Assembly: GCF_019145375.1 (NCBI RefSeq)
Contig: NZ_JAHSTX010000001.1
Location: 2,889,001-2,953,000 of the forward strand
Direction of reading: 5' to 3'
Source: Pseudomonas triticicola
GTDB lineage: Bacteria; Pseudomonadota; Gammaproteobacteria; Pseudomonadales; Pseudomonadaceae
Length of the DNA: 64,000 nucleotides
This document shows positions 1 through 64,000 of this stretch, in pieces. The notes below the pieces were generated by a model. It had not been told where the DNA came from and ran no database searches. It was given only the letters and a program-made list of their open reading frames with translations. The number at the start of each line of letters is the position of its first letter. Position 1 is the first letter of the stretch. The translations under genes were made by a program, and so were the position numbers.

Positions 1-485
1 AGCTTGGGCACGATCACATCCCGGCCGACCCGGCTCAGCCCATCGATACCTTCAGCGGCAGCCTTGAAGCGCTCGTATTCCTGCAAGCGGCGGATCAGTT
101 CAGCGCGCGGGTCGTCTTCTTCATCTTCAACGGTTTCGGCGCGCGGCAGAAGCATGCGCGATTTGATCTCGGCAAGCATCGCCGCCATCACCAGATATTC
201 GGCGGCCAGCTCCAGACGCACCGATTGCATCAACTCGACGTAGCCCATGTACTGGCGGGTGATTTCCGCCACCGGGATGTCGAGGATATTGATGTTCTGT
301 TTGCGAATCAGGTACAGCAGCAGGTCGAGCGGGCCTTCGAAGGCCTCAAGAAAGACTTCCAGCGCATCCGGCGGGATGTACAGGTCCAGCGGCATTTCCA
401 TGACCGCCTGGCCATAGACCATCGCGAACGGCAGTTCCTGCTGGGCGCCGGCCTGGGGATCGACCACGGTTTCCACTGCGGACAT
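1..485 (-). CDS. scpA: Segregation and condensation protein A, N-terminal part (cut by window edge)
   Basis: ScpA is the kleisin that joins SMC and ScpB in the chromosome condensation complex. About 161 N-terminal residues are visible. They include the kleisin motif FEGPLDLLLYLI near residue 48 and a stretch AEYLVMAAMLAEIKSRMLLP typical of ScpA. The ATG follows directly on the TGA of yciO (TGAATG), so the two are translationally coupled in a leftward operon with the PHP gene; scpB would be expected beyond the window. An N-terminal tail of about 40 residues before the kleisin motif is common in Pseudomonas ScpA. The C-terminal winged-helix half is not visible. Confidence 0.9.
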   Translation of the reverse strand, partial: MSAVETVVDPQAGAQQELPFAMVYGQAVMEMPLDLYIPPDALEVFLEAFEGPLDLLLYLIRKQNINILDIPVAEITRQYMGYVELMQSVRLELAAEYLVMAAMLAEIKSRMLLPRAETVEDEEDDPRAELIRRLQEYERFKAAAEGIDGLSRVGRDVIVPK

Positions 486-1115
486 TCAGGCCTCGACCAT
501 GAACGGCGTCGGATCGCCGCAACCAACGCGGACCACTTCCGGGTCATCGCCGGTCAGGTCAATCACCGTTGAGGCCTTGATACCGCCAAAACCGCCGTCG
601 ATGATCAGATCGACCTGATGCTCAAGCAACTGGCGCATTTCGTAAGGATCGCTGAGCGGGTCTTCATCGCCGGGCATGATCAGCGTCACGCTCATCAGCG
701 GCTCGCCGAGTTCGGCCAGCAGCGCCAGCGCGATCGGATGGCTTGGCACGCGCAGGCCGATGGTGCGTTTTTTCGGATGCAGCAACAGGCGCGGCACTTC
801 GCGGGTGGCGTTGAGAATAAAGGTGTAAGGCCCCGGCAGGTGCGCCTTGAGAATGCGGAAGGTGCCGGTGTCGATCTTGGCGTAATTGCCCAGTTGCGAC
901 AGGTCGCTGCAGATCAGCGCGAAGTTGTGCTTTTCATCGAGCTGACGCAGCCGTCGCACACGCTCGATGGCAGTCTTGTCGCCGATCTGGCAACCAATGG
1001 CATAGGACGAGTCCGTGGGATAAATCACCACCCCGCCCTTGCGGATGATCTCGACCGCCTGTTTGATCAGGCGCGCTTGCGGGTTTTCCGGATGTATCTG
1101 GAAAAATTGACTCAC
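486..1115 (-). CDS. yciO: YciO-type Sua5/YciO/YrdC family protein
   Basis: A 209-residue YrdC-fold protein related to threonylcarbamoyl-AMP synthases (TsaC/Sua5). YciO paralogs bind ATP and RNA-like ligands, but their role in t6A synthesis is uncertain. YPTDSSYAIGCQIG near residue 32 is the family's N-terminal nucleotide-pocket motif; KRTIGLRVPSHP follows further on. I chose the GTG start giving VSQFFQIHPENPQ because E. coli YciO begins MSQFFYIHP. Longer readings start inside the upstream gene. The gene lies 13 nt after the PHP-domain gene and abuts scpA. TsaC proper is usually elsewhere in Pseudomonas, so the YciO name is preferred. Confidence 0.85.
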   Translation of the reverse strand: MSQFFQIHPENPQARLIKQAVEIIRKGGVVIYPTDSSYAIGCQIGDKTAIERVRRLRQLDEKHNFALICSDLSQLGNYAKIDTGTFRILKAHLPGPYTFILNATREVPRLLLHPKKRTIGLRVPSHPIALALLAELGEPLMSVTLIMPGDEDPLSDPYEMRQLLEHQVDLIIDGGFGGIKASTVIDLTGDDPEVVRVGCGDPTPFMVEA

Positions 1116-1128
1116 ATTCTCTACCTGT

Positions 1129-1992
1129 TCAGACGGCGGCAATATCTGTGTCATGTTTGAACCGACACCACAGGGGTGGAAGGTCCTCGGGAACCGGCCG
1201 GTACTGGCCGATCTCGGACCAGCCGCCAGGGCCATGGAAGTCACTGCCGGCGCTGACCAGCAGACCGAACTCACGGGCAAGGATCGCCAGGCTGCCCACC
1301 TGTTCTGCGGGCTGATGGCCATTGACCACCTCGATAGCATGCCCGCCTGCTTGAATATAGTCGGCAATCAGCTTTCGGCGCTTGCTACGGGTGAAATCGT
1401 AGTGCCATGGATGCGCCAGGCTGACCCAGGCTCCGGCGGCGCGCAGGGTGCCGACGGTGTCTTCCAGGGTCGGCCAGTGCAGTTTGACGTCGCCGAGTTT
1501 GCCGGCGCCGAGCCATTTGCGAAATGCCTCGGCGCGATCCTTTACATAACCTTCACGCACCATCCAGTCGGCGAAATGCGGCCGGGCCGGCGCGTTGCCG
1601 CTGTCGCCCAGTTCCTGCTGGATCTGCCGGGCGCCGTCGAGGGCACCGGGCATCCCCTTGAGGGCGAGCTTGCGGCTTATTTCTTCCGACCGCAGCCAGC
1701 GGCCATCGTGCAATTTGGCGATCGCTTCAACCAGCGGCGCAGCGTTGACGTCGAAACCGTAGCCCAATACGTGAATGGTCGCCCCGCCCCAGGTGCAGGA
1801 CAATTCGACGCCGTTGACCAGTTGCATGCCCAACTCGCTGGCGGCAGTACGCGCCTCGGCGAGCCCCTCCAGAGTGTCGTGGTCGGTCAACGCCAGGACT
1901 CGCACGCCGTTTTCGAACGCTCGCGCAACCAGAACCGCAGGCGCCAGGGCGCCGTCGGAGGCCGTGCTGTGGCAGTGCAAATCAACATTCAC
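1129..1992 (-). CDS. PHP-domain phosphoesterase (YciV/RNase AM-like)
   Basis: A 287-residue PHP-domain metal-dependent phosphoesterase. E. coli YciV (RNase AM) has 5'-3' exonuclease activity on short RNAs and 5'-phosphonucleotides. Metal-binding motifs are visible: DLHCHSTASDG at the N terminus, ALTDHDT near residue 35, GVELSC, SLAHPWHYD and AGSDFHGPGGW near the C terminus. The start is taken as GTG-AAT-GTT-GAT so that the protein begins right before DLHCHS. A TTG six codons upstream is possible and lies closer to a GAGG. It is the first gene of the leftward yciV-yciO-scpA operon and diverges from yciB. The exact substrate in this organism is inferred. Confidence 0.85.
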   Translation of the reverse strand: MNVDLHCHSTASDGALAPAVLVARAFENGVRVLALTDHDTLEGLAEARTAASELGMQLVNGVELSCTWGGATIHVLGYGFDVNAAPLVEAIAKLHDGRWLRSEEISRKLALKGMPGALDGARQIQQELGDSGNAPARPHFADWMVREGYVKDRAEAFRKWLGAGKLGDVKLHWPTLEDTVGTLRAAGAWVSLAHPWHYDFTRSKRRKLIADYIQAGGHAIEVVNGHQPAEQVGSLAILAREFGLLVSAGSDFHGPGGWSEIGQYRPVPEDLPPLWCRFKHDTDIAAV

Positions 1993-2079
1993 GGGGAGTT
2001 GTAACCTCAAATCAGCTGGCGCTATCGCGCGCCCATATGTTTGTTATTATGCCGCCACATCCAGCTTCTGGCTCTCACT

Positions 2080-2676
2080 GTGAAACAATTCATCGATTTC
2101 ATCCCGCTTCTGCTGTTTTTCATCGTTTACAAACTTGATCCACGGGTCGTAGACATTGCCGGCCAGCAAGTGACCGTAGGCGGTATCTACAGCGCCACGG
2201 CGATGCTGATCATCAGTTCCCTGGTGGTGTACGGCGCGCTGTTCATCAAGCAGCGCAAGCTGGAAAAGAGCCAATGGCTGACGCTGATCGCCTGCCTGGT
2301 ATTCGGCAGCCTGACGCTAGCCTTCCACAGCGAAACCTTCCTGAAATGGAAAGCGCCGGTGGTCAACTGGCTGTTCGCTGCGGCGTTCATCGGCAGCCAT
2401 TTCATCGGCGATCGCCTGCTGATCAAACGCATAATGGGCCACGCGCTGACCCTGCCGGACCCGGTCTGGACGCGCCTGAACATCGCCTGGATCGGCTTCT
2501 TCCTGTTTTGCGGCGCGGCCAACCTGTTCGTCGCCTTCACTTTCCAGAGCATCTGGGTCGACTTCAAGGTGTTCGGCAGCCTGGGCATGACCGTGCTGTT
2601 CCTGGTCGCACAGGGCGTTTACCTGTCGCGCCATCTGCATGACACCGATACCACAACGCCTAAAACCGAGGACTGA
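2080..2676 (+). CDS. yciB: Septation protein A / inner-membrane protein YciB
   Basis: A 198-residue polytopic inner-membrane protein of the YciB/IspZ family, linked to cell envelope and division functions. The GTG start gives [19 protein letters not shown], the family's characteristic N terminus. Hydrophobic segments are spaced through the protein: [71 protein letters not shown] and [15 protein letters not shown]. An upstream in-frame ATG at 2041 would add 13 residues that do not look conserved. It is separated by 1 nt from yciI, so the pair is an operon, as in other Pseudomonas. Confidence 0.92.
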
Positions 2677-2677
2677 C

Positions 2678-2977
2678 ATGCTCTACGCCATCATTGCCAC
2701 CGACGTTGCCAACTCGCTGGAAGCTCGCCTGTCCGCGCGCCCGGCGCATCTGGAACGCCTGCAAGCGCTCAAGGGCGAAGGCCGCATCGTGCTGGCCGGC
2801 CCGCACCCGGCCGTCGACAGCAATGATCCGGGCGCAGCGGGTTTCACCGGCAGCCTGATCGTCGCCGAGTTCGACTCCCTCAGCGCCGCCCAGGCCTGGG
2901 CGGATGCCGATCCGTACATTGCCGCCGGCGTTTACGCCAATGTGATCGTCAAGCCGTTCAAGCAAGTCCTGCCGTAA
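2678..2977 (+). CDS. yciI: YciI family protein
   Basis: A 99-residue YciI-like ferredoxin-fold (dimeric alpha-beta barrel) protein. It begins [10 protein letters not shown] and carries a histidine-containing [12 protein letters not shown] motif, AGPHPA, and the C-terminal [17 protein letters not shown] that marks the family. Such proteins have a conserved His-Asp pair and possible hydrolase or small-molecule-binding roles, but no firm function. The ATG sits 1 nt after the yciB stop, with AGGACTG providing a Shine-Dalgarno sequence inside the end of yciB. Confidence 0.9.
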
Positions 2978-3004
2978 TCCCGCTATTGAAATGCCGACGG
3001 GTTT

Positions 3005-3156
3005 TATGTGGCGAGGGGATTCATTCCCGCTGGGTGGCGAAGCCGCCCCAAAACCCATCCAACGCGGTGTGTCTGACACACCGCATGCTCCCATTTCAGG
3101 ACTGCTACGCAGCCCAACGGGGCGGTGCGACGTTTCGCTAAATCCCCTCGCCACAG
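3005..3156. repeat. Pseudomonas intergenic inverted repeat (GTGGCGAGGGGAT family)
   Basis: GTGGCGAGGGGAT near 3008 recurs inverted as ATCCCCTCGCCAC ending near 3154. Between them are a second palindromic piece (GCGGTGTGTCTGACACACCGC) and GC-rich sequence. This is the two-armed form typical of Pseudomonas repetitive palindromes. The 327-base gap between yciI and the next gene holds this element plus about 150 bases of AT-richer sequence that probably carries the promoter of the coiled-coil gene and cpxR. Confidence 0.75.
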
Positions 3157-3304
3157 AATATTCATCAGCCACAAATTATTTGTCAGCCACCAACATCACG
3201 TCCTGCGCAGTGAACCTTCTCGCTTCTCACCCATCTCAATCGCTCATTATTCTCGTTTGCCTGCCGACAACCTGCCCAATATCCATTTGGAAACAGGTGT
3301 CGCG

Positions 3305-3715
3305 ATGCGCAAGGGTCCGTTGTGTCTGATGTTGCTCACGTTGTCGATCATGGCCCCCGCCCATGGTGAGGAAACCACCGAAAGCGGCAGCTCCACACCA
3401 TTGTCATTGAGCGCCGGCAGCCAGATCACCGAGCTGCAACAGCGGCTCAAGGCCAGTGAGCAGCAGCGCGAAGAACTGAACAAACAACTGCAAAATGCCG
3501 ACAACACTCGCGAAAGCGCCCAGCTCGCCCGGCTGCGCCAGGAGAACCAGCGTCTGAAGCTGCAACTCAAGGAAGCCCAGGCCAGCCCGCTGCCGCGTTT
3601 GCTGACCGATCAACAGCAGTGGTTCGTCACTGGCGCCGGGGTAGCGCTATTGGCGCTGCTCTGCGGTATCTTTGCCAGTGGTGCAAGCCGAAAACGTCGG
3701 CAATGGCTAAATTGA
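3305..3715 (+). CDS. Coiled-coil periplasmic protein with C-terminal membrane anchor, upstream of cpxR
   Basis: 136 residues of unknown function. Visible parts are a signal peptide (MRKGPLCLMLLTLSIMAPAHG, residues 1 to about 21), a Ser-rich linker, a heptad-rich coiled coil (ITELQQRLKASEQQREEL onward, about residues 40-95) and a C-terminal membrane helix (FVTGAGVALLALLCGIFASG) followed by basic SRKRR. The layout resembles the C-terminal half of E. coli YgiM, but the SH3 domain is missing. The stop lies only 7 nt before cpxR, so it is very likely co-transcribed with the two-component system and may be an envelope-stress factor. That role is inference from position. Confidence 0.8.
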   Translation: MRKGPLCLMLLTLSIMAPAHGEETTESGSSTPLSLSAGSQITELQQRLKASEQQREELNKQLQNADNTRESAQLARLRQENQRLKLQLKEAQASPLPRLLTDQQQWFVTGAGVALLALLCGIFASGASRKRRQWLN

Positions 3716-3722
3716 GTGAGTC

Positions 3723-4400
3723 ATGAGCGAGCTGTTACTGATTGATGATGACCAGGAGTTGTGCGAACTCCTGAGTAGCTGGTTGAGCCAGGAAGGCTTC
3801 CAGGTGCGCGCCTGCCACGACGGCCAGAGCGCCCGCAAGGCGTTGGCCGAAACCGCCCCGGCGGCGGTAGTGCTGGACGTGATGCTGCCCGACGGCAGCG
3901 GTCTGGAACTGCTCAAGCAATTGCGCAACGACCACGCCGACCTGCCGGTGCTGATGCTGTCAGCGCGTGGCGAACCGCTGGACCGCATCCTCGGCCTCGA
4001 ACTGGGCGCCGACGATTACCTGGCCAAACCCTGCGACCCCCGCGAACTGACCGCGCGCCTGCGCGCCGTGTTGCGCCGCAGCCACCCGGCCGCCGTATCG
4101 ACGCAACTTGAGCTGGGTGATCTGAGTTTCAGCCCGGTGCGCGGCGTAGTCAGCATCGACGAAAAAGAACTGACCCTGACCGTCTCCGAAAGCCGCCTGC
4201 TCGAAGCCCTGCTCAAACAGCCGGGCGAGCCGCTGGACAAACAGGAACTGGCGCAACTGGCCCTCGGCCGCAAGCTGACCCTGTACGACCGCAGCCTCGA
4301 CATGCACGTCAGCAACCTGCGCAAAAAAATCGGCCCCCACCCCGACGGCCGCCCGCGCATCGTTGCGTTGCGTAGCCGTGGTTACTACTACAGCCTGTAA
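3723..4400 (+). CDS. cpxR: OmpR-family response regulator CpxR
   Basis: A 225-residue two-component response regulator. The receiver domain covers about residues 1-120, with acidic pocket D8-D10, phospho-acceptor D52 (VVLDVMLPDGSG) and conserved K102 (DDYLAKPCDPRELTARLRA). A winged-helix DNA-binding domain follows at about 130-225, ending RSRGYYYSL. Gene order (regulator, small periplasmic protein, kinase) matches the cpx-like locus of P. aeruginosa, where CpxR responds to envelope stress and activates efflux genes. A matching CpxR box lies upstream of the next gene. Confidence 0.88.
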   Translation: MSELLLIDDDQELCELLSSWLSQEGFQVRACHDGQSARKALAETAPAAVVLDVMLPDGSGLELLKQLRNDHADLPVLMLSARGEPLDRILGLELGADDYLAKPCDPRELTARLRAVLRRSHPAAVSTQLELGDLSFSPVRGVVSIDEKELTLTVSESRLLEALLKQPGEPLDKQELAQLALGRKLTLYDRSLDMHVSNLRKKIGPHPDGRPRIVALRSRGYYYSL

Positions 4401-4436
4401 AACCATCTTGTTCCGTGTACGAGCTGCCCAAGGCGG

Positions 4437-4503
4437 CGATCTTCAGGCTGCAGGACGCAGAGCGTCCTCGGCTGCATTCCCACGCAGAGCGTGGGAACGA
4501 TCA
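4437..4503. repeat. Partial GATCGTTCCCACGC-family palindromic repeat
   Basis: Contains ATTCCCACGCAGAGCGTGGGAACGATC, the right half of the longer elements near 24.4 and 34.4 kb, next to an inner palindrome (CGCAGAGCG). It lies between cpxR and the Spy-like gene and may help separate or process the transcript. Confidence 0.65.
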
Positions 4504-4561
4504 GATCGCAGCCTTCAGCACCTCCTGCACTGGATATGTGTAAGGCCGGGCACGAAGCGTC

Positions 4562-4577
4562 TTTACCGAAGCTTTAC
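4562..4577 (-). promoter_or_regulatory. Putative CpxR box upstream of the Spy-like gene
   Basis: Read on the minus strand the site is GTAAAGCTTCGGTAAA, that is two GTAAA half-sites separated by six bases. The E. coli CpxR consensus is GTAAA-N(4-8)-GTAAA. It lies about 85 bp upstream of the Spy-like start and between regulator and kinase genes, so it fits auto-activation of the stress chaperone (and perhaps the kinase) by CpxR. Confidence 0.6.
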
Positions 4578-4659
4578 GCTGCGCTGACCGCCGCTGACCT
4601 TGATCTGCGTAATCTGAACTCATCCGGAACGTACCGGGAACGAGACAAGGAGATACACC

Positions 4660-5112
4660 ATGCGCAAGACTCTTATCGCTCTGATGTTCGCTGCCGCTCT
4701 GCCAACCGTGGCCATGGCCATGCCGCAGGATGGCGGTCCGCTGGGTGGTCCACTGGATGGCCCGCGCCACGGTGGTCAGATGCACGGCGGCATGCAAGGC
4801 AAAGGCCCGTACAGCCAGCTCGACCTGACCCGCGAACAGCGCGAGCAGATTCGCAAGATCATGGGCGAGCAGATGCATGAGCGTAAGCAGGTGGTCGACA
4901 AGTACCTGGAAAAACTTTCGCCGGCCGACCAGAAAGCCATGAAGGACGAGATCGCGGCCAACCACAAGAAAGCCGAGTCCGATGTCCGGGCACTGCTCAA
5001 ACCCGAGCAACAGAAGCAGTTCGACGAAATCCAGAAGAAACGCGCCGAACGCCGCGCCGAATGGGCCGAGTTCAAGGCCTGGAAAGCGCAGCAGGCACAA
5101 AAGGCGCAATAA
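4660..5112 (+). CDS. Spy/CpxP-family periplasmic protein
   Basis: 150 residues. A signal peptide (MRKTLIALMFAAALPTVAMA) is followed by a Gly/His/Met-rich stretch (about 22-48) that could bind metal. The helical Spy/CpxP domain carries two LTxxQ-like motifs (DLTREQREQIRKI near 54 and LLKPEQQKQFDEI near 112) and a basic, Ala/Lys/Gln-rich tail. Family members are ATP-independent periplasmic chaperones or inhibitors of the Cpx sensor. Its place between cpxR and the sensor gene, with a CpxR box upstream, supports a CpxP-like feedback role. Shine-Dalgarno AAGGAG lies 8 nt before the ATG. Confidence 0.85.
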   Translation: MRKTLIALMFAAALPTVAMAMPQDGGPLGGPLDGPRHGGQMHGGMQGKGPYSQLDLTREQREQIRKIMGEQMHERKQVVDKYLEKLSPADQKAMKDEIAANHKKAESDVRALLKPEQQKQFDEIQKKRAERRAEWAEFKAWKAQQAQKAQ

Positions 5113-5125
5113 TGGCTTGACCCTG

Positions 5126-5151
5126 GGCCCGACGACTCACATCGTCGGGCC
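5126..5151 (+). terminator. Strong hairpin after the Spy-like gene (no clear U-run)
   Basis: A perfect 10-bp stem, GGCCCGACGA and TCGTCGGGCC, with a six-base loop lies 14 nt after the Spy-like stop. There is no T-run after it, so it may attenuate or protect the transcript rather than terminate fully. The kinase gene lies downstream on the same strand. Confidence 0.5.
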
Positions 5152-5167
5152 AGTTCCATTCAAATCA

Positions 5168-5261
5168 AATGTGGGAGCGAGCCTGCTCGCGAAGGCGGTG
5201 TATCAGCCAGCGATGGATTGACTGACACTACGCCTTCGCGAGCAGGCTCGCTCCCACATTT
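5168..5261. repeat. REP pair (BIME), copy 1
   Basis: Two inverted copies of TGTGGGAGCGAGCCTGCTCG flank a roughly 35-bp spacer. This is the common P. fluorescens REP; at least ten loci in the window carry it. Here it sits between the Spy-like and kinase genes, in place of a promoter-rich gap. Confidence 0.9.
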
Positions 5262-5288
5262 GAACGGTGTGATTTTCGAGGAGTTTCT

Positions 5289-6629
5289 GTGCGTTCACTG
5301 TTCTGGCGGATTCTTGCGAGCTTCTGGCTGGCCATCGCTCTGGTAGCCGGGCTGTCGATTCTGCTCGGGCACATGCTCAATCAGGACGCGTGGATTCTCA
5401 GCCGCCATCCCGGCCTCAACACACTGGCCGCAGAATGGACGCAGACTTACGAAACCCAAGGCGAAGAAGCCGCGCAGGACATTCTCGAACAACGCAAACG
5501 TCAGTATCACATCGACGTTCAAGTGCTCAACGAAACCGGCGATCCGGTGGTGCGTGGCACCTTCCCGCGCCGCGCCGCAGCATTCGAAGCGCGGCAGAAC
5601 AACGACGATCGCCGCCTGCCGTGGCGGCGCCTGACCGACGAAATCACCAGCGAAAAAACCGGTGACACCTACCTATTCATCTACCGCATCCCGCACCCGG
5701 AACTCGACGCCTGGCACCGCGAAAGTCTGCTCTGGCCACTGAGTGCGCTGGGCATCGCGCTGGTGGTGTTGACTCTGTTCAGTTTGCTCGTGACTTTCTC
5801 CATCACCCGCCCACTGAGTCGCTTGCGCGGCGCGGTGCATGATCTGGGGCAGACGACTTATCAACAGAACAGTTTGGCGAAACTGGCCAACCGCCGCGAC
5901 GAATTCGGCGTGCTGGCCACCGATTTCAACCGCATGGGTGCGCGCTTGCAAAGCCTGATCGGCAGTCAGCGCCAGTTGCTGCGCGATGTCTCCCATGAAC
6001 TGCGCTCACCACTGGCGCGCCTGCGCATCGCGTTGGCTTTGGCCGAGCGCGCCAACCCGCAAGAGCGCGAAAAACTGTGGCCACGCCTGACCCGCGAATG
6101 CGATCGGCTGGAGGCGTTGATCAGTGAAATTCTGGTGCTGGCGCGAGTCGATGCCGACAACGCCAGCGCTGAAGAAGTGGACCTGAATGCGTTGCTCGCC
6201 ACGCTGCAAAAGGATGCGCAGCTCAGCTCCCCCGAGCAGACCGTAAGCCTGCAAGCCGAGCCGCAGCTGAATCTCAAAGGCTGGCCGACGATGATCGAGC
6301 GCGCCGTGGACAATTTGCTGCGCAACGCCCAGCGCTTCAACCCGAGCGATCAGCCGATCGACTTGCAGGCTGCGCGGCAGGGAGAGCGGATTGTCATCAG
6401 CGTGCGCGACCACGGGCCGGGGGTGCAGACCGAACATCTGAGTCAGTTGGGCGAGCCGTTTTATCGCGCGCCGGGGCAGACCGCTGCCGGGCATGGCTTG
6501 GGGCTGGCGATTGCCAAACGGGCGGCAGAACGGCATGGCGGCACGCTGACACTGGCCAATCATCCGCAGGGCGGCTTTGTGGCGAGTCTGGAATTGCCGT
6601 TGGTACCGGGAGTCGTGGTCCAGCCCTGA
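5289..6629 (+). CDS. cpxA: Cpx-type sensor histidine kinase
   Basis: 446 residues, GTG start with GAGGAG about 6 nt upstream. Domains in order: a first membrane helix (about 9-27), a periplasmic sensor of about 130 residues, a second helix (LSALGIALVVLTLFSLLVTF), HAMP (SITRPLSRLRGAV onward), a dimerisation/phosphoacceptor domain with H236 in DVSHELRSPLARLR, and an HATPase domain with N-box (VDNLLRNAQRF), DHGPGV and GHGLGLAIAKRAAERHGG. It should phosphorylate the CpxR-like regulator two genes upstream. P. aeruginosa literature uses both CpxA and CpxS for this protein. Confidence 0.88.
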   Translation: MRSLFWRILASFWLAIALVAGLSILLGHMLNQDAWILSRHPGLNTLAAEWTQTYETQGEEAAQDILEQRKRQYHIDVQVLNETGDPVVRGTFPRRAAAFEARQNNDDRRLPWRRLTDEITSEKTGDTYLFIYRIPHPELDAWHRESLLWPLSALGIALVVLTLFSLLVTFSITRPLSRLRGAVHDLGQTTYQQNSLAKLANRRDEFGVLATDFNRMGARLQSLIGSQRQLLRDVSHELRSPLARLRIALALAERANPQEREKLWPRLTRECDRLEALISEILVLARVDADNASAEEVDLNALLATLQKDAQLSSPEQTVSLQAEPQLNLKGWPTMIERAVDNLLRNAQRFNPSDQPIDLQAARQGERIVISVRDHGPGVQTEHLSQLGEPFYRAPGQTAAGHGLGLAIAKRAAERHGGTLTLANHPQGGFVASLELPLVPGVVVQP

Positions 6630-6837
6630 AAAAGCCCCTCACCCCAACCCTCTCCCGGAGGGAGAGGGGGCCGACCGAGTTGTCTGCCGTTGTGCATCGA
6701 CCTTATGGATTCGCAGAAACTAGACGTCCGGTATCCCGACGCTGGATTCAGCGAAGGACGCTCAGGTCGGTGTAATTCCAAAGCATCCCCTAATCAGTCC
6801 CCTCTCCCTCTGGGAGAGGGTTAGGGTGAGGGGCTTG
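6630..6837. repeat. Inverted CCCCTCACCC/CCCTCTCCC repeat pair
   Basis: AAGCCCCTCACCCCAACCCT and CTCCCGGAGGGAGAGGG near 6633-6669 recur inverted as CCCTCTCCCTCTGGGAGAGG near 6799-6818 and GTGAGGGGCTT at its end. The same family is found near 18.3 and 39.7 kb. It fills the whole gap between the convergent kinase and nitroreductase genes; no gene is seen here. Confidence 0.8.
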
Positions 6838-6843
6838 TGATCT

Positions 6844-7410
6844 TCAGACCTTACCGGGCCAGGCGCTGACGAACTCAGCCAGATCAACCTTCTCCGCCAC
6901 GCGCGGCTCTTTCTGCGGTGTGCCGAGATAGAGAAACGCGATCACTTCCTCGCCTTCCCCCAGCCCCAAACCTTCGGCCACATGCTTCGAGTATGCCAGA
7001 TCCCCGGTGCGCCACACCGCGCCAATCCCCTGCGCATACGCCGCGAGCAAGATACCGTGGGCCGCACAGCCGGCCGTAAGCAGTTGCTCGGCCTTCGGAT
7101 ATTTCACGTGTTCCTGCAATTTCGCGATGACTACAACCACCAGCGGTGCCCGCAACGGGCCGTTGCGCGCCTTGTCGATCATCGCGTCGGTGACTTCGCC
7201 GCCCTGCTGGCGGGCCGCCTCGGCCAGCAACTCGCCCATTTGCTCACGCGCCGCGCCTTCGACGGTCAAAAAGCGGTACGGCTGCAAGTGCCCGTGATCC
7301 GGGGCACGCAAGGCCGCGCCGAACAGGGCTTCGCGCTGCTCGGCAGTGGGGGCCGGTTCGACCAGTCGGGGAACGGAAACACGGTTGAGCAACGCGTCGA
7401 GAGCCTGCAT
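6844..7410 (-). CDS. YdjA-like FMN nitroreductase
   Basis: 188 residues of the short, single-domain nitroreductase family (YdjA/TdsD-like, usually 183-190 aa) that binds FMN and reduces nitro or quinone-type compounds with NAD(P)H. Conserved pieces are RRVSVPRL-like N terminus (NRVSVPRLVEPAP), RAPDHGHLQPYRFL for the phosphate-binding region, QLLTAGCAAHGILLAA and GIGAVWRTGDLAY. Physiological substrate is unknown. It is divergent from trkH, with about 120 bp between them. Confidence 0.88.
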   Translation of the reverse strand: MQALDALLNRVSVPRLVEPAPTAEQREALFGAALRAPDHGHLQPYRFLTVEGAAREQMGELLAEAARQQGGEVTDAMIDKARNGPLRAPLVVVVIAKLQEHVKYPKAEQLLTAGCAAHGILLAAYAQGIGAVWRTGDLAYSKHVAEGLGLGEGEEVIAFLYLGTPQKEPRVAEKVDLAEFVSAWPGKV

Positions 7411-7531
7411 CGGCCACCTCCTTTGAAAAATGTGCGGCTATTCTAGCTTCATCTGCGCAGCGCCTGCCGGTTTACATGCCTTGCCCCACAGGTAGAATGG
7501 CGCCCTTCTCCCACCAGCCCGAGCGGATTTC

Positions 7532-8986
7532 ATGGCGTTGCCGACCTTACGGATCATTGGTTTTATCATCGGCATCTTCCTGATAACCCTGGCTGTGGCC
7601 ATGGTCGTGCCGATGGCCACGCTGGTGATTTTCGAGCGCACCAGCGACCTGCCGTCGTTCCTCTGGGCGAGCATGATCACCTTCGTCGCCGGCCTCGCTC
7701 TGGTGATACCCGGCAGACCCGAACACATTCACCTGCGCCCGCGCGATATGTATCTGCTGACGGTCAGCAGCTGGCTGGTGGTGTGCATTTTCGCCGCGCT
7801 GCCGTTTCTGCTGACCCAGCACATCAGCTACACCGACTCGTTCTTCGAAAGCATGTCCGGCATCACCGCCACCGGCTCCACCGTGCTCAACGGCCTGGAC
7901 AACATGTCGCCGGGGATTCTGATGTGGCGGTCGCTGCTGCACTGGATCGGCGGCATCGGCTTCATCGGCATGGCGGTGGCGATTCTGCCGCTGCTGCGCA
8001 TCGGTGGCATGCGCCTGTTCCAGACCGAATCCTCGGACCGCTCGGAGAAGGTCATGCCGCGTTCGCACATGGTGGCGCGGCTGATCGTGGCGGCCTACGT
8101 CGGCATCACCATTCTCGGCAGCCTGGCGTTCTGGTGGGCCGGGATGAGCCCGTTCGATGCGATCAACCACGCGATGTCGGCGATTTCCACCGGTGGTTTC
8201 TCGACCTCCGACCAGTCGCTGGCCAAGTGGACACAACCGGCAGTTCATTGGGTGGCGATTGTCATCATGATCCTCGGCAGCCTGCCGTTCACCCTGTACG
8301 TGGCGACGCTGCGCGGCAACCGCCGTGCGTTGATCAGGGATCAACAGGTGCAGGGTTTGCTGGCGATGTTGCTGGTGACCTGGCTGGTGCTCGGCACCTG
8401 GTATTGGTGGACCACCAAGCTGCATTGGCTGGAAGCGCTGCGGCATGTGGCGCTGAACGTGACCTCGGTAGTCACTACCACCGGTTTCGCCCTCGGCGAC
8501 TACAGCCTGTGGGGCAACTTCTCACTGATGCTGTTTTTCTATCTGGGCTTTGTCGGCGGTTGCTCAGGTTCGACGGCGGGCGGGATCAAGATTTTCCGTT
8601 TCCAGGTCGCCTATATCCTGCTCAAGGCCAACCTTAATCAGCTGATTCACCCGCGCGCGGTGATCAAGCAGAAGTACAACGGCCACCGCCTCGACGAAGA
8701 GATCGTCCGTTCGATCCTGACCTTCTCGTTCTTCTTCGCCATCACCATCTGCGTGATCGCCCTGCTGCTGTCGCTGCTCGGGGTCGACTGGATGACCGCG
8801 TTGACCGGCGCCGCCAGCACCGTGTCCGGCGTCGGCCCGGGCCTGGGCGAAACCATCGGCCCGGCCGGCAACTTCGCGACGCTGCCGGATGCGGCGAAGT
8901 GGATTCTGTCGTTCGGCATGCTGCTCGGCCGACTGGAGATCATTACGGTGTTTGTGCTGTGTATTCCGGCGTTCTGGCGTCATTGA
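7532..8986 (+). CDS. trkH: Potassium uptake protein TrkH
   Basis: 484 residues, the usual length of the Trk potassium-transporter membrane subunit that works with TrkA. Four pore-loop repeats with selectivity-filter motifs are visible: TGSTVL (near 113), AISTGGFSTSD, VTTTGFALGDYS and STVSGVGPGLG. Further hallmarks are LLHWIGGIGFIGM and GCSGSTAGGIKIFRF. The start ATGGCGTTGCCG gives MALPTLRIIGF. The 3' end overlaps the convergent AraC-type gene by 44 bp. Confidence 0.95.
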   Translation: MALPTLRIIGFIIGIFLITLAVAMVVPMATLVIFERTSDLPSFLWASMITFVAGLALVIPGRPEHIHLRPRDMYLLTVSSWLVVCIFAALPFLLTQHISYTDSFFESMSGITATGSTVLNGLDNMSPGILMWRSLLHWIGGIGFIGMAVAILPLLRIGGMRLFQTESSDRSEKVMPRSHMVARLIVAAYVGITILGSLAFWWAGMSPFDAINHAMSAISTGGFSTSDQSLAKWTQPAVHWVAIVIMILGSLPFTLYVATLRGNRRALIRDQQVQGLLAMLLVTWLVLGTWYWWTTKLHWLEALRHVALNVTSVVTTTGFALGDYSLWGNFSLMLFFYLGFVGGCSGSTAGGIKIFRFQVAYILLKANLNQLIHPRAVIKQKYNGHRLDEEIVRSILTFSFFFAITICVIALLLSLLGVDWMTALTGAASTVSGVGPGLGETIGPAGNFATLPDAAKWILSFGMLLGRLEIITVFVLCIPAFWRH

Positions 8987-10004
8987 CCGCGTCCGGCACC
9001 TGCGTCAGGCGTAAGCGGTATTCGCCGGGTGTGGTGTCGAACCAGCGGCGAAACGCGCGAAAGAAGTTGCTTGGGTCGGCAAATCCCAACAGGTAAGCGA
9101 TTTCCAGTAAGGTCATGCTCGGTTGCGCCAGATATTGCTCGGCCAGCTCGCGGCGGGTGTCGTCGAGCAACTGCTGAAAACTGGTGCCCTCCTCCTGCAA
9201 GCGCCGCTGCAAAGTGCGTTGCGACAGGTGCAGCGTCTGCGCCACGGTGTCACGCTTGGGCTCGCCCTGGGGCAACAAACGACACAGCACCTGGCGTGCC
9301 CGGTGCGTCACGCGACTCTCGGAGAACCGCGCCAGATATTCCCCGGCAAAACGGTCATGCAACAGCGCCATGGCTTCATTGGCGGTCGGCAGCGGCGCCT
9401 CCATGTCGGCACGTTCGAAGATCAACGCATCGTAAGGCGCGTTGAACACCAGCGGCGCGTGAAAGGCTTCTTTATAGGGTTGCAGGTTTGTCGGCTGATC
9501 GCCCTGAACCAACACTTTGACCGGGTGCAGCGGGCGCCCGGTCAGCCAGCCGCACAGCGCCAGTGCACAGGCCAGTGACGCTTCGGCGCTCTGCCGGGTC
9601 GGCGGCAGATGATCGCCGTGCACGGTGAGAATCAGCGCGTAACCTTCGTCGAGCAGGCGAAAACTCAGGTCAGCGCTTTCGGCAATGATGCGTTGATAGC
9701 GCACCAGACGCTGGAAGCCTTCAGCCAGGGTATTGCTCGACATCAGCGCGTAGCCGGCGACATGAAACGAGGCCGGGCGCACCACTTTGCCCATGTTCAG
9801 GCCGATCGCCGGGTTGCCGGACACCTCGACCGCGCGCTGCCAGAGCCGGGTCATGGAGTCCTGCGGGAAACGCGCATCCGGATCTTCAAGGGCGCTGAAA
9901 TCCAGCCCCAGCTGCCTGAACAGTACCCGGCAATCCAGGCCGTCCATCTCCAGTGCTTTGACAATCCCCATCGCCCAGCTTGCAGAAGTCGTTCGTTCGC
10001 TCAT
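8943..10004 (-). CDS. AraC-family transcriptional regulator
   Basis: 353 residues. The N-terminal part (about 20-210) matches the arabinose-binding-like ligand domain of OruR/ArgR-type AraC proteins. The C-terminal double helix-turn-helix (about 235-340) contains LHLSQRTLQRRLQEEG and the second-helix signature LLGFADPSNFFRAFRRWF with TPGEYR. I chose the ATG giving MSERTTSASWAMGIVKALE; in-frame codons upstream would add about 26 weakly conserved residues. Its target is unknown. The last 44 bp overlap the end of trkH on the other strand. Confidence 0.85.
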   Translation of the reverse strand: MSERTTSASWAMGIVKALEMDGLDCRVLFRQLGLDFSALEDPDARFPQDSMTRLWQRAVEVSGNPAIGLNMGKVVRPASFHVAGYALMSSNTLAEGFQRLVRYQRIIAESADLSFRLLDEGYALILTVHGDHLPPTRQSAEASLACALALCGWLTGRPLHPVKVLVQGDQPTNLQPYKEAFHAPLVFNAPYDALIFERADMEAPLPTANEAMALLHDRFAGEYLARFSESRVTHRARQVLCRLLPQGEPKRDTVAQTLHLSQRTLQRRLQEEGTSFQQLLDDTRRELAEQYLAQPSMTLLEIAYLLGFADPSNFFRAFRRWFDTTPGEYRLRLTQVPDAVNDARTPEYTAQTP

Positions 10005-10169
10005 GGTTGTTATTCTTTTACATGACGGGCTGCAGATAACCGCCCTATTTGCGAAGGATACTAAAGTGGCGCCGATTGTCACTGGCCCACGCCAATGATC
10101 ACTCTAGACTCAAATAAGCTGCCCGACGCACAACTTGTCGCCAGAACAATCACCACAGAGAACGCGGTC

Positions 10170-10481
10170 GTGGAAAACATCAAGCAGTTCAACAGCTTCG
10201 CCGAGTTCTACCCGTATTACCTCGCCGAGCACAGCAACAGCACCTGCCGTCGTCTGCATTTCATCGGCACTTCTCTGGTCATCTTCATTCTCGCCCTGAG
10301 CATCGCCAAAGGCGCCTGGCTGCTGTTGCTCGCGCTACCTCTGGCCGGTTACAGCTTTGCCTGGATCGGCCATTTCTTTTTCGAGAAAAACCGCCCGGCG
10401 ACGTTTCAGCATCCGCTGTACAGCCTGCTCGGCGATTTCGTCATGTACCGCGACATGATTCTCGGTCGCGTGGCGTTCTGA
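10170..10481 (+). CDS. Mpo1-like (DUF962/YGL010w family) membrane protein
   Basis: 103 residues. The family includes yeast Mpo1, an Fe(II) dioxygenase that removes one carbon from 2-hydroxy fatty acids. Visible family marks are FNSFAEFYPYYLAEHSN, CRRLHFIGTSL, two membrane helices in the middle, and WIGHFFFEKNRPATFQHPLYS, which supplies the conserved histidines. GTG start chosen to give VENIKQFNSF; an upstream ATG at 10095 would add 25 non-conserved residues. It lies 14 nt before the HD-domain gene, so the two are probably co-transcribed. Activity in bacteria is inferred. Confidence 0.8.
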   Translation: MENIKQFNSFAEFYPYYLAEHSNSTCRRLHFIGTSLVIFILALSIAKGAWLLLLALPLAGYSFAWIGHFFFEKNRPATFQHPLYSLLGDFVMYRDMILGRVAF

Positions 10482-10495
10482 ATGAGGGTCTGCCA

Positions 10496-11086
10496 ATGAA
10501 TGCCCATGCTCGCTTCACCCATATGAAGGACGGCACCGAGGAAGACTGGGCGATCATCGCCGCCGATTTCAGTGCCTATGCCAGACAGCTGCCGTCGCGG
10601 ATCCTCGCGCATTTGAAGCTGCTTGAAGGCGACTTTGGTGGTTTCCCCGTGGATCGCCTGACCCACTCGCTGCAAACCGCGACCCGCGCCTATCGCGACG
10701 GGCGTGACGAGGAATACGTGGTCTGCGCGCTGTTGCATGACATTGGCGATACCCTCGGTTCCTACAATCATCCCGACATCGCCGCAGCAATTCTCAAGCC
10801 GTTCGTGAGTGCGGAAAATCTGTGGATGGTGGAGAAGCACGGCATCTTTCAGGGTTATTACTTCTTTCATCACCTGGGCATGGATCGGCACTTGCGCGAG
10901 CAGTTCAAGGACCATCCGCAGTTCCACGCCACTGCCGAATTCTGCGCCAAATACGACGCGGCGGCGTTTGATCCGGCGTATGACACGCTGCCGTTGAGTT
11001 TCTTCGAGCCAATGATGGAAAGGCTGTTTGCGCAGCCGAAGAACTCGATTTACAAGGCTGCGATGCAAGAACACAGCCCGGCCTGA
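10496..11086 (+). CDS. HD-domain protein resembling PhnZ-type mixed-valent diiron oxygenases
   Basis: 196 residues. Motifs: THSLQTATRAYRDGRDEEYV, the HD pair in ALLHDIGDTLG, an invariant downstream histidine (YNHPDIAA), and KHGIFQGYYFFHHLG with YDTLPLSFFEPMMERLF at the end. The set resembles PhnZ/TmpB and inositol oxygenase-like HD proteins, which cleave C-C or C-P bonds with O2, rather than classical phosphohydrolases. Substrate is unknown. Immediate partner is the Mpo1-like gene, another putative non-haem-iron oxygenase. Confidence 0.75.
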   Translation: MNAHARFTHMKDGTEEDWAIIAADFSAYARQLPSRILAHLKLLEGDFGGFPVDRLTHSLQTATRAYRDGRDEEYVVCALLHDIGDTLGSYNHPDIAAAILKPFVSAENLWMVEKHGIFQGYYFFHHLGMDRHLREQFKDHPQFHATAEFCAKYDAAAFDPAYDTLPLSFFEPMMERLFAQPKNSIYKAAMQEHSPA

Positions 11087-11093
11087 GAATAAA

Positions 11094-11183
11094 TGTGGGA
11101 GCGAGCCTGCTCGCGAAAGCGCTGTCATCAGGCACATAAGCTTTGTCTGACACTACGCCTTCGCGAGCAGGCTCGCTCCCACA
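11094..11183. repeat. REP pair (BIME), copy 2
   Basis: TGTGGGAGCGAGCCTGCTCG and its reverse complement flank a spacer of about 40 bp, between the convergent HD-domain and phosphoesterase genes. Confidence 0.9.
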
Positions 11184-11197
11184 GGGTGCTTTTTCGC

Positions 11198-12013
11198 TCA
11201 GGCGATTTCGGCAACTTTGGCAGCTTTCAATTCCGCCTCCCGCGCCTGGGCATCCGCCAGTCGATACAGCTCGATCGTGCCGTCCCAATGCTCGATCAGC
11301 GCTGTGCACGATTCGACCCAGTCGCCGCAATTGAGGTAGTCCACCTCGCCCACCTTGCGAATCTCGGCATGGTGAATATGCCCGCAGACCACGCCATGCA
11401 GTTCGCGCTTCACGCATTCGTGGGCGATGGCTTCTTCAAAGTCGCTGATGAAACTTACCGCTGTCTTGACCTTGTGTTTCAGGTACGCCGACAGCGACCA
11501 GTAACCGTAGCCATACCGGGCGCGCCAGTGATTGAGCCAGCGGTTGAGGGTCAGGGTGAACTCGTAGGCCGAGTCACCGAGAAACGCCAGCCAGCGGTGA
11601 TAACGGGTGATCACGTCGAACTGATCGCCGTGGATCACCAGCAAATGCCGGCCGTCCGCCGTAACGTGTACCGCCTCGTCGACCAACTGGATATTGCCCA
11701 GAATCAGCTTGGAATAGCGCCGCAGGAATTCGTCATGGTTGCCGGTGACGTAGATCACCTCGGTGCCGCGCTTGCTCATGGTCAGCAGGCGGCGGATGAC
11801 GTTGGTGTGGGCTTGCGGCCAGTACATGCCGCTGCGCAGTTTCCAGCCGTCGATGATGTCACCGACCAGATAGACCTTGTCGGCGTGGTAGCCCTTGAGA
11901 AATTGCGACAAGTGCTCGGCCTGACAATCCCGCGTGCCCAGGTGCACATCGGAGATCCACAGGGTTCGCACCCGTTGTTTGCGACTGGGTCGGGCGAGCT
12001 CGGCGCTGGTCAT
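11198..12013 (-). CDS. LpxH-like metallophosphoesterase (UDP-2,3-diacylglucosamine diphosphatase family)
   Basis: 271 residues with a full calcineurin-like metal site: TLWISDVHLGT, VGDIIDGWKL, VTGNHDEFLRRY, LVIHGDQFD and VVCGHIHHAEIR. It belongs to the COG2908 group that includes LpxH, but is longer and carries a distinct insert (RYGYGYWSLSAYLKHKVK). True LpxH is usually elsewhere in Pseudomonas, so this is a paralog of uncertain substrate. Start ATG gives MTSAELARPSRKQRVRTLW. The open frame continues upstream across the divergent promoter region, but that part lacks coding character. Confidence 0.85.
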   Translation of the reverse strand: MTSAELARPSRKQRVRTLWISDVHLGTRDCQAEHLSQFLKGYHADKVYLVGDIIDGWKLRSGMYWPQAHTNVIRRLLTMSKRGTEVIYVTGNHDEFLRRYSKLILGNIQLVDEAVHVTADGRHLLVIHGDQFDVITRYHRWLAFLGDSAYEFTLTLNRWLNHWRARYGYGYWSLSAYLKHKVKTAVSFISDFEEAIAHECVKRELHGVVCGHIHHAEIRKVGEVDYLNCGDWVESCTALIEHWDGTIELYRLADAQAREAELKAAKVAEIA

Positions 12014-12169
12014 GGGCAACCCTCTGCGATGTTTTCGCCAGCTTGCGCGCGCGCCGTTAATCGCCCATGACAGGCGCGAGTCAGTCGTGTGACAGCGCAC
12101 ATCGTTGAAAAATTGAGGAATCGGATGACAGACGCGACGGCGACAGCGCTTTAGACTGGCGCTCTTTTG

Positions 12170-12205
12170 ATGATCGTTCCCACGCTCCTGCGGGGGAACG
12201 ATCAT
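12170..12205. repeat. Perfect palindrome ATGATCGTTCCC...GGGAACGATCAT
   Basis: A 12-bp perfect stem with a 12-base loop lies about 25 bp upstream of the EamA start. It is the terminal-repeat core of the larger GATCGTTCCC elements seen near 24.4 and 34.4 kb, standing alone. Confidence 0.75.
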
Positions 12206-12229
12206 CGCGTTTGAAATAGAAGGATTGCA

Positions 12230-13123
12230 ATGACTCCGCGTACTGCCCTCGGCGCCCTGCATATTGGCGCTTTGATGTTCGGCCTGACCGGTGTGTTCGG
12301 CAAACTCGCTGCCGCGTCGCCGGCAGTCATCGTTTTCGGCCGCGCCGCCTTTGCCGTGCTTGCCCTGGCCTTCTTCGCTCGATTCGCCAGTCAGAGCGGC
12401 TGGCAAAAACTGCAAGCAGTGGACTGGCGACGCCTGGCGCTGAGCGGCGTATTGCTGGCGGGGCACTGGGTGAGTTTTTTCGTATCGGTGAAGATCGCCG
12501 GGGTGGCCATCGCCACGTTGGGCTTTGCCAGTTTCCCGGCGTTCACGGTGATTCTCGAAGGGTTGATCTTCCGCGAACGCATCCGCGCCAACGAAATCGT
12601 CCTGGTGGTATTGGTCAGCATCGGTCTGGTGCTGGTGACGCCCGCATTCGATCTGGGCAGCGGCGCGACCGTCGGCTTGCTTTGGGCAGTGTTGTCCGGC
12701 CTGCTGTTTTCCCTGCTGTCGCTGACCAACCGCGCCAGTTCCGGGCGCATCCCGGCGGTGCAGGCGGCGTTGTGCCAGAACGTCGTCGTGGCGTTGTGTC
12801 TGTTGCCGGTCGCGGCGCCGCAGTTGAGTCAGGTTCGAGCGCTGGACTGGTTGTGGATCGCCCTGCTCGGGGTGTTCTGCACGGGTGTGGCGCACAGCCT
12901 GTTTGTCGCCAGTCTGGCGGTGATCAAGGCGCGCACGGCGGCGGTGGTGTTCGCCATGGAACCGGTCTACGGCATCACCCTCGCCTGGCTGCTGTTCAGC
13001 GAAACCCCGACCCTGCGGATGCTCATCGGTGGCGCGTTGATCATCGTCGCGATTGTGGTGTCGGCGCGGATGTCAGGCTCGGCCGACAAGAAAACCGTCG
13101 CCGCCGAGGCCGCCTCTCACTGA
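12230..13123 (+). CDS. EamA/DMT-family transporter
   Basis: 297 residues with ten hydrophobic segments in two EamA repeats, from LHIGALMFGLTGVFGKL to MLIGGALIIVAIVVSARM. EamA proteins export amino acids, drugs or metabolites. The conserved FAMEPVYGITLAWLLFSETP of repeat 2 is present. Substrate is unknown. A Shine-Dalgarno AAGGA lies 6 nt before the ATG, and the stop overlaps the convergent SelW-like gene by 7 bp. Confidence 0.88.
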   Translation: MTPRTALGALHIGALMFGLTGVFGKLAAASPAVIVFGRAAFAVLALAFFARFASQSGWQKLQAVDWRRLALSGVLLAGHWVSFFVSVKIAGVAIATLGFASFPAFTVILEGLIFRERIRANEIVLVVLVSIGLVLVTPAFDLGSGATVGLLWAVLSGLLFSLLSLTNRASSGRIPAVQAALCQNVVVALCLLPVAAPQLSQVRALDWLWIALLGVFCTGVAHSLFVASLAVIKARTAAVVFAMEPVYGITLAWLLFSETPTLRMLIGGALIIVAIVVSARMSGSADKKTVAAEAASH

Positions 13124-13404
13124 GTGCGGTCGTTGTGGCCGAGGTCGCGGTCAGGATCGATCTGATCGCGCACTCGCTGTTTCAATACCTTGGCCTCGGG
13201 AAAACCACCGTCGGCCTTGCGCTCCCAGATCTGCACACCCGCACAAGTGATGTGAAACACCCCGCCGGTGCCCGGCACCAATGACACTTTGCCCAAGTCA
13301 TCAGCGAAGGTGCTGAGCAGTTCCTGAGCCAGCCACGCCGCGCGCAGCAGCCACTGGCATTGGGTGCAATAAGTAATGACAACTTCGGCTTTGGCGACGG
13401 TCAT
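13117..13404 (-). CDS. SelT/SelW/SelH (Rdx) family protein
   Basis: 95 residues with a thioredoxin-like fold. The redox motif is the early TYCTQCQW (CxxC near residues 13-16), where eukaryotic homologs have Cys-x-x-Sec. GTGGVFHITCAGVQIW and the terminal VLKQRVRDQIDP also match the bacterial SelW-like family. Partner and substrate are unknown. The final 7 bp overlap the convergent EamA gene; plpD starts divergently 71 bp away. Confidence 0.88.
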   Translation of the reverse strand: MTVAKAEVVITYCTQCQWLLRAAWLAQELLSTFADDLGKVSLVPGTGGVFHITCAGVQIWERKADGGFPEAKVLKQRVRDQIDPDRDLGHNDRTQ

Positions 13405-13475
13405 GATCGCTGAAACTCCTGAGACAGAGGGCGCCGCTATAATAGCCGGCTTTACCGCTTGCCCCGAGACTCACA

Positions 13476-15665
13476 ATGCGCCGTTTGCTGTTCTGCCTGC
13501 TGCTTGGTTTCCTTCCCCTGCTGGTTCACGCCAGTGAAGCGCCACGACCGAAAGTCGGCCTGGTGCTGTCCGGTGGCGCCGCGCGCGGGCTGGCGCACAT
13601 CGGCGTGCTCAAGGCGCTGGAAGAACAAGGCATCAGGATCGATGCGATTGCCGGCACCAGCATGGGCGCGGTGGTCGGTGGGCTGTACGCCTCGGGCTAC
13701 AAGATCGATGAACTGGAAAAACTCGCCCTGAGCATTGACTGGCAAGCAGCGCTGTCCGACGCGCCGCCGCGTGAAGATGTGCCGTTCCGGCGCAAGCAGG
13801 ACGACCGCGATTTTCTGGTCAAACAGAAACTGAGCTTTCGCGACGACGGCAGCCTGGGCCTGCCATTGGGGGTGATTCAGGGCCAGAACCTTGCGCTGCT
13901 GCTGGAAAGCCTGTTGGCCCACACCAGCGACACCCGCGACTTCGACAAATTGCCGATCCCGTTTCGCGCGGTGACCACCGACATCGCCAATGGCGAAAAA
14001 GTGGTGTTTCGCAAGGGCCACCTGCCGCAGGTGATTCGCGCGAGCATGTCGATCCCCGCAGTGTTCGCCCCGGTCGAGCTCGACGGGCGCCTGCTGGTGG
14101 ACGGCGGCATGACCGACAACATTCCACTGGATGTCGCGCGGGAAATGGGCGTCGACATCGCCATCGTCGTCGATATCGGCACACCGCTGCGCAATCGCAA
14201 GCAACTGACCACGGTGGTCGATGTGCTCAATCAGTCGATCACCCTGATGACCCGGCGCAATTCCGAAGAACAACTGGCGAGTCTGCACGCCAATGACGTG
14301 TTGATCCAGCCTGCGCTGGCCGCGTTCGGCGTGACCGATTTCGGCAAGGCTCAGGAGATGATCGATGCCGGTTATCGCGCCACGCGAATCCTCGATGCGC
14401 GCCTGGCGCAGCTAAAGCCGACCCAAACCCAGGACGCGGAATTGAACGCCGCGCGCCAGCCTGGTCAGCGCACGCCGATCATTACCGCAATCCGGGTCGA
14501 AAACGATTCGAAGGTCGATGATGACGTGATTCGCTATTACATCCGCCAGCCGATCGGTGCTCCGCTGGACCTGGGCCGCCTGCATTCAGACATGGGCACG
14601 TTGTACGGCCTCGATTACTTCGATCAAGTGCGTTACCGCGTGGTGCACAAGGGCCAGGATCACACACTGGTCATCAGCGCCAGCGGCAAGCGCAGCGGTA
14701 CCGATTACTTGCGGGTCGGTTTGAATCTATCGGACGACATGCGCGGCGACAGTGCTTTCAATCTTGGCGCCAGTTATCGCGTCAATGGCATCAACCGCCT
14801 CGGCGCGGAATGGCTGACCCGCGCGCAGATCGGCGACAAGCAGGAACTGTACAGCGAGTTCTATCAGCCGCTGGACGTCGGCTCGCGTTACTTCGTCGCG
14901 CCCTATGCGTCGTTCGAGGCGCAGAACGTTGATTCGGTGCTGGATAACGATCCGATCGCCCAGTACCGGGTCGAGCGCTACGGCTTCGGCCTCAACCTTG
15001 GCCGGCAGATCGGCAACAACGGCGAAGTGCGACTCGGCGTCGGCCAGGCCTGGGGCAAAGCTGATGTGCGCATTGGCGATCAGGATCTGCCGAGTGAAAG
15101 CTTCAACGAAGGCTTCTATACCGTGAAGTATTCCTACGACTCGCTGGACAACGTGTACTTTCCGCACGAGGGCAAGGACATCAGCCTGACTTTTGCCCAG
15201 TTCGAACCGGGTCTGGGTTCGGACAATCGCTATCGCCAATGGGAAGCAAAGTTCGACAAGGCCATGAGCCACGGGCCGGATACGCTGATACTCGGCGGAC
15301 GCTACGGCCGCACGCTGGACGATGCCAATGTGGTCACCTCAAGCTTCCTGCTTGGCGGCGCGCGGCAGTTGTCGGGGTTCCGTGAAGACGCGCTGTCCGG
15401 GCAGAACGTCAGCCTGATGCGCGTCGTGTACTACCGCCGCCTGACGCCGCGCTCGTATCTGCCCCTGGACTTCCCGCTGTACGCCGGCGCCTCGCTGGAA
15501 CGCGGTCGGGCGTGGAACAACGACAATGAATTCGACAGCGGCTACATCAATGCCGCGAGCGTGTTTATCGGCTTCGACACGCCGCTGGGGCCGTTGAACT
15601 TCACGTATGGGTTGAATGATGCGGATGAGCAGGCGGTTTATCTGAATCTGGGGCAGACGTTCTGA
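13476..15665 (+). CDS. plpD: Patatin-like type Vd autotransporter PlpD
   Basis: 729 residues. Order: signal peptide (1-19), patatin phospholipase domain (about 25-320), POTRA-like domain (about 340-420) and a C-terminal 16-strand beta-barrel of the Omp85 type ending YLNLGQTF. Catalytic Ser62 lies in GTSMG, the oxyanion loop is SGGAARG (32-38) and Asp209 lies in VDGGMTDN. PlpD is a type Vd secreted lipolytic enzyme (phospholipase A1). It precedes the FimV-like, MarR and recQ genes, the same neighbours as plpD of P. aeruginosa. Confidence 0.92.
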   Translation: MRRLLFCLLLGFLPLLVHASEAPRPKVGLVLSGGAARGLAHIGVLKALEEQGIRIDAIAGTSMGAVVGGLYASGYKIDELEKLALSIDWQAALSDAPPREDVPFRRKQDDRDFLVKQKLSFRDDGSLGLPLGVIQGQNLALLLESLLAHTSDTRDFDKLPIPFRAVTTDIANGEKVVFRKGHLPQVIRASMSIPAVFAPVELDGRLLVDGGMTDNIPLDVAREMGVDIAIVVDIGTPLRNRKQLTTVVDVLNQSITLMTRRNSEEQLASLHANDVLIQPALAAFGVTDFGKAQEMIDAGYRATRILDARLAQLKPTQTQDAELNAARQPGQRTPIITAIRVENDSKVDDDVIRYYIRQPIGAPLDLGRLHSDMGTLYGLDYFDQVRYRVVHKGQDHTLVISASGKRSGTDYLRVGLNLSDDMRGDSAFNLGASYRVNGINRLGAEWLTRAQIGDKQELYSEFYQPLDVGSRYFVAPYASFEAQNVDSVLDNDPIAQYRVERYGFGLNLGRQIGNNGEVRLGVGQAWGKADVRIGDQDLPSESFNEGFYTVKYSYDSLDNVYFPHEGKDISLTFAQFEPGLGSDNRYRQWEAKFDKAMSHGPDTLILGGRYGRTLDDANVVTSSFLLGGARQLSGFREDALSGQNVSLMRVVYYRRLTPRSYLPLDFPLYAGASLERGRAWNNDNEFDSGYINAASVFIGFDTPLGPLNFTYGLNDADEQAVYLNLGQTF

Positions 15666-15740
15666 CGCCTTCGCGAGCAGGCTCGCTCCCATAGGGAGAG
15701 CGCATTCCATTGTTGGAGCGAGCCTGCTCGCGAAAGCGGT
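15665..15740. repeat. REP pair (BIME), copy 3, with tail-to-tail order
   Basis: CTTCGCGAGCAGGCTCGCTC comes first and GAGCGAGCCTGCTCGCGAA second, the opposite order to copy 1. It fills the gap between the convergent plpD and FimV-like genes. Confidence 0.88.
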
Positions 15741-15768
15741 CTGGGGTGAACCCGAAATCCGTTGGCGC

Positions 15769-17583
15769 TCAGCGAATCCCCGCCAACAGCGTCCTTGCCG
15801 TCTGCTTCAACGGCTCATCTCCTTCCCTGAGCAATTCATTGAGCAAGGCGATTGCACTGTCGATGTCGCCGTCGTCGATGCAGGTTTGTGCCTGTTCGAG
15901 CTTGCCGGCGGCTTCGGTGTCGGTCTCAGTGTACTCGGGCAATTGCAGATCCAGAGGTTCCAGCACCAGCGACGGCTCGGGATCGCCGAACTCATTGAGA
16001 AAATCATCATCGAGCGGCTGGGCGTCGGGTTCGGGGATCCATTCAAGTTCGGCTTCTTCGGCAGATGCAGCCTGTGGCAGTTCGAAATCGACAGGTAGCA
16101 CCGACAGGCTGGTGCCCAGCTCTGGATCATCGATCGGCGGTGCGGCGGCATCAGCGCGGCTGTCGTTCAGGTCCCAATTTGAATCCATCGACAGCTCGCC
16201 CAGATTCAATTCGAAATCATCCTCGAGAGCGCTGGGCGACGATGCAAGCGGCGCGACTGCGGTCACTGTCGTGGCCACGGGCAGTTCGGGCGCGATTGGC
16301 GTTGCTGCAAATGCCGCCGGTGCGGCGCCTGCCAGTTTTGGATGGCGAGCGCGGATTTCAATCAGTTCGCGGTCATCGACGCCAAGCGCACGCAGGCGGT
16401 TTTCCTGCTGTTCAAAAGCGCCGCTGTCACCTTGGCGCCCAAGAACCTCCAGCAACTGCAGACCGAGATCAGTGCGTTCAGGCTCCTTGTGCAAGGCATC
16501 GCGCAGCAGCCCGGCGGCTTCGCTGAGTCGACCGTAGGCCAGATAGATGCCCACGGCCTCCAGCACGTCGCCGGCACCGGGCTCGTCGCGATGATCAGCT
16601 GCCGCGTGCGCACCGACAGATTGTTGAAGCTCGGGCTCGTCGACGTCTTCTTCGGCGCTCTCAGGCAATAGCGGCGTCGACGTGCCATCTGCTGTCGAAC
16701 GTTGCTGACGACGACGTATGAGCAACGCAGCCAGCACGCCCACCAGCAATACCAGTTCGCCGAGCAGCGGCCAGTTCACGCCATCGCCTGCCGCCTCGAC
16801 CGGGGCTGAAACTGCGGCCGGAGCCGGCGCGACCACGGGTGGTGGCGGCGGTTTCTGCACTTCGGCCAGACGGGTTTGCAACTCTTCGATCTGCTTCTTG
16901 CCGTCGGCTATTTGCACTTGCTGCTCTTGCAGCCTGAGGTTCTGTTCGTCGATGGTCTTTTGCAGTTGCTGGGTGAGCAGCACGCTGGCGGCCAGTTGCT
17001 CGGCCAGCGCGTCGTTGGCAGGTGCCGCCGGCGTTGGCGGCACAGGCGCCGCAGTGCGTTTGCCCTGGGCAGCCTGGGGCGGTGCGGTAACCGGTTCGAC
17101 GGTTGGAAATTCAGAGGATTGCGGGCGCAGATCCGGCTCGTCGGTGGCGGGCACGATGCCCGGCGAACCCGGCGGGTCGATCAGCACCGTGTACTCGCGC
17201 AACAGCCGGCCGTTGGGCTGATCGAGCTGCACGAGGAAATTCAGGAAAGGTTCGTTGACCGGCTTGCCGGACGTCACCCGGATCACCTGCCGGCTGCCGC
17301 GCAGGATCGGGGTGAACTTGAGGTCATTGAGAAAAAACACCCGCTCGACGCCGGCCCGGCCGAATTCATCCGCCGAAGCCAGGCTGGCCGAGAGATCGTT
17401 TTGCGTCAACGTGCCGACATCGACCAGCGCGATGTCGGCCTTGAACGGCTGATTGAGGGCTGAGTGAACAGTGATTTCGCCCAACCCCAACGCCATCGAC
17501 CAGGTCGAATAGCTGAATACGCCAGCGAGCAGCAGCCATTTGGCGCCCCCGCGCAGCACGTGCCGACTTGCGAGCATGAGCAT
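15769..17583 (-). CDS. FimV-like inner-membrane protein
   Basis: 604 residues, shorter than FimV (about 900). Order: signal or first membrane helix (about 12-32), a FimV N-terminal periplasmic domain (LGLGEITVHSALNQPFKADI to YTVLIDPPG), a Pro-rich linker, a coiled coil (LLTQQLQKTIDEQNLRLQEQ), a membrane helix (LLGELVLLVGVLAALLI near 270-286), an acidic cytoplasmic region with TPR-like helices, and the FimV C-terminal domain (KLEQAQTCIDDGDIDSAIAL). No LysM domain is evident. FimV proteins organise poles and type IV pilus assembly. Synteny with plpD/recQ points to the second, smaller FimV paralog of Pseudomonas. Confidence 0.82.
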   Translation of the reverse strand: MLMLASRHVLRGGAKWLLLAGVFSYSTWSMALGLGEITVHSALNQPFKADIALVDVGTLTQNDLSASLASADEFGRAGVERVFFLNDLKFTPILRGSRQVIRVTSGKPVNEPFLNFLVQLDQPNGRLLREYTVLIDPPGSPGIVPATDEPDLRPQSSEFPTVEPVTAPPQAAQGKRTAAPVPPTPAAPANDALAEQLAASVLLTQQLQKTIDEQNLRLQEQQVQIADGKKQIEELQTRLAEVQKPPPPPVVAPAPAAVSAPVEAAGDGVNWPLLGELVLLVGVLAALLIRRRQQRSTADGTSTPLLPESAEEDVDEPELQQSVGAHAAADHRDEPGAGDVLEAVGIYLAYGRLSEAAGLLRDALHKEPERTDLGLQLLEVLGRQGDSGAFEQQENRLRALGVDDRELIEIRARHPKLAGAAPAAFAATPIAPELPVATTVTAVAPLASSPSALEDDFELNLGELSMDSNWDLNDSRADAAAPPIDDPELGTSLSVLPVDFELPQAASAEEAELEWIPEPDAQPLDDDFLNEFGDPEPSLVLEPLDLQLPEYTETDTEAAGKLEQAQTCIDDGDIDSAIALLNELLREGDEPLKQTARTLLAGIR

Positions 17584-17704
17584 CCCTTAAATAAGCAAAA
17601 CCGGTTTCTATGCGTTCGCACATCCGGTACGAACACGATATTGCCCAGTAGTTCTTATAGTCGGCTCAGCGCGATCTCTCAAAAAATCGCCACCGGGATG
17701 TGCC

Positions 17705-18139
17705 TCAAGATTTTTCCAGGTTGGCCAGAATGTGCCCATGCACACGCATGCACACCTTCAAATCCGCCTCGTCGACACCCTCGAACAATTCGTGGCGCAG
17801 CTGCGTGGCGATGGTTTCGATCTGTTCGATCAGAGGCAAGGCAGGTGCGCAGAGCACGATTTTTTTTGCCCGACGGTCTTCCATTACGGATTGGCGTTGC
17901 ACCAGTCCCTGGTTCTCCAGACTATCGAGCAAGCGCGCCAGGGTCGGGCCTTCGACGCCGACACTCTGCGCCAGTTCGCGTTGGGTCGGTGCCTCTTCAA
18001 AACGCGCCAGATGCAGCAGCACCAGCCAGCGCGCCTGCGACAGGCCCAGCCCGGCGAGACGACGATCCAGTTCGGCACGCCAGCCACGGGACATCTGGGC
18101 CAGTTGCATACCAAAGCGATGTTGATCGGTTAACGGCAT
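17705..18139 (-). CDS. MarR/SlyA-family regulator
   Basis: 144 residues with a winged helix: LGLSQARWLVLLHL, TQRELAQSVGVEGPTLARLL (recognition helix) and the wing VQRQSVMEDRRAKKIVL. The arrangement and length match SlyA/MarR repressors, which release DNA on binding phenolic or other small ligands. A SlyA-type operator lies about 40 bp upstream of the start, so autoregulation is likely. It sits between the FimV-like gene and recQ, all on the minus strand. Confidence 0.88.
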   Translation of the reverse strand: MPLTDQHRFGMQLAQMSRGWRAELDRRLAGLGLSQARWLVLLHLARFEEAPTQRELAQSVGVEGPTLARLLDSLENQGLVQRQSVMEDRRAKKIVLCAPALPLIEQIETIATQLRHELFEGVDEADLKVCMRVHGHILANLEKS

Positions 18140-18180
18140 AAAACACTCACGGTTAGACTGAAATACGGAAAATCTAATTA

Positions 18181-18192
18181 TTAGTCAGCTAA
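18181..18192 (-). promoter_or_regulatory. SlyA/MarR-type operator
   Basis: TTAGTCAGCTAA differs from the SlyA consensus TTAGCAAGCTAA only in its central bases and keeps both TTAG/CTAA arms. It is adjacent to an AT-rich run (CTAATTATTAG, itself nearly palindromic). It lies in the promoter region of the MarR gene, 42-53 bp before its ATG. Confidence 0.6.
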
Positions 18193-18255
18193 GCATGGGC
18201 GGCAGTTATAGGCAAGAGTCGCTCTGTACTGAATCGTTACAACTGCGCGAAGATC

Positions 18256-18455
18256 AAAAGCCCCTCACCCTAGCCCTCTCCCAGAGGGAGAGGGAACTGA
18301 GTGGGGGATGCTTTTGAGTTTCGCAAACGTCAAAGCGCTGTGCTGAATCCATAATTGACTCGATTTTGCGGGTCGACATATGACACCAGACACCGCGGTC
18401 GGCTCCCTCTCCTCGGGGAGAGGGATGGGCGGGCGGCGTTCCGATGAGGGGTCGG
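18256..18455. repeat. CCCCTCACCC/CCCTCTCCC repeat pair
   Basis: Same family as near 6.7 and 39.7 kb: AAGCCCCTCACCCTAGCCCT with CTCCCAGAGGGAGAGGG on the left, and CCCTCTCCTCGGGGAGAGGG then GATGAGGGGT on the right. It occupies most of the 322-base gap between recQ and the MarR promoter. Confidence 0.75.
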
Positions 18456-18461
18456 GCCAGC

Positions 18462-20591
18462 TTACATCTCGAATTCAGACTGCAACGCCGCCCGCACACA
18501 ATACAGCACGCCTTCAGGCACACGCCCGGCAAACAGCTCAGCCACTTCAGCGACCGACGGCAACTCGCCCTCGCCATCGAGGAATGCGTCCTGCACTTCG
18601 CCCATCAATTCCTCAGGCAAATCCAGCGCCTGCTCCAGCGACAACTGCTGCTTGCCGATGGCTTCGGCGAGCATGGCGTAGACGTTTTTCTCCGAGCACT
18701 GCAACTGCCCGGCGATCTGCAGCGGGGTCATGCCGGCGCGGGCCAGGGTGATCAGCTCGTGACGGACATCGGCGACCACCTTCGGCGCCTCGGCCTCGCC
18801 GCCAAGCACTTCCAGGAAGGCTTCGCCATAGCGTTCCAGCTTGCGCGCGCCGACACCGCTGACCCGGGCCATTTCCGCCAGCGAGGTCGGCTGGCTGCGG
18901 AGCATTTCCAACAGCGTCGAGTCGGGGAAAATGACGTACGGCGGCACGCCGTGTTCTTCGGCCAATTTGCGGCGCAGTGCGCGCAAGGCTTCCCACTGCT
19001 CGCGTTCTTCGCCGCGCACCAGTTGGCTGGCCTGGCTCTTGCTGCCACTTTTCGCGGTGACTTGCGGTTTCAGGTCGCGACGCAGTTCCAATGTCACTTC
19101 GCCCTTGAGCAGTGGTCGGCAACTGTCATTCAAGCGCAGACCGCCATAGCCCTCGTGATCGACATCGGCCAACCCGCGCGCCACCAACTGGCGGAACAAC
19201 GAGCGCCACTCGCTCTCGCTCAGCGCCTTGCCAACGCCGAACACTGACAGATGCTGATGGCCAAAGCTGCGCACCTTTTCGTTGTCCTTGCCCAGCAACA
19301 CGTCGACCAGATGACCGACGCCATAGCGCTGGCCGGTGCGGAAAATCGCCGACAAGGCCTGACGTGCAGGCTCGGTGGCATCCCAGGTCTGCACGCCGTC
19401 GACACAGTTGTCGCAGTGCCCGCATGGCTCAGGCATGTCTTCATCGAAATAGGCCAGCAACGCCTGCCGTCGGCAGCGGGTTTCTTCGCACAGCGAAAGC
19501 ATCGCGTCGAGCTTGTGCTGCTCCAGACGCTTGTGCCGTTCGTCGCCTTCGGAGTTCTGCAGCATCTGCTTGAGCATCACCACGTCTTGCAGACCGTAGG
19601 CCATCCACGCATCCGCCGGCAGACCGTCACGGCCGCCGCGTCCGGTTTCCTGGTAATACGCCTCGAGGGATTTGGGCAGATCGAGGTGCGCGACAAAGCG
19701 TACGTTGGGCTTGTCGATGCCCATACCGAACGCCACGGTGGCGACCATGATCAGGCCTTCCTCGTTGAGGAAGCGCTTCTGGTGATAGGCGCGCAGATCG
19801 TTGGGCAGACCGGCATGATACGGCAGCGCCGGGAAGCCCTGCTCGCTGAGGAACGTCGCGACCTCTTCGACCTTCTTGCGCGACAGGCAATACACGATGC
19901 CGGCATCGCTGCGTCGCTCGGCGAGGAACGCCAGCAGCTGCTTGCGCGGCTGCTCCTTGGGCACGATGCGATAAAAGATGTTCGGGCGATCGAAACTCGA
20001 CAGGAAGCGCTCGGCGTTCTGCAGGTGCAGGCGATCGACAATTTCTTCGCGGGTGCGCTTGTCGGCGGTCGCGGTGAGAGCGATGCGCGGAACGTTGGGG
20101 AACAGCTCTGCCAATTGACCCAGTTGCAGGTATTCGCGGCGGAAGTCGTGGCCCCATTGCGATACGCAATGCGCTTCGTCGATGGCGAACAAGGCGATTT
20201 CCAGGCTTTGCAGGAACGCCAGCATGCGCGGCTGGACCAGACGCTCGGGCGCCAGATAGAGCATTTTCACTTCGCCGCGCTTGATCCGCACGGCGAGATC
20301 GCGCTGCTGCTCGGCGCTCAGCGTGGAGTTCAGCGCAGCGGCGGCCACGCCGAGTTCTTCAAGGGTGGCGACCTGATCGTCCATCAGCGCGATCAACGGC
20401 GACACCACCACGGCCAGGCCTTCACGCAGCAGCGCCGGCACCTGGAAGCACAACGACTTGCCGCCACCGGTAGGCATCAGCACCAGCGCATCACCGCCGC
20501 TGGCCACGCGCTCAATAATCGCACCCTGCCGGCCACGGAAACTGTCGTAGCCGAAGATGTCCTTGAGGACGCGTTGAGCCTGTTCGAGCAT
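18462..20591 (-). CDS. recQ: ATP-dependent DNA helicase RecQ
   Basis: 709 residues. RecQ unwinds DNA 3'-5' in recombination and fork repair. Walker A is MPTGGGKS (39-46), the DEAH box is [17 protein letters not shown], and motif VI is [13 protein letters not shown] zinc-binding set follows ([21 protein letters not shown] with another Cys). A winged helix and an HRDC domain (about 520-590, [14 protein letters not shown]) follow. E. coli RecQ ends near 609; this protein has about 100 more residues with a helix-turn-helix ([20 protein letters not shown]), as in Pseudomonas RecQ. Confidence 0.95.
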
Positions 20592-20787
20592 AAAAACTCC
20601 AAAAATCTACCGATACATCCCTGCTCAGGCTGGTTCAGAGCAGCTTCGGCTGCTTAAACAAAACGTAAGAACACATTGCATGACCAGCGCAGCGCCGGCA
20701 GGGATCGCAAAACGCGGCAGTATACCCGAGGCCTTCGCGGCAGAGGGTGCCGCTGAGAAGACACCTGATAAACCTGCCACATACAAA

Positions 20788-20885
20788 ACCCTGTGGGAGC
20801 GAGCCTGCTCGCGAAAGCGACCTGTCAGTCGATGCAAAAGTGCCTGATAGACCGCCTTCGCGAGCAGGCTCGCTCCCACAGGGTT
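20788..20885. repeat. REP pair (BIME), copy 4
   Basis: Inverted GTGGGAGCGAGCCTGCTCGC copies extended by ACCCT/AGGGT outer arms. They lie between the divergent recQ and YecA-family genes, an unusual place because REPs prefer 3' ends; the 406-base gap otherwise holds both promoters. Confidence 0.9.
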
Positions 20886-20997
20886 ATTCATCTTTCCAGT
20901 AAGGCGGGTAATTCGGGCAAATCTGCCAAGCGGCTGGCTAGAGCGCGCAAGAAGGCCTAGAATTCCCGCATTGTTTATTCCCCAAGGTAGCCCCGTA

Positions 20998-21585
20998 ATG
21001 TCCTTCGCTGAGCAACTGACCCGCCTGCAAGTCTTCCTCGACGCCGACGAGCTGCACGACGAGGCGCTGGATTACGTCGCCGCCCACGGTTACCTGACCG
21101 CGCTGTCGATCTGTTCCGAAGACGTTCCGGAACGCGAGTGGATCGACGCGCTGTTTGCCGAAGAGCCGCATTACACCGACGAAGCCCAGCGTGCCGAAAT
21201 CGAAGCCACGCTGATCGGCCTCAAGGCACACATCGCGCGCCAACTGGCCTCGGATGAAGAATTCGAATTGCCGTGCGAGCTGGATCTGGGCGAAGAGCCG
21301 GACGACTCCGAACTGCGCGGCTGGTGCATCGGTTTCATGGAAGGCGTGTTCCTGCGTGAAGCGGCCTGGTTCGAAACCGCCGAAGAAGAAGTCAGCGAAA
21401 TGCTCCTGCCGATCATGGTCGGTTCCGGCCTGTTCGACGAGCAGCCTGAGTTCGAAGACATCGCCAAGGACGCCAACCTGATGGACGACATGATCGTTCA
21501 GATCCCGGAAGCCCTGACCGCGCTGTATCTGCTGTGCCAGGCCCCCGACGAAAAACCGGCGATCCTCAAGCCACGCCACCACTAA
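20998..21585 (+). CDS. YecA/YgfB (UPF0149) family protein
   Basis: 195 residues of an all-helical, strongly acidic protein. RLQVFLDADELHDEALDYVA, AHGYLTALSIC and RGWCIGFMEGVFLREAAWF match the UPF0149 family. No C-terminal SEC-C zinc motif is present. Function is unknown; the related P. aeruginosa YgfB affects AmpC regulation, but orthology is not claimed. The ATG gives MSFAEQLTRL. It ends 10 nt before ybaN, so the two may be co-transcribed. Confidence 0.82.
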   Translation: MSFAEQLTRLQVFLDADELHDEALDYVAAHGYLTALSICSEDVPEREWIDALFAEEPHYTDEAQRAEIEATLIGLKAHIARQLASDEEFELPCELDLGEEPDDSELRGWCIGFMEGVFLREAAWFETAEEEVSEMLLPIMVGSGLFDEQPEFEDIAKDANLMDDMIVQIPEALTALYLLCQAPDEKPAILKPRHH

Positions 21586-21595
21586 GATCCGGCCT

Positions 21596-21991
21596 ATGGA
21601 CAACCCCATAGGCAACTGCCCCCTGATGTTGCGCTACGTCCTGCTGGCCATCGGCTGGCTGAGCGTCGCATTGGGGGTGATCGGCATTTTCCTGCCGGTC
21701 CTGCCCACCACCCCCTTCCTCCTGCTCGCCGCGGCCTGCTTCGCGCGCAGCTCTCCACGCTTCTATCGCTGGCTGGTCGAACACCCACGCCTCGGGCCAT
21801 GGATCCGCGACTACCTCGAAGGCAACGGCATCCCGCTCAAAGGCAAGGTCTACGCGATCGGGCTGATGTGGGTGAGCATCCTATTCTCGTGTTATCTGGT
21901 GCCGCTGGTTTGGGCGCGTGGGTTCATGCTGACCAGTGCGGTGCTGGTGACGGTTTATATTGTGCGGCAGAAGACGTTGCGCAAATCCTGA
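21596..21991 (+). CDS. ybaN: YbaN (DUF454) inner-membrane protein
   Basis: 131 residues with three to four membrane helices. The DUF454 signature GVIGIFLPVLPTTPFLLLAA is followed by CFARSSPRFYRWLVEHP and GPWIRDYLEGNGIPLKGK. Function unknown. It may share a transcript with the YecA-family gene. The low-GC ATPase/HNH module starts 124 bp after its stop. Confidence 0.88.
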   Translation: MDNPIGNCPLMLRYVLLAIGWLSVALGVIGIFLPVLPTTPFLLLAAACFARSSPRFYRWLVEHPRLGPWIRDYLEGNGIPLKGKVYAIGLMWVSILFSCYLVPLVWARGFMLTSAVLVTVYIVRQKTLRKS

Positions 21992-22115
21992 CACATGCCG
22001 ATAGCAGTGAGCAGGTATTCACCTGAATTCAATAACAGTAGAATTTGTGCCACGTTGGCCGACGCAAATACCGACCCTGCCGTAGCCTGACATCGGTCCA
22101 CATGGAGGAACGTCT

Positions 22116-23507
22116 TTGAAATTGATCAGGCTCGAACTGGAAAACTACCGTTGCTTTCCCGCTCTGACACTCGAACTGGATAAACAGCTGACATTGCTGG
22201 TCGCACGTAATGGTCAGGGCAAGACGAGTTTGCTCGATGCCATCAAGGTTGCGTTGTGGCCGTTTGTACGCGGTTTTGATTTGGGTAACGCGCCTCTGAC
22301 GGGTATCCAGTCTGACGACGTCTTCTTACGCCCGGTGAATGCGCATCAGATGGAGCCCTCTCTTCCCGCTCGTTTGACAGCGCATGCTGAACTCCAGGGC
22401 ACCGAAAGTTGTTGGTCGCGCAGTCGCATCAGCATCCGCAAGGGAACTAAAACCCGCAGTGACAAAGGCGCAAGGGCTCTGGAAAACAGCGCCAGAAACC
22501 TGCAGCGGCGCATATTTGCTAACGCTTTGAATGACGTTACCGAAACGATCGAACTACCCGTACTCGCTTACTACGGTACGAGTCGTCTCTGGAGGGATAA
22601 CACTCCAGGGTCAGAGGCAATCGATAACGCTGAGTTCTCGAGGACCTATGGTTACCGAGACAGTCTTGATCCGGCATCCAATTACAAACAGTTCAGCAAA
22701 TGGTATACGCGAATCTTTCGCAGCTATCGTGAAGAGCAGATTCGCAGCCTGGAACGCGGACGAAGCAGTTCTGAAGTCAAAGATGAGTTCTCGAATCCGG
22801 TCAAAGCCATCCAGGCCGCAGTCAACACAATGCTTGAGTCCCGAACCGGATGGCGAAATCTGGCTTACAGCAGTGAGTTCGCGGATCTGGTACTGGAGCA
22901 TCCAGTCCACGGGACGCTGAAAGTCAGCCAACTTAGCGACGGTATCCGCAATATTGTTGCCCTGGCGGCGGATATCGCCTATCGCTGCATCAAGCTGAAC
23001 CCTCACCTTGGCATTACCGCGCCGCGCGAATGCACTGGTGTAGTGTTGATCGACGAGATCGATATGCACCTTCACCCAGAGTGGCAGCAAACAGTCGTAC
23101 CTGATTTGCTTGGCGCATTTGCGAACATTCAGTTCGTTGTGACTACGCATAGTCCGCAGGTGATTTCATCCGTTGAGGCTAAATGCATCCGTATCCTGCA
23201 TACGGTAACTGATGATAAATCGCAGCAAGTCGGAATCAGCAACGTCGAACAACAAACGCAGGGGGTCGCCAGCTCTCAGGTCCTGGCTTCCGTGATGGGG
23301 ATTGACCCTACACCGGACAATGAGCCTTCGCGCAAATTGAGTGAATACAAAGCGTTGATCCAGCAGGATCGGCATGAAACGCACCTGGGTTTGTCGCTGC
23401 GAAACTTCCTGAATCTGCATTTCGGCTATGAACACCCCGACATGCTCGACTGTGATCAATTGATTCGATTTGAAAAATTCAAGCGCAAACAGCTGACGCA
23501 AAAATAA
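22116..23507 (+). CDS. ptuA: Septu-type anti-phage ATPase PtuA
   Basis: 463 residues, close to known E. coli PtuA. SMC/RecF-like ABC ATPase: MKLIRLELENYRCF start, Walker A in VARNGQGKTSLLDAI (about 29-43), ABC signature region KVSQLSDGIRNIVALAADIA, Walker B VVLIDEIDMHLHPEWQQTV and H-loop VVTTHSPQVIS. Start is TTG with GGAGG seven nt upstream. In Septu, PtuA oligomers bind PtuB and gate its nuclease. GC is clearly below the flanking genes, consistent with acquisition. Retron-associated ATPases are similar, but no reverse transcriptase or msr/msd is seen here. Confidence 0.82.
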   Translation: MKLIRLELENYRCFPALTLELDKQLTLLVARNGQGKTSLLDAIKVALWPFVRGFDLGNAPLTGIQSDDVFLRPVNAHQMEPSLPARLTAHAELQGTESCWSRSRISIRKGTKTRSDKGARALENSARNLQRRIFANALNDVTETIELPVLAYYGTSRLWRDNTPGSEAIDNAEFSRTYGYRDSLDPASNYKQFSKWYTRIFRSYREEQIRSLERGRSSSEVKDEFSNPVKAIQAAVNTMLESRTGWRNLAYSSEFADLVLEHPVHGTLKVSQLSDGIRNIVALAADIAYRCIKLNPHLGITAPRECTGVVLIDEIDMHLHPEWQQTVVPDLLGAFANIQFVVTTHSPQVISSVEAKCIRILHTVTDDKSQQVGISNVEQQTQGVASSQVLASVMGIDPTPDNEPSRKLSEYKALIQQDRHETHLGLSLRNFLNLHFGYEHPDMLDCDQLIRFEKFKRKQLTQK

Positions 23508-23520
23508 GGAAGTCGCAAGC

Positions 23521-24174
23521 ATGCGAAAACTGATTCGAGGTGCGGCTCCAATCTGTCTTGCGAACTATAAGCATGGATCAGATAGATGGGTTGATGTCAC
23601 GCACGTGGACAAAGAGCAGATCCGTCAGTGCCTTCAAACAATGCAAGATACTCGTTGTGCATACTGCGAAGCGGATATCAGTACGCCCGGCCACTCGCAT
23701 ATCGAGCACTTTCGACAAAGACGTGGATACCCACAGGGCACCTTCGAGTGGAACAATCTCTTCCACTCATGTTGTCGCGATGAGGCTTGCGGAAAATTCA
23801 AAGACAACTGCCCTCCCTACGATCACCGTGACCTGCTCAAACCTGACGAAGATGATCCAGACGATTTTCTGGTCTTTGTCAGTGACGGTACTATCAGCCC
23901 ACTTGCCAATCTGAATGACCAGTCGCGGACACGCGCCGTCGAGACATTGCGAATATTTAATCTGGATGCACAAAACGGGGCCCTGCGGGCGATGAGACGC
24001 GACGCCATACGTCCCCACCTGAAAACAGCCCAGGATCTGATGGGTCTAGCTCTAGCGGAAGATCTTTCGCCAGACGAGGTGGCGACGTTTCTCCAAGACG
24101 AAATTCAGAATACTGAACATCTGCCATTCTCTACCGCCATTCGACACACCCTGTCGAACTCACGATCCGTGTAA
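23521..24174 (+). CDS. ptuB: Septu-type HNH endonuclease PtuB
   Basis: 217 residues matching the HNH group used by Septu and by Septu-like retron effectors. The finger begins CAYCEADIS (about 46-49). Then come HIEHFRQRRGYPQGTFEWNN, with HIEHF as the HNH His pair and N in WNNLFHSC, and CCRDEACGKFKDNCPP with more metal-binding cysteines. DHRDLLKPDEDDPDDFLVF is also family-like. RBS AAGGAAG lies 8 nt before the ATG; 13 nt separate it from ptuA. Predicted role is DNA cleavage once PtuA senses phage infection. Confidence 0.82.
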   Translation: MRKLIRGAAPICLANYKHGSDRWVDVTHVDKEQIRQCLQTMQDTRCAYCEADISTPGHSHIEHFRQRRGYPQGTFEWNNLFHSCCRDEACGKFKDNCPPYDHRDLLKPDEDDPDDFLVFVSDGTISPLANLNDQSRTRAVETLRIFNLDAQNGALRAMRRDAIRPHLKTAQDLMGLALAEDLSPDEVATFLQDEIQNTEHLPFSTAIRHTLSNSRSV

Positions 24175-24377
24175 ACCACCCGCTGATAGGCCCTTCAGGA
24201 TACATATCCTTGCGCCTTTACCTACAGCTACGCCAGAATTCGCCGGCTTGTGCGCCTTGGGGTGGGTTTATTGTGGTTCGGTTGCTGACATATCAGCGAT
24301 CGGGTTTAGCCATCCGGTTCCATTCAGGCGGAATCGGCTGCTGATAATCTGGAGTTGCTGCGGTAGCGGGCCTTTGA

Positions 24378-24489
24378 TCGTTCCCACGCTCCGCGTGGTA
24401 ATGCCTCAAGGGACGCCCCGCGTTCCAGCTCTGGAGGGGACGCGGAGCATCCCGGGATGCATTCCCACCCAAAACGCGGGAACGATCCC
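24378..24489. repeat. MITE-like palindromic element, full copy A
   Basis: Roughly 110 bp bounded by GATCGTTCCCACGCTCCGCG and an inverted CGCGGGAACGATC end. Inside are TGCCTCAAGGGACGC and GCATTCCCAC modules that also occur in the copy at 34.4 kb. There is no coding potential. It lies after ptuB with a single AAGATCGCAGCCTTCGGCAG repeat just to its right. Nothing else is seen in the 24175-24540 gap. Confidence 0.7.
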
Positions 24490-24543
24490 AGTCAAAAACA
24501 AAAGATCGCAGCCTTCGGCAGCTCAGGGGTAACTCTCAGACCG

Positions 24544-24584
24544 ACAAAACCCGCCGCCCCATCAACCGGGGCGGCGGGTTTTGT
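24544..24584. terminator. Strong bidirectional terminator between ptuB and the adhesin gene
   Basis: A 17-bp perfect stem (ACAAAACCCGCCGCCCC and its complement) with a 7-base loop lies 18 nt beyond the adhesin stop. A T-rich tail is present on both strands within the stem ends. It should terminate the leftward adhesin transcript and block read-through from the ptu side. Confidence 0.85.
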
Positions 24585-24601
24585 CGTTTCAGACCTCAGT
24601 C

Positions 24602-27600
24602 TCAGACCGTATCCACCTTCAACGAATGATCATTAAGCATCCCGCTGATGATCGTCGCCGTATCATGCCCCCCAGCCACCATGCCGCCCGCCCCTGGTGT
24701 CACGCCGTAGTGGCTGGCGAGGTTAACGCCGGCCAGGTCGATGGTCTGGTTCGGCGTGCCGCCGGCCATGGCGCTGACGTCGATGCTGGTCATCACCGAG
24801 GCGCCGCTGCCGCTGACGGTGAAGTGCAGATAGTCGTCCAGGGACGCGGTGCTGGCGTTTTCGCCTTGCAGCAGTTGCGACAGATCGAGCTTGTCGGTAC
24901 CGGGGGTGAAGTCGGTGATCAGGTCGTGACCGCTGTTGCCCTTGAGCCACTGGAAGGTGTCGGCCCCTGCCCCGCCCGTCAGGGTATTGTTGCCCATGCC
25001 ACCGATCAACAAGTCATCGCCAACGCCGCCATTGAGGAAGTCGTTGCCGAGGCCGCCGTTGATCACGTTGTTGTTGCCGTCGCCGGTGAGGCTGTCGTTG
25101 AAGTTCGAGCCGAGCAGATTCTCGATGCCGGTCAGCGTGTCAGTACCGGCGCCAAGAGTGTTCTGCGCACCGAGCAGGCCGAGGTTGACGGTGACGGCGG
25201 CTGTGGCGTGGGCATAGCTGGCGGTATCGCTGCCAGTGCCGCCGTCGAGCAGGCCATTGCCCGCGCCGCTGTAGAGCAAATCGTTGCCGGCGCCGCCGTG
25301 CATTTCGTTATTGCCGGAGCCGGCAGTGAGCACGTCATTGCCGTCGCCGGCGTTGATCACGTTGTTGCCGCTACCCGCCACCAGCACATCGTCGCCAGCG
25401 GTGCCGGTCAGGGTGTGGCCGTCCTGATAGCTGATGCCGACGTTGGCCGTGTCACTGCCGCCGTGGTTGTCGTTAGCGGTGTAAGTGCCGTGGTAATCCG
25501 GCGTGATGTCATGGGCCCCGGCGTAGTTGAGGGTCATGGTCAGTTGATAGTTTTCCGGCGCATTCGGGTTGCCGTTGCCCGTAGCGTTGGCAATGTTGGT
25601 GACGTGGATCTGGTAGACGCCATCGGCTGACGCGGTCAGGGTTTGCCCGTCCGCCAGCGCCATCCAGGCGCCGCCGTTGAGCGAATACTCCATGCCAATC
25701 TGCCCGACAGCCAGATTGTGATCGAGGTTGAGGGTTTCGCCCTGGCGCAGGTGGACGGTGATGCGGTCCTCGTCGTTGGCATTGCTGTTGCTCACCATGC
25801 CGAGATAACCGCTGACCACTAGCACGGCGGTCATGGTCGCAGCGTTGGCGCTGAAGGCACTGCGCACGTTGGCCAGGTTCTGGTTGGCCGCATTATTGTT
25901 CTGCCCAGTGAAACCGATCAGGCCGGTACCGGTGAAGTCCGCCGCTTTCGAAACCCAACCAGTATTGAAACTGGTGGGTGTGGCGTTGAGGGTGTCGCCG
26001 TTCGGATCGGTGTCATTGGCCAGCAGCAGCTCACCCGGCACCACGATGTTGCCCGACAGCACGTTGGTGATGACGTGATCGTCCATCGCCACCGGTGGCG
26101 CGTTGGGAATCACTTTCACGGTCAGCGTGGAGCTGGCCAGATCGCCGTCGTTGTCGCTGACGGTGAAGCCGATGTTTTCGGTGATGACCACGGCGGTGGT
26201 TTTTTGCGAGGTGTAGCTGTATTCGCCGGTGTCGAGGTTGACCACCAGCGTGCCGCTGTTGTTGGTGGCGATGCTGACGCTGTTGTTCGCCGTGTTGAAG
26301 GTGCCGTGGTTGGCGCCGCCGCTCGCGGTCAACGAACCCTGGCCACTGAGGGCTTTCGGATCGTAGGTGTAGGTGGTGCCGTCGACCACGATCGACTTGA
26401 TGAAACCGCCATCGGCGCCGAACGAACCACCGTCGCCCAGAAGCGAACCGGTGACCGGCGCGCCCTGCACGGTGCCGGAGAGCACCGAGTTGAGCTGGTT
26501 GAGATCGGTGACCACTACTGCGTTGGTGTTGGTGTGGTTGATGCCGTCGTAGGCCAGCGGATCGAGGTAGGCGTTGCTCACGCCATCACCCAGGCCGATC
26601 GCGTAGTTCTTGATGTTGTTGGCATCGAGGAAGTTTTTCAGCGCGGCTTCGTCAGCCGTGCCGATGTCGCCCTCGTTGGGCTTGCCGTCGGAGAAGAAGT
26701 AGCCGACGTTCTGCGCCCCGGTGAGTTTGCCGGAGGTGTTGAACGCGTTCTGCATCACTGCTACGGCAGCATCGTAGTTGGTGCCGCCGCCAGCGTTGAG
26801 ACCGGCGAGCAGGGTCTTGGCGGTGGCGACATCCACCCACACGGTGGTGCGGTCGGCGGCATTGCTGCTGAATGTCACCAATTGCACTTTCACATCGCCC
26901 AGATCATCGTACTTGTCGAGCAAGGCACCAATGGCCTGCTTGGCCAGATCCAGGCGCGACAGGCCCGGAACACCGGAAGCGTCGGCCATGCTGCCGGAGA
27001 TGTCGAGGACGATGAGCACGTTGGAATCGATCTCCACTGCGGTTACCGAGCGATCCGAGGCAACGGCTTTCGGTACGTCGTCGACGATGTTGACCACGAG
27101 GGTACTGGTGGTGCTGTTGCCCAGCGCATCGGTGGCTTTGTAGGTGAATGTTTCGCTGAGCGTGTTCGGCCCGTCGTTGGCGTTCGGCGCGGTTTTCGGT
27201 GCCGAGGTCAGCGTGTAGGTGTAGCTGCCGTCGGCGTTGAGCTGCAGTTGCCCGTAGCTGCCGGTGGCGTTGCCGACCAGGGTGTACGTGATCGCGCCGC
27301 TGCCACCACTGACCGAACCGAGCAGCGTGCCGCTGGCGGTTTCGCCGGTGTTGCCCGGTTCGCTGCCGGTCACTGTGCCGGGGGCGAGATCCTGGCCATC
27401 CTTGTTCAGGTCGAGGGCTTTTTCGTAGACGGTGGCGTCGGTGTCGCTGACGGCGGTCAGGCAGCTGTTGTGCACATCGATGGTGATGGTGGTGGTGCTT
27501 TCGTCGCCGTCGGAATCGCGCACCGTGTAGGTGAACACATCCACCGCGCCCGGGCCGTTCACCGCGTTCGGATTGCTGTGATAAACGGCGTTGCCGTTGG

Positions 27601-30600
27601 CATCGAGGGTGAGGTAACCGTAGGTGCCGTTGATCTGCGAATTGAGCCCGCCGATGGCCGATGTCGAGGTATCAGCACCGGCACGCACGCCGATCACGAC
27701 ACCGGAAACCGCCGGACCGTCAGCGCCGCCGCTATCGTTAGCGAAGACGTTGCCACTGACGGTGCCGCCTTCCGCGACCGAAGCCGCATCCGGATTGGCG
27801 CTCGGCAGGTCATCGACGATGTTGACGTTGATCTGACCGCTGGCGGTGCTGCCATCGGTGTCGGTGGCGACTACGTCGAAGCTCTCGCTGAGGCTGTTGG
27901 CACCGTTGGCGTTCGGATGGGCTTCGTTGTCGACCAGGGTGTAGCTGTAGCTGACCACGCCGGTGGCCGGGTCATAACCGGTGATGGTGAAGGTGCTGCC
28001 CAGCGGCGAGACCACCGATTGCGGCAAACCGGCGGCGACGCCATTGCTGATCACCGCAATACCACCGACCGTCAGGGTTTGCAGGCCATCAAGCGCAGTC
28101 ACGGTGAAGCTGCCGCTTTGGGTCAGCGCCGAGGTGTCGGGGCTGCTGCCGTCGCCGAGGTTTTTCTCGTAGACGGTGATTTCGCCGCCCTTCACATCGA
28201 GGCCGTCGAGGCATACCGGATCGTCGTTGTTATGGATGTTCAGCACCAGGTTGGCGGTGCTGGTGTCGCCGTCGGCATCGGTGATGGTGTAGGCGAAGGT
28301 TTCCGTGCCGTTGCCGCCGCCCTGGAGGTTTTTGAAGTCGGCGTCATTGGCGTCCAGCGTGTAGGTGTAAGTGCCGTTGGCATTGAGCACCAGCGTGCCG
28401 TAAGTGCCAGTGAAAGTACCGGCAGTCACCGGGCCGCTGGCGACGCGGTCGGCGCCCTGCACATCGTTGTCGAGGACGTTGCCGGTCAGGGTCATCTGGG
28501 CTTCTGTTGCGCTGTCCGCATTGCTGTCATTCAGCGCTTTCGGCACGTCATCGACGATGCTCACGACGATTGTGCTGGTGACGACATTGCCCAGCGAATC
28601 GGTGGCCTGATAGGTGAAGGTTTCGCTCAGGCTGTTGGCGCCGTCGTCAGCGTGCGGCGTAGTGGTAGCCGGCGAAGTCAGGGTGTAGGTGTAAGTGCCA
28701 TTGGCGTTGAGGACGATTTGCCCGTAATTGCCGGTGGCGCTGCCGACCAGTGCATAACTGATCGCGCCGACCGCACCGGTGACCGAGCCGACCAGGGTGC
28801 CGGACGCGGTTTCGCCGGTGCTGTTCGGATCGCTGCCGACCACGCTGCCCGCCGCCAGATCCTGGCCATCCTTGTTCAGGTCGAGGGCTTTTTCATAGAC
28901 GGTGACGTCAGTGTCGCTGACGGCTTTCAGGCAACTGTTGTAGACGTCGATGGTGATGGTGGTGGTGCTTTCGTCACCGTCGGCATCACGCACGGTGTAG
29001 GTGAACACATCCACCGCGCCCGGGCCGTTCACCGTGTTCGGATTGCTGTGATAAACGGCGTTGCCGTTGGCATCAAGCGTGAGGTAGCCGTAGGTGCCGT
29101 TGATCTGCGAATTGAGCCCGCCGATGGCCGAAGTCGAGGTATCAGCACCGGCACGCACGCCAACCACTGCACCCGCGACCGCCGGGCCGTCGGCGCCACC
29201 GATATCGTTGTTGAGTACGTTACCGCTGACAGTACCGCCCTCCGCCACCGAAGCCGCGTCCGCATGCGCGGTGGGCAAATCATCGACGATATTGACGTTG
29301 ATCTGGCCGCTGGCGGTACTGCCATCGGTGTCCGTCGCGACGACGTCGAAGTTCTCGGTGAGGCTGTTGGCGCCGTTGGCGGTTGGATGGGCTTCGTTGT
29401 CGGCCAGGGTGTAGCTGTAGCTGACCACGCCGGTCGCCGGGTCATAACCGCTGATGGTCAAGGTGCTGCCCAGCGGGGTGACGATTGATTGCGGGAAGCC
29501 TGCGGCCACGCCATTGGTGATCACGGCAATGCCACCGACTGTGAGGGTCTGCAGACCATCGAGAGCGCTGACGGTGAAAGTGCCGTTCTGGGTCAGCGCC
29601 GGGGTGTTGGGGCTGGTGCCGTCGCTGAGGTTTTTTTCGTAGACGGTAAGTTCGCCGCCGTTGACGTCGAGGCCATTGAGCAGCACCGGATCGTCGTTGT
29701 TGTGGATGTTCAATACGAGATTGGCAGTGCTGGTATCGCCGTCGGCATCGGTGATGGTGTAGGCGAAGGTTTCAGTGCCGTTGCCGCCGCCGGTCAAGGC
29801 CTTGAAATCGGCATCGCTGGTATTCAGGGTGTAGGTGTAAGTGCCGTCGGCGTTCAGAACCAAGGTGCCGTAAGTACCAGTGAATGTACCGGGCGTGACT
29901 GGACCGGTGGGTACGCGGTCGGCGCCTTGTATGTCATTGGTGAGGACGTTGCCGGTCAGCGTCAGTTGGCTTTCTGACGCGGTACCGTTGATGTCGTCGT
30001 TGGCTTTCGGCAGGTCGTCGACGATGTTGACGTCGAGGGTGCCGGTGGCCGTCGTGCCGTTGTCATCGACCACCGTGACCGCGAACTGCTCAGGCAGATT
30101 GTTGGCGCCGTTGGCGTTCGGATGCGCTTCGTTATCAGCCAAGGTGTAGCTGTAACTGACCACGCCGGTTGCAGCGTTGAAACCAGTAATCGTCAGCGTG
30201 CTACCCAGGGGCGTGGTGATCGATTGCGGGAAACCTGCGGCCACACCATTGGTCACCACGGCAATTCCACCGACAGTCAGCGTGGTGACGCCGTCCAGTG
30301 CAGTGATGGTGAACGTGCCGTTTTGTGTCAGCGCGGTGGCGTCCGGTGCGCTGCCGTCGCTGAGATTTTTCTCGTAGATCGTCAGCTCGCCGCCAGCGAC
30401 GTTCAGGCCGTCGATGATGACTGGATCGTCGTTGTTGTGGATCTGCAGAATGAGGTTGGCGGTGCTGCTATCGCCGTCGGCATCGGTGATCGTGTAGGCG
30501 AAGGTTTCGGTTCCGTTGCCACCGCCGGTCAAGGCTTTGAAATCGGCATCGCTGGTATTGAGCGTGTAGGTGTAGGTGCCGTCGGCGTTCAAAACCAACG

Positions 30601-32464
30601 TACCGAAAGTACCAGTGAAAGTGCCCGGCGTGACTGGACCTGTTGGTACACGGTCGGCGCCTTGCACGTCGTTGGTGAGGACGTTGCCGGTCAGGGTCAG
30701 TTGGCTTTCCGAGGCGGTGCCGTTGCTGTCATCGATGGACTTCGGCAGGTCGTCGACGATGTTCACATCGAGGGTGCCGGTGGCCGTCGTGCCGTTGTCA
30801 TCGACTACCGTGACTGCGAACTGCTCAGGCAGATTGTTGGCACCGTTGGCGTTGGGATGCGCTTCGTTATCGGCCAGGGTGTAGCTGTAACTGACTACGC
30901 CGGTTGCAGCGTTGAAACCGGTAATCGTCAGCGTGCTGCCCAGTGGCGTGGTGATCGATTGCGGGAAACCTGCGGCGACGCCATTGGTCACCACGGCAAT
31001 TCCACCGACAGTCAGCGTGGTGACGCCGTCCAGTGCGGTGATGGTGAACGTGCCGTTTTGTGTCAGCGCGCCAGTGTCGGGGACGCTGCCGTCGCTGAGG
31101 TTTTTTTCGTAAACCGTGAGCTCGCCACCGGCGACGTTCAGGCCATCGATGATTACTGGATCGTCGTTGTTGTGAATCTGCAGAACCAGATTGGCGCTGC
31201 TGCTATCGCCGTCGGCATCGGTGATTGTGTAGGCGAACGTTTCGGTTCCGTTGCCACCGCCGGTCAAGGCTTTGAAATCGGCATCGCTGGTATTGAGCGT
31301 GTAGGTGTAGGTGCCGTCGGCGTTCAGAACCAAGGTGCCGTAAGTACCGGTGAATGTACCGGGCGTGACTGGACCGGTGGGTACGCGGTCGGCGCCTTGT
31401 ATGTCATTGGTGAGGACATTGCCGGTCAGGGTCAGCAAGGTTTCCGAGGCAATGCCGTTGGCGTCGTCGAACGCTTTGGGCACGTCGTCGGTGATATTTA
31501 CGTCCAGCGTGCCAGTGGCGCTGTCGCCATTGCTGTCGGTGGCGATCACGGTGAACTGTTCGCTGAGATTGTTCACGCCGTCGCCGGCCGCGTGGGTCTC
31601 GTTGCCGTTGAGGGTGTAGCTGTAGCTGACCGTGCCAGTGGCCGCGTTGTAACCGGTGATGGTCAGGGTGTTGCCCAGTTGCGTGGTGATCGACTGCGGA
31701 AAGCCGATCGGCACGCCGCCAACGATCACGTTGATGCCGCCGATGCTCAGGCTGTTCAAGCCATCCGCTGCCGAGACCGTGAAGCTGCCACTTTGCGTCA
31801 ACGCGCCTGGATTGGCCGCTGTACCGTCAGGCAGATTGGCTTCATTGAGGTTCAGCTCGCCACCCGCCGCGTCAAGGCCATTGAGGATGACCGGATTGTT
31901 CACCGCTGGCGGTGGCACCACGACCGGCGCTGGCGTGTCGTCGCCATTGTCGATGTCCGCGTCGCGACGATACTCGGGAAATTCGGGAATGCCATTGAAG
32001 CCGGCGGTGGGGAAACCAATGATCGGATCGACCCGGCCGCCGACTTCGGTCAGCAGAACGAAGCTGTGCCCGCCGCCCAGCTCACCGGTATTGCCGGTCG
32101 GCGCGTTGGGGCCGGCCGCGGTGGCTTCGGCAGTTTTGCTCGGGTCTTCACCGGCGGCGATGGCTTTCTGGATTTGCTCGACATCGGTCAGTTGCGCCTG
32201 GCTCGGGGTCTGCGCTTCGTCGACGTTCACCGGGACAGCCTGGTCGGCCAGCAATTGCTCGGTCATGGCGATGCTGCTGCCCCGGCCGAGAGTCAATTCC
32301 TCGCCGTTTTGCAGTTTCACTGCCACCGCGCCTTCCGCGCCGGTGATCAGTTGATCGCCAGCGTACAAACGATCGCCTTCGAACAGCGGACGCTTGATGC
32401 CGTCGCGCGCTTCAGCGAACACCTGACCAATGACTTTTGTGACCGTACCAATGAGCGCTGCCAT
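24602..32464 (-). CDS. mapA: Giant RTX adhesin, LapA/MapA family (probably MapA)
   Basis: About 2620 residues. Order: N-terminal retention module (MAALIGTVTKVIGQVFAEAR onward) that plugs the TolC-like pore; a LapG-type site T115-A-A-G118; seven or so 245-residue repeats (about 190-1800) of VCBS/cadherin-like type with NNDDPVIIDGL and DADGDSSTANL motifs; a von Willebrand A domain (about 1810-2000, LIVLDISGSMAD MIDAS site); RTX repeats (about 2350-2500, GGAGNDLLYSGAGNG type); and a type I secretion signal. ATG chosen because GGAGG lies 8 nt upstream and retention modules start MAALIGTV. No lapD or lapG is adjacent and it is about half LapA's size, so MapA fits better than LapA. Role: cell-surface anchoring and biofilm formation. 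Confidence 0.85.
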   Translation of the reverse strand: MAALIGTVTKVIGQVFAEARDGIKRPLFEGDRLYAGDQLITGAEGAVAVKLQNGEELTLGRGSSIAMTEQLLADQAVPVNVDEAQTPSQAQLTDVEQIQKAIAAGEDPSKTAEATAAGPNAPTGNTGELGGGHSFVLLTEVGGRVDPIIGFPTAGFNGIPEFPEYRRDADIDNGDDTPAPVVVPPPAVNNPVILNGLDAAGGELNLNEANLPDGTAANPGALTQSGSFTVSAADGLNSLSIGGINVIVGGVPIGFPQSITTQLGNTLTITGYNAATGTVSYSYTLNGNETHAAGDGVNNLSEQFTVIATDSNGDSATGTLDVNITDDVPKAFDDANGIASETLLTLTGNVLTNDIQGADRVPTGPVTPGTFTGTYGTLVLNADGTYTYTLNTSDADFKALTGGGNGTETFAYTITDADGDSSSANLVLQIHNNDDPVIIDGLNVAGGELTVYEKNLSDGSVPDTGALTQNGTFTITALDGVTTLTVGGIAVVTNGVAAGFPQSITTPLGSTLTITGFNAATGVVSYSYTLADNEAHPNANGANNLPEQFAVTVVDDNGTTATGTLDVNIVDDLPKSIDDSNGTASESQLTLTGNVLTNDVQGADRVPTGPVTPGTFTGTFGTLVLNADGTYTYTLNTSDADFKALTGGGNGTETFAYTITDADGDSSTANLILQIHNNDDPVIIDGLNVAGGELTIYEKNLSDGSAPDATALTQNGTFTITALDGVTTLTVGGIAVVTNGVAAGFPQSITTPLGSTLTITGFNAATGVVSYSYTLADNEAHPNANGANNLPEQFAVTVVDDNGTTATGTLDVNIVDDLPKANDDINGTASESQLTLTGNVLTNDIQGADRVPTGPVTPGTFTGTYGTLVLNADGTYTYTLNTSDADFKALTGGGNGTETFAYTITDADGDTSTANLVLNIHNNDDPVLLNGLDVNGGELTVYEKNLSDGTSPNTPALTQNGTFTVSALDGLQTLTVGGIAVITNGVAAGFPQSIVTPLGSTLTISGYDPATGVVSYSYTLADNEAHPTANGANSLTENFDVVATDTDGSTASGQINVNIVDDLPTAHADAASVAEGGTVSGNVLNNDIGGADGPAVAGAVVGVRAGADTSTSAIGGLNSQINGTYGYLTLDANGNAVYHSNPNTVNGPGAVDVFTYTVRDADGDESTTTITIDVYNSCLKAVSDTDVTVYEKALDLNKDGQDLAAGSVVGSDPNSTGETASGTLVGSVTGAVGAISYALVGSATGNYGQIVLNANGTYTYTLTSPATTTPHADDGANSLSETFTYQATDSLGNVVTSTIVVSIVDDVPKALNDSNADSATEAQMTLTGNVLDNDVQGADRVASGPVTAGTFTGTYGTLVLNANGTYTYTLDANDADFKNLQGGGNGTETFAYTITDADGDTSTANLVLNIHNNDDPVCLDGLDVKGGEITVYEKNLGDGSSPDTSALTQSGSFTVTALDGLQTLTVGGIAVISNGVAAGLPQSVVSPLGSTFTITGYDPATGVVSYSYTLVDNEAHPNANGANSLSESFDVVATDTDGSTASGQINVNIVDDLPSANPDAASVAEGGTVSGNVFANDSGGADGPAVSGVVIGVRAGADTSTSAIGGLNSQINGTYGYLTLDANGNAVYHSNPNAVNGPGAVDVFTYTVRDSDGDESTTTITIDVHNSCLTAVSDTDATVYEKALDLNKDGQDLAPGTVTGSEPGNTGETASGTLLGSVSGGSGAITYTLVGNATGSYGQLQLNADGSYTYTLTSAPKTAPNANDGPNTLSETFTYKATDALGNSTTSTLVVNIVDDVPKAVASDRSVTAVEIDSNVLIVLDISGSMADASGVPGLSRLDLAKQAIGALLDKYDDLGDVKVQLVTFSSNAADRTTVWVDVATAKTLLAGLNAGGGTNYDAAVAVMQNAFNTSGKLTGAQNVGYFFSDGKPNEGDIGTADEAALKNFLDANNIKNYAIGLGDGVSNAYLDPLAYDGINHTNTNAVVVTDLNQLNSVLSGTVQGAPVTGSLLGDGGSFGADGGFIKSIVVDGTTYTYDPKALSGQGSLTASGGANHGTFNTANNSVSIATNNSGTLVVNLDTGEYSYTSQKTTAVVITENIGFTVSDNDGDLASSTLTVKVIPNAPPVAMDDHVITNVLSGNIVVPGELLLANDTDPNGDTLNATPTSFNTGWVSKAADFTGTGLIGFTGQNNNAANQNLANVRSAFSANAATMTAVLVVSGYLGMVSNSNANDEDRITVHLRQGETLNLDHNLAVGQIGMEYSLNGGAWMALADGQTLTASADGVYQIHVTNIANATGNGNPNAPENYQLTMTLNYAGAHDITPDYHGTYTANDNHGGSDTANVGISYQDGHTLTGTAGDDVLVAGSGNNVINAGDGNDVLTAGSGNNEMHGGAGNDLLYSGAGNGLLDGGTGSDTASYAHATAAVTVNLGLLGAQNTLGAGTDTLTGIENLLGSNFNDSLTGDGNNNVINGGLGNDFLNGGVGDDLLIGGMGNNTLTGGAGADTFQWLKGNSGHDLITDFTPGTDKLDLSQLLQGENASTASLDDYLHFTVSGSGASVMTSIDVSAMAGGTPNQTIDLAGVNLASHYGVTPGAGGMVAGGHDTATIISGMLNDHSLKVDTV
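27470..31895 (-). repeat. Tandem 735-bp repeats inside the adhesin gene
   Basis: The marker codons for the NNDDP/NNP start of a unit recur at 31893, 31158, 30423, 29688 and 28218. Steps are exactly 735 bp (245 codons), with a double step of 1470. The intervening position near 28.94 kb, and another near 27.47 kb, hold a divergent unit starting NSCL. Units at 31158 and 30423 are nearly identical in DNA, so recent duplication or gene conversion is likely. Such arrays expand and contract and are prone to misassembly. Confidence 0.88.
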
Positions 32465-32996
32465 GTGAAATCCTCCGCTGCCGACCACCGTCGGCACTGG
32501 TTCGCGAAGCAGCCCATGGCTCAATCGGGTTGCCGGGGGCGACGCTCGCACCCTCGACAGTTCGTTTCGCAGGCCCGGTTTGAAACGAATTGTCAGCGCT
32601 ATCAAGCACTTGCCAACTCTGTTCAATCCATCGACCGACTAGCGCTACGTAACGGTGGTGAATCACCTGAGTGACAAAAATCTGTCGCTCATTCGCCGTT
32701 ACGCGTCCCTCCCCTTCAGCAGTACTTCGCAGTGTCTCGCAAAGTGAATGGAACTTTCCTCAAGCCTTTTCGAGCTCCCTAAAGCGCATAAAACAAAGGC
32801 TTTCGAGCTGAACAATGTGCTGCTTTTGAAAAACCGCATAAGTTTTTTTTGGAATAAACCTTATGAAAATTTTTTCTTAGCTACGCTCTAGGATGTTCTT
32901 AGCTCTGTTGTTACAAGAGTGAAACGCTTACACCCTAAATTTACGTCAAATATTTGGCGACAGTAACACAACATTGAGATCCAGGGAGATGCACCC
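32465..32996. promoter_or_regulatory. AT-rich divergent promoter region between adhesin and exporter genes
   Basis: 532 bp without a gene. The part at 32760-32960 is much richer in A/T than its surroundings, with T8 at 32843-32850 and other A/T tracts. An inverted repeat CATAAG (32837-32842) / CTTATG (32860-32865) with a 17-bp spacer is the clearest operator-like structure. Such tracts suit MvaT/H-NS-type silencing or a bent promoter. No consensus -35/-10 can be called with confidence. Confidence 0.5.
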
Positions 32997-34355
32997 ATGC
33001 GCGTTTTAACCCCCCTCTGCAGCGCGGTTTTGCTGGCCATGGCTTGCACTTCCCAAGCCCAGGCGATGAACCTCACCGAGGCGATCCAAAGCACCATCGC
33101 CACCCACCCGGAGCTGGCTTCGCGCGTGGACGCTCGCCTGTCAGCAGATGAGCAGGTGAAAGTGGCCAAGGGCGGGTTTTATCCGTCGGTCGATCTGAAC
33201 GCTGCCTATGGGCGCGGCTACAGCGACAACACCAACACCCGTGCCTTCGGTAATCACAACACCGAAATTCTCAATTACACCCAGTCCGAGCTGCGTTTGC
33301 GGCAGATGATCTTCGACGGTTTCAACACCGCCAACGAGGTCGAGCGCACCAAGGGCGTGTCCAACTCGCGCGCCTACTACGCGCAAGGCACCGCGCAGGA
33401 TCTGGCCCTGCGCACCATCGAGGTCTACCTCGAAGTGCTCAAGCGTCGGGAACTGGTGACGCTGGCCAAGAACAATTTGCAGGCGCACTTGCGGGTCAAC
33501 GATCAGATCGGCCTGCGCACCGAGCGCGGCATCGGCAGCACCGCCGACTCCGATCAATCGGTTGCCCGTCGAGCGCTGGCGCAGAACAACCTCGACACCG
33601 CCGAAGTCGATCTGGCTGACGCCGAATCGAATTTCTACAGCGTGGTCGGACGCATGCCCGATGAGCTGGAAACCCCGGCCTCGACTCGCGGTGAGATGCC
33701 ACCGGACCTGCGTGAAGCGCAGCAAAGCATGGTCGACAACAACCCGTACCTGAAATCGGCCCAGGCTGACGTGCAGTCCGCCGAGAGCCAGTACGAAGTG
33801 GCCAAGTCGCCGTTCTACCCGCGCTTCGATGCCGAAGCAGCAGTCGGCGCAAACAACAACGTGCAGGGTGATGAAGGCCACGACAACGAATGGCGTGTCG
33901 GTGTGGTGATGAACTACAACCTGTTCCGTGGCGGCAGCGACAAGGCACGTCTGGCCGCGAATGCCCACGACATCAACCAGGCCATGGACATCCGCAACAA
34001 CGCCCTGCGTCAGCTCAACGAGAACATTCGCCTGGCCTGGAACGCCATGGAAAACGCCAAGAAGCAAACGCCGACCGCCCGCGAATACGCAGAAACCACC
34101 AAACGCGTGCGCGCCGCTTATCAGGACCAGTTCGGCCTCGGCCAGCGCACCCTGCTCGACCTGCTCGACAGCGAAAACGAGCTGTACAACGCCAACCGTC
34201 GCTACACCGAAATCCGCTACACCGAGGAATACTCGATGTACCGCGTGCTGGCGAACATGGGCCAGTTGCTGAGCAAGCAACGCGTGGTGCTGCCGGCTGA
34301 TGCGATTGCCACGACCGAAGTGAAAAACCAGGCGCGCCTGCCAGAACTGAAATAA
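32997..34355 (+). CDS. mapE: TolC-family outer-membrane channel of the adhesin exporter
   Basis: 452 residues. Signal peptide MRVLTPLCSAVLLAMACTSQAQA, then the TolC fold: MNLTEAIQSTIATHPEL, long helical hairpins, and the repeat-boundary motifs YYAQGTAQDLALRTIEVYLE and FGLGQRTLLDLLDSENELY. It matches the type I secretion outer-membrane protein (LapE/AggA) group. In LapA-like systems the adhesin's retention module stays lodged in this pore. It is divergent from mapA and first of mapE-mapB-mapC. Confidence 0.88.
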   Translation: MRVLTPLCSAVLLAMACTSQAQAMNLTEAIQSTIATHPELASRVDARLSADEQVKVAKGGFYPSVDLNAAYGRGYSDNTNTRAFGNHNTEILNYTQSELRLRQMIFDGFNTANEVERTKGVSNSRAYYAQGTAQDLALRTIEVYLEVLKRRELVTLAKNNLQAHLRVNDQIGLRTERGIGSTADSDQSVARRALAQNNLDTAEVDLADAESNFYSVVGRMPDELETPASTRGEMPPDLREAQQSMVDNNPYLKSAQADVQSAESQYEVAKSPFYPRFDAEAAVGANNNVQGDEGHDNEWRVGVVMNYNLFRGGSDKARLAANAHDINQAMDIRNNALRQLNENIRLAWNAMENAKKQTPTAREYAETTKRVRAAYQDQFGLGQRTLLDLLDSENELYNANRRYTEIRYTEEYSMYRVLANMGQLLSKQRVVLPADAIATTEVKNQARLPELK

Positions 34356-34380
34356 ACGGTGCAGGAACTGACTTTGCCCT

Positions 34381-34484
34381 GATCGTTCCCACGCGCAGCA
34401 AAGGAATGCCTCAAGGGACGCTCCGCGTCCAGTGACGCGAAGCGTCACGGGCTGCATTCCCACGCGTGAGCGTGGGAACGATCC
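34381..34484. repeat. MITE-like palindromic element, full copy B
   Basis: About 104 bp bounded by GATCGTTCCCACGCGCAGCA and an inverted GCGTGGGAACGATC, with internal TGCCTCAAGGGACGCTCCGC and GGGCTGCATTCCCACGC shared with copy A. It fills most of the 162-bp gap between mapE and mapB, and could fold into a cruciform or a long mRNA hairpin within the operon. Confidence 0.72.
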
Positions 34485-34517
34485 GATAACCGAGCCCGTT
34501 CAACAGAGGCAATCACT

Positions 34518-36677
34518 ATGACCAGCATGGAACCCGGCGCCACCGGGGTCGATCCGCGCCTGAGCTTCGACGACCCGTTACTCGACGGCCTGCTGATCCT
34601 CTGCAAACTGCATGGCGCCACGGTCAGTCGTGCCAGCCTGAGCGCCGGGCTGCCCCTGAACAAACAACGCCTGAGCCTCGATCTGCTGCCCCGTGCAGCC
34701 GCGCGGGCCGGATTGCAGGCGCGGCTGTTGCGCCGTGACCTGAAAGACATTTCGCCACTGAACCTGCCGATCCTGCTGCTGCTCAACGACGGGCGCACCG
34801 CTGTGCTGCGGCGCTTTGGCGAGGACGGCAAAGCCCTGCTGCTGCCCAGCGAAGCCGACGGCGGCGAGCAATGGGTCAGTCGCGAAGAACTCAGCGAACA
34901 CTACAGCGGCCAGGCCTTGTTCGCCCGTCCGCGCCACGAACTCGAAGACCTGCGCGCGCCGCTGGTGCCACGGGTAAATGCGTGGTTTCGCGACACTCTC
35001 AAACTGTCGAAATGGCTGTACAGCGATGCGATTCTCGCCAGTTTTCTGATCAACCTGCTCGGCCTGATGGTGCCGCTGTTCGTCATGCAGACCTACGATC
35101 GCGTGGTGCCCAATCAGGCGACCTCGACGCTGTGGGTGCTTTCGATCGGTTTGCTGATCGGCACCGGTTTTGAACTGGTGCTGCGCGTGGTGCGTGCGCA
35201 TCTGCTCGACACCGCTGGGAAGAAAACCGATGTGATCCTCTCGGCAACGTTGTTCGAGCGCATCACCGGCATGTCGATGAAAGCGCGGCCGGCGACCATC
35301 GGCGGCTTTGCCCAGAGCATTCACGACTTCCAGGGCCTGCGTGAGTTTCTCACCGCCGTGACCCTGACCAGCCTGATCGACTTGCCCTTCGTGGTGTTGA
35401 TGCTGGTAGTGATCGGCCTGCTCGGCGGCTGGCTGGTGGTGATTCCGCTGCTGGCGTTTCCGATCACCATCATCTTCGCCATGGCGATTCAGGTGCGCCT
35501 GCGTGACACCGTGCAGAAAAGCCTGAGCCTCGGCGCCGAGCGTCAGGCAGTGCTGATCGAAACCCTCGGCGGTCTGGAAACCCTCAAGGCCTGCGGCGCC
35601 GAAAGCGAGCGCCAGCACAAATGGGAAAGCACCCACGGCGCCCTCACCCGCCTCGACAGCCACGCGCGCAACCTGTCGGCGCTGGCCACCAACGGCACGC
35701 TGTTCATCCAGCAGTTTTCCGGGATGGCGACGATTGTGGCCGGGGTCTACAGCATCATCGCCGGCAACCTCAGCGTCGGCGCGCTGGTTGCCACTTACAT
35801 GCTTGGCAGTCGTGTGCTCGCCCCGCTCGGCCAGATCGCCGGGCTGATCACCCGCTACCAGCAAGCGCAACTGACCATGAAAAGCACCGACGCGTTGATG
35901 GCGCTGCCGCAGGAACGCGACGGCAAACAACGGCCACTGGAACGCACGCAGCTGCAAGGTGCCCTCGACGTCAGCGGCGTGACGTTCCACTACAACGGCC
36001 AGAACGCACCGGCGCTGAGCGAGGTCAGCTTCAGCCTGAAAGCCGGCGAGCGGGTCGGCATCATCGGCCGCAGCGGCTCCGGCAAAAGCACGTTGGCGCG
36101 GCTGGTCATGGGTTTCTACGAAGCGGAGGAAGGCCAACTGCTGCTCGACGGCCTCGACCTGCGCCAACTGGACGTGGCTGACCTGCGCCAGCAGATCGGT
36201 TATGTCGCCCACGACTTGCCGCTGCTGGCCGGCAGCCTGCGCGACAACCTGACCCTGGGCGCGCGTTACATCAGCGATTCACGCATGCTCGAAGTCGCCG
36301 AACTGACTGGCGTCACCGAACTGGCCCGACAACACCCGCAAGGCTTCGACCGACCGGTGGGCGAACGCGGGCAATTGCTTTCCGGCGGCCAACGCCAAGC
36401 GGTGTTGCTGGCGCGGGCATTACTGCTCGATCCGCCGATCATGCTGCTCGACGAACCCACCAGCGCCATGGACAACAGCAGCGAAGATGCACTGCGGCAG
36501 AAACTGCATGGCTGGGTGCAAGGCAAAACCCTGCTGCTGGTCACCCACCGCACCTCGATGTTGAGCCTGGTGGACCGGTTGCTGGTGCTGGATAACGGCC
36601 GGGTCGTCGCTGACGGCCCGAAAGAAGCGGTCATCGATGCACTGCGCAAGGGCCGTGTCGGCTCGGCGGCGGTCTAG
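34518..36677 (+). CDS. mapB: Type I secretion ABC transporter (LapB/MapB-like)
   Basis: 719 residues. N-terminal C39-peptidase-like domain (about 10-140) that lacks the catalytic Cys, as in exporters of uncleaved RTX adhesins. A six-helix membrane domain follows (about 170-450, FLINLLGLMVPLFVMQTYDR). The ATPase domain (about 480-715) has Walker A GIIGRSGSGKSTLARL, signature LLSGGQRQAV, Walker B IMLLDEPTSAMD and H-loop VTHRTSM. It powers export of the divergent adhesin. mapC starts 10 nt later. Confidence 0.9.
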   Translation: MTSMEPGATGVDPRLSFDDPLLDGLLILCKLHGATVSRASLSAGLPLNKQRLSLDLLPRAAARAGLQARLLRRDLKDISPLNLPILLLLNDGRTAVLRRFGEDGKALLLPSEADGGEQWVSREELSEHYSGQALFARPRHELEDLRAPLVPRVNAWFRDTLKLSKWLYSDAILASFLINLLGLMVPLFVMQTYDRVVPNQATSTLWVLSIGLLIGTGFELVLRVVRAHLLDTAGKKTDVILSATLFERITGMSMKARPATIGGFAQSIHDFQGLREFLTAVTLTSLIDLPFVVLMLVVIGLLGGWLVVIPLLAFPITIIFAMAIQVRLRDTVQKSLSLGAERQAVLIETLGGLETLKACGAESERQHKWESTHGALTRLDSHARNLSALATNGTLFIQQFSGMATIVAGVYSIIAGNLSVGALVATYMLGSRVLAPLGQIAGLITRYQQAQLTMKSTDALMALPQERDGKQRPLERTQLQGALDVSGVTFHYNGQNAPALSEVSFSLKAGERVGIIGRSGSGKSTLARLVMGFYEAEEGQLLLDGLDLRQLDVADLRQQIGYVAHDLPLLAGSLRDNLTLGARYISDSRMLEVAELTGVTELARQHPQGFDRPVGERGQLLSGGQRQAVLLARALLLDPPIMLLDEPTSAMDNSSEDALRQKLHGWVQGKTLLLVTHRTSMLSLVDRLLVLDNGRVVADGPKEAVIDALRKGRVGSAAV

Positions 36678-36687
36678 GAGTTACGCC

Positions 36688-38049
36688 ATGCCTGCTTCTT
36701 CCGATAGCAACAAGCGCGGCTACTTCGACAGCTTCGGCAAAAGCGCCGAAGCCGAGTTCATGCCGGAAACCGCCGGCGCGGCGTTGCAGGATTCGCCGCG
36801 CAAATCGCGGATCACCGTGTGGCTGGCGGCAGCGCTGCTGATCGCCGCCCTGGTCTGGGCCAAATTCGCCGTGCTCGAAGAAGTGACCATGGGCGAAGGC
36901 AAGGCGATTCCGTCAAGCAAGGTTCAGGTGATCCAGAATCTCGAGGGCGGCATCGTCACCGAGATTTTCGTTCGTGAAGGCCAGATGGTCGGCAAGGGCG
37001 ACACCCTGCTGCGTCTGGATGACACGCGCTTTCGCTCGAACAAGGGCGAAAGCGAGGCCGACCGTTACGCGCTGACCGCACAGGTTGAACGGCTGTCAGC
37101 GGAGGCCGAGGGGCGCCCCTTCAAACTCTCCGCTGAAGTCATCGCCAAAGCGCCGCAAGTCGCCGAGGACGAGCGCTCGCTGTACGAGCAACGCCAACGC
37201 CGCCTGGCCAGCGAACAGCGCACCCTCAGTGAACAACTGCGGCAGAAAACCCAGGAACTGGCCGAATTTCGCTCCAAGCAGGGCCAGTTCAGTTCCAGCC
37301 TCGCGTTGTTGCAGCAAGAGATGAACATGTCGGAACCGCTGGTCAAAACCGGCGCCGTGTCACCAGTGGAAATCCTCAGGCTCAGGCGCAGCGCCGTGGA
37401 GATCCGTGGTTCGCTGAACGCTACCACGCTGGCGATTCCCCGCGCCGAATCGGCGATCGCCGAGATCCGCAGCAAGATCGACGAATCCGAGCAGACCTTC
37501 CGTTCCGAGGCCGCCAAAGAGCTGAATGAGAAACGCACCGACCTGTCGAAAATCACCGCCTCGAGCATCGCCATCGACGATCGCGTCAGCCGTACCACGG
37601 TGACGTCGCCGGTGCGTGGCGTGATCAAGCAGATGAAGGTCAACACCATCGGCGGCGTGGTTCAGCCGGGCAGCGACATGGTTGAAATCGTGCCGCTGGA
37701 AGACAACCTGCTGATCGAAGCCAAGGTCCGCCCGCAAGATGTCGCATTCCTGCATCCGGGCCAGAAAGCCATGGTCAAGTTCAGCGCCTACGATTACACG
37801 ATATACGGCGGGCTGAGCGCCAAGCTCGAGCTGATCGGCGCCGATACGATCACCGATGACAAGGGCAACAGCTTCTATCTGATTCAGGTGCGCACCGACA
37901 AGAATCACCTGGGCGGCGACGTGAAACCACTGCTGATCATCCCGGGGATGGTAGCGACGGTGGACATTATTACCGGTGAGAAAAGCGTCTTGGATTACCT
38001 GCTCAAACCGGTGTTGAAAGCGCGGACCGAGGCGATGCGTGAGCGCTAG
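36688..38049 (+). CDS. mapC: HlyD-family membrane fusion protein (LapC/MapC-like)
   Basis: 453 residues. One N-terminal membrane helix (ITVWLAAALLIAALVWAKF, about 42-60) is followed by a lipoyl-like half-motif (IQNLEGGIVTEIFVREGQMV), a long periplasmic coiled coil (about 120-290) and the second half plus beta-barrel (VTSPVRGVIKQMKVNTIGGV). It bridges MapB and the TolC-like channel. ATG is preceded by GGAG at 8 nt; in-frame codons upstream lie inside mapB. End is followed by a REP and the convergent DTW gene. Confidence 0.9.
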   Translation: MPASSDSNKRGYFDSFGKSAEAEFMPETAGAALQDSPRKSRITVWLAAALLIAALVWAKFAVLEEVTMGEGKAIPSSKVQVIQNLEGGIVTEIFVREGQMVGKGDTLLRLDDTRFRSNKGESEADRYALTAQVERLSAEAEGRPFKLSAEVIAKAPQVAEDERSLYEQRQRRLASEQRTLSEQLRQKTQELAEFRSKQGQFSSSLALLQQEMNMSEPLVKTGAVSPVEILRLRRSAVEIRGSLNATTLAIPRAESAIAEIRSKIDESEQTFRSEAAKELNEKRTDLSKITASSIAIDDRVSRTTVTSPVRGVIKQMKVNTIGGVVQPGSDMVEIVPLEDNLLIEAKVRPQDVAFLHPGQKAMVKFSAYDYTIYGGLSAKLELIGADTITDDKGNSFYLIQVRTDKNHLGGDVKPLLIIPGMVATVDIITGEKSVLDYLLKPVLKARTEAMRER

Positions 38050-38078
38050 TGATCTTTGAATTGCGGTGATTGATCTGG

Positions 38079-38149
38079 CGCTTTCGCGAGCAGGCTCGCT
38101 CCCACAATTGGAATGCGTTCCCCTGTGGGAGCGAGCCTGCTCGCGAAGA
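38079..38149. repeat. REP pair (BIME), copy 5
   Basis: CTTTCGCGAGCAGGCTCGCT then TGTGGGAGCGAGCCTGCTCG, tail-to-tail as in copy 3, between the convergent mapC and DTW genes. Confidence 0.9.
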
Positions 38150-38167
38150 AGCCCGCACAGACAATGA

Positions 38168-38764
38168 TCATCTGTCGCCATGGTTACGCTGGAAGACCTC
38201 CTCCCCCATCGCCGCAATCTGCCCTTCGATCAGCGCTTCAAACGGTTTCAGTAACGGCGCAAACGTCGTCGGCGCTTCGAGGGTTTCCAGCGCCTGCACG
38301 ATCGCCTCTATAGTCGACAGCGCCCCCGGCCCCGGTGCCTTGCGCAAGCGATAGCGCGACACGCCGCCCTCGGCCAGCGTCACCCGTGGCAGTGCTGCCA
38401 GCAGCGGATTGAGGTGCAGCATCTTGCGCGCTTTGCGCCAGGTGCCGTCCGGGACGACCAGCAACATTGGCTGATCATTTGGCGCGTAAACCTGCAGCGG
38501 CTGCGCATCCTCAGCCGGAAACAACAGCCGCGCCTGATAGCCCGGCCGGTTCAACAGTTTCGGCAAATCCTCGAATACCTCACCAACAATCAGCTCGGCA
38601 TTACTCAGCCCCAGCGCCGCCAGCCGCGCGGTATTGAGCGCGTGGCTGACCTCGCTCGGATGCTGCAGCACTAACACGCGCGTGCGGCTGTTGAGGTGCG
38701 GAATAAATGGACACAGGCAATGGGTCTGAGGGCGCAGGCAGCGCGGGCATTGGGCTCGGGACAT
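38168..38764 (-). CDS. DTW-domain tRNA-uridine aminocarboxypropyltransferase
   Basis: 198 residues. DTW proteins (TapT/YfiP group) transfer the 3-amino-3-carboxypropyl group of SAM to uridine 47 of tRNA (acp3U). Zinc-type cysteines open the protein (CPRCLRPQTHCLC), followed by VLVLQHPSEVSHALNTARL. The DTW-like motif here is PDGTWRKARKM, with Gly in place of the more usual aspartate-threonine order. It lies 6 nt downstream of gbuR, so it may be read from the gbuR transcript although the functions appear unrelated. Confidence 0.85.
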   Translation of the reverse strand: MSRAQCPRCLRPQTHCLCPFIPHLNSRTRVLVLQHPSEVSHALNTARLAALGLSNAELIVGEVFEDLPKLLNRPGYQARLLFPAEDAQPLQVYAPNDQPMLLVVPDGTWRKARKMLHLNPLLAALPRVTLAEGGVSRYRLRKAPGPGALSTIEAIVQALETLEAPTTFAPLLKPFEALIEGQIAAMGEEVFQRNHGDR

Positions 38765-38770
38765 GATGGG

Positions 38771-39664
38771 TTAGGCCTGATTCAATTGCGCTTTGAGCAA
38801 ATCGCGGAAGGTCTGGATCAGCGGCTCGCGGCTGCGGCCCCTGCGCATGATCATCGAAAACGGCGCCTGATAACCGAAGGTCGCCGGCAGCAGGACACGC
38901 AGATCACCCTTGTCGGCCCAAGCCTGCGCGTAGTGCTCCGGCAAGTAACCGATGTAGGCGCCGGAGAGCACCAGAATCAGCTGCGCTTCCATACTTTCCA
39001 CGGTCGCGGCACTGTGTTTGAAACCGTGCCGGGCCAGTTCCGCCTGACTCCAGTAACCGCGCCCGACCATCCGTTGCTGGGTGATGACCTGCTCGGGGAT
39101 GCGCCGTTCGTTGAACAGTGGATGGCGACTGCTGCAATACAGCCAGTGCTGCTCGCGGTACAGCGGCATATAGACCAGACCGCTCATGCGCGTGGAAAAC
39201 GCACCGATGGCCAGGTCGAGGCGATTGTCCTGCACGCCGAGTTGCAATTCATAGGGGCTCATCACTGACAGGTGCAAATGCACCGCCGGGTGTTCCTGGC
39301 TGTAGGCGCCGATGGCTTCGGCAAATGGCAGCGCCTTGTCGCTGACCGTGGAGTCGATCACCCCGAGATTGAGCGTGCCACGCAGTTCGCCCTTAAGCGC
39401 GGCGGCGTATTGCTCGAAGCCTTCCAGCTCGGCGAGCAGGCGCAGGGTTTCCTGATGGAACAGCTCGCCCTTGCTGGTCAGGCTGAAGCCACCGCGTCCA
39501 CGATGGCACAGCACCAGACCGAGCGCGGCTTCGAGCTGGCTCATGTAAGTGCTGATTGCCGAGGTCGACAGGTTGAGTTCCTGCTGCGCATTGGCAAAAC
39601 CCTGATGACGCACGACGCTGACGAAGATGCGCAGGAGTTTCAGGTCGGGTAAAGCGTTGGCCAT
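38771..39664 (-). CDS. gbuR: LysR-type regulator of guanidinobutyrate use, GbuR
   Basis: 297 residues with an N-terminal LysR helix-turn-helix (LKLLRIFVSVVRHQGFANAQ, then LNLSTSAISTYMSQLEAALG) and a periplasmic-binding-like effector domain. Divergent placement beside the guanidinobutyrase gene matches P. aeruginosa gbuR-gbuA, where GbuR activates gbuA in response to 4-guanidinobutyrate. ATG chosen to give MANALPDLKLLRIF; longer frames run into the repeat region. Confidence 0.85.
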   Translation of the reverse strand: MANALPDLKLLRIFVSVVRHQGFANAQQELNLSTSAISTYMSQLEAALGLVLCHRGRGGFSLTSKGELFHQETLRLLAELEGFEQYAAALKGELRGTLNLGVIDSTVSDKALPFAEAIGAYSQEHPAVHLHLSVMSPYELQLGVQDNRLDLAIGAFSTRMSGLVYMPLYREQHWLYCSSRHPLFNERRIPEQVITQQRMVGRGYWSQAELARHGFKHSAATVESMEAQLILVLSGAYIGYLPEHYAQAWADKGDLRVLLPATFGYQAPFSMIMRRGRSREPLIQTFRDLLKAQLNQA

Positions 39665-39702
39665 GTCTACTCCGGGCTTTGCAACTATGTGTCTGTGGGA
39701 AA

Positions 39703-39853
39703 AGCCCCTCACCCCAGCCCTCTCCCCGAGGGAGAGGGAGCTGATCTCCATGGCTTTCAAATCCTGAGTTCGACTCGATTTTTCAGGTCGATGCAGATTC
39801 CGCCAACAACTCGGTCGGCCCCCTCTCCCTTGGGAGAGGGCTGGGGTGAGGGC
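39703..39853. repeat. CCCCTCACCC/CCCTCTCCC repeat pair
   Basis: AAGCCCCTCACCCCAGCCCT and CTCCCCGAGGGAGAGGG at the left, and CCCCTCTCCCTTGGGAGAGG with GGGTGAGGGC at the right. It lies within the 395-bp gbuR-gbuA intergenic region; the promoters and the GbuR site must be in the remaining bases near 39860-40040. Confidence 0.8.
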
Positions 39854-40059
39854 AACAATCTTCAGCCCTACACTTCATTCGAACCCACCAAAGTCTAATC
39901 CCACCTCTCCCATTAGTTTAGAAAAATCTGAACTAAGTTTTTGCCCGTAGCGATTCTTCCCCGTCACTACATTTCGCATGATCGGCCCCACAGCGGCGTC
40001 CGAACCTGTGCTCAACGGCGCGCCGGCATAAATAAAACAAAGACGATGAGGCCCTACCC

Positions 40060-41010
40060 GTGGACAAGATTCTTCACCAACCACTGGGCGGCAATGAAAT
40101 GCCGCGCTTCGGCGGCATCGCCACCATGCTCCGACTTCCCCATGTACCGACCGCTGCCGGCCTCGACGCTGCCTTCGTTGGCGTGCCGCTGGACATCGGC
40201 ACTTCGCTGCGCCCCGGCACCCGCTTCGGGCCGCGCGATATCCGCACCGAATCGGTGATGATCCGCCCGTACAACATGGCCACCGGCGCCGCGCCGTTCG
40301 ACTCGCTGTCGGTGGCCGACATCGGTGACGTGGCGATCAACACCTTCAACCTGCTCGACGCCGTGCGCATCATCGAAGAAGCCTACGACAACATCCTCGA
40401 GCACAACGTCATCCCGATGACGCTGGGTGGCGACCACACCATCACCCTGCCGATCCTGCGCGCAATCCATAAAAAGCACGGCAAGGTTGGCCTGGTGCAC
40501 ATCGATGCCCACGCTGACGTCAACGATCACATGTTCGGCGAGAAGATCGCCCACGGCACCACGTTCCGTCGTGCCGTCGAAGAAGGTCTGCTCGATTGCG
40601 ACCGCGTGGTGCAGATCGGTTTGCGTGCCCAGGGCTACACCGCCGACGACTTCAACTGGAGCCGCGACCAGGGTTTCCGCGTGGTGCAGGCCGAAGAGTG
40701 CTGGCACAAGTCGCTGGCGCCGCTGATGGCGGAAGTGCGCGAGAAGGTCGGTGGCGGTCCGGTGTATCTGAGTTTCGATATCGATGGCATCGACCCGGCT
40801 TGGGCGCCCGGCACCGGCACCCCGGAAATCGGCGGCCTGACCACCATTCAGGCGATCGAAATCATCCGTGGCTGCCAGGGCCTCGAGCTGATCGGTTGCG
40901 ATCTGGTAGAAGTCTCGCCCGCTTACGACACCACCGGCAACACCTCGCTGCTGGCCGCCAACCTGCTGTACGAAATGCTCTGCGTACTGCCTGGCGTGGT
41001 TCATCGCTGA
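40060..41010 (+). CDS. gbuA: Guanidinobutyrase (ureohydrolase family)
   Basis: 316 residues. GbuA hydrolyses 4-guanidinobutyrate to 4-aminobutyrate and urea, a step of arginine breakdown. Ureohydrolase metal ligands are visible: TLGGDHTITLPI, VHIDAHADVND and LSFDIDGIDPAWAPGTGTPE for the two-Mn site. RPGTRFGPRDIRTES is the N-terminal family motif. GTG start with GAGG about 9 nt upstream. Agmatinase (SpeB) is the alternative reading, but the gbuR neighbour and the two transporters follow the gbu order of P. aeruginosa. Confidence 0.88.
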   Translation: MDKILHQPLGGNEMPRFGGIATMLRLPHVPTAAGLDAAFVGVPLDIGTSLRPGTRFGPRDIRTESVMIRPYNMATGAAPFDSLSVADIGDVAINTFNLLDAVRIIEEAYDNILEHNVIPMTLGGDHTITLPILRAIHKKHGKVGLVHIDAHADVNDHMFGEKIAHGTTFRRAVEEGLLDCDRVVQIGLRAQGYTADDFNWSRDQGFRVVQAEECWHKSLAPLMAEVREKVGGGPVYLSFDIDGIDPAWAPGTGTPEIGGLTTIQAIEIIRGCQGLELIGCDLVEVSPAYDTTGNTSLLAANLLYEMLCVLPGVVHR

Positions 41011-41020
41011 GGATCGGGTC

Positions 41021-41443
41021 ATGCACGCATGTGATCAGGTTCTGCATGCGGCCGCCGAGTTGGTCGCCGCGTTTGCCCGTAATGATCGCGAAGCTTACTT
41101 CGGTGCGTTCAGCGCCGATGCCAGCTTCGTTTTCTACACCCTCGACCAGCCATTGCTGTCGCGCGATGCCTATCAGGCGTTGTGGGACCGCTGGCGTGCC
41201 GAGGATGGATTCGAGGTGCTGTCGTGCACCTCGAGCAACGCCTTTGTCAGCCTGCAGGGTGACGTGGCGATTTTCATCCATGACGTGGCCACCGAGCTGC
41301 GCATGCAAGGGGAGCAACACTTCAGCCAGGAGCGCGAGACGATTGTTTTCAGAAGACAAGCGTCGAGCCTAGAACAACAAGGCCTATGGCTGGCCTGTCA
41401 CGAACATTTGTCCGCAATGCCGGAAGGGCTGCCACCCCCTTAG
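41021..41443 (+). CDS. NTF2/SnoaL-like protein of the gbu cluster
   Basis: 140 residues with the cone-like fold of nuclear-transport-factor-2 proteins: LVAAFARNDREAYFGAFSAD, WDRWRAEDGFEVLSC, and QERETIVFRR near the end of the domain, followed by WLACHEHLSAMP, a common ending of the SnoaL-3 group. No function is known. It lies 10 nt after gbuA and occupies the same slot as a hypothetical gene of the P. aeruginosa gbu region. Confidence 0.78.
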   Translation: MHACDQVLHAAAELVAAFARNDREAYFGAFSADASFVFYTLDQPLLSRDAYQALWDRWRAEDGFEVLSCTSSNAFVSLQGDVAIFIHDVATELRMQGEQHFSQERETIVFRRQASSLEQQGLWLACHEHLSAMPEGLPPP

Positions 41444-41494
41444 CCAATGGTGACGCTCACGCACGATGAGCGCGCCTGATGATCGGAGCAGATC

Positions 41495-42997
41495 ATGAAT
41501 AACAACAACAACGAAAAAAGCCTTAGCAGCATCGAAACAAACGGGGTCGAACAGATCCCGGATCATGAGCGCGACGCCCGACCCAGCGACTTGTTTCGCT
41601 TGATCTTCGGCGGCGCCAATACGTTTGCCACCGCTGTGCTCGGCAGTTTCCCGGTGCTGTTCGGCCTGTCGTTTCAGGCGGGTGTCTGGGCGATTGTCCT
41701 GGGTGTGGTGGTCGGTGCGCTGATCCTCGCACCGATGGGCCTGTTCGGCCCGCTCAACGGCACCAACAACGCCGTGTCTTCCGGTGCGCACTTCGGCGTG
41801 CACGGGCGGATTGTCGGGTCGTTCCTGTCGTTGCTGACGGCAATCGCGTTCTTTTCGCTGTCAGTGTGGAGCTCGGGTGATGCGCTGGTCGGCGGTGCCA
41901 AACGCCTCGTTGATCTGCCGGAAACCGACCTGACCCTGGGCCTGGCCTACGGTCTGTTCGCGCTGCTGGTGCTGACCGTGTGCATCTACGGTTTCCGCAT
42001 CATGCTGTGGGTCAACCGCATCGCGGTGTGGGCCGCGAGCCTGTTGTTCCTGCTCGGCATCTTCGCCTTCGCCCCTGCATTTGACAGCCAGTACGCCGGC
42101 AGCGTGGCGCTGGGTCAGGCCGGGTTCTGGGCGGCATTCATCGGCGCGGCGCTGGTGGCGATGAGCAACCCGATTTCCTTCGGTGCGTTCCTCGGCGACT
42201 GGTCGCGCTACATCCCGCGTGAGACGCCAAAGGGCCGGATCATGCTGGCGGTGATCGCCGCGCAACTGGCAACGTTGATTCCATTCCTGTTCGGCCTCGC
42301 CACCGCCACCATCGTCGCGATCAAGGCGCCGGACTACATCGCCGCGAACAACTATGTCGGCGGCTTGCTGGCCGTGTCGCCGAGCTGGTTCTTCCTGCCG
42401 GTGTGCCTGATTGCGGTGATTGGTGGCATGTCCACCGGCACCACGTCGCTGTATGGCACCGGCCTGGACATGTCGAGCGTGTTCCCGCGCGTGCTGTCCC
42501 GGGTCAAGGCGACCTTGCTGATCGGCGTGCTGTCGATCGCCTTCATCTTCATCGGCCGGTTTGCGGCGAACCTGGTGCAAAGCGTGTCGACCTTCGCCGT
42601 GCTGATCATCACCTGCACCACCCCGTGGATGGTGATCATGATCATCGGCCTGCTGGTGCGGCGCGGCTTCTACTGCCCGGATGACCTGCAAGTGTTCACT
42701 CGCGGCGAACAGGGCGGACGCTACTGGTTCAACCACGGCTGGAACTGGCGCGGTCTGGGGGCGTGGATTCCGAGTGCGCTGGTCGGCCTGTGCTTCGTCA
42801 ACCTGCCGGGGCAGTTCGTCGGCCCGCTGGGCGAACTGGCCGGTGGCATCGACATCAGCTTGCCGGTGACATTGGGCCTGGCGTCGGTGGTGTATCTGAC
42901 GCTGCTGCGCTGGTTTCCTGAGCCTCGGGAGGTGTTCGGGCCAACGGATGTGCGCAGTGAAGCCGCAATAAAACCTCAACTGCGTCAGGCAGCCTGA
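41495..42997 (+). CDS. NCS1-family permease of the gbu cluster
   Basis: 500 residues with twelve predicted membrane helices. It begins with a polar N terminus (NNNNNEKSLSSIETNGVEQI). Cytosine/purine-type NCS1 marks include LFRLIFGGANTFATAVLGSF, FGPLNGTNNAVSSGAHFGVH and AMSNPISFGAFLGDWSRYIP. The cluster suggests the real substrate is a guanidino compound such as guanidinobutyrate rather than a nucleobase. That is inference from position. Confidence 0.85.
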   Translation: MNNNNNEKSLSSIETNGVEQIPDHERDARPSDLFRLIFGGANTFATAVLGSFPVLFGLSFQAGVWAIVLGVVVGALILAPMGLFGPLNGTNNAVSSGAHFGVHGRIVGSFLSLLTAIAFFSLSVWSSGDALVGGAKRLVDLPETDLTLGLAYGLFALLVLTVCIYGFRIMLWVNRIAVWAASLLFLLGIFAFAPAFDSQYAGSVALGQAGFWAAFIGAALVAMSNPISFGAFLGDWSRYIPRETPKGRIMLAVIAAQLATLIPFLFGLATATIVAIKAPDYIAANNYVGGLLAVSPSWFFLPVCLIAVIGGMSTGTTSLYGTGLDMSSVFPRVLSRVKATLLIGVLSIAFIFIGRFAANLVQSVSTFAVLIITCTTPWMVIMIIGLLVRRGFYCPDDLQVFTRGEQGGRYWFNHGWNWRGLGAWIPSALVGLCFVNLPGQFVGPLGELAGGIDISLPVTLGLASVVYLTLLRWFPEPREVFGPTDVRSEAAIKPQLRQAA

Positions 42998-43009
42998 ATA
43001 AACGCAAAA

Positions 43010-43102
43010 CCCTGTGGGAGCGAGCCTGCTCGCGAAGACTTCAGCACATCCAACATTGGTGTGACTGACAGACCGCCTTCGCGAGCAGGCTCGCTCCCAC
43101 AG
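43010..43102. repeat. REP pair (BIME), copy 6
   Basis: CCTGTGGGAGCGAGCCTGCT and the inverted copy lie between the NCS1 and symporter genes, inside the presumed operon. Together with the 162-bp gap this suggests the last gene may be partly uncoupled from the rest. Confidence 0.9.
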
Positions 43103-43159
43103 GAAGCCTTGCAGACCCATTTGCTTGACCATAAAAAAGACAATCGGAGACACGCCATC

Positions 43160-44539
43160 ATGGCTTTGGATTTATTCGTCGTACTCATTTATGCCGCTGC
43201 GATGCTGATTCTCGGCTACTACGGCATGCGCAAGGCCAAGACCCACGAAGACTATCTGGTTGCCGGGCGTAATCTGGGGCCGTCGCTGTACATGGGCACC
43301 ATGGCAGCAACCGTCCTCGGTGGTGCCTCCACCGTCGGCACCGTGCGTCTGGGTTACGTGCATGGCATCTCCGGATTCTGGCTGTGCGCGGCACTGGGCT
43401 GCGGCATCGTCGCGCTGAACCTGTTCCTCGCCAAGCCCTTGCTGAAACTCAAGGTATTCACCGTCACCCAGGTCCTGGAGAAGCGCTACAACCCGATGGC
43501 GCGCACCGCCAGTGCGACGATCATGCTCGCTTACGCGCTGATGATCGGCGTGACCTCGATTCTGGCGATCGGCACCGTGCTGCAAGTGTTGTTCGGTCTG
43601 CCCTTCTGGATCTCCGTACTGCTGGGCGGCGGTATCGTGGTGATTTACTCAACGATCGGCGGCATGTGGTCGCTGACCCTGACGGACATCGTCCAGTTCG
43701 GCATCCAGACGGTTGGCCTGATGTTCGTGTTGTTGCCGATCTGCCTTTACCGCGTAGGCGGCTGGGATCAATTGGTCGCGCAACTGCCGGCGGCCAGTTT
43801 CAACTTCACCAGCATCGGCTGGGACACGATCATTACCTACTTCATGATCTACTTCTTCGGCATCCTGATCGGCCAGGACATCTGGCAGCGGGTGTTCACC
43901 GCCAAAAGCGAAAAAGTCGCCAAATACGCCGGCACCTCGGCCGGGATCTACTGCATCATTTACGGTCTGGTCTGCGCCTTGATCGGCATGGCTGCGCATG
44001 TACTGATTCCGGATCTGGACAACGTCAACAACGCCTTTGCCGCCATCGTCAAAGTCTCGCTGCCTGACGGCATCCGTGGCCTGGTGATCGCCGCCGCACT
44101 GGCGGCGATGATGTCCACCGCCAGCGCCGGCCTGCTCGCCGCGTCCACCACCCTGACCGAAGACCTGCTGCCGAAACTGCGCGGCGGCAAACAGTCCAAC
44201 GTCGCGGTCAGCCGTCTGTTTACGCTGCTGACCGGGATCGCGGTGTTGGGCATTGCTCTGGTCGTCAACGACGTGATCAGCGCGTTGACCCTGGCTTACA
44301 ACCTCTTGGTCGGCGGCATGCTGATTCCGCTGATGGGCGCGATTTTCTGGAAGCGTGCGACTACCGCCGGGGCGATCAGCGCGATGACGCTGGGCTTTAT
44401 CACGGCGCTGGTGTTCATGGTCAAGGACGGCATGGACGCGAACTCGCCGATCTATTACAGCCTGGGTGTCAGCCTGGTGAGCTTTGTACTGGTCAGCCTG
44501 TTCTCGCCGCGCCCGGCGACCGTGGCAACGGCGGTGTGA
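43160..44539 (+). CDS. Sodium:solute symporter of the gbu cluster
   Basis: 459 residues, SSS family with about 13 helices. Marks: LILGYYGMRKAKTHEDYLVA, AGRNLGPSLYMGTMAATVLG, GGIVVIYSTIGGMWSLTLTD and the loop AALAAMMSTASAGLLAASTT that holds the sodium site. ATG at 43160 gives MALDLFVVLIY with GGAGA about 9 nt upstream; a longer frame begins inside the REP and is rejected. It is followed by a clear terminator. Confidence 0.88.
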   Translation: MALDLFVVLIYAAAMLILGYYGMRKAKTHEDYLVAGRNLGPSLYMGTMAATVLGGASTVGTVRLGYVHGISGFWLCAALGCGIVALNLFLAKPLLKLKVFTVTQVLEKRYNPMARTASATIMLAYALMIGVTSILAIGTVLQVLFGLPFWISVLLGGGIVVIYSTIGGMWSLTLTDIVQFGIQTVGLMFVLLPICLYRVGGWDQLVAQLPAASFNFTSIGWDTIITYFMIYFFGILIGQDIWQRVFTAKSEKVAKYAGTSAGIYCIIYGLVCALIGMAAHVLIPDLDNVNNAFAAIVKVSLPDGIRGLVIAAALAAMMSTASAGLLAASTTLTEDLLPKLRGGKQSNVAVSRLFTLLTGIAVLGIALVVNDVISALTLAYNLLVGGMLIPLMGAIFWKRATTAGAISAMTLGFITALVFMVKDGMDANSPIYYSLGVSLVSFVLVSLFSPRPATVATAV

Positions 44540-44570
44540 ATCGACTGTAACGAGGTGATGTTTTCTTCAG

Positions 44571-44604
44571 CGGGTGTGGCGTCGGTGGCCACACCCGTTT
44601 TTTT
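44571..44604 (+). terminator. Rho-independent terminator of the gbu cluster
   Basis: Stem CGGGTGTGGC / GCCACACCCG (10 bp) with a 7-base loop, followed by seven T. It lies 31 nt after the symporter stop. Confidence 0.92.
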
Positions 44605-44621
44605 CGCTTGGCGAAAAGCAA

Positions 44622-44680
44622 AAGATCGCAGCCTTCGGCAGCTCCTACACTTTGTAGAAACTGCCGACGGCTGCGATCTT
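44622..44680. repeat. AAGATCGCAGCC...GGCTGCGATCTT palindrome
   Basis: AAGATCGCAGCCTTCGGCAG and its inverted copy CTGCCGACGGCTGCGATCTT flank a 19-base spacer. The same half-element occurs singly near 24.51 kb and partly near 4.5 kb. It lies just after the microprotein's stop and could be its transcript-end hairpin. Confidence 0.8.
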
Positions 44681-44700
44681 GGAATCTCTGATCGCAGGTA

Positions 44701-44829
44701 TTAACGGCGACGTGGCTGGCGTCGGCGCTGTTCGTCGTCCGTGCGAATCGGTACCGGTTGCAGAGGCGGTTCGATCAAACCGAGGGCAACTCCCAAATCG
44801 TGCAGCCAGTTCTGGATTTTCTCTTTCAT
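44701..44829 (-). CDS. 42-residue microprotein downstream of the gbu cluster
   Basis: A short protein, amphipathic at the start (MKEKIQNWLHDLGVALGLIE) with a Pro-rich middle (PPLQPVPIRTDDE) and a basic tail (RRRQPRRR). The second ATG is chosen because a GGGGG Shine-Dalgarno is 7 nt away; an ATG two codons earlier would be only 1 nt from it. By position it could be the homolog of the P. aeruginosa small gene PA1414, near the SicX sRNA and the gbu genes. I cannot verify that. A TATTAT box at about 44887-44892 (minus strand) is a plausible -10. Confidence 0.7.
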   Translation of the reverse strand: MKEKIQNWLHDLGVALGLIEPPLQPVPIRTDDEQRRRQPRRR

Positions 44830-44971
44830 CGTCATGCCCCCTTCAGGGTGGTGCTGAGCGGCCGGAATTCTGAGGCCGCTTCGCACTGATAATAGTCCGA
44901 AGTCCTACGCAATGCTCGGCCAAATCCGCAATGATCTGTTACTGAATTGAACAGAATCTGTTGCGATTGGT

Positions 44972-45865
44972 TCACGCTGTTTCGCGCACTTCATGCAAAG
45001 CCACGGGATAGACCGCTTGCTGCACGTCGATCCAGGCATTCAGGTTGGCCCCGGCCATACCCTTGCGCCACATCAGCCATGTTGTCGCACCCGCGAACGG
45101 CTCGGCCAACGGATGCACGGCGACGCTTTCGCGACCCGGCAGGCTGGCGAGCATCGACTCGGCCATCAACGCCACACCACTGCCGGCAATCACACAGGCG
45201 AGCATGCCCTGATACGACTCGATCTCCATCGGCCGGCCCATCGCCGCGTGGTAATGAGAGAACCACGCTTCCAGACGCATGCGATATGAACAGCCCTGAC
45301 GGAAGGTGAATACCGAGCGTCCCTCGACATCCCGCGCGCTGTGCACCGGTGGATGGTCGATTTCGGTTATCAGCACCAGCCGTTCTTCGCACAGCGGCAC
45401 GCCATCGAGCCCGGCCAGTTCCAGCGGTCCGTCGACCAATGCCGCGTCGAGGCGGCCGGTGAGCAACCCTTCGAGCAGTTCGCCGGTCGGCGCCGATTGC
45501 ACCTGCAAATTCACCAGCGGGTATTGCTTGTGGTAACGCGCCAGCAGCGCCGGCAGATGGATCGCCGCCGTGCTGTACATGGTGCCCAGCACGAAGTCGC
45601 CGGCCGGTTGCCCGCCCATCACCGCCGCACTGGCTTGGTCGCGCAGAGCGAAGAGTTTGCCGGTGTAGTCGAGCAGGACCTTGCCCGCCGGCGACAGCTG
45701 CAAGCGCTGCCGTTCGCGGACGAACAGTTCGACACCCAACTGCTCTTCGAGCTGTTTCAGGCGCGTCGACAGATTTGATGGCACGCGATGCAGGCGCTCG
45801 GCGGCGCGGGTGATCGAGCCTTCCTCGGCGACCGCCTGAAATATCCGCAGTTGGCTGAACTCCAC
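44972..45865 (-). CDS. LysR-type regulator (PtrR-like)
   Basis: 297 residues. The N-terminal HTH (MEFSQLRIFQAVAEEGSITR and RLHRVPSNLSTRLKQLEEQL) closely fits the group of PtrR, a putrescine-use regulator in enterobacteria, but the target is not shown. The effector domain ends with WLMWRKGMAGANLNAWIDVQ. It diverges from an MFS gene with 103 bp between, so it most likely controls that transporter. Confidence 0.82.
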   Translation of the reverse strand: MEFSQLRIFQAVAEEGSITRAAERLHRVPSNLSTRLKQLEEQLGVELFVRERQRLQLSPAGKVLLDYTGKLFALRDQASAAVMGGQPAGDFVLGTMYSTAAIHLPALLARYHKQYPLVNLQVQSAPTGELLEGLLTGRLDAALVDGPLELAGLDGVPLCEERLVLITEIDHPPVHSARDVEGRSVFTFRQGCSYRMRLEAWFSHYHAAMGRPMEIESYQGMLACVIAGSGVALMAESMLASLPGRESVAVHPLAEPFAGATTWLMWRKGMAGANLNAWIDVQQAVYPVALHEVRETA

Positions 45866-45901
45866 TGCTTTCTCCTTAACAGAACAAGTTACTCACTATT
45901 A

Positions 45902-45916
45902 TTCAATTTTAAAGAA
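45902..45916. promoter_or_regulatory. Candidate LysR operator
   Basis: TTCAATTTTAAAGAA is an interrupted dyad (TTC/GAA arms, central TTTtAAA) in the 103-bp divergent region. The form is like LysR T-N11-A sites, but the match is loose and could be chance in AT-rich DNA. Confidence 0.35.
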
Positions 45917-45968
45917 AGTCAATCGATCCTAGCCTGACGGTCATTGCTGCTTTGAAGGAAGCCCGACC

Positions 45969-47150
45969 ATGTCGCCGCTGATACGTTTATCCGCCTGTTT
46001 CGTTGCCCTGATGATGGCCATGGGCATTGGCCGTTTCGCCCTGACACCTCAGATGCCGCACCTGCTCAGCGAAGGGCAGATCGACCTCACCGCCGCCGGG
46101 CTGATCGCGGCGGCCAACTACTTTGGCTATCTGCTTGGTGCTGTGGATGCGATGTTCGCCCAGCGGCCACAGCAGGTGCAGCGAAGATTGCATGGCGGAT
46201 TGTGGCTGTGCGTGCTGCTGACCCTGGCGTCGTTCTGGGCCAACGGTTTCTGGTCGCACTTGCTGTTGCGCTTTGGTACCGGGGTGGCGAGTGCCTGGGT
46301 GCTGGTGATGATTACTTCACTCAGTCAGCCGCTGGCGGCGGCAGCGGGTCGCCCGCGCTGGGGTGCTCTGATTTTTGCCGGGCCGGGTCTGGGGATTTTT
46401 CTCACAGGCTTGCTGGCGCTGGTCTCACACCGCTTGCAGCAGACATCGGCAACCCTGTGGCTGATTTACGCGGCCGCCGCGTTGCTGATGATGCTCGGCG
46501 TCTGGCGGTTGTTACCGCAGCCCACGGTGGTAGCGAGGCCAGCAACAACCCATGTGAACCCAGCGAATCGCGGCATTGCCCGGCTGGCGCTGGTATATGC
46601 GCTGTACGGCATCGGCTACATCATTCCGGCAACGTTCCTGTCGCAGATGGCCAACGCGCAGTTTCACGGCCAGTGGCAGGCGGATCTGTTCTGGCCGTGC
46701 TTTGGCCTCGGCGCGGCAATCGGTGTGTGGTTGGTGAGTCTGCGCCGACATGATCCCGAGACCACGCGGCACTGGCTGATGGCGACGTTGTGGCTGCAAG
46801 CGGCCGGAGTGTTCGCCTGTCTGCTGGGCAGCGGCGTCGGCCTGGCGTTGGGGGTGATCCTCTGCGGCACGCCGTTTCTGGCCTGCATGCAACTGGTCAT
46901 GCAGCGTTCGCGAGAGCTGGCGCCCCACGACACTCAGCGCAACGCCGGGATGCTCACGGCGTGCTTCGCTGTCGGCCAGCTGAGCGGCCCGCTGCTGGCG
47001 GCGCTGAGCAGCCATTTCAGCGGCGGCTTGCAGCCGGCGCTGCTGATCGCCGGTGCCGGCCTGTTGCTGGCCGGCGCGCTGGCGATGCAGGCCAGGGCTA
47101 CTGGCCCAGCGCCTTGCGCAAACGCCGACGCAGCCACTGTTCGGCGCTGA
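45969..47150 (+). CDS. YbfB/YjiJ-family MFS transporter
   Basis: 393 residues with 12 helices. The start LSACFVALMMAMGIGRFALT and PQMPHLLSEGQIDLTAAGLI are typical of the YbfB/YjiJ group, as is ANYFGYLLGAVDA. Substrate unknown; these genes often sit beside a divergent LysR gene, as here. The 3' end overlaps the convergent EamA gene by 53 bp, including its last 17 codons. Confidence 0.85.
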   Translation: MSPLIRLSACFVALMMAMGIGRFALTPQMPHLLSEGQIDLTAAGLIAAANYFGYLLGAVDAMFAQRPQQVQRRLHGGLWLCVLLTLASFWANGFWSHLLLRFGTGVASAWVLVMITSLSQPLAAAAGRPRWGALIFAGPGLGIFLTGLLALVSHRLQQTSATLWLIYAAAALLMMLGVWRLLPQPTVVARPATTHVNPANRGIARLALVYALYGIGYIIPATFLSQMANAQFHGQWQADLFWPCFGLGAAIGVWLVSLRRHDPETTRHWLMATLWLQAAGVFACLLGSGVGLALGVILCGTPFLACMQLVMQRSRELAPHDTQRNAGMLTACFAVGQLSGPLLAALSSHFSGGLQPALLIAGAGLLLAGALAMQARATGPAPCANADAATVRR

Positions 47151-48027
47151 CGAAAGTGATGCCGAGCAGCACCAGCACGGCGCCGATGACGAAGTTCAGG
47201 CTCAACTGTTCGCCGAGCAGCAGCACGCCGAAGGTCACGCCGAACAACGGCGTCATGAACGAGAACACCGCAAGGTTGGCCGCCAGATAACGGCGCAACA
47301 GCCAGAACCACACCAAGTAACTGAAGAACGAGACCACCAGGCCTTGGAACAGCACACTGGCTACCGCCACGGTAGTCAGGCTGACGTGGGTGATTTGGCC
47401 GCTGAACAACGCGATCAACAGCAGACCGATGAAACCGACCAGCAACTGATAGAACAGAGTCAATGTCACCGGCGCTTCCGACAGTCGCGAGGCGCGCACC
47501 ACCACGGTGGTCGCGCCCCAACAGGCGCCGGCCAATACGCCGAAGGCATCGCCCAGCAGCATGCGCCGATCAAGGTTGTCCCACGACACACCGCCGGCGA
47601 AGGCAATCGCGATGCCGATGAACGCCAGCAGAATCCCCAGCCATTGCAACGGGCGCAAACGCTCGCTGGCCAGCAGGAAATGCACGCCGAGTGCAGTGAA
47701 GATCGGTGCGGTATAGAGGAACACCGACATATGCGCGGCGGTGGTCAGTTGCAGGCCTTCGGCGATGAACAGGAACTCCAGACCAAACAGCGCACCGGCC
47801 AGCAAGCCGCCGCGCCAGGTGCTGCCGACCTGATCCCAACCGCCCTTCCAGCAGATCAGCAAACCGACCAGCAACGCAGAAATCCCCGAGCGCCCCGCCG
47901 CTTGCATCACCGGCGCGATGTCCGTTGCCGCCCACTTGATCAGGACTTGCTGCACACCCCAGATCAGGCACAGGCCGATCATCACTTGCAGGGCAAAACC
48001 GTCGGCATTGCGCCGCTCGGCACTCAC
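47098..48027 (-). CDS. EamA/DMT-family transporter
   Basis: 309 residues, ten helices in two EamA repeats (IGLCLIWGVQQVLIKWAATD; YQLLVGFIGLLLIALFSGQI). Start GTG gives VSAERRNADGFALQ with GAGG 7 nt upstream; the longer frame adds MACHVVCVRGVA, which looks non-coding. The second repeat has FFSYLVWFWLLRRYLAANLA. Substrate unknown. Convergent overlap of 53 bp with the MFS gene. Confidence 0.86.
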   Translation of the reverse strand: MSAERRNADGFALQVMIGLCLIWGVQQVLIKWAATDIAPVMQAAGRSGISALLVGLLICWKGGWDQVGSTWRGGLLAGALFGLEFLFIAEGLQLTTAAHMSVFLYTAPIFTALGVHFLLASERLRPLQWLGILLAFIGIAIAFAGGVSWDNLDRRMLLGDAFGVLAGACWGATTVVVRASRLSEAPVTLTLFYQLLVGFIGLLLIALFSGQITHVSLTTVAVASVLFQGLVVSFFSYLVWFWLLRRYLAANLAVFSFMTPLFGVTFGVLLLGEQLSLNFVIGAVLVLLGITFVSAEQWLRRRLRKALGQ

Positions 48028-48180
48028 CGCAACACCTCGAACACACACAACATGGCAGGCCATCCAATGGTCAGAAAACAGTGTCGGGGATTATCAATCA
48101 GTCGCGAGGAAAAAGCCGTCTGGAAAATACCTTTATTTGGTCAGTGGCGTCAGCGCTGAATGGTTGACGGCTGCGCCGTC

Positions 48181-48248
48181 ATTCGCGAGCAGGCTCGCTC
48201 CCACAGAGGGTTCGGCGAACACGTGGGAGCGAGCCTGCTCGCGAAGAG
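48181..48248. repeat. REP pair (BIME), copy 7
   Basis: ATTCGCGAGCAGGCTCGCTC then GTGGGAGCGAGCCTGCTCGC, tail-to-tail, between the EamA start region and the DUF2177 gene end. Confidence 0.9.
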
Positions 48249-48279
48249 GTCAGCACTGGCGATAAAACTTTTGGATCAG

Positions 48280-48672
48280 TCAGGCGAATCGCTTCGCCAC
48301 CAGATAACCCACCGTGCAGGCAACCGCTGTCGCCACTGTCCCCCACGCCCAATCCATCAAACTCACCTGCACCGACCAGTCGCGCAATGTCGCCCAATTG
48401 GTCAGGTCATAAGTGCCGTAGGCCACCAGCCCCAACAGCGCCCCCAGCTTCGCCGCCCTTTGCCAGCTCAGCGCCGGCAAGACCACAAACACCACGCAAC
48501 CAATAACGTACAGGCAATAAAAAACCGCTGCGGGCAACAGCAGCGGTTTTTCCAGCATCAGCGAACCGAGCAGTTCGCGATAGGTCGGCGCCATCAGCAG
48601 CCCGAGCCAGATGCCATCGAGCAGCAGAAACGTCAGCAGCGTTGCGACGTAAGCGATCAGCGCCTTTTTCAT
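48280..48672 (-). CDS. DUF2177 family membrane protein
   Basis: 130 residues with four membrane helices. ALIAYVATLLTFLLLDGIWL is the family N terminus, and ALLGLVAYGTYDLTNWATLR with DWAWGTVATAVACTVGYLVA are its characteristic later parts. Function unknown. Start ATG gives MKKALIAY; the longer frame adds MLQATQEVGS, which overlaps the RBS region (GAGGTTGG). Confidence 0.88.
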   Translation of the reverse strand: MKKALIAYVATLLTFLLLDGIWLGLLMAPTYRELLGSLMLEKPLLLPAAVFYCLYVIGCVVFVVLPALSWQRAAKLGALLGLVAYGTYDLTNWATLRDWSVQVSLMDWAWGTVATAVACTVGYLVAKRFA

Positions 48673-48716
48673 CGATCCAACCTCTTGTGTGGCCTGCAAC
48701 ATGGGCCACTCAAGGC

Positions 48717-49553
48717 TCAGGTTAGTTCAATGCGATCGGCGTGAATGACGATCTTGCCTTCCTTGTACAGCGAGCCGATGGCTTTCTTGAAGTTACCCTT
48801 GCTGACGCCGAACAGGCTGCTGATCAACGCCGGATCACTCTTGTCACTGACCGCCAGGGTGCCGTCGTTTTCGCGCAACTTGCCGAGGATCTTCGAACTC
48901 AGACTGCTGGCCGCTTCCTGGCCAACCGGTTGCAGGCTCAGGCTGATCTTGCCGTCGGCGCGCACTTCCTTGATGAAGCCTTTTTCGCGCATGCCCGAGC
49001 GCATGAACTTGAAGATTTCGTTCTTGTGGATCAGGCCCCAGTGCTTGTTGTTGATGATCGCCTTGAAGCCCATGTCGGTGGCTTCGGCTACCAGCAGATC
49101 GACTTCCTGGCCCGGGCTGTAGGTGGCCGGGGTCTTGTCCAGGTAACGATCGAGGCGCGCGGTGGCGGTGATGCGGCGCGTGTGTTTGTCGAGGTAGACA
49201 TGCACCACGCAGTATTCGCCAGCGGTCATCTGGCGCTTTTCTTCCGAGTACGGCAGCAACAGATCTTTCGGCAGGCCCCAGTCGAGGAACACGCCGATGC
49301 TGTTGACTTCAACCACTTTCAGACTGGCAAATTCGCCGACCTGAACTTTGGGTTTTTCCGTGGTGGCGAGAAGTTTGTCTTCGCTGTCCAGGTAGATGAA
49401 TACGTTGAGCCAGTCTTCATCTTCGCTGGGAATATCTTTGGGGATATAACGGTTGGGCAAAAGAATTTCGCCATCGGCACCGCCGTCCAGATATAAACCG
49501 AAGTTAGTGTGTTTAACCACTTGCAAACTGTTGTAACGCCCGACTAAAGCCAT
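48717..49553 (-). CDS. cvfB: S1-like RNA-binding protein CvfB
   Basis: 278 residues with three or more S1-like OB folds and a C-terminal winged helix: LVGRYNSLQVVKHTNFGLYL, FASLKVVEVNSIGVFLDWGL, EVDLLVAEATDMGFKAIINN and SSLFGVSKGNFKKAIGSLYK with GKIVIHADRIEL. CvfB binds RNA and affects virulence gene expression in Staphylococcus; its role in Pseudomonas is not shown. Start ATG gives MALVGRYNS; five upstream codons in frame are unlikely to be translated. Confidence 0.88.
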   Translation of the reverse strand: MALVGRYNSLQVVKHTNFGLYLDGGADGEILLPNRYIPKDIPSEDEDWLNVFIYLDSEDKLLATTEKPKVQVGEFASLKVVEVNSIGVFLDWGLPKDLLLPYSEEKRQMTAGEYCVVHVYLDKHTRRITATARLDRYLDKTPATYSPGQEVDLLVAEATDMGFKAIINNKHWGLIHKNEIFKFMRSGMREKGFIKEVRADGKISLSLQPVGQEAASSLSSKILGKLRENDGTLAVSDKSDPALISSLFGVSKGNFKKAIGSLYKEGKIVIHADRIELT

Positions 49554-49892
49554 TTCCGAAACCCTCAATACGTGGGCGGCATTCTACCCGTTTTTGCCGC
49601 CAACGTCGGGCGACAGATCCTCGCAGCGGAAAATCTGCGTCAACCTGTTGATTTTGCTTGATCACTGCCCTGCGGGGTGCCGCTCGTCAGTCCGGCCCGA
49701 CGCATCACTGCTACGCTGATTGGCCTCATTTCAATTAAATGTTCTTATTTAAAACAGCAGGTTAGCTGCTTATTACGGACGACTGACCGGCAATATTGCA
49801 GCGCGGCACTTGGTTATTCCGGAGGATATTTACCAAGCTATTGTCAAGTTATTCCTGTACGATGCCTGGCCGAGTTACTTTTCTAAAGGTTA
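49554..49892 (+). promoter_or_regulatory. Divergent intergenic region with a long leader for the 62-residue gene
   Basis: 339 bp with no gene. The right half (about 49720-49890) is AT-rich with GCAATATTGC at 49791-49800, a 10-base perfect palindrome, and TTATTCCGGAGGATATTTACC, which contains an internal GGAGGAT not followed by a usable ATG. That pattern suggests a structured 5' leader. No riboswitch class is recognised. Confidence 0.4.
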
Positions 49893-50081
49893 ATGGCCGC
49901 CATGCGTGTAAAAGCATCCACCAGCAAAGCAAAGCCAGCTCCAGCCGTTGAAACCAGCGAATCGATCAACGATCAGATCGCAGCATTCCTCAAGTCCGGC
50001 GGCGAGATCCAGCAAATTGCCAAAGGCGTCAGTGGCCAGACATTCGGCCCGTCCAAGCAGATCAGCCTGGGCAAGAAGTAA
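49893..50081 (+). CDS. 62-residue protein with a SutA-like motif
   Basis: A small basic protein. The N terminus is Lys/Ala/Pro-rich (VKASTSKAKPAPAVE), and the rest forms SINDQIAAFLKSGGEIQQIA followed by KGVSGQTFGPSKQISLGKK. The FLKSGGEIQQI part resembles FLSRGGKVQEI in SutA, a Pseudomonas RNA-polymerase-binding regulator; the rest is unlike it. ATG at 49893 or at 49902 (MRVKAS) are both possible; AAAGG is only 3 nt before the first. Function unknown. Confidence 0.7.
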   Translation: MAAMRVKASTSKAKPAPAVETSESINDQIAAFLKSGGEIQQIAKGVSGQTFGPSKQISLGKK

Positions 50082-50281
50082 TACCGGTTTCACCCCGTCC
50101 AGAGGCGCTTTGAGCTTCGAAGCGCCTGGACTGGCACCGCGCCCCCCTTCGTTTTAAACAAAAATTCCCGAAAATCGACGAACGGCCATCAATGCCGGGC
50201 ATTCGCCGGTATCCTTGCACGCGTCTAGATCAAGCGTTTCAGCAGGCCTTCGCCCTGCGCTCGCAGTTCATGGAGTGACGC

Positions 50282-50998
50282 ATGCGCCCATTTCCCTGTT
50301 TATTGTTCGTCAGCCTGCTGTCAGGCGCGACCGCGCACGCGCAGGTTTTTCAGGGTGAACTGGGCGACTTCGATCTCAAGCTTGGCACCACGCCCAGCCG
50401 CAGCATGGCCCAGGGTCTGGTCAAACCGGCGGCGGTCGGCTCGTTCCACGGTGGCCTTGATCTGAGCCACGACAGCGGCGTGTATTTCGGCCAGTACGCG
50501 CCGAGCATGGGCATCAGCCCGGGCAAGAACCTCGAGATCGATTCCTACGTCGGCTTCAAGCAGCCGTTCGATCAGGTGCTCGGCTATGAAGTCGGGATGA
50601 TCCATTACAGCTATCCCCGCGTGGACACCCTCGACAGCCAGGAGCTGTTTGGTGGCCTGACTCTGCTCGGCAGTCGCTTCGGCATTGCCCTGAGCAACGA
50701 CCCGGATAAACAGAACAACACCTTGTTTGCCGACCTCACTGGCAATCAGCCGTTCGGCATTGGCGTGAGCATGAAATACACCACGCACCAGTTGAATACA
50801 CCGGCGGCGGTGGACGGTGGCTATATCAGCAGTTTCACTGATTGGTCGGTGAAACTGTCGCGGCCGTTCATGGGCGTCGATCTTGATCTGATCTACAGCG
50901 ACTCCAGCCTCAGCGGCAGTGATTGCTCGGCCTATTCCGGGCACAACAGCGAGTGCGACGGCCTCGTCACCCTCAAGGCTGTACGCACGTTCTATTGA
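50282..50998 (+). CDS. TorF-family putative porin
   Basis: 238 residues. Signal peptide MRPFPCLLFVSLLSGATAHA, then an outer-membrane barrel of the TIGR02001/TorF type: GSFHGGLDLSHDSGVYFGQY, NLEIDSYVGFKQPFDQVLGY, and a C-terminal strand LVTLKAVRTFY ending in aromatic residues. The family's substrate is unknown. The protein is a little shorter than common members (about 230-260). Confidence 0.8.
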   Translation: MRPFPCLLFVSLLSGATAHAQVFQGELGDFDLKLGTTPSRSMAQGLVKPAAVGSFHGGLDLSHDSGVYFGQYAPSMGISPGKNLEIDSYVGFKQPFDQVLGYEVGMIHYSYPRVDTLDSQELFGGLTLLGSRFGIALSNDPDKQNNTLFADLTGNQPFGIGVSMKYTTHQLNTPAAVDGGYISSFTDWSVKLSRPFMGVDLDLIYSDSSLSGSDCSAYSGHNSECDGLVTLKAVRTFY

Positions 50999-51075
50999 TC
51001 GGCTGAACTGCCGCGCGCATCCTGCATCACATAAGAATCAGATTTCCGACGCCAGGCTCTCGCAAGGATTTGCCC

Positions 51076-51945
51076 ATGTCTCGCTGGTTCAAACAGATTG
51101 CCGCCCTGCTGATCTTCACCCTCGCCCTCGGCGCTTGCAGCCGCGTTGGCCTGGCCTACCGCAACCTCGACGTGATTATCCCGTGGTCGCTGAGCGATTA
51201 CGTGGACATGAACGGCGAGCAGAAAGACTGGTTCAATGAACGCCTCGAGGAACACCTGAGCTGGCACTGCACCACGCAGTTACCGGGTTACCTCGACTGG
51301 CTGGACCGTTTGCAGGCCATGGTCGAGAGCAATCAGGTCAGCGACGCCGCGCTGCAGGAGCGCACCGCCGAAGCCAAGCAGGCCATCGCCGAAACCGCCC
51401 GGGAAATCACCCCTTCGGCCATCGAGTTGCTGCAAGGCCTGGACGATAAACAGGTGGCAGAAATGAACGACGCGTTTGCCAAGGATTTGCGCAAACGCCA
51501 GCAGGAATACGTGAAACCGCCGCTGGCCCAGCAGATCAAGGAACGCGGCGAGCGCATGGAAAAACGCCTGAACGATTGGCTAGGCCCGCTCAGTGACACG
51601 CAGAAACAACGCGTCGCGGCCTGGACCAACGCCTTGGGCGACCAGAACACTCAATGGATCGCCAACCGCGCGCACTGGCAGCAACAGTTCAGCGCCGCCG
51701 TTGCGCAACGCCAAAGCGCGGAATTCCCACAACGCATCGAGACACTTCTGGTCAATCGCGAGCGCTTATGGACAGCGGATTACCGCAAGGCCTACGCCAA
51801 CACCGAAGCCCAGGCGCGCTCGCTGTTTGTCGACTTGATGGCCGAGAGCACGCCGCAACAGCGTGAGCGCTTGTTGAAGAAAATCGAGGGCGTGCGCAAG
51901 GACTTCAATGACCTGAAGTGCCTGAAGGCCGCGCAGAAACCTTGA
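51076..51945 (+). CDS. DUF6279 family lipoprotein
   Basis: 289 residues. A lipobox (IFTLALGACS) follows the short signal, so Cys19 is probably acylated. The mature domain is helical and starts RVGLAYRNLDVIIPWSLSDY, a family mark, with long charged helices (ERTAEAKQAIAETAREITPS). Function unknown; it is likely an outer-membrane-associated periplasmic protein. ATG at 51076 is preferred over TTG at 51070. Confidence 0.85.
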   Translation: MSRWFKQIAALLIFTLALGACSRVGLAYRNLDVIIPWSLSDYVDMNGEQKDWFNERLEEHLSWHCTTQLPGYLDWLDRLQAMVESNQVSDAALQERTAEAKQAIAETAREITPSAIELLQGLDDKQVAEMNDAFAKDLRKRQQEYVKPPLAQQIKERGERMEKRLNDWLGPLSDTQKQRVAAWTNALGDQNTQWIANRAHWQQQFSAAVAQRQSAEFPQRIETLLVNRERLWTADYRKAYANTEAQARSLFVDLMAESTPQQRERLLKKIEGVRKDFNDLKCLKAAQKP

Positions 51946-51961
51946 ATAAACCAATGGCCCA

Positions 51962-52052
51962 TTGTGGGAGCGAGCCTGCTCGCGAAGGCGGAGTGTCAGA
52001 CAGTTCAAATGTCACTGACAGACCGTTTTCGCGAGCAGGCTCGCTCCCACAG
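51962..52052. repeat. REP pair (BIME), copy 8
   Basis: TTGTGGGAGCGAGCCTGCTC and its inverted partner lie between the convergent lipoprotein and DUF2513-like genes. Confidence 0.9.
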
Positions 52053-52068
52053 GGCGGATTTCACTGGC

Positions 52069-52461
52069 TCAGGCGATTTGAGCCTTTGAGGCGACTTCAT
52101 CAAACGTCACCTCATTCAGCGCATCCTCCTGCTCATCCAGCACCTGACGCGGATGGTCGTTGCCGGGGATGCTGCTGTCGATCAGGCTCAGCAGGCTGGA
52201 GCCGCGCGGGGTCAGAATGAAGTTGTTGCCAGTACTACCCTCGTGATCCGGCCGCGGCTCGATGAATCCGCGCTCCAGCAAGAGCTTTTCATAATCACAG
52301 GCCAGGGTTTTCAAGTGATCGAGATTGTCGATCGGCTCGCCGGCGCTGGCTTTCTCGGCCGCATGGTCTTCGGCATAAGCGCGGGGAGCGAAGCTGTGGC
52401 CAGCGCTGTTCTGCACTTCATGCAGCAAACGTTCAATCAAATCCCAGTTATAAGTCGTCAT
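52069..52461 (-). CDS. DUF2513-like small regulator-type protein
   Basis: 130 residues. YNWDLIERLLHEVQN is the DUF2513 start, followed by a winged-helix-like part (LDHLKTLACDYEKLLLERGF and LTPRGSSLLSLIDS). The strongly acidic C-terminal tail (about 105-130) is not typical. DUF2513 proteins are small and often found in phage or accessory DNA, but here the gene has normal core GC. Function unknown. Confidence 0.7.
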   Translation of the reverse strand: MTTYNWDLIERLLHEVQNSAGHSFAPRAYAEDHAAEKASAGEPIDNLDHLKTLACDYEKLLLERGFIEPRPDHEGSTGNNFILTPRGSSLLSLIDSSIPGNDHPRQVLDEQEDALNEVTFDEVASKAQIA

Positions 52462-52633
52462 CCTGATCCAACCTCCGGTGCGGGTGATTTTGTGCCGCTT
52501 TCAAGGTTGTGACCGAAGCGCTGCGCAGCCGTTCAGCAGTATTTCCGGACCCGACCGACCGGCGGCTGTCGATTCCCTCGCACGATGAACGACTAGGCTG
52601 AAACAGCCGGTTCAACCCGCAGGAGACATCGTC

Positions 52634-53368
52634 ATGAACGTTACAAACCATCCGGTGGTATCACGCGAAGAATGGCTCGCCGCCCGCCAGCAGCATCTGG
52701 CCCACGAAAAAGCCTTCACCCGGGAACGCGATCGCCTCAGCGCCGAGCGCCGCGCCCTGCCGTGGGTGAAAGTCGACAAGGACTATCATTTTCAAGGCCC
52801 GAACGGCGAGCTGAGGCTCAATGATCTGTTCGGCCAAAACAGCCAGTTGATCATCTACCACTTCATGTTCGCCAAAGGCTGGGAACAAGGCTGCCAGGGC
52901 TGCTCGTTCCTCAGCGACCACATCGACGGCGCCAACCAGCACCTGGCCCATCACGACGTCGCGGTGGTCGCCGTCTCCCACGCGCCGTTGCGCGAGTTTC
53001 AGGCGTTCAAACAACGCATGGGCTGGAAATTCGACTGGGTCTCGTCAGAAGGTTGCGATTTCAATTACGACTTCGGCGTCTGCGCCCGGGCTGAGGACGT
53101 CGCCGAGGGCAAGGCTACCTACAATTACGAAAAAACCGACAGCGCCGAGGAAGAAATGCCGGGGCTGAGCGTGTTTTATCGCAATGACGAAGGCGAGATT
53201 TTTCACACCTATTCCACATACGCGCGCGGCCTGGACATGCTGGTTGGCGCTTACCACTACCTTGATCTGACGCCCAAGGGCAGGAATGAAGACGAGATCA
53301 TGGAATGGGTGCGACATCATGATCGGTATGACGGTGCGACGAAGTCGGGTTGCTGCCATGCCGATTGA
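52634..53368 (+). CDS. DUF899 family thioredoxin-like protein
   Basis: 244 residues. PWVKVDKDYHFQGPNG, FMFAKGWEQGCQGCSFLSDH and WVSSEGCDFNYDFGV are hallmarks of DUF899, a thioredoxin-like fold. The CxGC motif (GCQGC) aligns with the redox site, but activity is unknown. C-terminal GCCHAD is common in the group. RBS AGGAG lies 9 nt upstream of the ATG. Divergent from the DUF2513-like gene. Confidence 0.88.
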   Translation: MNVTNHPVVSREEWLAARQQHLAHEKAFTRERDRLSAERRALPWVKVDKDYHFQGPNGELRLNDLFGQNSQLIIYHFMFAKGWEQGCQGCSFLSDHIDGANQHLAHHDVAVVAVSHAPLREFQAFKQRMGWKFDWVSSEGCDFNYDFGVCARAEDVAEGKATYNYEKTDSAEEEMPGLSVFYRNDEGEIFHTYSTYARGLDMLVGAYHYLDLTPKGRNEDEIMEWVRHHDRYDGATKSGCCHAD

Positions 53369-53456
53369 GCGCAACCCTGCCCCCACAGTTTCTGAACTTT
53401 TGCCAAGCTTCAGCCCTCAACCGCTTGTCTGCCTTAACCGGAACTGAGGCCTGCCC

Positions 53457-53732
53457 ATGAAAACCCTGATCAAGCTCTTCCTCGCCGCCACCCTTGCCTG
53501 CGCCCTGCCCGTCTGGGCTTGCACGCCGGAAGAGGCGACGATCAAACGCGAACAACTGGCCAAGGAAGTCTCCAAGCTCACCGAGCAGAATCCGGAAAAA
53601 GCCAAGGAGATTAACGCCGAGTTGCAGAAAATGGATCTGGACACGGCCAGCGCGGATCTGCCGGACAAGTGCCAGTTGATCGATCAGCGTATGAAGGAAC
53701 TGGGTTCGGCGGAGAAAAAGGCCGACAGTTGA
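53457..53732 (+). CDS. Small secreted helical protein
   Basis: 91 residues. Signal peptide MKTLIKLFLAATLACALPVWA, then a helical domain with two or three Cys (ACTPEEATIKREQLAKEVSK and DLPDKCQLIDQRMKELGSA). A Cys pair could form one disulfide. Function unknown; such small periplasmic proteins are common in Pseudomonas. A terminator follows 8 nt after the stop. Confidence 0.82.
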   Translation: MKTLIKLFLAATLACALPVWACTPEEATIKREQLAKEVSKLTEQNPEKAKEINAELQKMDLDTASADLPDKCQLIDQRMKELGSAEKKADS

Positions 53733-53739
53733 GACGAAA

Positions 53740-53767
53740 AAAAACCGGACAATGTCCGGTTTTTTTA
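53740..53767. terminator. Bidirectional terminator
   Basis: AAAACCGGACA and TGTCCGGTTTT form the stem, with A-run and T-run on either side. It serves both the small secreted protein (+) and the DEAD-box helicase (-), whose stop is at 53783. Confidence 0.92.
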
Positions 53768-53782
53768 TGCGCGGTCTAAAGC

Positions 53783-55123
53783 TTACTCAGCCGCAGGTTC
53801 AGCTGGCTTGCGACGCTTGAGCGGGGCCATGCCGTCGCTGCTGACAAGGGAATCCGGCTTCGGACGGTTGACGCTCTTGCGCTTGGTCGGCGTCTTGGCG
53901 GCGGTTTTCTTCTTGTCACCCTTGGCGTCGGTCTTTTTCTTTTTCACACCGACGGCTTTGCCCGAGGCCTTGACCTTTTTCGGCCCGCCGTAGGTGCCTT
54001 TGACTTCCTTGATCGTGCGGCGCTCGAAGCTCTGCTTCAGGTAGCGCTCGATGCTCGACATCAGGTTCCAGTCGCCGTGGCAGATCAGCGAGATCGCCAG
54101 GCCATCGTTGCCGGCACGGCCGGTACGACCGATACGGTGCACGTATTCGTCGCCGCTGCGCGGCATGTCGAAGTTGATCACCAGATCCAGACCGTCGACG
54201 TCCAGGCCACGGGCCGCGACGTCGGTCGCGACGAGGATCTTCACACCACCCTGCTTCAGACGATCGATCGCCAGTTTGCGATCCTTCTGGTCTTTCTCGC
54301 CGTGCAGCACGAACGCTTTGTATTCCTGGGCCACGAGGCGGCCGTAGATGCGGTCGGCCATGGCGCGGGTGTTGGTGAAGACGATGGCCTTCTGGTAGGT
54401 CTCGTTGGCCAGCAGCCAGTTCACAATCTGCTCTTTGTGCTGATTGTGGTCGGCGGTGATGATTTGCTGACGAGTCGTCGAGTTGAGCTGGCTGACCGCG
54501 TTGAGCTGCAAGTGCTCAGGGTTGTTCAGGACCTTGGCGATCATCTCGCGCAGGCCGGAACCGCCGGTGGTGGCGGAGAACAGCATGGTCTGCTGACGGT
54601 TCGGGCATTCATCGACCAGACGCTGCACATCTTCGGCGAAACCCATGTCGAGCATGCGGTCGGCTTCGTCGAGCACCAGCACTTCGACTTCTTTCAGGTC
54701 GAGGTTGCCAGCATTGAGTTGCTCGATCATCCGCCCCGGGGTGCCGATGAGGATGTCCGGCACTTTGCGCAACATGGCGGCCTGGACTTTGAAGTCTTCG
54801 CCGCCAGTGATCAGGCCGGACTTGATGAAGGTGAACTGCGAGAAGCGTTCGACTTCCTTCAAAGTCTGCTGGGCCAGCTCACGGGTCGGCAGCAGGATCA
54901 GCGTCTTGATGCTGACGCGGATCTTCGCCGGGCCGATCAGGCGATTGAGGATCGGCAGGACGAAAGCGGCGGTTTTGCCGCTACCGGTTTGCGCCGTCAC
55001 CCGCAGATCACGCCCCTGGAGCGCCAGCGGGATGGCCGCGGCTTGCACTGGCGTTGGCTCGACAAATTTCAGCTCGGCCACGGCTTTGAGCAGGCGTTCG
55101 TGCAGGGCGAATTGGGAAAACAC
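53783..55123 (-). CDS. DEAD-box RNA helicase (RhlE/SrmB-like)
   Basis: 446 residues. Q motif FVEPTPVQAAAIPLAL, Walker A AQTGSGKTAAF, DEAD box VLVLDEADRMLDMG, SAT motif MLFSATTG, and motif VI HRIGRTGRAG. The C terminus is a basic, Lys-rich tail (KKKKTDAKGDKKKTAAKTPT) that may bind RNA. GTG start giving VFSQFALHERLL fits the family best; the longer frame adds 27 unlikely residues. Likely roles are ribosome assembly or mRNA decay. Confidence 0.9.
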   Translation of the reverse strand: MFSQFALHERLLKAVAELKFVEPTPVQAAAIPLALQGRDLRVTAQTGSGKTAAFVLPILNRLIGPAKIRVSIKTLILLPTRELAQQTLKEVERFSQFTFIKSGLITGGEDFKVQAAMLRKVPDILIGTPGRMIEQLNAGNLDLKEVEVLVLDEADRMLDMGFAEDVQRLVDECPNRQQTMLFSATTGGSGLREMIAKVLNNPEHLQLNAVSQLNSTTRQQIITADHNQHKEQIVNWLLANETYQKAIVFTNTRAMADRIYGRLVAQEYKAFVLHGEKDQKDRKLAIDRLKQGGVKILVATDVAARGLDVDGLDLVINFDMPRSGDEYVHRIGRTGRAGNDGLAISLICHGDWNLMSSIERYLKQSFERRTIKEVKGTYGGPKKVKASGKAVGVKKKKTDAKGDKKKTAAKTPTKRKSVNRPKPDSLVSSDGMAPLKRRKPAEPAAE

Positions 55124-55314
55124 GGTTGCTACCTCGAAGATATGCAAAAAAACAGCTGCATAGGTTACCGGTTTCGAGCGCTCAGGCCGAGTTTCTTTGT
55201 GCAAACGCCGACAATCAGTGGTTTTTTTGTTGCCCGATTTGTCACTCGCTGCAATACACAGCGTCTTAAATGCTCTAATCGGCCCTCGCGTCTTACAGAA
55301 GAAATGTTTCGCTC

Positions 55315-56613
55315 ATGGATATCAAACAGCTCTGGCTCAAAGCCCAAGGCCTCTGGGGCACGCTCGAAGAGCACCCACTTCTGCAATCGGGACTGGCGCT
55401 GCTGGTGCTGCTGGTCATCGCGCTGGTGCTCGGACGGGTGGCGCGTTACCTGATCCTGCACGCCAGCCGCATGCTCGGCCGCCAACCGGCGCTGCACTGG
55501 ATCAACGACTTCCGCCACAACAAGGTGTTTCAGCGTCTGGCGCAGATGACGCCATCGCTGGTGATCCAGTTCGGCCTGCACCTGGTGCCGGAGCTGAGCA
55601 AAACCGCGATGAATTTTCTCGGCAACGTCGCCCTGGCGTTCACCATTCTGTTCCTGCTGCTGGCAGTCAGCGCCCTGCTCAATGCCTTGCTCGACATCTA
55701 TGCCCGCACCGAGCACGCCCGCACGCGCTCGATCAAAGGCTACGTGCAGCTGGCGAAAATGGTTTTGTACGTGTTCGGCGCGATCATCATCGTCGCTACA
55801 TTGATCGACCGTTCGCCGCTGTTGCTGCTGTCGGGTCTGGGTGCGATGTCGGCGGTGATTCTATTGGTCTACAAGGACACCCTGCTGTCGTTCGTCGCCA
55901 GCGTGCAGCTGACCAGCAACGACATGCTGCGCGTCGGCGACTGGATCGAAATGCCACAAGTCGGCGCCGATGGCGACGTCGTCGACATCACGTTGCACAC
56001 GGTCAAAGTGCAGAACTTTGATAAAACCATCGTCTCGATCCCGACCTGGCGGCTGATGTCCGAGTCGTTCAAGAACTGGCGCGGCATGCAGCAGTCCGGC
56101 GGTCGGCGGATCAAGCGCAGCCTGTTCATCGATGCCAGCGGCGTGCGCTTCATCCGCGACGACGAGGAAGAAAAGCTCTCCCAGGTGCACCTGCTGACCG
56201 ACTACATGGGCCGCAAGAAAGCCGAGCTCAAAGCCTGGAACGAAGCGCAGGGCAATGTCGCGGCGATGTCGGCCAACCGCCGTCGCATGACCAACATCGG
56301 CACCTTCCGCGCCTACGCACTGGCGTATCTGAAGAGTCATCCGGAGATTCAGCCGAACATGACCTGCATGGTCCGGCAGATGCAGACCACCGCGCAGGGC
56401 ATTCCGCTGGAAATCTACTGCTTCACCCGCACCACGGTGTGGGCCGATTATGAGCGGATTCAGGGGGATATTTTCGATTACCTGCTGGCGGTGTTGCCGG
56501 AGTTCGGGCTGAGCCTGTATCAGCAGCCGAGTGGCGGGGATTTGCGTTCGGGTTTGTTGCCGGCGGTGTTGGGCTCGGCGAGTATTGCGGAGCCGGAAAA
56601 ACACCTGATGTAA
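55315..56613 (+). CDS. MscS-family mechanosensitive channel (YbdG-like)
   Basis: 432 residues. Four to five N-terminal helices lead into the MscS pore helix and beta domain (GLGAMSAVILLVYKDTLLSF, LTSNDMLRVGDWIEMPQVGA, VSIPTWRLMSESFKNW). Two inserts and a C-terminal domain typical of the YbdG/MscM subgroup follow (YLKSHPEIQPNMTCMVRQMQ). Role: relief of hypo-osmotic stress. ATG gives MDIKQLWLKAQGLW. Confidence 0.9.
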   Translation: MDIKQLWLKAQGLWGTLEEHPLLQSGLALLVLLVIALVLGRVARYLILHASRMLGRQPALHWINDFRHNKVFQRLAQMTPSLVIQFGLHLVPELSKTAMNFLGNVALAFTILFLLLAVSALLNALLDIYARTEHARTRSIKGYVQLAKMVLYVFGAIIIVATLIDRSPLLLLSGLGAMSAVILLVYKDTLLSFVASVQLTSNDMLRVGDWIEMPQVGADGDVVDITLHTVKVQNFDKTIVSIPTWRLMSESFKNWRGMQQSGGRRIKRSLFIDASGVRFIRDDEEEKLSQVHLLTDYMGRKKAELKAWNEAQGNVAAMSANRRRMTNIGTFRAYALAYLKSHPEIQPNMTCMVRQMQTTAQGIPLEIYCFTRTTVWADYERIQGDIFDYLLAVLPEFGLSLYQQPSGGDLRSGLLPAVLGSASIAEPEKHLM

Positions 56614-56625
56614 CCCAAAGATCAA

Positions 56626-56716
56626 ATGTGGGAGCGAGCCTGTTCGCGAATGCAATGTGTCAGTCGACCCATACTTATCTGACCCAGCGCCTTCGCGAGC
56701 AGGCTCGCTCCCACAG
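56626..56716. repeat. REP pair (BIME), copy 9, one arm mutated
   Basis: TGTGGGAGCGAGCCTGTTCG (T for C in the first arm) is followed by a normal inverted arm CTTCGCGAGCAGGCTCGCTC. It lies between the convergent MscS and DMT genes. Confidence 0.88.
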
Positions 56717-56719
56717 GGG

Positions 56720-57586
56720 TTATGCGGCGGCCGGGGATTTGCGGATACCCAACCGGCTGATCCACACAGCCGCCAGAATCACACCCCCGCCAAGGAACAA
56801 CCGCCCCAGTTCCTCATGCTGATTCCAGATCAGCAGATTCAACAACAATCCCACCGGCACATGCAGGTTGTTCATCACCGCCAGGGTACCGCCGTTGACC
56901 ATGCACGCGCCCTTGTTCCACCAGTACAGGCCCAGCGCCGTCGACACCAGTCCGAGAAACAGCAACACGCCCCATTGCAGCGGCGCTTCCGGTAGAAAGT
57001 TCGACTTGCCGAACAACAGGAACGCTGGCAGCACAACCGCCAATGCACCGAGGTAGAAATAACCGAAGCGGCGGTAATGCGGCAGATCACTCGGATGCTT
57101 GGCCACCAGATGCTTGTACAACACTTGCCCGGCGGCGTAGGTGAAGTTGGCCAGTTGCAGCAGCAGAAAGCCCATGAAAAAGTCGGGACTGATGCTGTCG
57201 AAGCGAATCACCGCCGCACCGCCGACTGCCACCAGCGCAGCAACCAATGCCCACGGATTAAAGCGACGGTTCAGCGCGTCTTCGATCAACGTCACGTGCA
57301 GCGGCGTGAGAATGGTGAACAGCAACACCTCCGGCACCGTCAGCACACGGAAGCTCAGGTAAAGGCAGACGTAAGTCACCCCGAACTGCAACGCGCCGAT
57401 CAGCAACATGCCACGCATGAACGCCGGCTCCACCGAACGCCAGCGCGTCAATGGAATAAACACCAGCCCCGCCAGCACCACACGCACCAGCACCGCAAAG
57501 TAGCTGTCGACATGCCCTGCCAGGTACTCGCCGATCAGACTGAAGGAAAACGCCTGGATCAGCGTGACAAAAAGTAGATAGCCCAT
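56720..57586 (-). CDS. EamA/DMT-family transporter
   Basis: 288 residues, ten helices: YLLFVTLIQAFSFSLIGEYL at the start, and ALGLYWWNKGACMVNGGTLA late. This subgroup is often annotated as a carboxylate/amino acid/amine transporter, but the substrate is unknown. ATG gives MGYLLFVT; the longer frame runs into a REP. It is the last clear core gene before the AT-rich region, and the left neighbour of the integration zone. Confidence 0.86.
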   Translation of the reverse strand: MGYLLFVTLIQAFSFSLIGEYLAGHVDSYFAVLVRVVLAGLVFIPLTRWRSVEPAFMRGMLLIGALQFGVTYVCLYLSFRVLTVPEVLLFTILTPLHVTLIEDALNRRFNPWALVAALVAVGGAAVIRFDSISPDFFMGFLLLQLANFTYAAGQVLYKHLVAKHPSDLPHYRRFGYFYLGALAVVLPAFLLFGKSNFLPEAPLQWGVLLFLGLVSTALGLYWWNKGACMVNGGTLAVMNNLHVPVGLLLNLLIWNQHEELGRLFLGGGVILAAVWISRLGIRKSPAAA

Positions 57587-57664
57587 GCTCGCCTCGAAAA
57601 TCGAATGGCGGCGACGATAGCGGGTTTTGCGCCAGACCGCGAACCCACGGACAACACAGATCCC

Positions 57665-57754
57665 CTGTAGGAGTGAGCCTGCTCGCGATGGCGGTTGTTC
57701 AGACACATCAGTATTGACTGACACACCGCTTTCGCGAGCAGGCTCGCTCCCACA
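57665..57754. repeat. REP pair (BIME), copy 10, first arm diverged
   Basis: The left arm GTAGGAGTGAGCCTGCTCGC has two changes from the usual GTGGGAGCGAGCC form; the right arm CTTTCGCGAGCAGGCTCGCT is normal. It marks the last typical core-genome repeat before the island. Confidence 0.88.
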
Positions 57755-57785
57755 AGGAATTTGTGTTTTTCGTCAAATCGTGGGC

Positions 57786-57824
57786 AAAAAAAAGCCCGAT
57801 CTCGCTAAAGCGTTCAATCGGGCT
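57786..57824 (-). terminator. Orphan Rho-independent terminator
   Basis: Read on the minus strand: AGCCCGAT stem, inner CGCT-AA-AGCG hairpin, ATCGGGCT stem, then eight T. No ORF of normal size ends here on the minus strand, so it ends either a small RNA or a gene that was lost or displaced. The 8-bp outer stem with an uninterrupted T-run is convincing. Confidence 0.88.
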
Positions 57825-57915
57825 ACAGCACTCAGGAGCAAAAGTGCAAAGGGAGGTTCGATGCGCGTGGAACCTTGAAGGGGTTGCGCCATACCTGTGA
57901 CATACAAGATAAACA
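57786..57915 (-). ncRNA. Candidate small RNA or leftover transcript end
   Basis: Minus-strand unit ahead of the orphan terminator. It contains a hairpin GGTTC-N10-GAACC (57855-57874) followed by a C/T-rich single strand. A -10-like TATGAT lies at about 57917-57922; the -35 is weak. A 38-codon ORF starting MAQPLQGSTRIEPPF overlaps the terminator and is probably not translated. It is not a recognised RNA family to me. The 3' end of such a gene would be a usual integration target. Confidence 0.4.
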
Positions 57916-57941
57916 TCATACCCGTTACTTGTCGGCGAATG

Positions 57942-57970
57942 GACAGATGGGGCCTATACGTCCATCTGTC
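57942..57970. promoter_or_regulatory. 9-bp inverted repeat, operator or recombination-site candidate
   Basis: GACAGATGG (57942-57950) and CCATCTGTC (57962-57970) form a perfect inverted repeat with an 11-base spacer, just upstream (minus strand) of the candidate sRNA promoter and in the zone where base composition begins to fall. Tyrosine-recombinase core sites have this form, but so do repressor operators. Confidence 0.5.
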
Positions 57971-58021
57971 GCACTTTGCGGACTACAGACCCGGATGCCT
58001 CCATGTGGATGAATGGCCCAT

Positions 58022-58035
58022 GACATACTGTATGT
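58022..58035. promoter_or_regulatory. ACATAC-T-GTATGT palindrome, one of three GACATAC motifs
   Basis: GACATACTGTATGT contains a perfect 13-base palindrome. GACATAC also occurs at 57899-57905 and 58253-58259, both extended to GACATACAAG. Three copies in 360 bp is far more than chance predicts for a 7-mer. They may be recombinase arm sites at the island end. Confidence 0.45.
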
Positions 58036-58087
58036 AATGTGTCTGAATTTCCTGCGGGTGCTGGTTGGACTTTCACACCGTCGCTAG

Positions 58088-58267
58088 GTGCAAGCCATCA
58101 CAACCTTTAACAAGGCGGGGATTGAGGTGAGGCGCCTGAAGACCACCACGGAGATGAAGTAGGCGAACGAGTATTTGTACTCGTGGCAAATTCGAGATCC
58201 GGGCAACGCCATGCGAAGTTTCATTTTGCAGCAGTTTGAGACAATGATCGCAGACATACAAGGATGA
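58088..58267 (+). pseudogene. Decayed ORF fragment in the island border
   Basis: The reading frame from GTG at 58088 gives VQAITTFNKAGIEVRRLKTT then TEMK, an in-frame TAG at 58160-58162, and a further stretch ANEYLYSWQIRDPGNAMRS and more to the stop at 58265. It has protein-like composition on both sides of the stop but no start context. I do not recognise the source. The remaining 58268-58864 region has no convincing gene. Confidence 0.35.
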
Positions 58268-58864
58268 AACGACCTACGTCTATCCGGGCAATAACCGCGA
58301 CGCGCTCGGCCTGGTTCGTGCAACGGTCTAAGCCACTAATCTGTGGACAAGATCGAGCGGCTTCAGTCTTCAAATCATATATCTCTGCAATTGACCCTTC
58401 CACCGCAGGGGCTAGCAAGAATGAATCCAAAGCCCGTTTGTAGTATTGGGAACACGACCAAAGCTTCGCGCAGGCACCGAATTATTATGGTGATAAATAA
58501 AACTTATGGCGGGTTGAAAAAAAAACAGCCTTTCGACGGTTCGAGACCCTTGCCCCATCTAATTGACGATTCAGCTGAAGTCGCTTGTGTACGACCTCAT
58601 CGTCCAAAAGCGTTTTACAGCCTGTCATCGCTGCATTTGCTACAAAGATTCCACTGGGCACCAAGCCGCGCCGAACCGATTGATAAACTCGGTCAATGTT
58701 ATATGAGCCAGCTAGCATGCCACACGGACACTAAAGGTGAATACAGGATGTGGAAGTGGTGATGGAAGAATATTACCGGCGCAAACCCATCTGCTGTAGA
58801 CGAGAAGCTTGACTGTCAGCTTTTCAGACCTTACATTTGGTAACCACGGCGCTCTTCGCTCAAG
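58268..58864. other. About 600 bp with no convincing gene, between the border and ginD
   Basis: Intermediate GC. Two ORFs (58343-58762 plus; 58485-58718 minus, MLAGSYNIDRVYQSVRRG) overlap each other and have no family resemblance I can see. AAGCTTGACTGTCAGCTT at 58805-58822 is an imperfect inverted repeat about 40 nt beyond the ginD stop and may be its transcript-end hairpin. If GInt structure holds, this segment is all there is of the cargo and the 3' end. Confidence 0.5.
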
Positions 58865-59263
58865 TTAAGACTTTCTTCCGGACGGCGAAATGTCTGGCTT
58901 AACAGATTGCGGGCGATGCTCTTCCTTTTTTCGTAAGAACAATTCCTGCATAAGCATTAGGCATTGTTTACGGCTTCGCTCAAGATCAGCTTCAAGGCGT
59001 GCATTCTGAGCCTTACTCCTTTCGAGAGATTCTTTCAGTCGTTTAACTCTTTCAGAAGATGCGCAATTAGAAGCTTTTTGCTTACTCTGAGCAAGTTCTA
59101 TGTCTTTAATTAAGTTAACAAATACTGCACGACCAGCCTTGATAGCACTCGCATCTTTACCAGCCTCTAACGCAACATTTTTGCGAGTAATCTCGCTGCC
59201 TTTCCCGATTCTTATGGGCCGTCCATCAATTAAACGTTGTAGAGCTAGAAAATATTCGTTCAC
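58865..59263 (-). CDS. ginD: GinD-like small coiled-coil protein
   Basis: 132 residues. A short helix-turn-helix-like part (EITRKNVALEAGKDASAIK, about 24-42) is followed by a long coiled coil (ERVKRLKESLERSKAQNARL onward) and a charged tail. The GTG start overlaps the ginC stop (GTGA). GInt islands encode a fourth, small helix-loop-helix protein needed with the three recombinases. TnpC of Tn554 (about 125 aa) is similar in size and position. AT-rich codon use differs from the core. Confidence 0.78.
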   Translation of the reverse strand: MNEYFLALQRLIDGRPIRIGKGSEITRKNVALEAGKDASAIKAGRAVFVNLIKDIELAQSKQKASNCASSERVKRLKESLERSKAQNARLEADLERSRKQCLMLMQELFLRKKEEHRPQSVKPDISPSGRKS

Positions 59264-61146
59264 TTATCGTTCTCAATTTCAAGTATAGACACCAGGAACT
59301 TTTGCAAATCTTCCAGTTGGCCTTTCTCTGTTCTGAACTCAACTGAGTCAGCAGGAAGTGAAAGAACCAACTCCTCTTGCGCATCAATCACTGGGATTAA
59401 TTTGCTTTTTTTAATTACCCCTTGTGAGCACTCGGTGCATACCACGACTGAGCCATGCGCTTTCTCTTTGCACGCTGACGTAGTCGTGCAACCACCTAGT
59501 ATGGTTTCAGAGTAAGCCATCAACCCATTTTTTACCGCATATGCAGTTTCCTCGTAGACAAGTCGTATGTTACCCCCCAGAGCAGGCTTAATGTTTTTTT
59601 CAATATATTTACCTCTTGGCCCGTAAAGCTTTTCAGTAGAAAATAAAACGTCTTGAACATACAAACAAGCGTCCATCGATAAGCTTACATCATCATATAT
59701 CAAACGGATATGATCCGGCTCTCCACCAAACTCCACACGCGCACTTCCCGCCTCCCCATAAGCAATAGATGTTGACATTTTGAAATGATGAAACTGTCTT
59801 TTAAGCGCAGGAAACCCGGCTAATCCAGAAGCTGTACCATAAATTCCGAATGATCGTCGAAATTGGTGTGTCGTAAGGTTCCATGGTTCCCCAACAATTA
59901 ACTTCGGATGAGCATCGGTTTCACCAAGCGGCAGCAAATACTTTAAATCAAGATAATCTGCCTCCTCAAATACTACAGGCAACAGATATTTATCTACGTT
60001 ACATGGGATCAAACTCTTGGACACTTGAGGAAAAGGGCCTCCAGGAGCCTTACTTGAAAGAGGCGAAAACGTTGTAGAAATAAACAACAAAGCATCCACG
60101 GACGTTTTAGACCCATATGTTTTATAGATGATTCTCGACAAAATTCTAGCAGCCTTTACAGCTTTAACACCAAGATTCGATGTCACCCAAGTTACGGGTG
60201 TAGAGACATCCTTTTTCTTTGCAGGAAGGCCTGTTATGGTACGAATTTCCAAATCGCGAATATATATTCTCCCAAGGCACCCATACCGGAGTTCCAAGGC
60301 TTCAGAATGACGAGCAGCAGAAAAGATTTGGATTAAACATTTTGCCGAATATTGCACTAATGTCAGGAAAAGAGAGAACCCCGAGATTTGGTTAATTTTA
60401 AATAGCTGCTGAATCTTCTCAAGATTGTTGTCTAACACGGCCTCATCAAATGTCAAATCTAACGCACCATTCGCACCAGCTAATATTTCTTGTCTTTCCT
60501 TGCAGCGCGCATAAAACTTGCTCGCTCCCACACGACAAGCAAACCTTGATATATCTCTGCAATTATGAAGAAATAAATCCAAGATCTCCTCAAATTGGAA
60601 AGTTTTAATGCTCAAAATTCGGGGTGGTATTGCCAATGTCTGAGCTTTCTCAAAATTTGTCACAAGATCACGGATAAATGGGATCAACTCATATGGAAGA
60701 TCCAGCTTCAGCTCCTCATGCATCCGAATCAAAAGCCCACTTAAATTTTGAGCCGAGGCTCCTGGTGCGGTTTTTGCGAAGCTAATGAGATGGTGGGGCG
60801 TAGTTAACATCGTGTGAAATGGGATGTCGTTGTCCGCACAATAACCTCCCATCTTTTTAACTAACTTATAATAAGATTTCACAGTGCCAAATCTGATCGA
60901 TTCACCCTTGTGCTTTCCCTCCACTATAATTTTTAGCACATCCCTTGCTAGTTTAGTGCTATCAACATAAAAACGATCCCTCGCTTGAAACAATCTGCCT
61001 ACATGTAAATTTACATTTTCGCTGAGTCTTGTTCTAAGGTGCTCCATGCGCCAGATATCATCGTCTTTGAAGGACAGCGGGGCACCCTCTTCGTTATATG
61101 AAACCACGTCTCCATCTTCCCTCTCGGGAGAAAATACAACCTGCAT
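59260..61146 (-). CDS. ginC: GinC-like tyrosine recombinase
   Basis: 628 residues. Catalytic motifs: Arg in SAARHSEALELRYG (near 280), HxxR in TTHQFRRSFGIY, and a late His-Tyr pair in RQFHHFKMSTSIAYGEAG. A C-terminal Cys cluster follows (GGCTTTSACKEK and VVCTECSQGV), possibly a zinc knuckle. Long N-terminal domain with little recognisable similarity. It starts 9 nt after the ginB stop and overlaps ginD by 4 bp. Confidence 0.82.
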   Translation of the reverse strand: MQVVFSPEREDGDVVSYNEEGAPLSFKDDDIWRMEHLRTRLSENVNLHVGRLFQARDRFYVDSTKLARDVLKIIVEGKHKGESIRFGTVKSYYKLVKKMGGYCADNDIPFHTMLTTPHHLISFAKTAPGASAQNLSGLLIRMHEELKLDLPYELIPFIRDLVTNFEKAQTLAIPPRILSIKTFQFEEILDLFLHNCRDISRFACRVGASKFYARCKERQEILAGANGALDLTFDEAVLDNNLEKIQQLFKINQISGFSLFLTLVQYSAKCLIQIFSAARHSEALELRYGCLGRIYIRDLEIRTITGLPAKKKDVSTPVTWVTSNLGVKAVKAARILSRIIYKTYGSKTSVDALLFISTTFSPLSSKAPGGPFPQVSKSLIPCNVDKYLLPVVFEEADYLDLKYLLPLGETDAHPKLIVGEPWNLTTHQFRRSFGIYGTASGLAGFPALKRQFHHFKMSTSIAYGEAGSARVEFGGEPDHIRLIYDDVSLSMDACLYVQDVLFSTEKLYGPRGKYIEKNIKPALGGNIRLVYEETAYAVKNGLMAYSETILGGCTTTSACKEKAHGSVVVCTECSQGVIKKSKLIPVIDAQEELVLSLPADSVEFRTEKGQLEDLQKFLVSILEIENDK

Positions 61147-61155
61147 ATCAAAATC

Positions 61156-63075
61156 TCATACTAGGTCAAGTTTAGATAGTAGATGAAGCTTACTCTGCCA
61201 GTAGGAATCAAGCGCTTGAAACTCATCGATTTCGCATTCAACTTTCCGAACAAGAGCATTAATTTCTGGCGAAATGTTTTTGATCGCCTCTAAAAAATCA
61301 TCTAGTCGCTGAAGTGTTAATCCTCCAGTACTCTCGAAAGCGTTTCCAGACCTAGACAGGGGCATGATTTTATTTAGAAAGTACTTCATACTCACCAGCT
61401 TTCGAATATCGGCTTCAATCGCATGCGTGAGGAAATTCTCACAAAACAAGCACCCTAAAAAGTTCCTACAGTCAGGAGCAATAGTATTAATCACTTTTAT
61501 GAGCTGTGGACTACCGGGTTCTCCACATACACCCGCTGGCGTTAGCACAGCATTAGATCTGCCTTCGAGCGTAAGCCCTTGATCATAAGCTTTTATGAAA
61601 CGTGAAATTTCCAGAATGGACTCTTCACACGCCTGCTCCATGTAATTTGAAATAGCAGTCGTCTCGGTATGTTGAAGAGCGTCGACAGCAATCTTAAAAC
61701 TAGCAAGCTTACTCACATTATCAAATTTATACTTTCGCCACTGACGAAACGAAATAGATTTAATCTTAGGATAAAAGTATGAGCGAACTTTTCTATAGTA
61801 TTCTAAAATGGAATTATCAATTAAAGGTTCACCAATGCACAATCCGTTGGAATCCATCGCAACGAATAAGTATTTATAATTACTCCCATTGCAGATTTCT
61901 TTTCTCAACTTTATAAAACGCTTGAACTCTTTAAGATGAACCACAGTGATATTGAACGTAACCACCTTATTGCCCGCCCTAGCTTTCAAACCTCGAAAGC
62001 CGACTTCAATTCTTTCACCTATAAAATCCTCATCAGCCCACTCTGCTTGGAATTCAAGATCGCGTAAAATGGACTCATTCATTCCAGTATTTGCGATAAA
62101 CATAGTTAAATATGCGAACTGAGCCAAATTCATAAGACGGCGACGGGATATGCATTGAAGATCCGCATTGCACTCTTCAATAAGATCAATGGCTTCTTGG
62201 TAATGACAACGAAGAGCATACTTTTTCTTAGATACATCAACAGAACCGAGTGGATACTTTTCCATCATCTCATCGACTCTGTTGACTCTTCCAACTTTAT
62301 AATTCCAAAGAATATTTCTCTCCAGCGTCGGCTTGCCAGTACGTAATAATTCGTCGGTAGCACAAAACTGTCTTATTGGAAAAAGCCAGACCTCTTCTTT
62401 GGGCAATTTTAAGCTCATGGGATATTGCCCAGGTTTTTTTATGAGATCATACAATCCCGAGAAAATCATGAATGCTAGGGTCAACGACTCCTCAACCAAC
62501 GCCTCCTCTGGAGAAATGGTCGCAGACTTTTTAGCTTTCGCGATGTCTCCTTGTAGTTTTTCAACCGGATATTTTCTATAGTTGAGACCACTACAAAATG
62601 CATCCATTATGTTTGAGGCGGAACTTAGTCTGGAGTCGATACTTTCGTAATGCGACCCATCGGGATGACGTAATCCGTGCACATAAGTACGAAATTTCGC
62701 ATAAGTCTCGTTCAGGAATTCTGGTGACTTGAAGGCGTTACTCTCCAACTCATCGAATTTTTCTACCATACTAATGAGCTCTCGACACTCTCTGACGAAT
62801 GTTTTCTCGCTGAGACCAGAAAGATACCGCTCAGTATTGTTCTTTAGCCAATATGAAATCGCTAATCCGCGTTCGACCTCGAAGGTCGTATCATCCACCT
62901 CACGTTGAGCCTTACCGGATTTTTTTTCGCGTTTGGAGTAGGTCAATGCTCCCAAATCGAGCGCCTTCTTATCTGCGATCATCACTGTTTGGGATATAGA
63001 GCAACTATTTAAAAGTGTATAAACATTATCTACACAAAAATCCTTTAATGTTAGACATACCACTTCACGCCCCAT
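61156..63075 (-). CDS. ginB: GinB-like tyrosine recombinase
   Basis: 639 residues. C-terminal catalytic signatures are visible: SFRQWRKYKFDNVSKLASFK, LQHTETTAISNYMEQA (His and the nucleophile Tyr) and, after it, NFLGCLFCENFLTHAIEADI, a Cys/His motif seen also in Tn554-like TnpB-type recombinases. The first Arg is likely within LAQFAYLTMFIANTGMNES, but the Arg itself is not obvious; the canonical residue may be degenerate. Starts 9 nt after the ginA stop. Confidence 0.8.
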   Translation of the reverse strand: MGREVVCLTLKDFCVDNVYTLLNSCSISQTVMIADKKALDLGALTYSKREKKSGKAQREVDDTTFEVERGLAISYWLKNNTERYLSGLSEKTFVRECRELISMVEKFDELESNAFKSPEFLNETYAKFRTYVHGLRHPDGSHYESIDSRLSSASNIMDAFCSGLNYRKYPVEKLQGDIAKAKKSATISPEEALVEESLTLAFMIFSGLYDLIKKPGQYPMSLKLPKEEVWLFPIRQFCATDELLRTGKPTLERNILWNYKVGRVNRVDEMMEKYPLGSVDVSKKKYALRCHYQEAIDLIEECNADLQCISRRRLMNLAQFAYLTMFIANTGMNESILRDLEFQAEWADEDFIGERIEVGFRGLKARAGNKVVTFNITVVHLKEFKRFIKLRKEICNGSNYKYLFVAMDSNGLCIGEPLIDNSILEYYRKVRSYFYPKIKSISFRQWRKYKFDNVSKLASFKIAVDALQHTETTAISNYMEQACEESILEISRFIKAYDQGLTLEGRSNAVLTPAGVCGEPGSPQLIKVINTIAPDCRNFLGCLFCENFLTHAIEADIRKLVSMKYFLNKIMPLSRSGNAFESTGGLTLQRLDDFLEAIKNISPEINALVRKVECEIDEFQALDSYWQSKLHLLSKLDLV

Positions 63076-63084
63076 TAGCAGACC

Positions 63085-64000
63085 CTACTCTTTTCCATAC
63101 ATGATTGACTCAACATGCTTTTCATATGTTACTTGGGCGTCATACGCTGCGCCGGCGTCTTCATAATGTTTAAAATAGTTCATAGTTGTCTCCAACCTAC
63201 TGTGACACATTCGTCTTTTTACGTAGTTCAGTGCAGATGACAGGGTTCGCTCACCATCATTAACCTGCTCCATTAATTCATTCAAGAGCCCCATACCAAA
63301 TGTGGCACGTAAATCATGAAAGGAGAAATCGATTGTTTTCCCTTCAGCCTCTAAAATTTTAGATTTCAGACCCATAAGATACGTCCTTACCGATCCGCCA
63401 TTAATCGCCTCAGGGGTGGTAGCATAGTTAGGATCTAACCTAGATATATAATAGGGCTTCGCAGATGTCGTTAGAAACACGTAACTTTGTTTGTTACTCT
63501 CATAGCCGCTTCTAGACAGTCGATCTAAATATCTTTTAGATCGCACATAGACACCTAGCCTTTTATGAAGCCACAAGGGAATAAAGATCGTTATTGATTT
63601 GTTTTTTTTAGTATCGATTAGGGAACCGCCTCCGCACTTAGTAGGAATTAATCGTGTGCTTTCGTACTCTCTTACGCATATATCACCTACTCTCATCGTC
63701 AAAATTGTTTGAATTCGTGCGCCACTAGTCAATGCGATAGCAAAAATCAGCATCATCTCTACATTGCCGTTATTGGCAAGTGCGCGCAACACAGACTCAA
63801 CCTCATGCGGAAGTAAAGGACGAAGTTTTCCCCCATCATTAATTGTGCCTAGGTCAACAGAACCCGCATGCTTGATTCGCAAATCATCTGTGATAATTTC
63901 TTTCCAAACCGTGTTCCCCCCGTCATCTAAATAACTTACATGGCGGATTTGGTCGATCCAGGTCGGAAATTGCGGGCGAAAGTCTGGATCATTTTTTTTC
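63085..64000 (-). CDS. ginA: GinA-like tyrosine recombinase, N terminus beyond the window
   Basis: At least 304 residues are visible; the frame stays open to the window edge (KKNDPDFRPQFPTWIDQIRH upstream of the first Met-like codon), so the start is outside. Catalytic residues: Arg in LTSGARIQTILTMRVG, HxxR in FSFHDLRATFGMG, and His plus nucleophile Tyr in MCHSRLETTMNYFKHY. It is a phage-integrase-like enzyme and probably the first gene of the operon. Low GC as for ginB-D. Confidence 0.82.
   Translation of the reverse strand, partial: KKNDPDFRPQFPTWIDQIRHVSYLDDGGNTVWKEIITDDLRIKHAGSVDLGTINDGGKLRPLLPHEVESVLRALANNGNVEMMLIFAIALTSGARIQTILTMRVGDICVREYESTRLIPTKCGGGSLIDTKKNKSITIFIPLWLHKRLGVYVRSKRYLDRLSRSGYESNKQSYVFLTTSAKPYYISRLDPNYATTPEAINGGSVRTYLMGLKSKILEAEGKTIDFSFHDLRATFGMGLLNELMEQVNDGERTLSSALNYVKRRMCHSRLETTMNYFKHYEDAGAAYDAQVTYEKHVESIMYGKE

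Follow-up and report, generated by a model that had tools for sequence, protein, structure and literature searches.

The window, a 64,000-nucleotide stretch of the Pseudomonas triticicola genome, runs at its right edge into an operon of four minus-strand genes encoding proteins of 461, 639, 628 and 132 residues. Two of the intergenic gaps measure 9 nt each, and one pair of neighbouring genes overlaps by 4 nt (GTGA). GC content per kb over the operon is 40-42%, against about 60% across most of the core. A sequence-only reading of this DNA had given the same open reading frames, spacing and AT-richness, all of which we confirmed. The features of the locus, in window coordinates unless marked as coordinates of the whole genome (G000), are as follows.

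56720..57724, minus strand: transporter gene in the host flank; the region downstream of it is conserved among relatives as far as 57891
57886..57891, plus strand: 6-bp spacer GCGCCA, adjoining the left core and also present in relatives' empty sites (attB), as seen at junctions in relatives and in G098 and G213
57892..57945, plus strand: left end (attL), with core TACCTGTGAC, degenerate repeat TACCCGTTAC at +27 and TGGACA at +48
57892..58864, no strand: 973 bp from the left end to srap
58865..59263, minus strand: srap-like gene ('ginD' in the sequence-only reading), 132 aa, coiled-coil C-terminus
59260..61146, minus strand: intB-like gene ('ginC'), 628 aa; catalytic residues R279, K310, H427, R430, H454 and Y463; tail cysteines C553, C559, C570 and C573
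61156..63075, minus strand: tfp-like gene ('ginB'), 639 aa; Arg-I replaced by N333; R447 and Y478 kept; tail cysteines C517, C536, C542 and C545
63085..64000 in the window and on to G000 2953470 outside it, minus strand: intA-like gene ('ginA'), 461 aa in all, TTG start
G000 3018786 (last base): right end, with core GTCACAGGTA; footprint GGGTGC at 3018787-3018792

Three of the four products had been described as tyrosine recombinases. For the first protein this is borne out by a Pfam Phage_integrase match (2.6e-8); the second and third matched nothing in Pfam even at E <= 1 and nothing in NCBIfam beyond a curated cut-off, and their aligned catalytic residues suggest that they too belong to this family. 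For the third, Foldseek also gave a weak similarity to Cre, with a best E of 5.5e-3 at a query TM of 0.25 and nothing at E <= 0.001. The predicted model of the third was of moderate quality (mean pLDDT 72); that of the second, at a mean pLDDT of 49, was too poor for use. The IntB-like third protein carries the full catalytic set, whereas the Tfp-like second protein lacks Arg-I, a pattern found in 36 of 36 operons aligned. The box II histidine is usually missing from Tfp-like proteins as well. Because R447 and Y478 are retained, the present Tfp-like protein is less degenerate than the wording of the SE paper (PMC10214605) implies. The cysteine motifs CLFC and GGC...CTEC were found in the second and third proteins as proposed, but the idea that they are added parts did not hold: both subunits end in a four-cysteine tail that is invariant or nearly so across the 36 operons, with one cysteine missing once. 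The family-wide occurrence of the tails is new here, and they are probably contact modules of Tfp and IntB that would bind metal.

The same four-gene order was present in all 20 loci fetched from a search that matched 60 of 298 Pseudomonas genomes, and it was intact in 14 of 16 additional loci, the other two having an interrupted third gene in one case and the first gene alone in the other. This conservation exceeds chance. Within its own genome, neither the IntB-like protein nor the IntA profile has any match outside this operon; class-wide, the IntA profile matched four of 274 genomes, this one included. Close relatives were seen as proteins only (P0001-P0005 and P0009-P0013), and searches of genome contigs and viral contigs gave none.

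We delimited the island against the empty sites of relatives. It spans 71,895 bp (G000 2946892-3018786), so that the window does run into a genomic island, as had been proposed, with the left end only 973 bp from srap and the right end about 66 kb past the window. For the 973-bp segment, searches of plasmids and of 249 Pseudomonas genomes found no relative. The termini are inverted repeats matching at 12 of 13 bases, each bordered by 6 bp (GCGCCA on the left, GGGTGC on the right). At 15 of 19 loci in relatives, the conserved left flank, with GCGCCA as its last bases, runs straight into the right flank, which is what loss of the element and GGGTGC alone would leave; three of the others differ locally and one has no match. 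The left end is laid out like attL at nine loci of the sister clade, the core being followed by the repeat at +27 and by TGGAC at +48, and the right end agrees with the one sister attR that could be read among three elements searched. When 81 kb was scored with an end matrix built on eight other elements, the right end came out on top and the left end in seventh place. Taken alone, the composite end pattern is of modest weight (mean 0.55 and maximum 3 hits over 60 simulations). An attB-like sequence, GATGGGTTTGCGCC, at 58778-58791 was discarded as not significant, 33 of 300 shuffles being equally good, as was tRNA-targeted integration, no tRNA being found within the window or loci L011-L014. 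Upstream of intA, on the strand opposite to that needed for an attL of the operon, one site scores 11.6 bits and lacks TGGAC.

The insertion point lies between the transporter gene and an azoR-like gene, beside GCGCCA. Inspection by eye of the matches listed for this attB showed a very large gap within one contig only in G000, and gaps of approximately 1.6-2.5 kb in several genomes. In three of four contig-split cases the contigs stop within about 0.5 kb; in G105, other DNA is inserted to the left of attB, and the roughly 19 kb read on each side matches none of the core genes.

SEs are described as having the order intA-tfp-intB-srap, inverted-repeat ends and 6-bp spacers; their termini keep a split attB, with imperfect inverted repeats of 13-19 bp at the joint and a 6-bp spacer (PMC10214605). 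The island has a split attB in attL and attR, inverted repeats, the spacers GCGCCA and GGGTGC, and the genes intA-tfp-intB-srap, of which the first and third encode complete enzymes and the second one without the catalytic Arg-I. Like SEs (PMC10214605, PMC9345347), the island has a second protein that is degenerate, ends made of inverted repeats, spacers of 6 bp and a Pseudomonas-type host. All four proteins match in order in SE-Pda04Ya311 (profile E-values of 5e-33, 1e-21, 2e-41 and 1e-13, from a very small search set) and in SE-6945 (E-values again from a very small set), and three of four match in SE-6283, whose second protein was not matched by the Tfp profile in the same small set. In the IntB tree, the named SEs nevertheless have long branches and fall in the opposite half, distant from the present operon. 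Its clade is sister (99/98) to that of the Pseudomonas operons L077, L078, L080-L085 and L087, which share the attL layout of the island; eight of these nine elements are inserted in mscS, at an attB unlike the present one. Also new is the size: at 71.9 kb, the island exceeds the largest of the published SEs considered here, which measures 58,529 bp (58.5 kb; PMC10214605, PMC9345347).

The other departure from published SEs concerns orientation. Their intA adjoins attL; here the operon lies near attL but faces it, with srap outermost and intA 6.6 kb inside. This arrangement is new and is opposite to that of the nine readable sister loci, in all of which intA is outermost. Because the operon is reversed near attL, we speak of an SE-type variant and not of a regular SE. 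Our preferred reading, to which we assign a probability of roughly 0.7, is that of a 71.9-kb SE-type integrative element with a four-gene core, a circular form made through a 6-bp spacer and a reversed core block.

We weighed this reading against membership of the GInt class, under which the division between SEs and GInts would be too fine and the circle would form at imperfect att repeats. The label 'ginABCD' was right about the plan of three recombinases and a small protein, and the element resembles GInts in having such an operon near an island end, in its size and in its large variable cargo (PMC5385486). GInts are reported from Pseudomonas and Betaproteobacteria; Betaproteobacterial plasmids bear the same four-gene order, which counts against the SE label since the SE paper found GInts but no SEs in that class (PMC10214605), and the distance of the named SEs in the IntB tree points the same way. 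By description, however, GinA and GinB are complete and GinC, the third protein, lacks the first catalytic arginine, ginABCD marks the 5' boundary and is followed by the cargo beyond ginD, and the att sites are imperfect direct repeats of 10-17 nt (PMC5385486). Here it is the second protein that lacks Arg-I, in all 36 operons, the 5' end is not occupied by ginA, and the termini are inverted repeats bordered by 6-bp spacers. Divergent operons searched as a route to a GInt also have the SE-type order, and none of the 16 loci lies at ssb. The GInt label is thus unsupported, because Arg-I is missing from the second protein, the third has its full catalytic set and it is the fourth gene that faces the nearest end; we consider the element unlikely to be a GInt in the published sense and place it in a sibling class by published description. 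As described in PMC10214605, Tn554 likewise has several adjacent tyrosine recombinases but no Tfp counterpart, and RIT has adjacent recombinases of 315-410 aa that all keep the tyrosine; both are set apart on that description.

The reversed operon and its lower GC fraction (0.418, against 0.504 for the whole island) would also be expected if another, lost core had moved the island and the four genes were a passenger or a smaller, later SE inserted in the opposite direction near the left end. We regard this as quite unlikely: sites of attL type in the required orientation reach at most 6.9 bits upstream of intA, whereas known sites score 13.8-19.1, the operon has no flanking repeats, no other SE core was found in the genome, and the island ends match those of the operon's sister clade. 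A small SE nested around the operon alone was rejected on the same site and repeat searches. It is also conceivable, if improbable, that the end working on the intA side is the right one, in which case 65 kb of cargo would have been gained between attL and intA and the srap side would lie near attR. The minus-strand order of right end, cargo, intA-tfp-intB-srap and left end would then need no inversion, but the double-repeat layout of attL sits at the left end, as do the 6 bp of attB that attL requires in published SEs. The arrangement is known from one genome only, yet an assembly artefact is highly improbable, given that the locus lies within a 4.94-Mb contig and no repeats that might mislead an assembler were found around the operon.

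For the SE-type element, we propose that intA, the catalytically degenerate tfp, intB and srap would together join both inverted-repeat ends through a 6-bp spacer to form a circle, which would insert beside GCGCCA between the transporter and azoR-like genes. IntA and IntB would be the likely cutting enzymes, Tfp a partner that binds the core site without cutting and Srap an auxiliary factor. The core block of the present copy may have been turned towards attL, most simply by inversion. We infer that the present core moved the island and that the island may still be mobile, possibly by a strand-biased copy-out route.

Defence and resistance genes are among the cargo of SE- and GInt-type elements, which have no recognised transfer genes of their own. 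At this locus the ends are known exactly, the footprint measures 6 bp and the operon has an unusual orientation, all of which is open to direct testing, and the pattern of one subunit without Arg-I and two with a four-cysteine tail in all 36 operons (the single missing cysteine aside) is testable family-wide. With mscS holding eight of the 20 fetched Pseudomonas loci, and with the present insertion, the rhlE-mscS-transporter-azoR segment stands out as a recurring landing zone of such elements in Pseudomonas. It is doubtful, but possible, that the reversed core is the working state of a distinct SE branch, with transcription towards attL and cargo upstream of intA. If so, the published need for an intact attL-intA-tfp-intB layout for movement would not be general, and core inversion could serve as a switch or lock on movement.

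The genome that contains the window (5.82 Mb) carries an SE-type element of 71.9 kb whose core is, unusually, reversed. Gene content, together with database matches, points to Pseudomonas as the genus. The sequence-only reading had proposed a three-recombinase operon near an island edge, and this operon is real and open-framed and lies near the left edge of the element. Its genes are separated by two 9-nt gaps and then a 4-nt overlap, and its GC content is 0.418, compared with about 0.60 over most of the neighbouring core.

G000 (source genome) 2953470 to 2947865, minus strand: four-gene operon, intA-, tfp-, intB- and srap-like (proteins 1 to 4; 461, 639, 628 and 132 aa)

Conservation with relatives on the left side ends at window 57891, and the right host flank, at an azoR-like gene, restarts in the source genome at 3018793. 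We compared 19 loci of relatives (L016-L034) as empty sites; one (L033) gave no match, and the other 18 contained the left conserved segment together with the flank on the azoR side. In 15 of these 18, the join between the flanks is what precise removal of the element and GGGTGC would leave (zero offset in 13, seam mismatches in 2), and in the other 3 the seam differs by 16-20 nt. The empty site of G098, the closest relative seen, reads GGGGTTGCGCCAGGTCACT, and the junctions in the source genome read GGGGTT-GCGCCA-[TACCTGTGAC ... GTCACAGGTA]-GGGTGC-GGTCACTAG. Reading these junctions against the relatives' empty sites therefore bounds an element of 71,895 bp (GC 0.504). Its ends are inverted repeats matching at 12 of 13 bases, and the 6-bp spacers are unlike at the two ends, GCGCCA on the left and GGGTGC on the right.

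To compare the ends, we drew on 20 fetched Pseudomonas loci with a related operon. Related elements have landed repeatedly in the rhlE-mscS-transporter-azoR segment (window 53783-57891): 8 of these 20 (L077, L078, L080-L083, L085 and L087) are inserted at a single point in mscS, window-equivalent 56015-56017. In the source genome mscS is intact, and the present element lies 1.9 kb beyond that point. L084 belongs to the same clade and is inserted elsewhere, giving nine readable sister-clade loci; a tenth member, L079, is cut by its contig. A further operon lineage (L096, L138 and L140) apparently interrupts a comM/yifB-type gene, going by the ORF that directly precedes intA.

Sister-clade ends read [TC]AC..GTGA, followed by a second repeat 27-28 nt onward (degenerate in L081, GGAG) and by TGGAC, TTGAC or TAGAC at +47 to +51. 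The left end of the island has the second repeat at +27 as GTTA, with TGGAC at +48. The right end has a single core with TGGAC at +21; in the sole readable sister-clade attR, that of a roughly 54-kb element in genome G153, the core is also single and TGGAC is at +23. Published SEs keep the attB 6 bp beside the attL core and have the donor 6 bp beside attR (PMC10214605). Because the double-repeat layout and the attB 6 bp (GCGCCA) are both on the left, the left end is the predicted attL by two criteria. In a scan of 81 kb with a matrix built from the eight mscS sites, the right end came out top and the left end in seventh place. The composite end pattern was found at only the two island ends; 60 first-order Markov simulations produced 0.55 chance hits on average and at most 3, so what carries weight is that the pattern falls on borders mapped independently.

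In Pfam, protein 1 hits Phage_integrase (2.6e-8), and nothing at E <= 1 matches protein 2 or protein 3. The residue counts cover 26 operons, namely the one under study, those of the 20 Pseudomonas loci and five from plasmids. Protein 1 keeps R252, K288, H385, R388 and Y432 in 26/26 and H423 in 24/26, and protein 3 keeps R279, K310, H427, R430 and Y463 in 26/26 and H454 in 25/26. Protein 2 lacks Arg-I and retains R447 and Y478 in all 26. Proteins 2 and 3 also carry Cys clusters, spaced C-x18-C-x5-C-x2-C and C-x5-C-x10-C-x2-C in our own proteins, which are present in 26/26 operons, one C573 excepted. The words 'cysteine' and 'zinc' are absent from the main texts of the papers that define SEs and GInts (PMC10214605, PMC5385486). 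A divergent lineage (L128-L132, L134, L135, L137, L142 and L143), in which the first protein is short and XerC/D-like (378-395 aa), has identical gene order, Cys tails as here and a protein 2 without Arg-I, with the same catalytic pattern at these positions and both clusters in 10/10 operons. A predicted model of IntB (mean pLDDT 72) weakly resembles Cre.

The operon had earlier been labelled GInt. In the published account of GInts, ginABCD lies at the 5' end, GinA and GinB are complete and the third protein, GinC, lacks the first Arg (PMC5385486); here it is protein 2 that lacks it. SEs, treated as a group separate from GInts, are described with the order intA-tfp-intB-srap, a degenerate Tfp, inverted-repeat ends and a 6-bp spacer (PMC10214605). 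On order, ends and spacer, and judged against the published description of GInts, the element probably belongs with the SEs. In very small search sets, our four profiles matched in order on SE-Pda04Ya311, recognised on pAQU1 through its blaGMA-1 (E 5.1e-33, 9.6e-22, 1.5e-41 and 1.3e-13), and on SE-6945 (1.8e-48, 2.1e-9, 2.6e-35 and 1.5e-5); on SE-6283 three of four matched, its second protein being unmatched. A search for related operons hit 60 of 298 Pseudomonas genomes, and a second one 51 of 219 (weak hits included). This frequency is nearer the published rate in Pseudomonas replicons for SEs (18.6%) than for GInts (10.4%; PMC10214605), which is only suggestive, as genomes and replicons are unlike units.

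Two observations count against the SE label. In the IntB tree the named SEs are long-branched and lie in the opposite half from the element's own clade, which includes P0001-P0005 (protein sequences of close relatives) and is sister (99/98) to the mscS-region clade. Equal gene order also occurs on Betaproteobacterial plasmids: L072, on the Paraburkholderia terrae plasmid pPT365, has a complete operon in the same order, with 26-36% identity between its four proteins and ours. The text of PMC10214605 reports Tfp and Srap nowhere outside Gammaproteobacteria, and in Betaproteobacteria it reports GInts and neither of these proteins. On balance it is unlikely that the element is a GInt rather than an SE.

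The SE-type element carries several further genes, in L011 and L012, stretches of the source genome beyond the window.

L011:10667-12294: gene pair adjoining intA, PADLOC matches to beta (5.3e-21) and cll (5.7e-38)
L012:3741-5105: reverse transcriptase to the right of that pair, PADLOC match to RT_UG17 (1.9e-156)
L012:7283-7693: first exonuclease-type ORF
L012:8916-9962: further tyrosine recombinase, 348 aa (PF00589, 1.8e-9)
L012:12616-13227: second exonuclease-type ORF, RNase_T match (2.4e-13)

By these matches, the beta/cll pair and the reverse transcriptase are predicted defence-type cargo. The 348-aa protein is a fourth, separate tyrosine recombinase and not of the SE core type. The two exonuclease-type ORFs, about 5 kb apart and judged similar by eye, are possibly an internal duplication. 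Translations read by eye from the right part of the island include regulators and TonB-receptor-like, umuDC-like and MvaT-like ORFs.

The core operon lies near attL yet faces it. Here srap is nearest the end, terminating 0.97 kb from it, with the intA start 6.6 kb inside, whereas intA is nearest in 9/9 readable sister-clade loci, at about 75-80 nt in short-leader loci such as L081 and at 1.1-1.7 kb in L077, L080, L082 and L087; no further ORF reaching 100 aa intervenes. A nested element around the operon was rejected, as no attL-type site in the needed orientation lies upstream of intA (best 6.9 bits, versus 13.8-19.1 for the eight known sites). One site on the opposite strand there scores 11.6 bits and lacks TGGAC; the island's own left end scores 10.9. 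We found no direct or inverted repeats flanking the operon, and no relative of the 973-bp spacer between left end and srap in plasmids or 249 Pseudomonas genomes. At window 58778-58791, 74 bp past the srap end, GGCGCAAACCCATC matches the host attachment site in inverted form at 12/14 bases; as a meaningful attB copy it was rejected, not being significant by shuffling. We infer that the core underwent an inversion. In the text of PMC10214605, one known SE has srap alone reversed, and an intact attL-intA-tfp-intB layout is suggested to be essential for movement. Given that rule, this reversed copy may therefore be immobile, or the rule may not be general.
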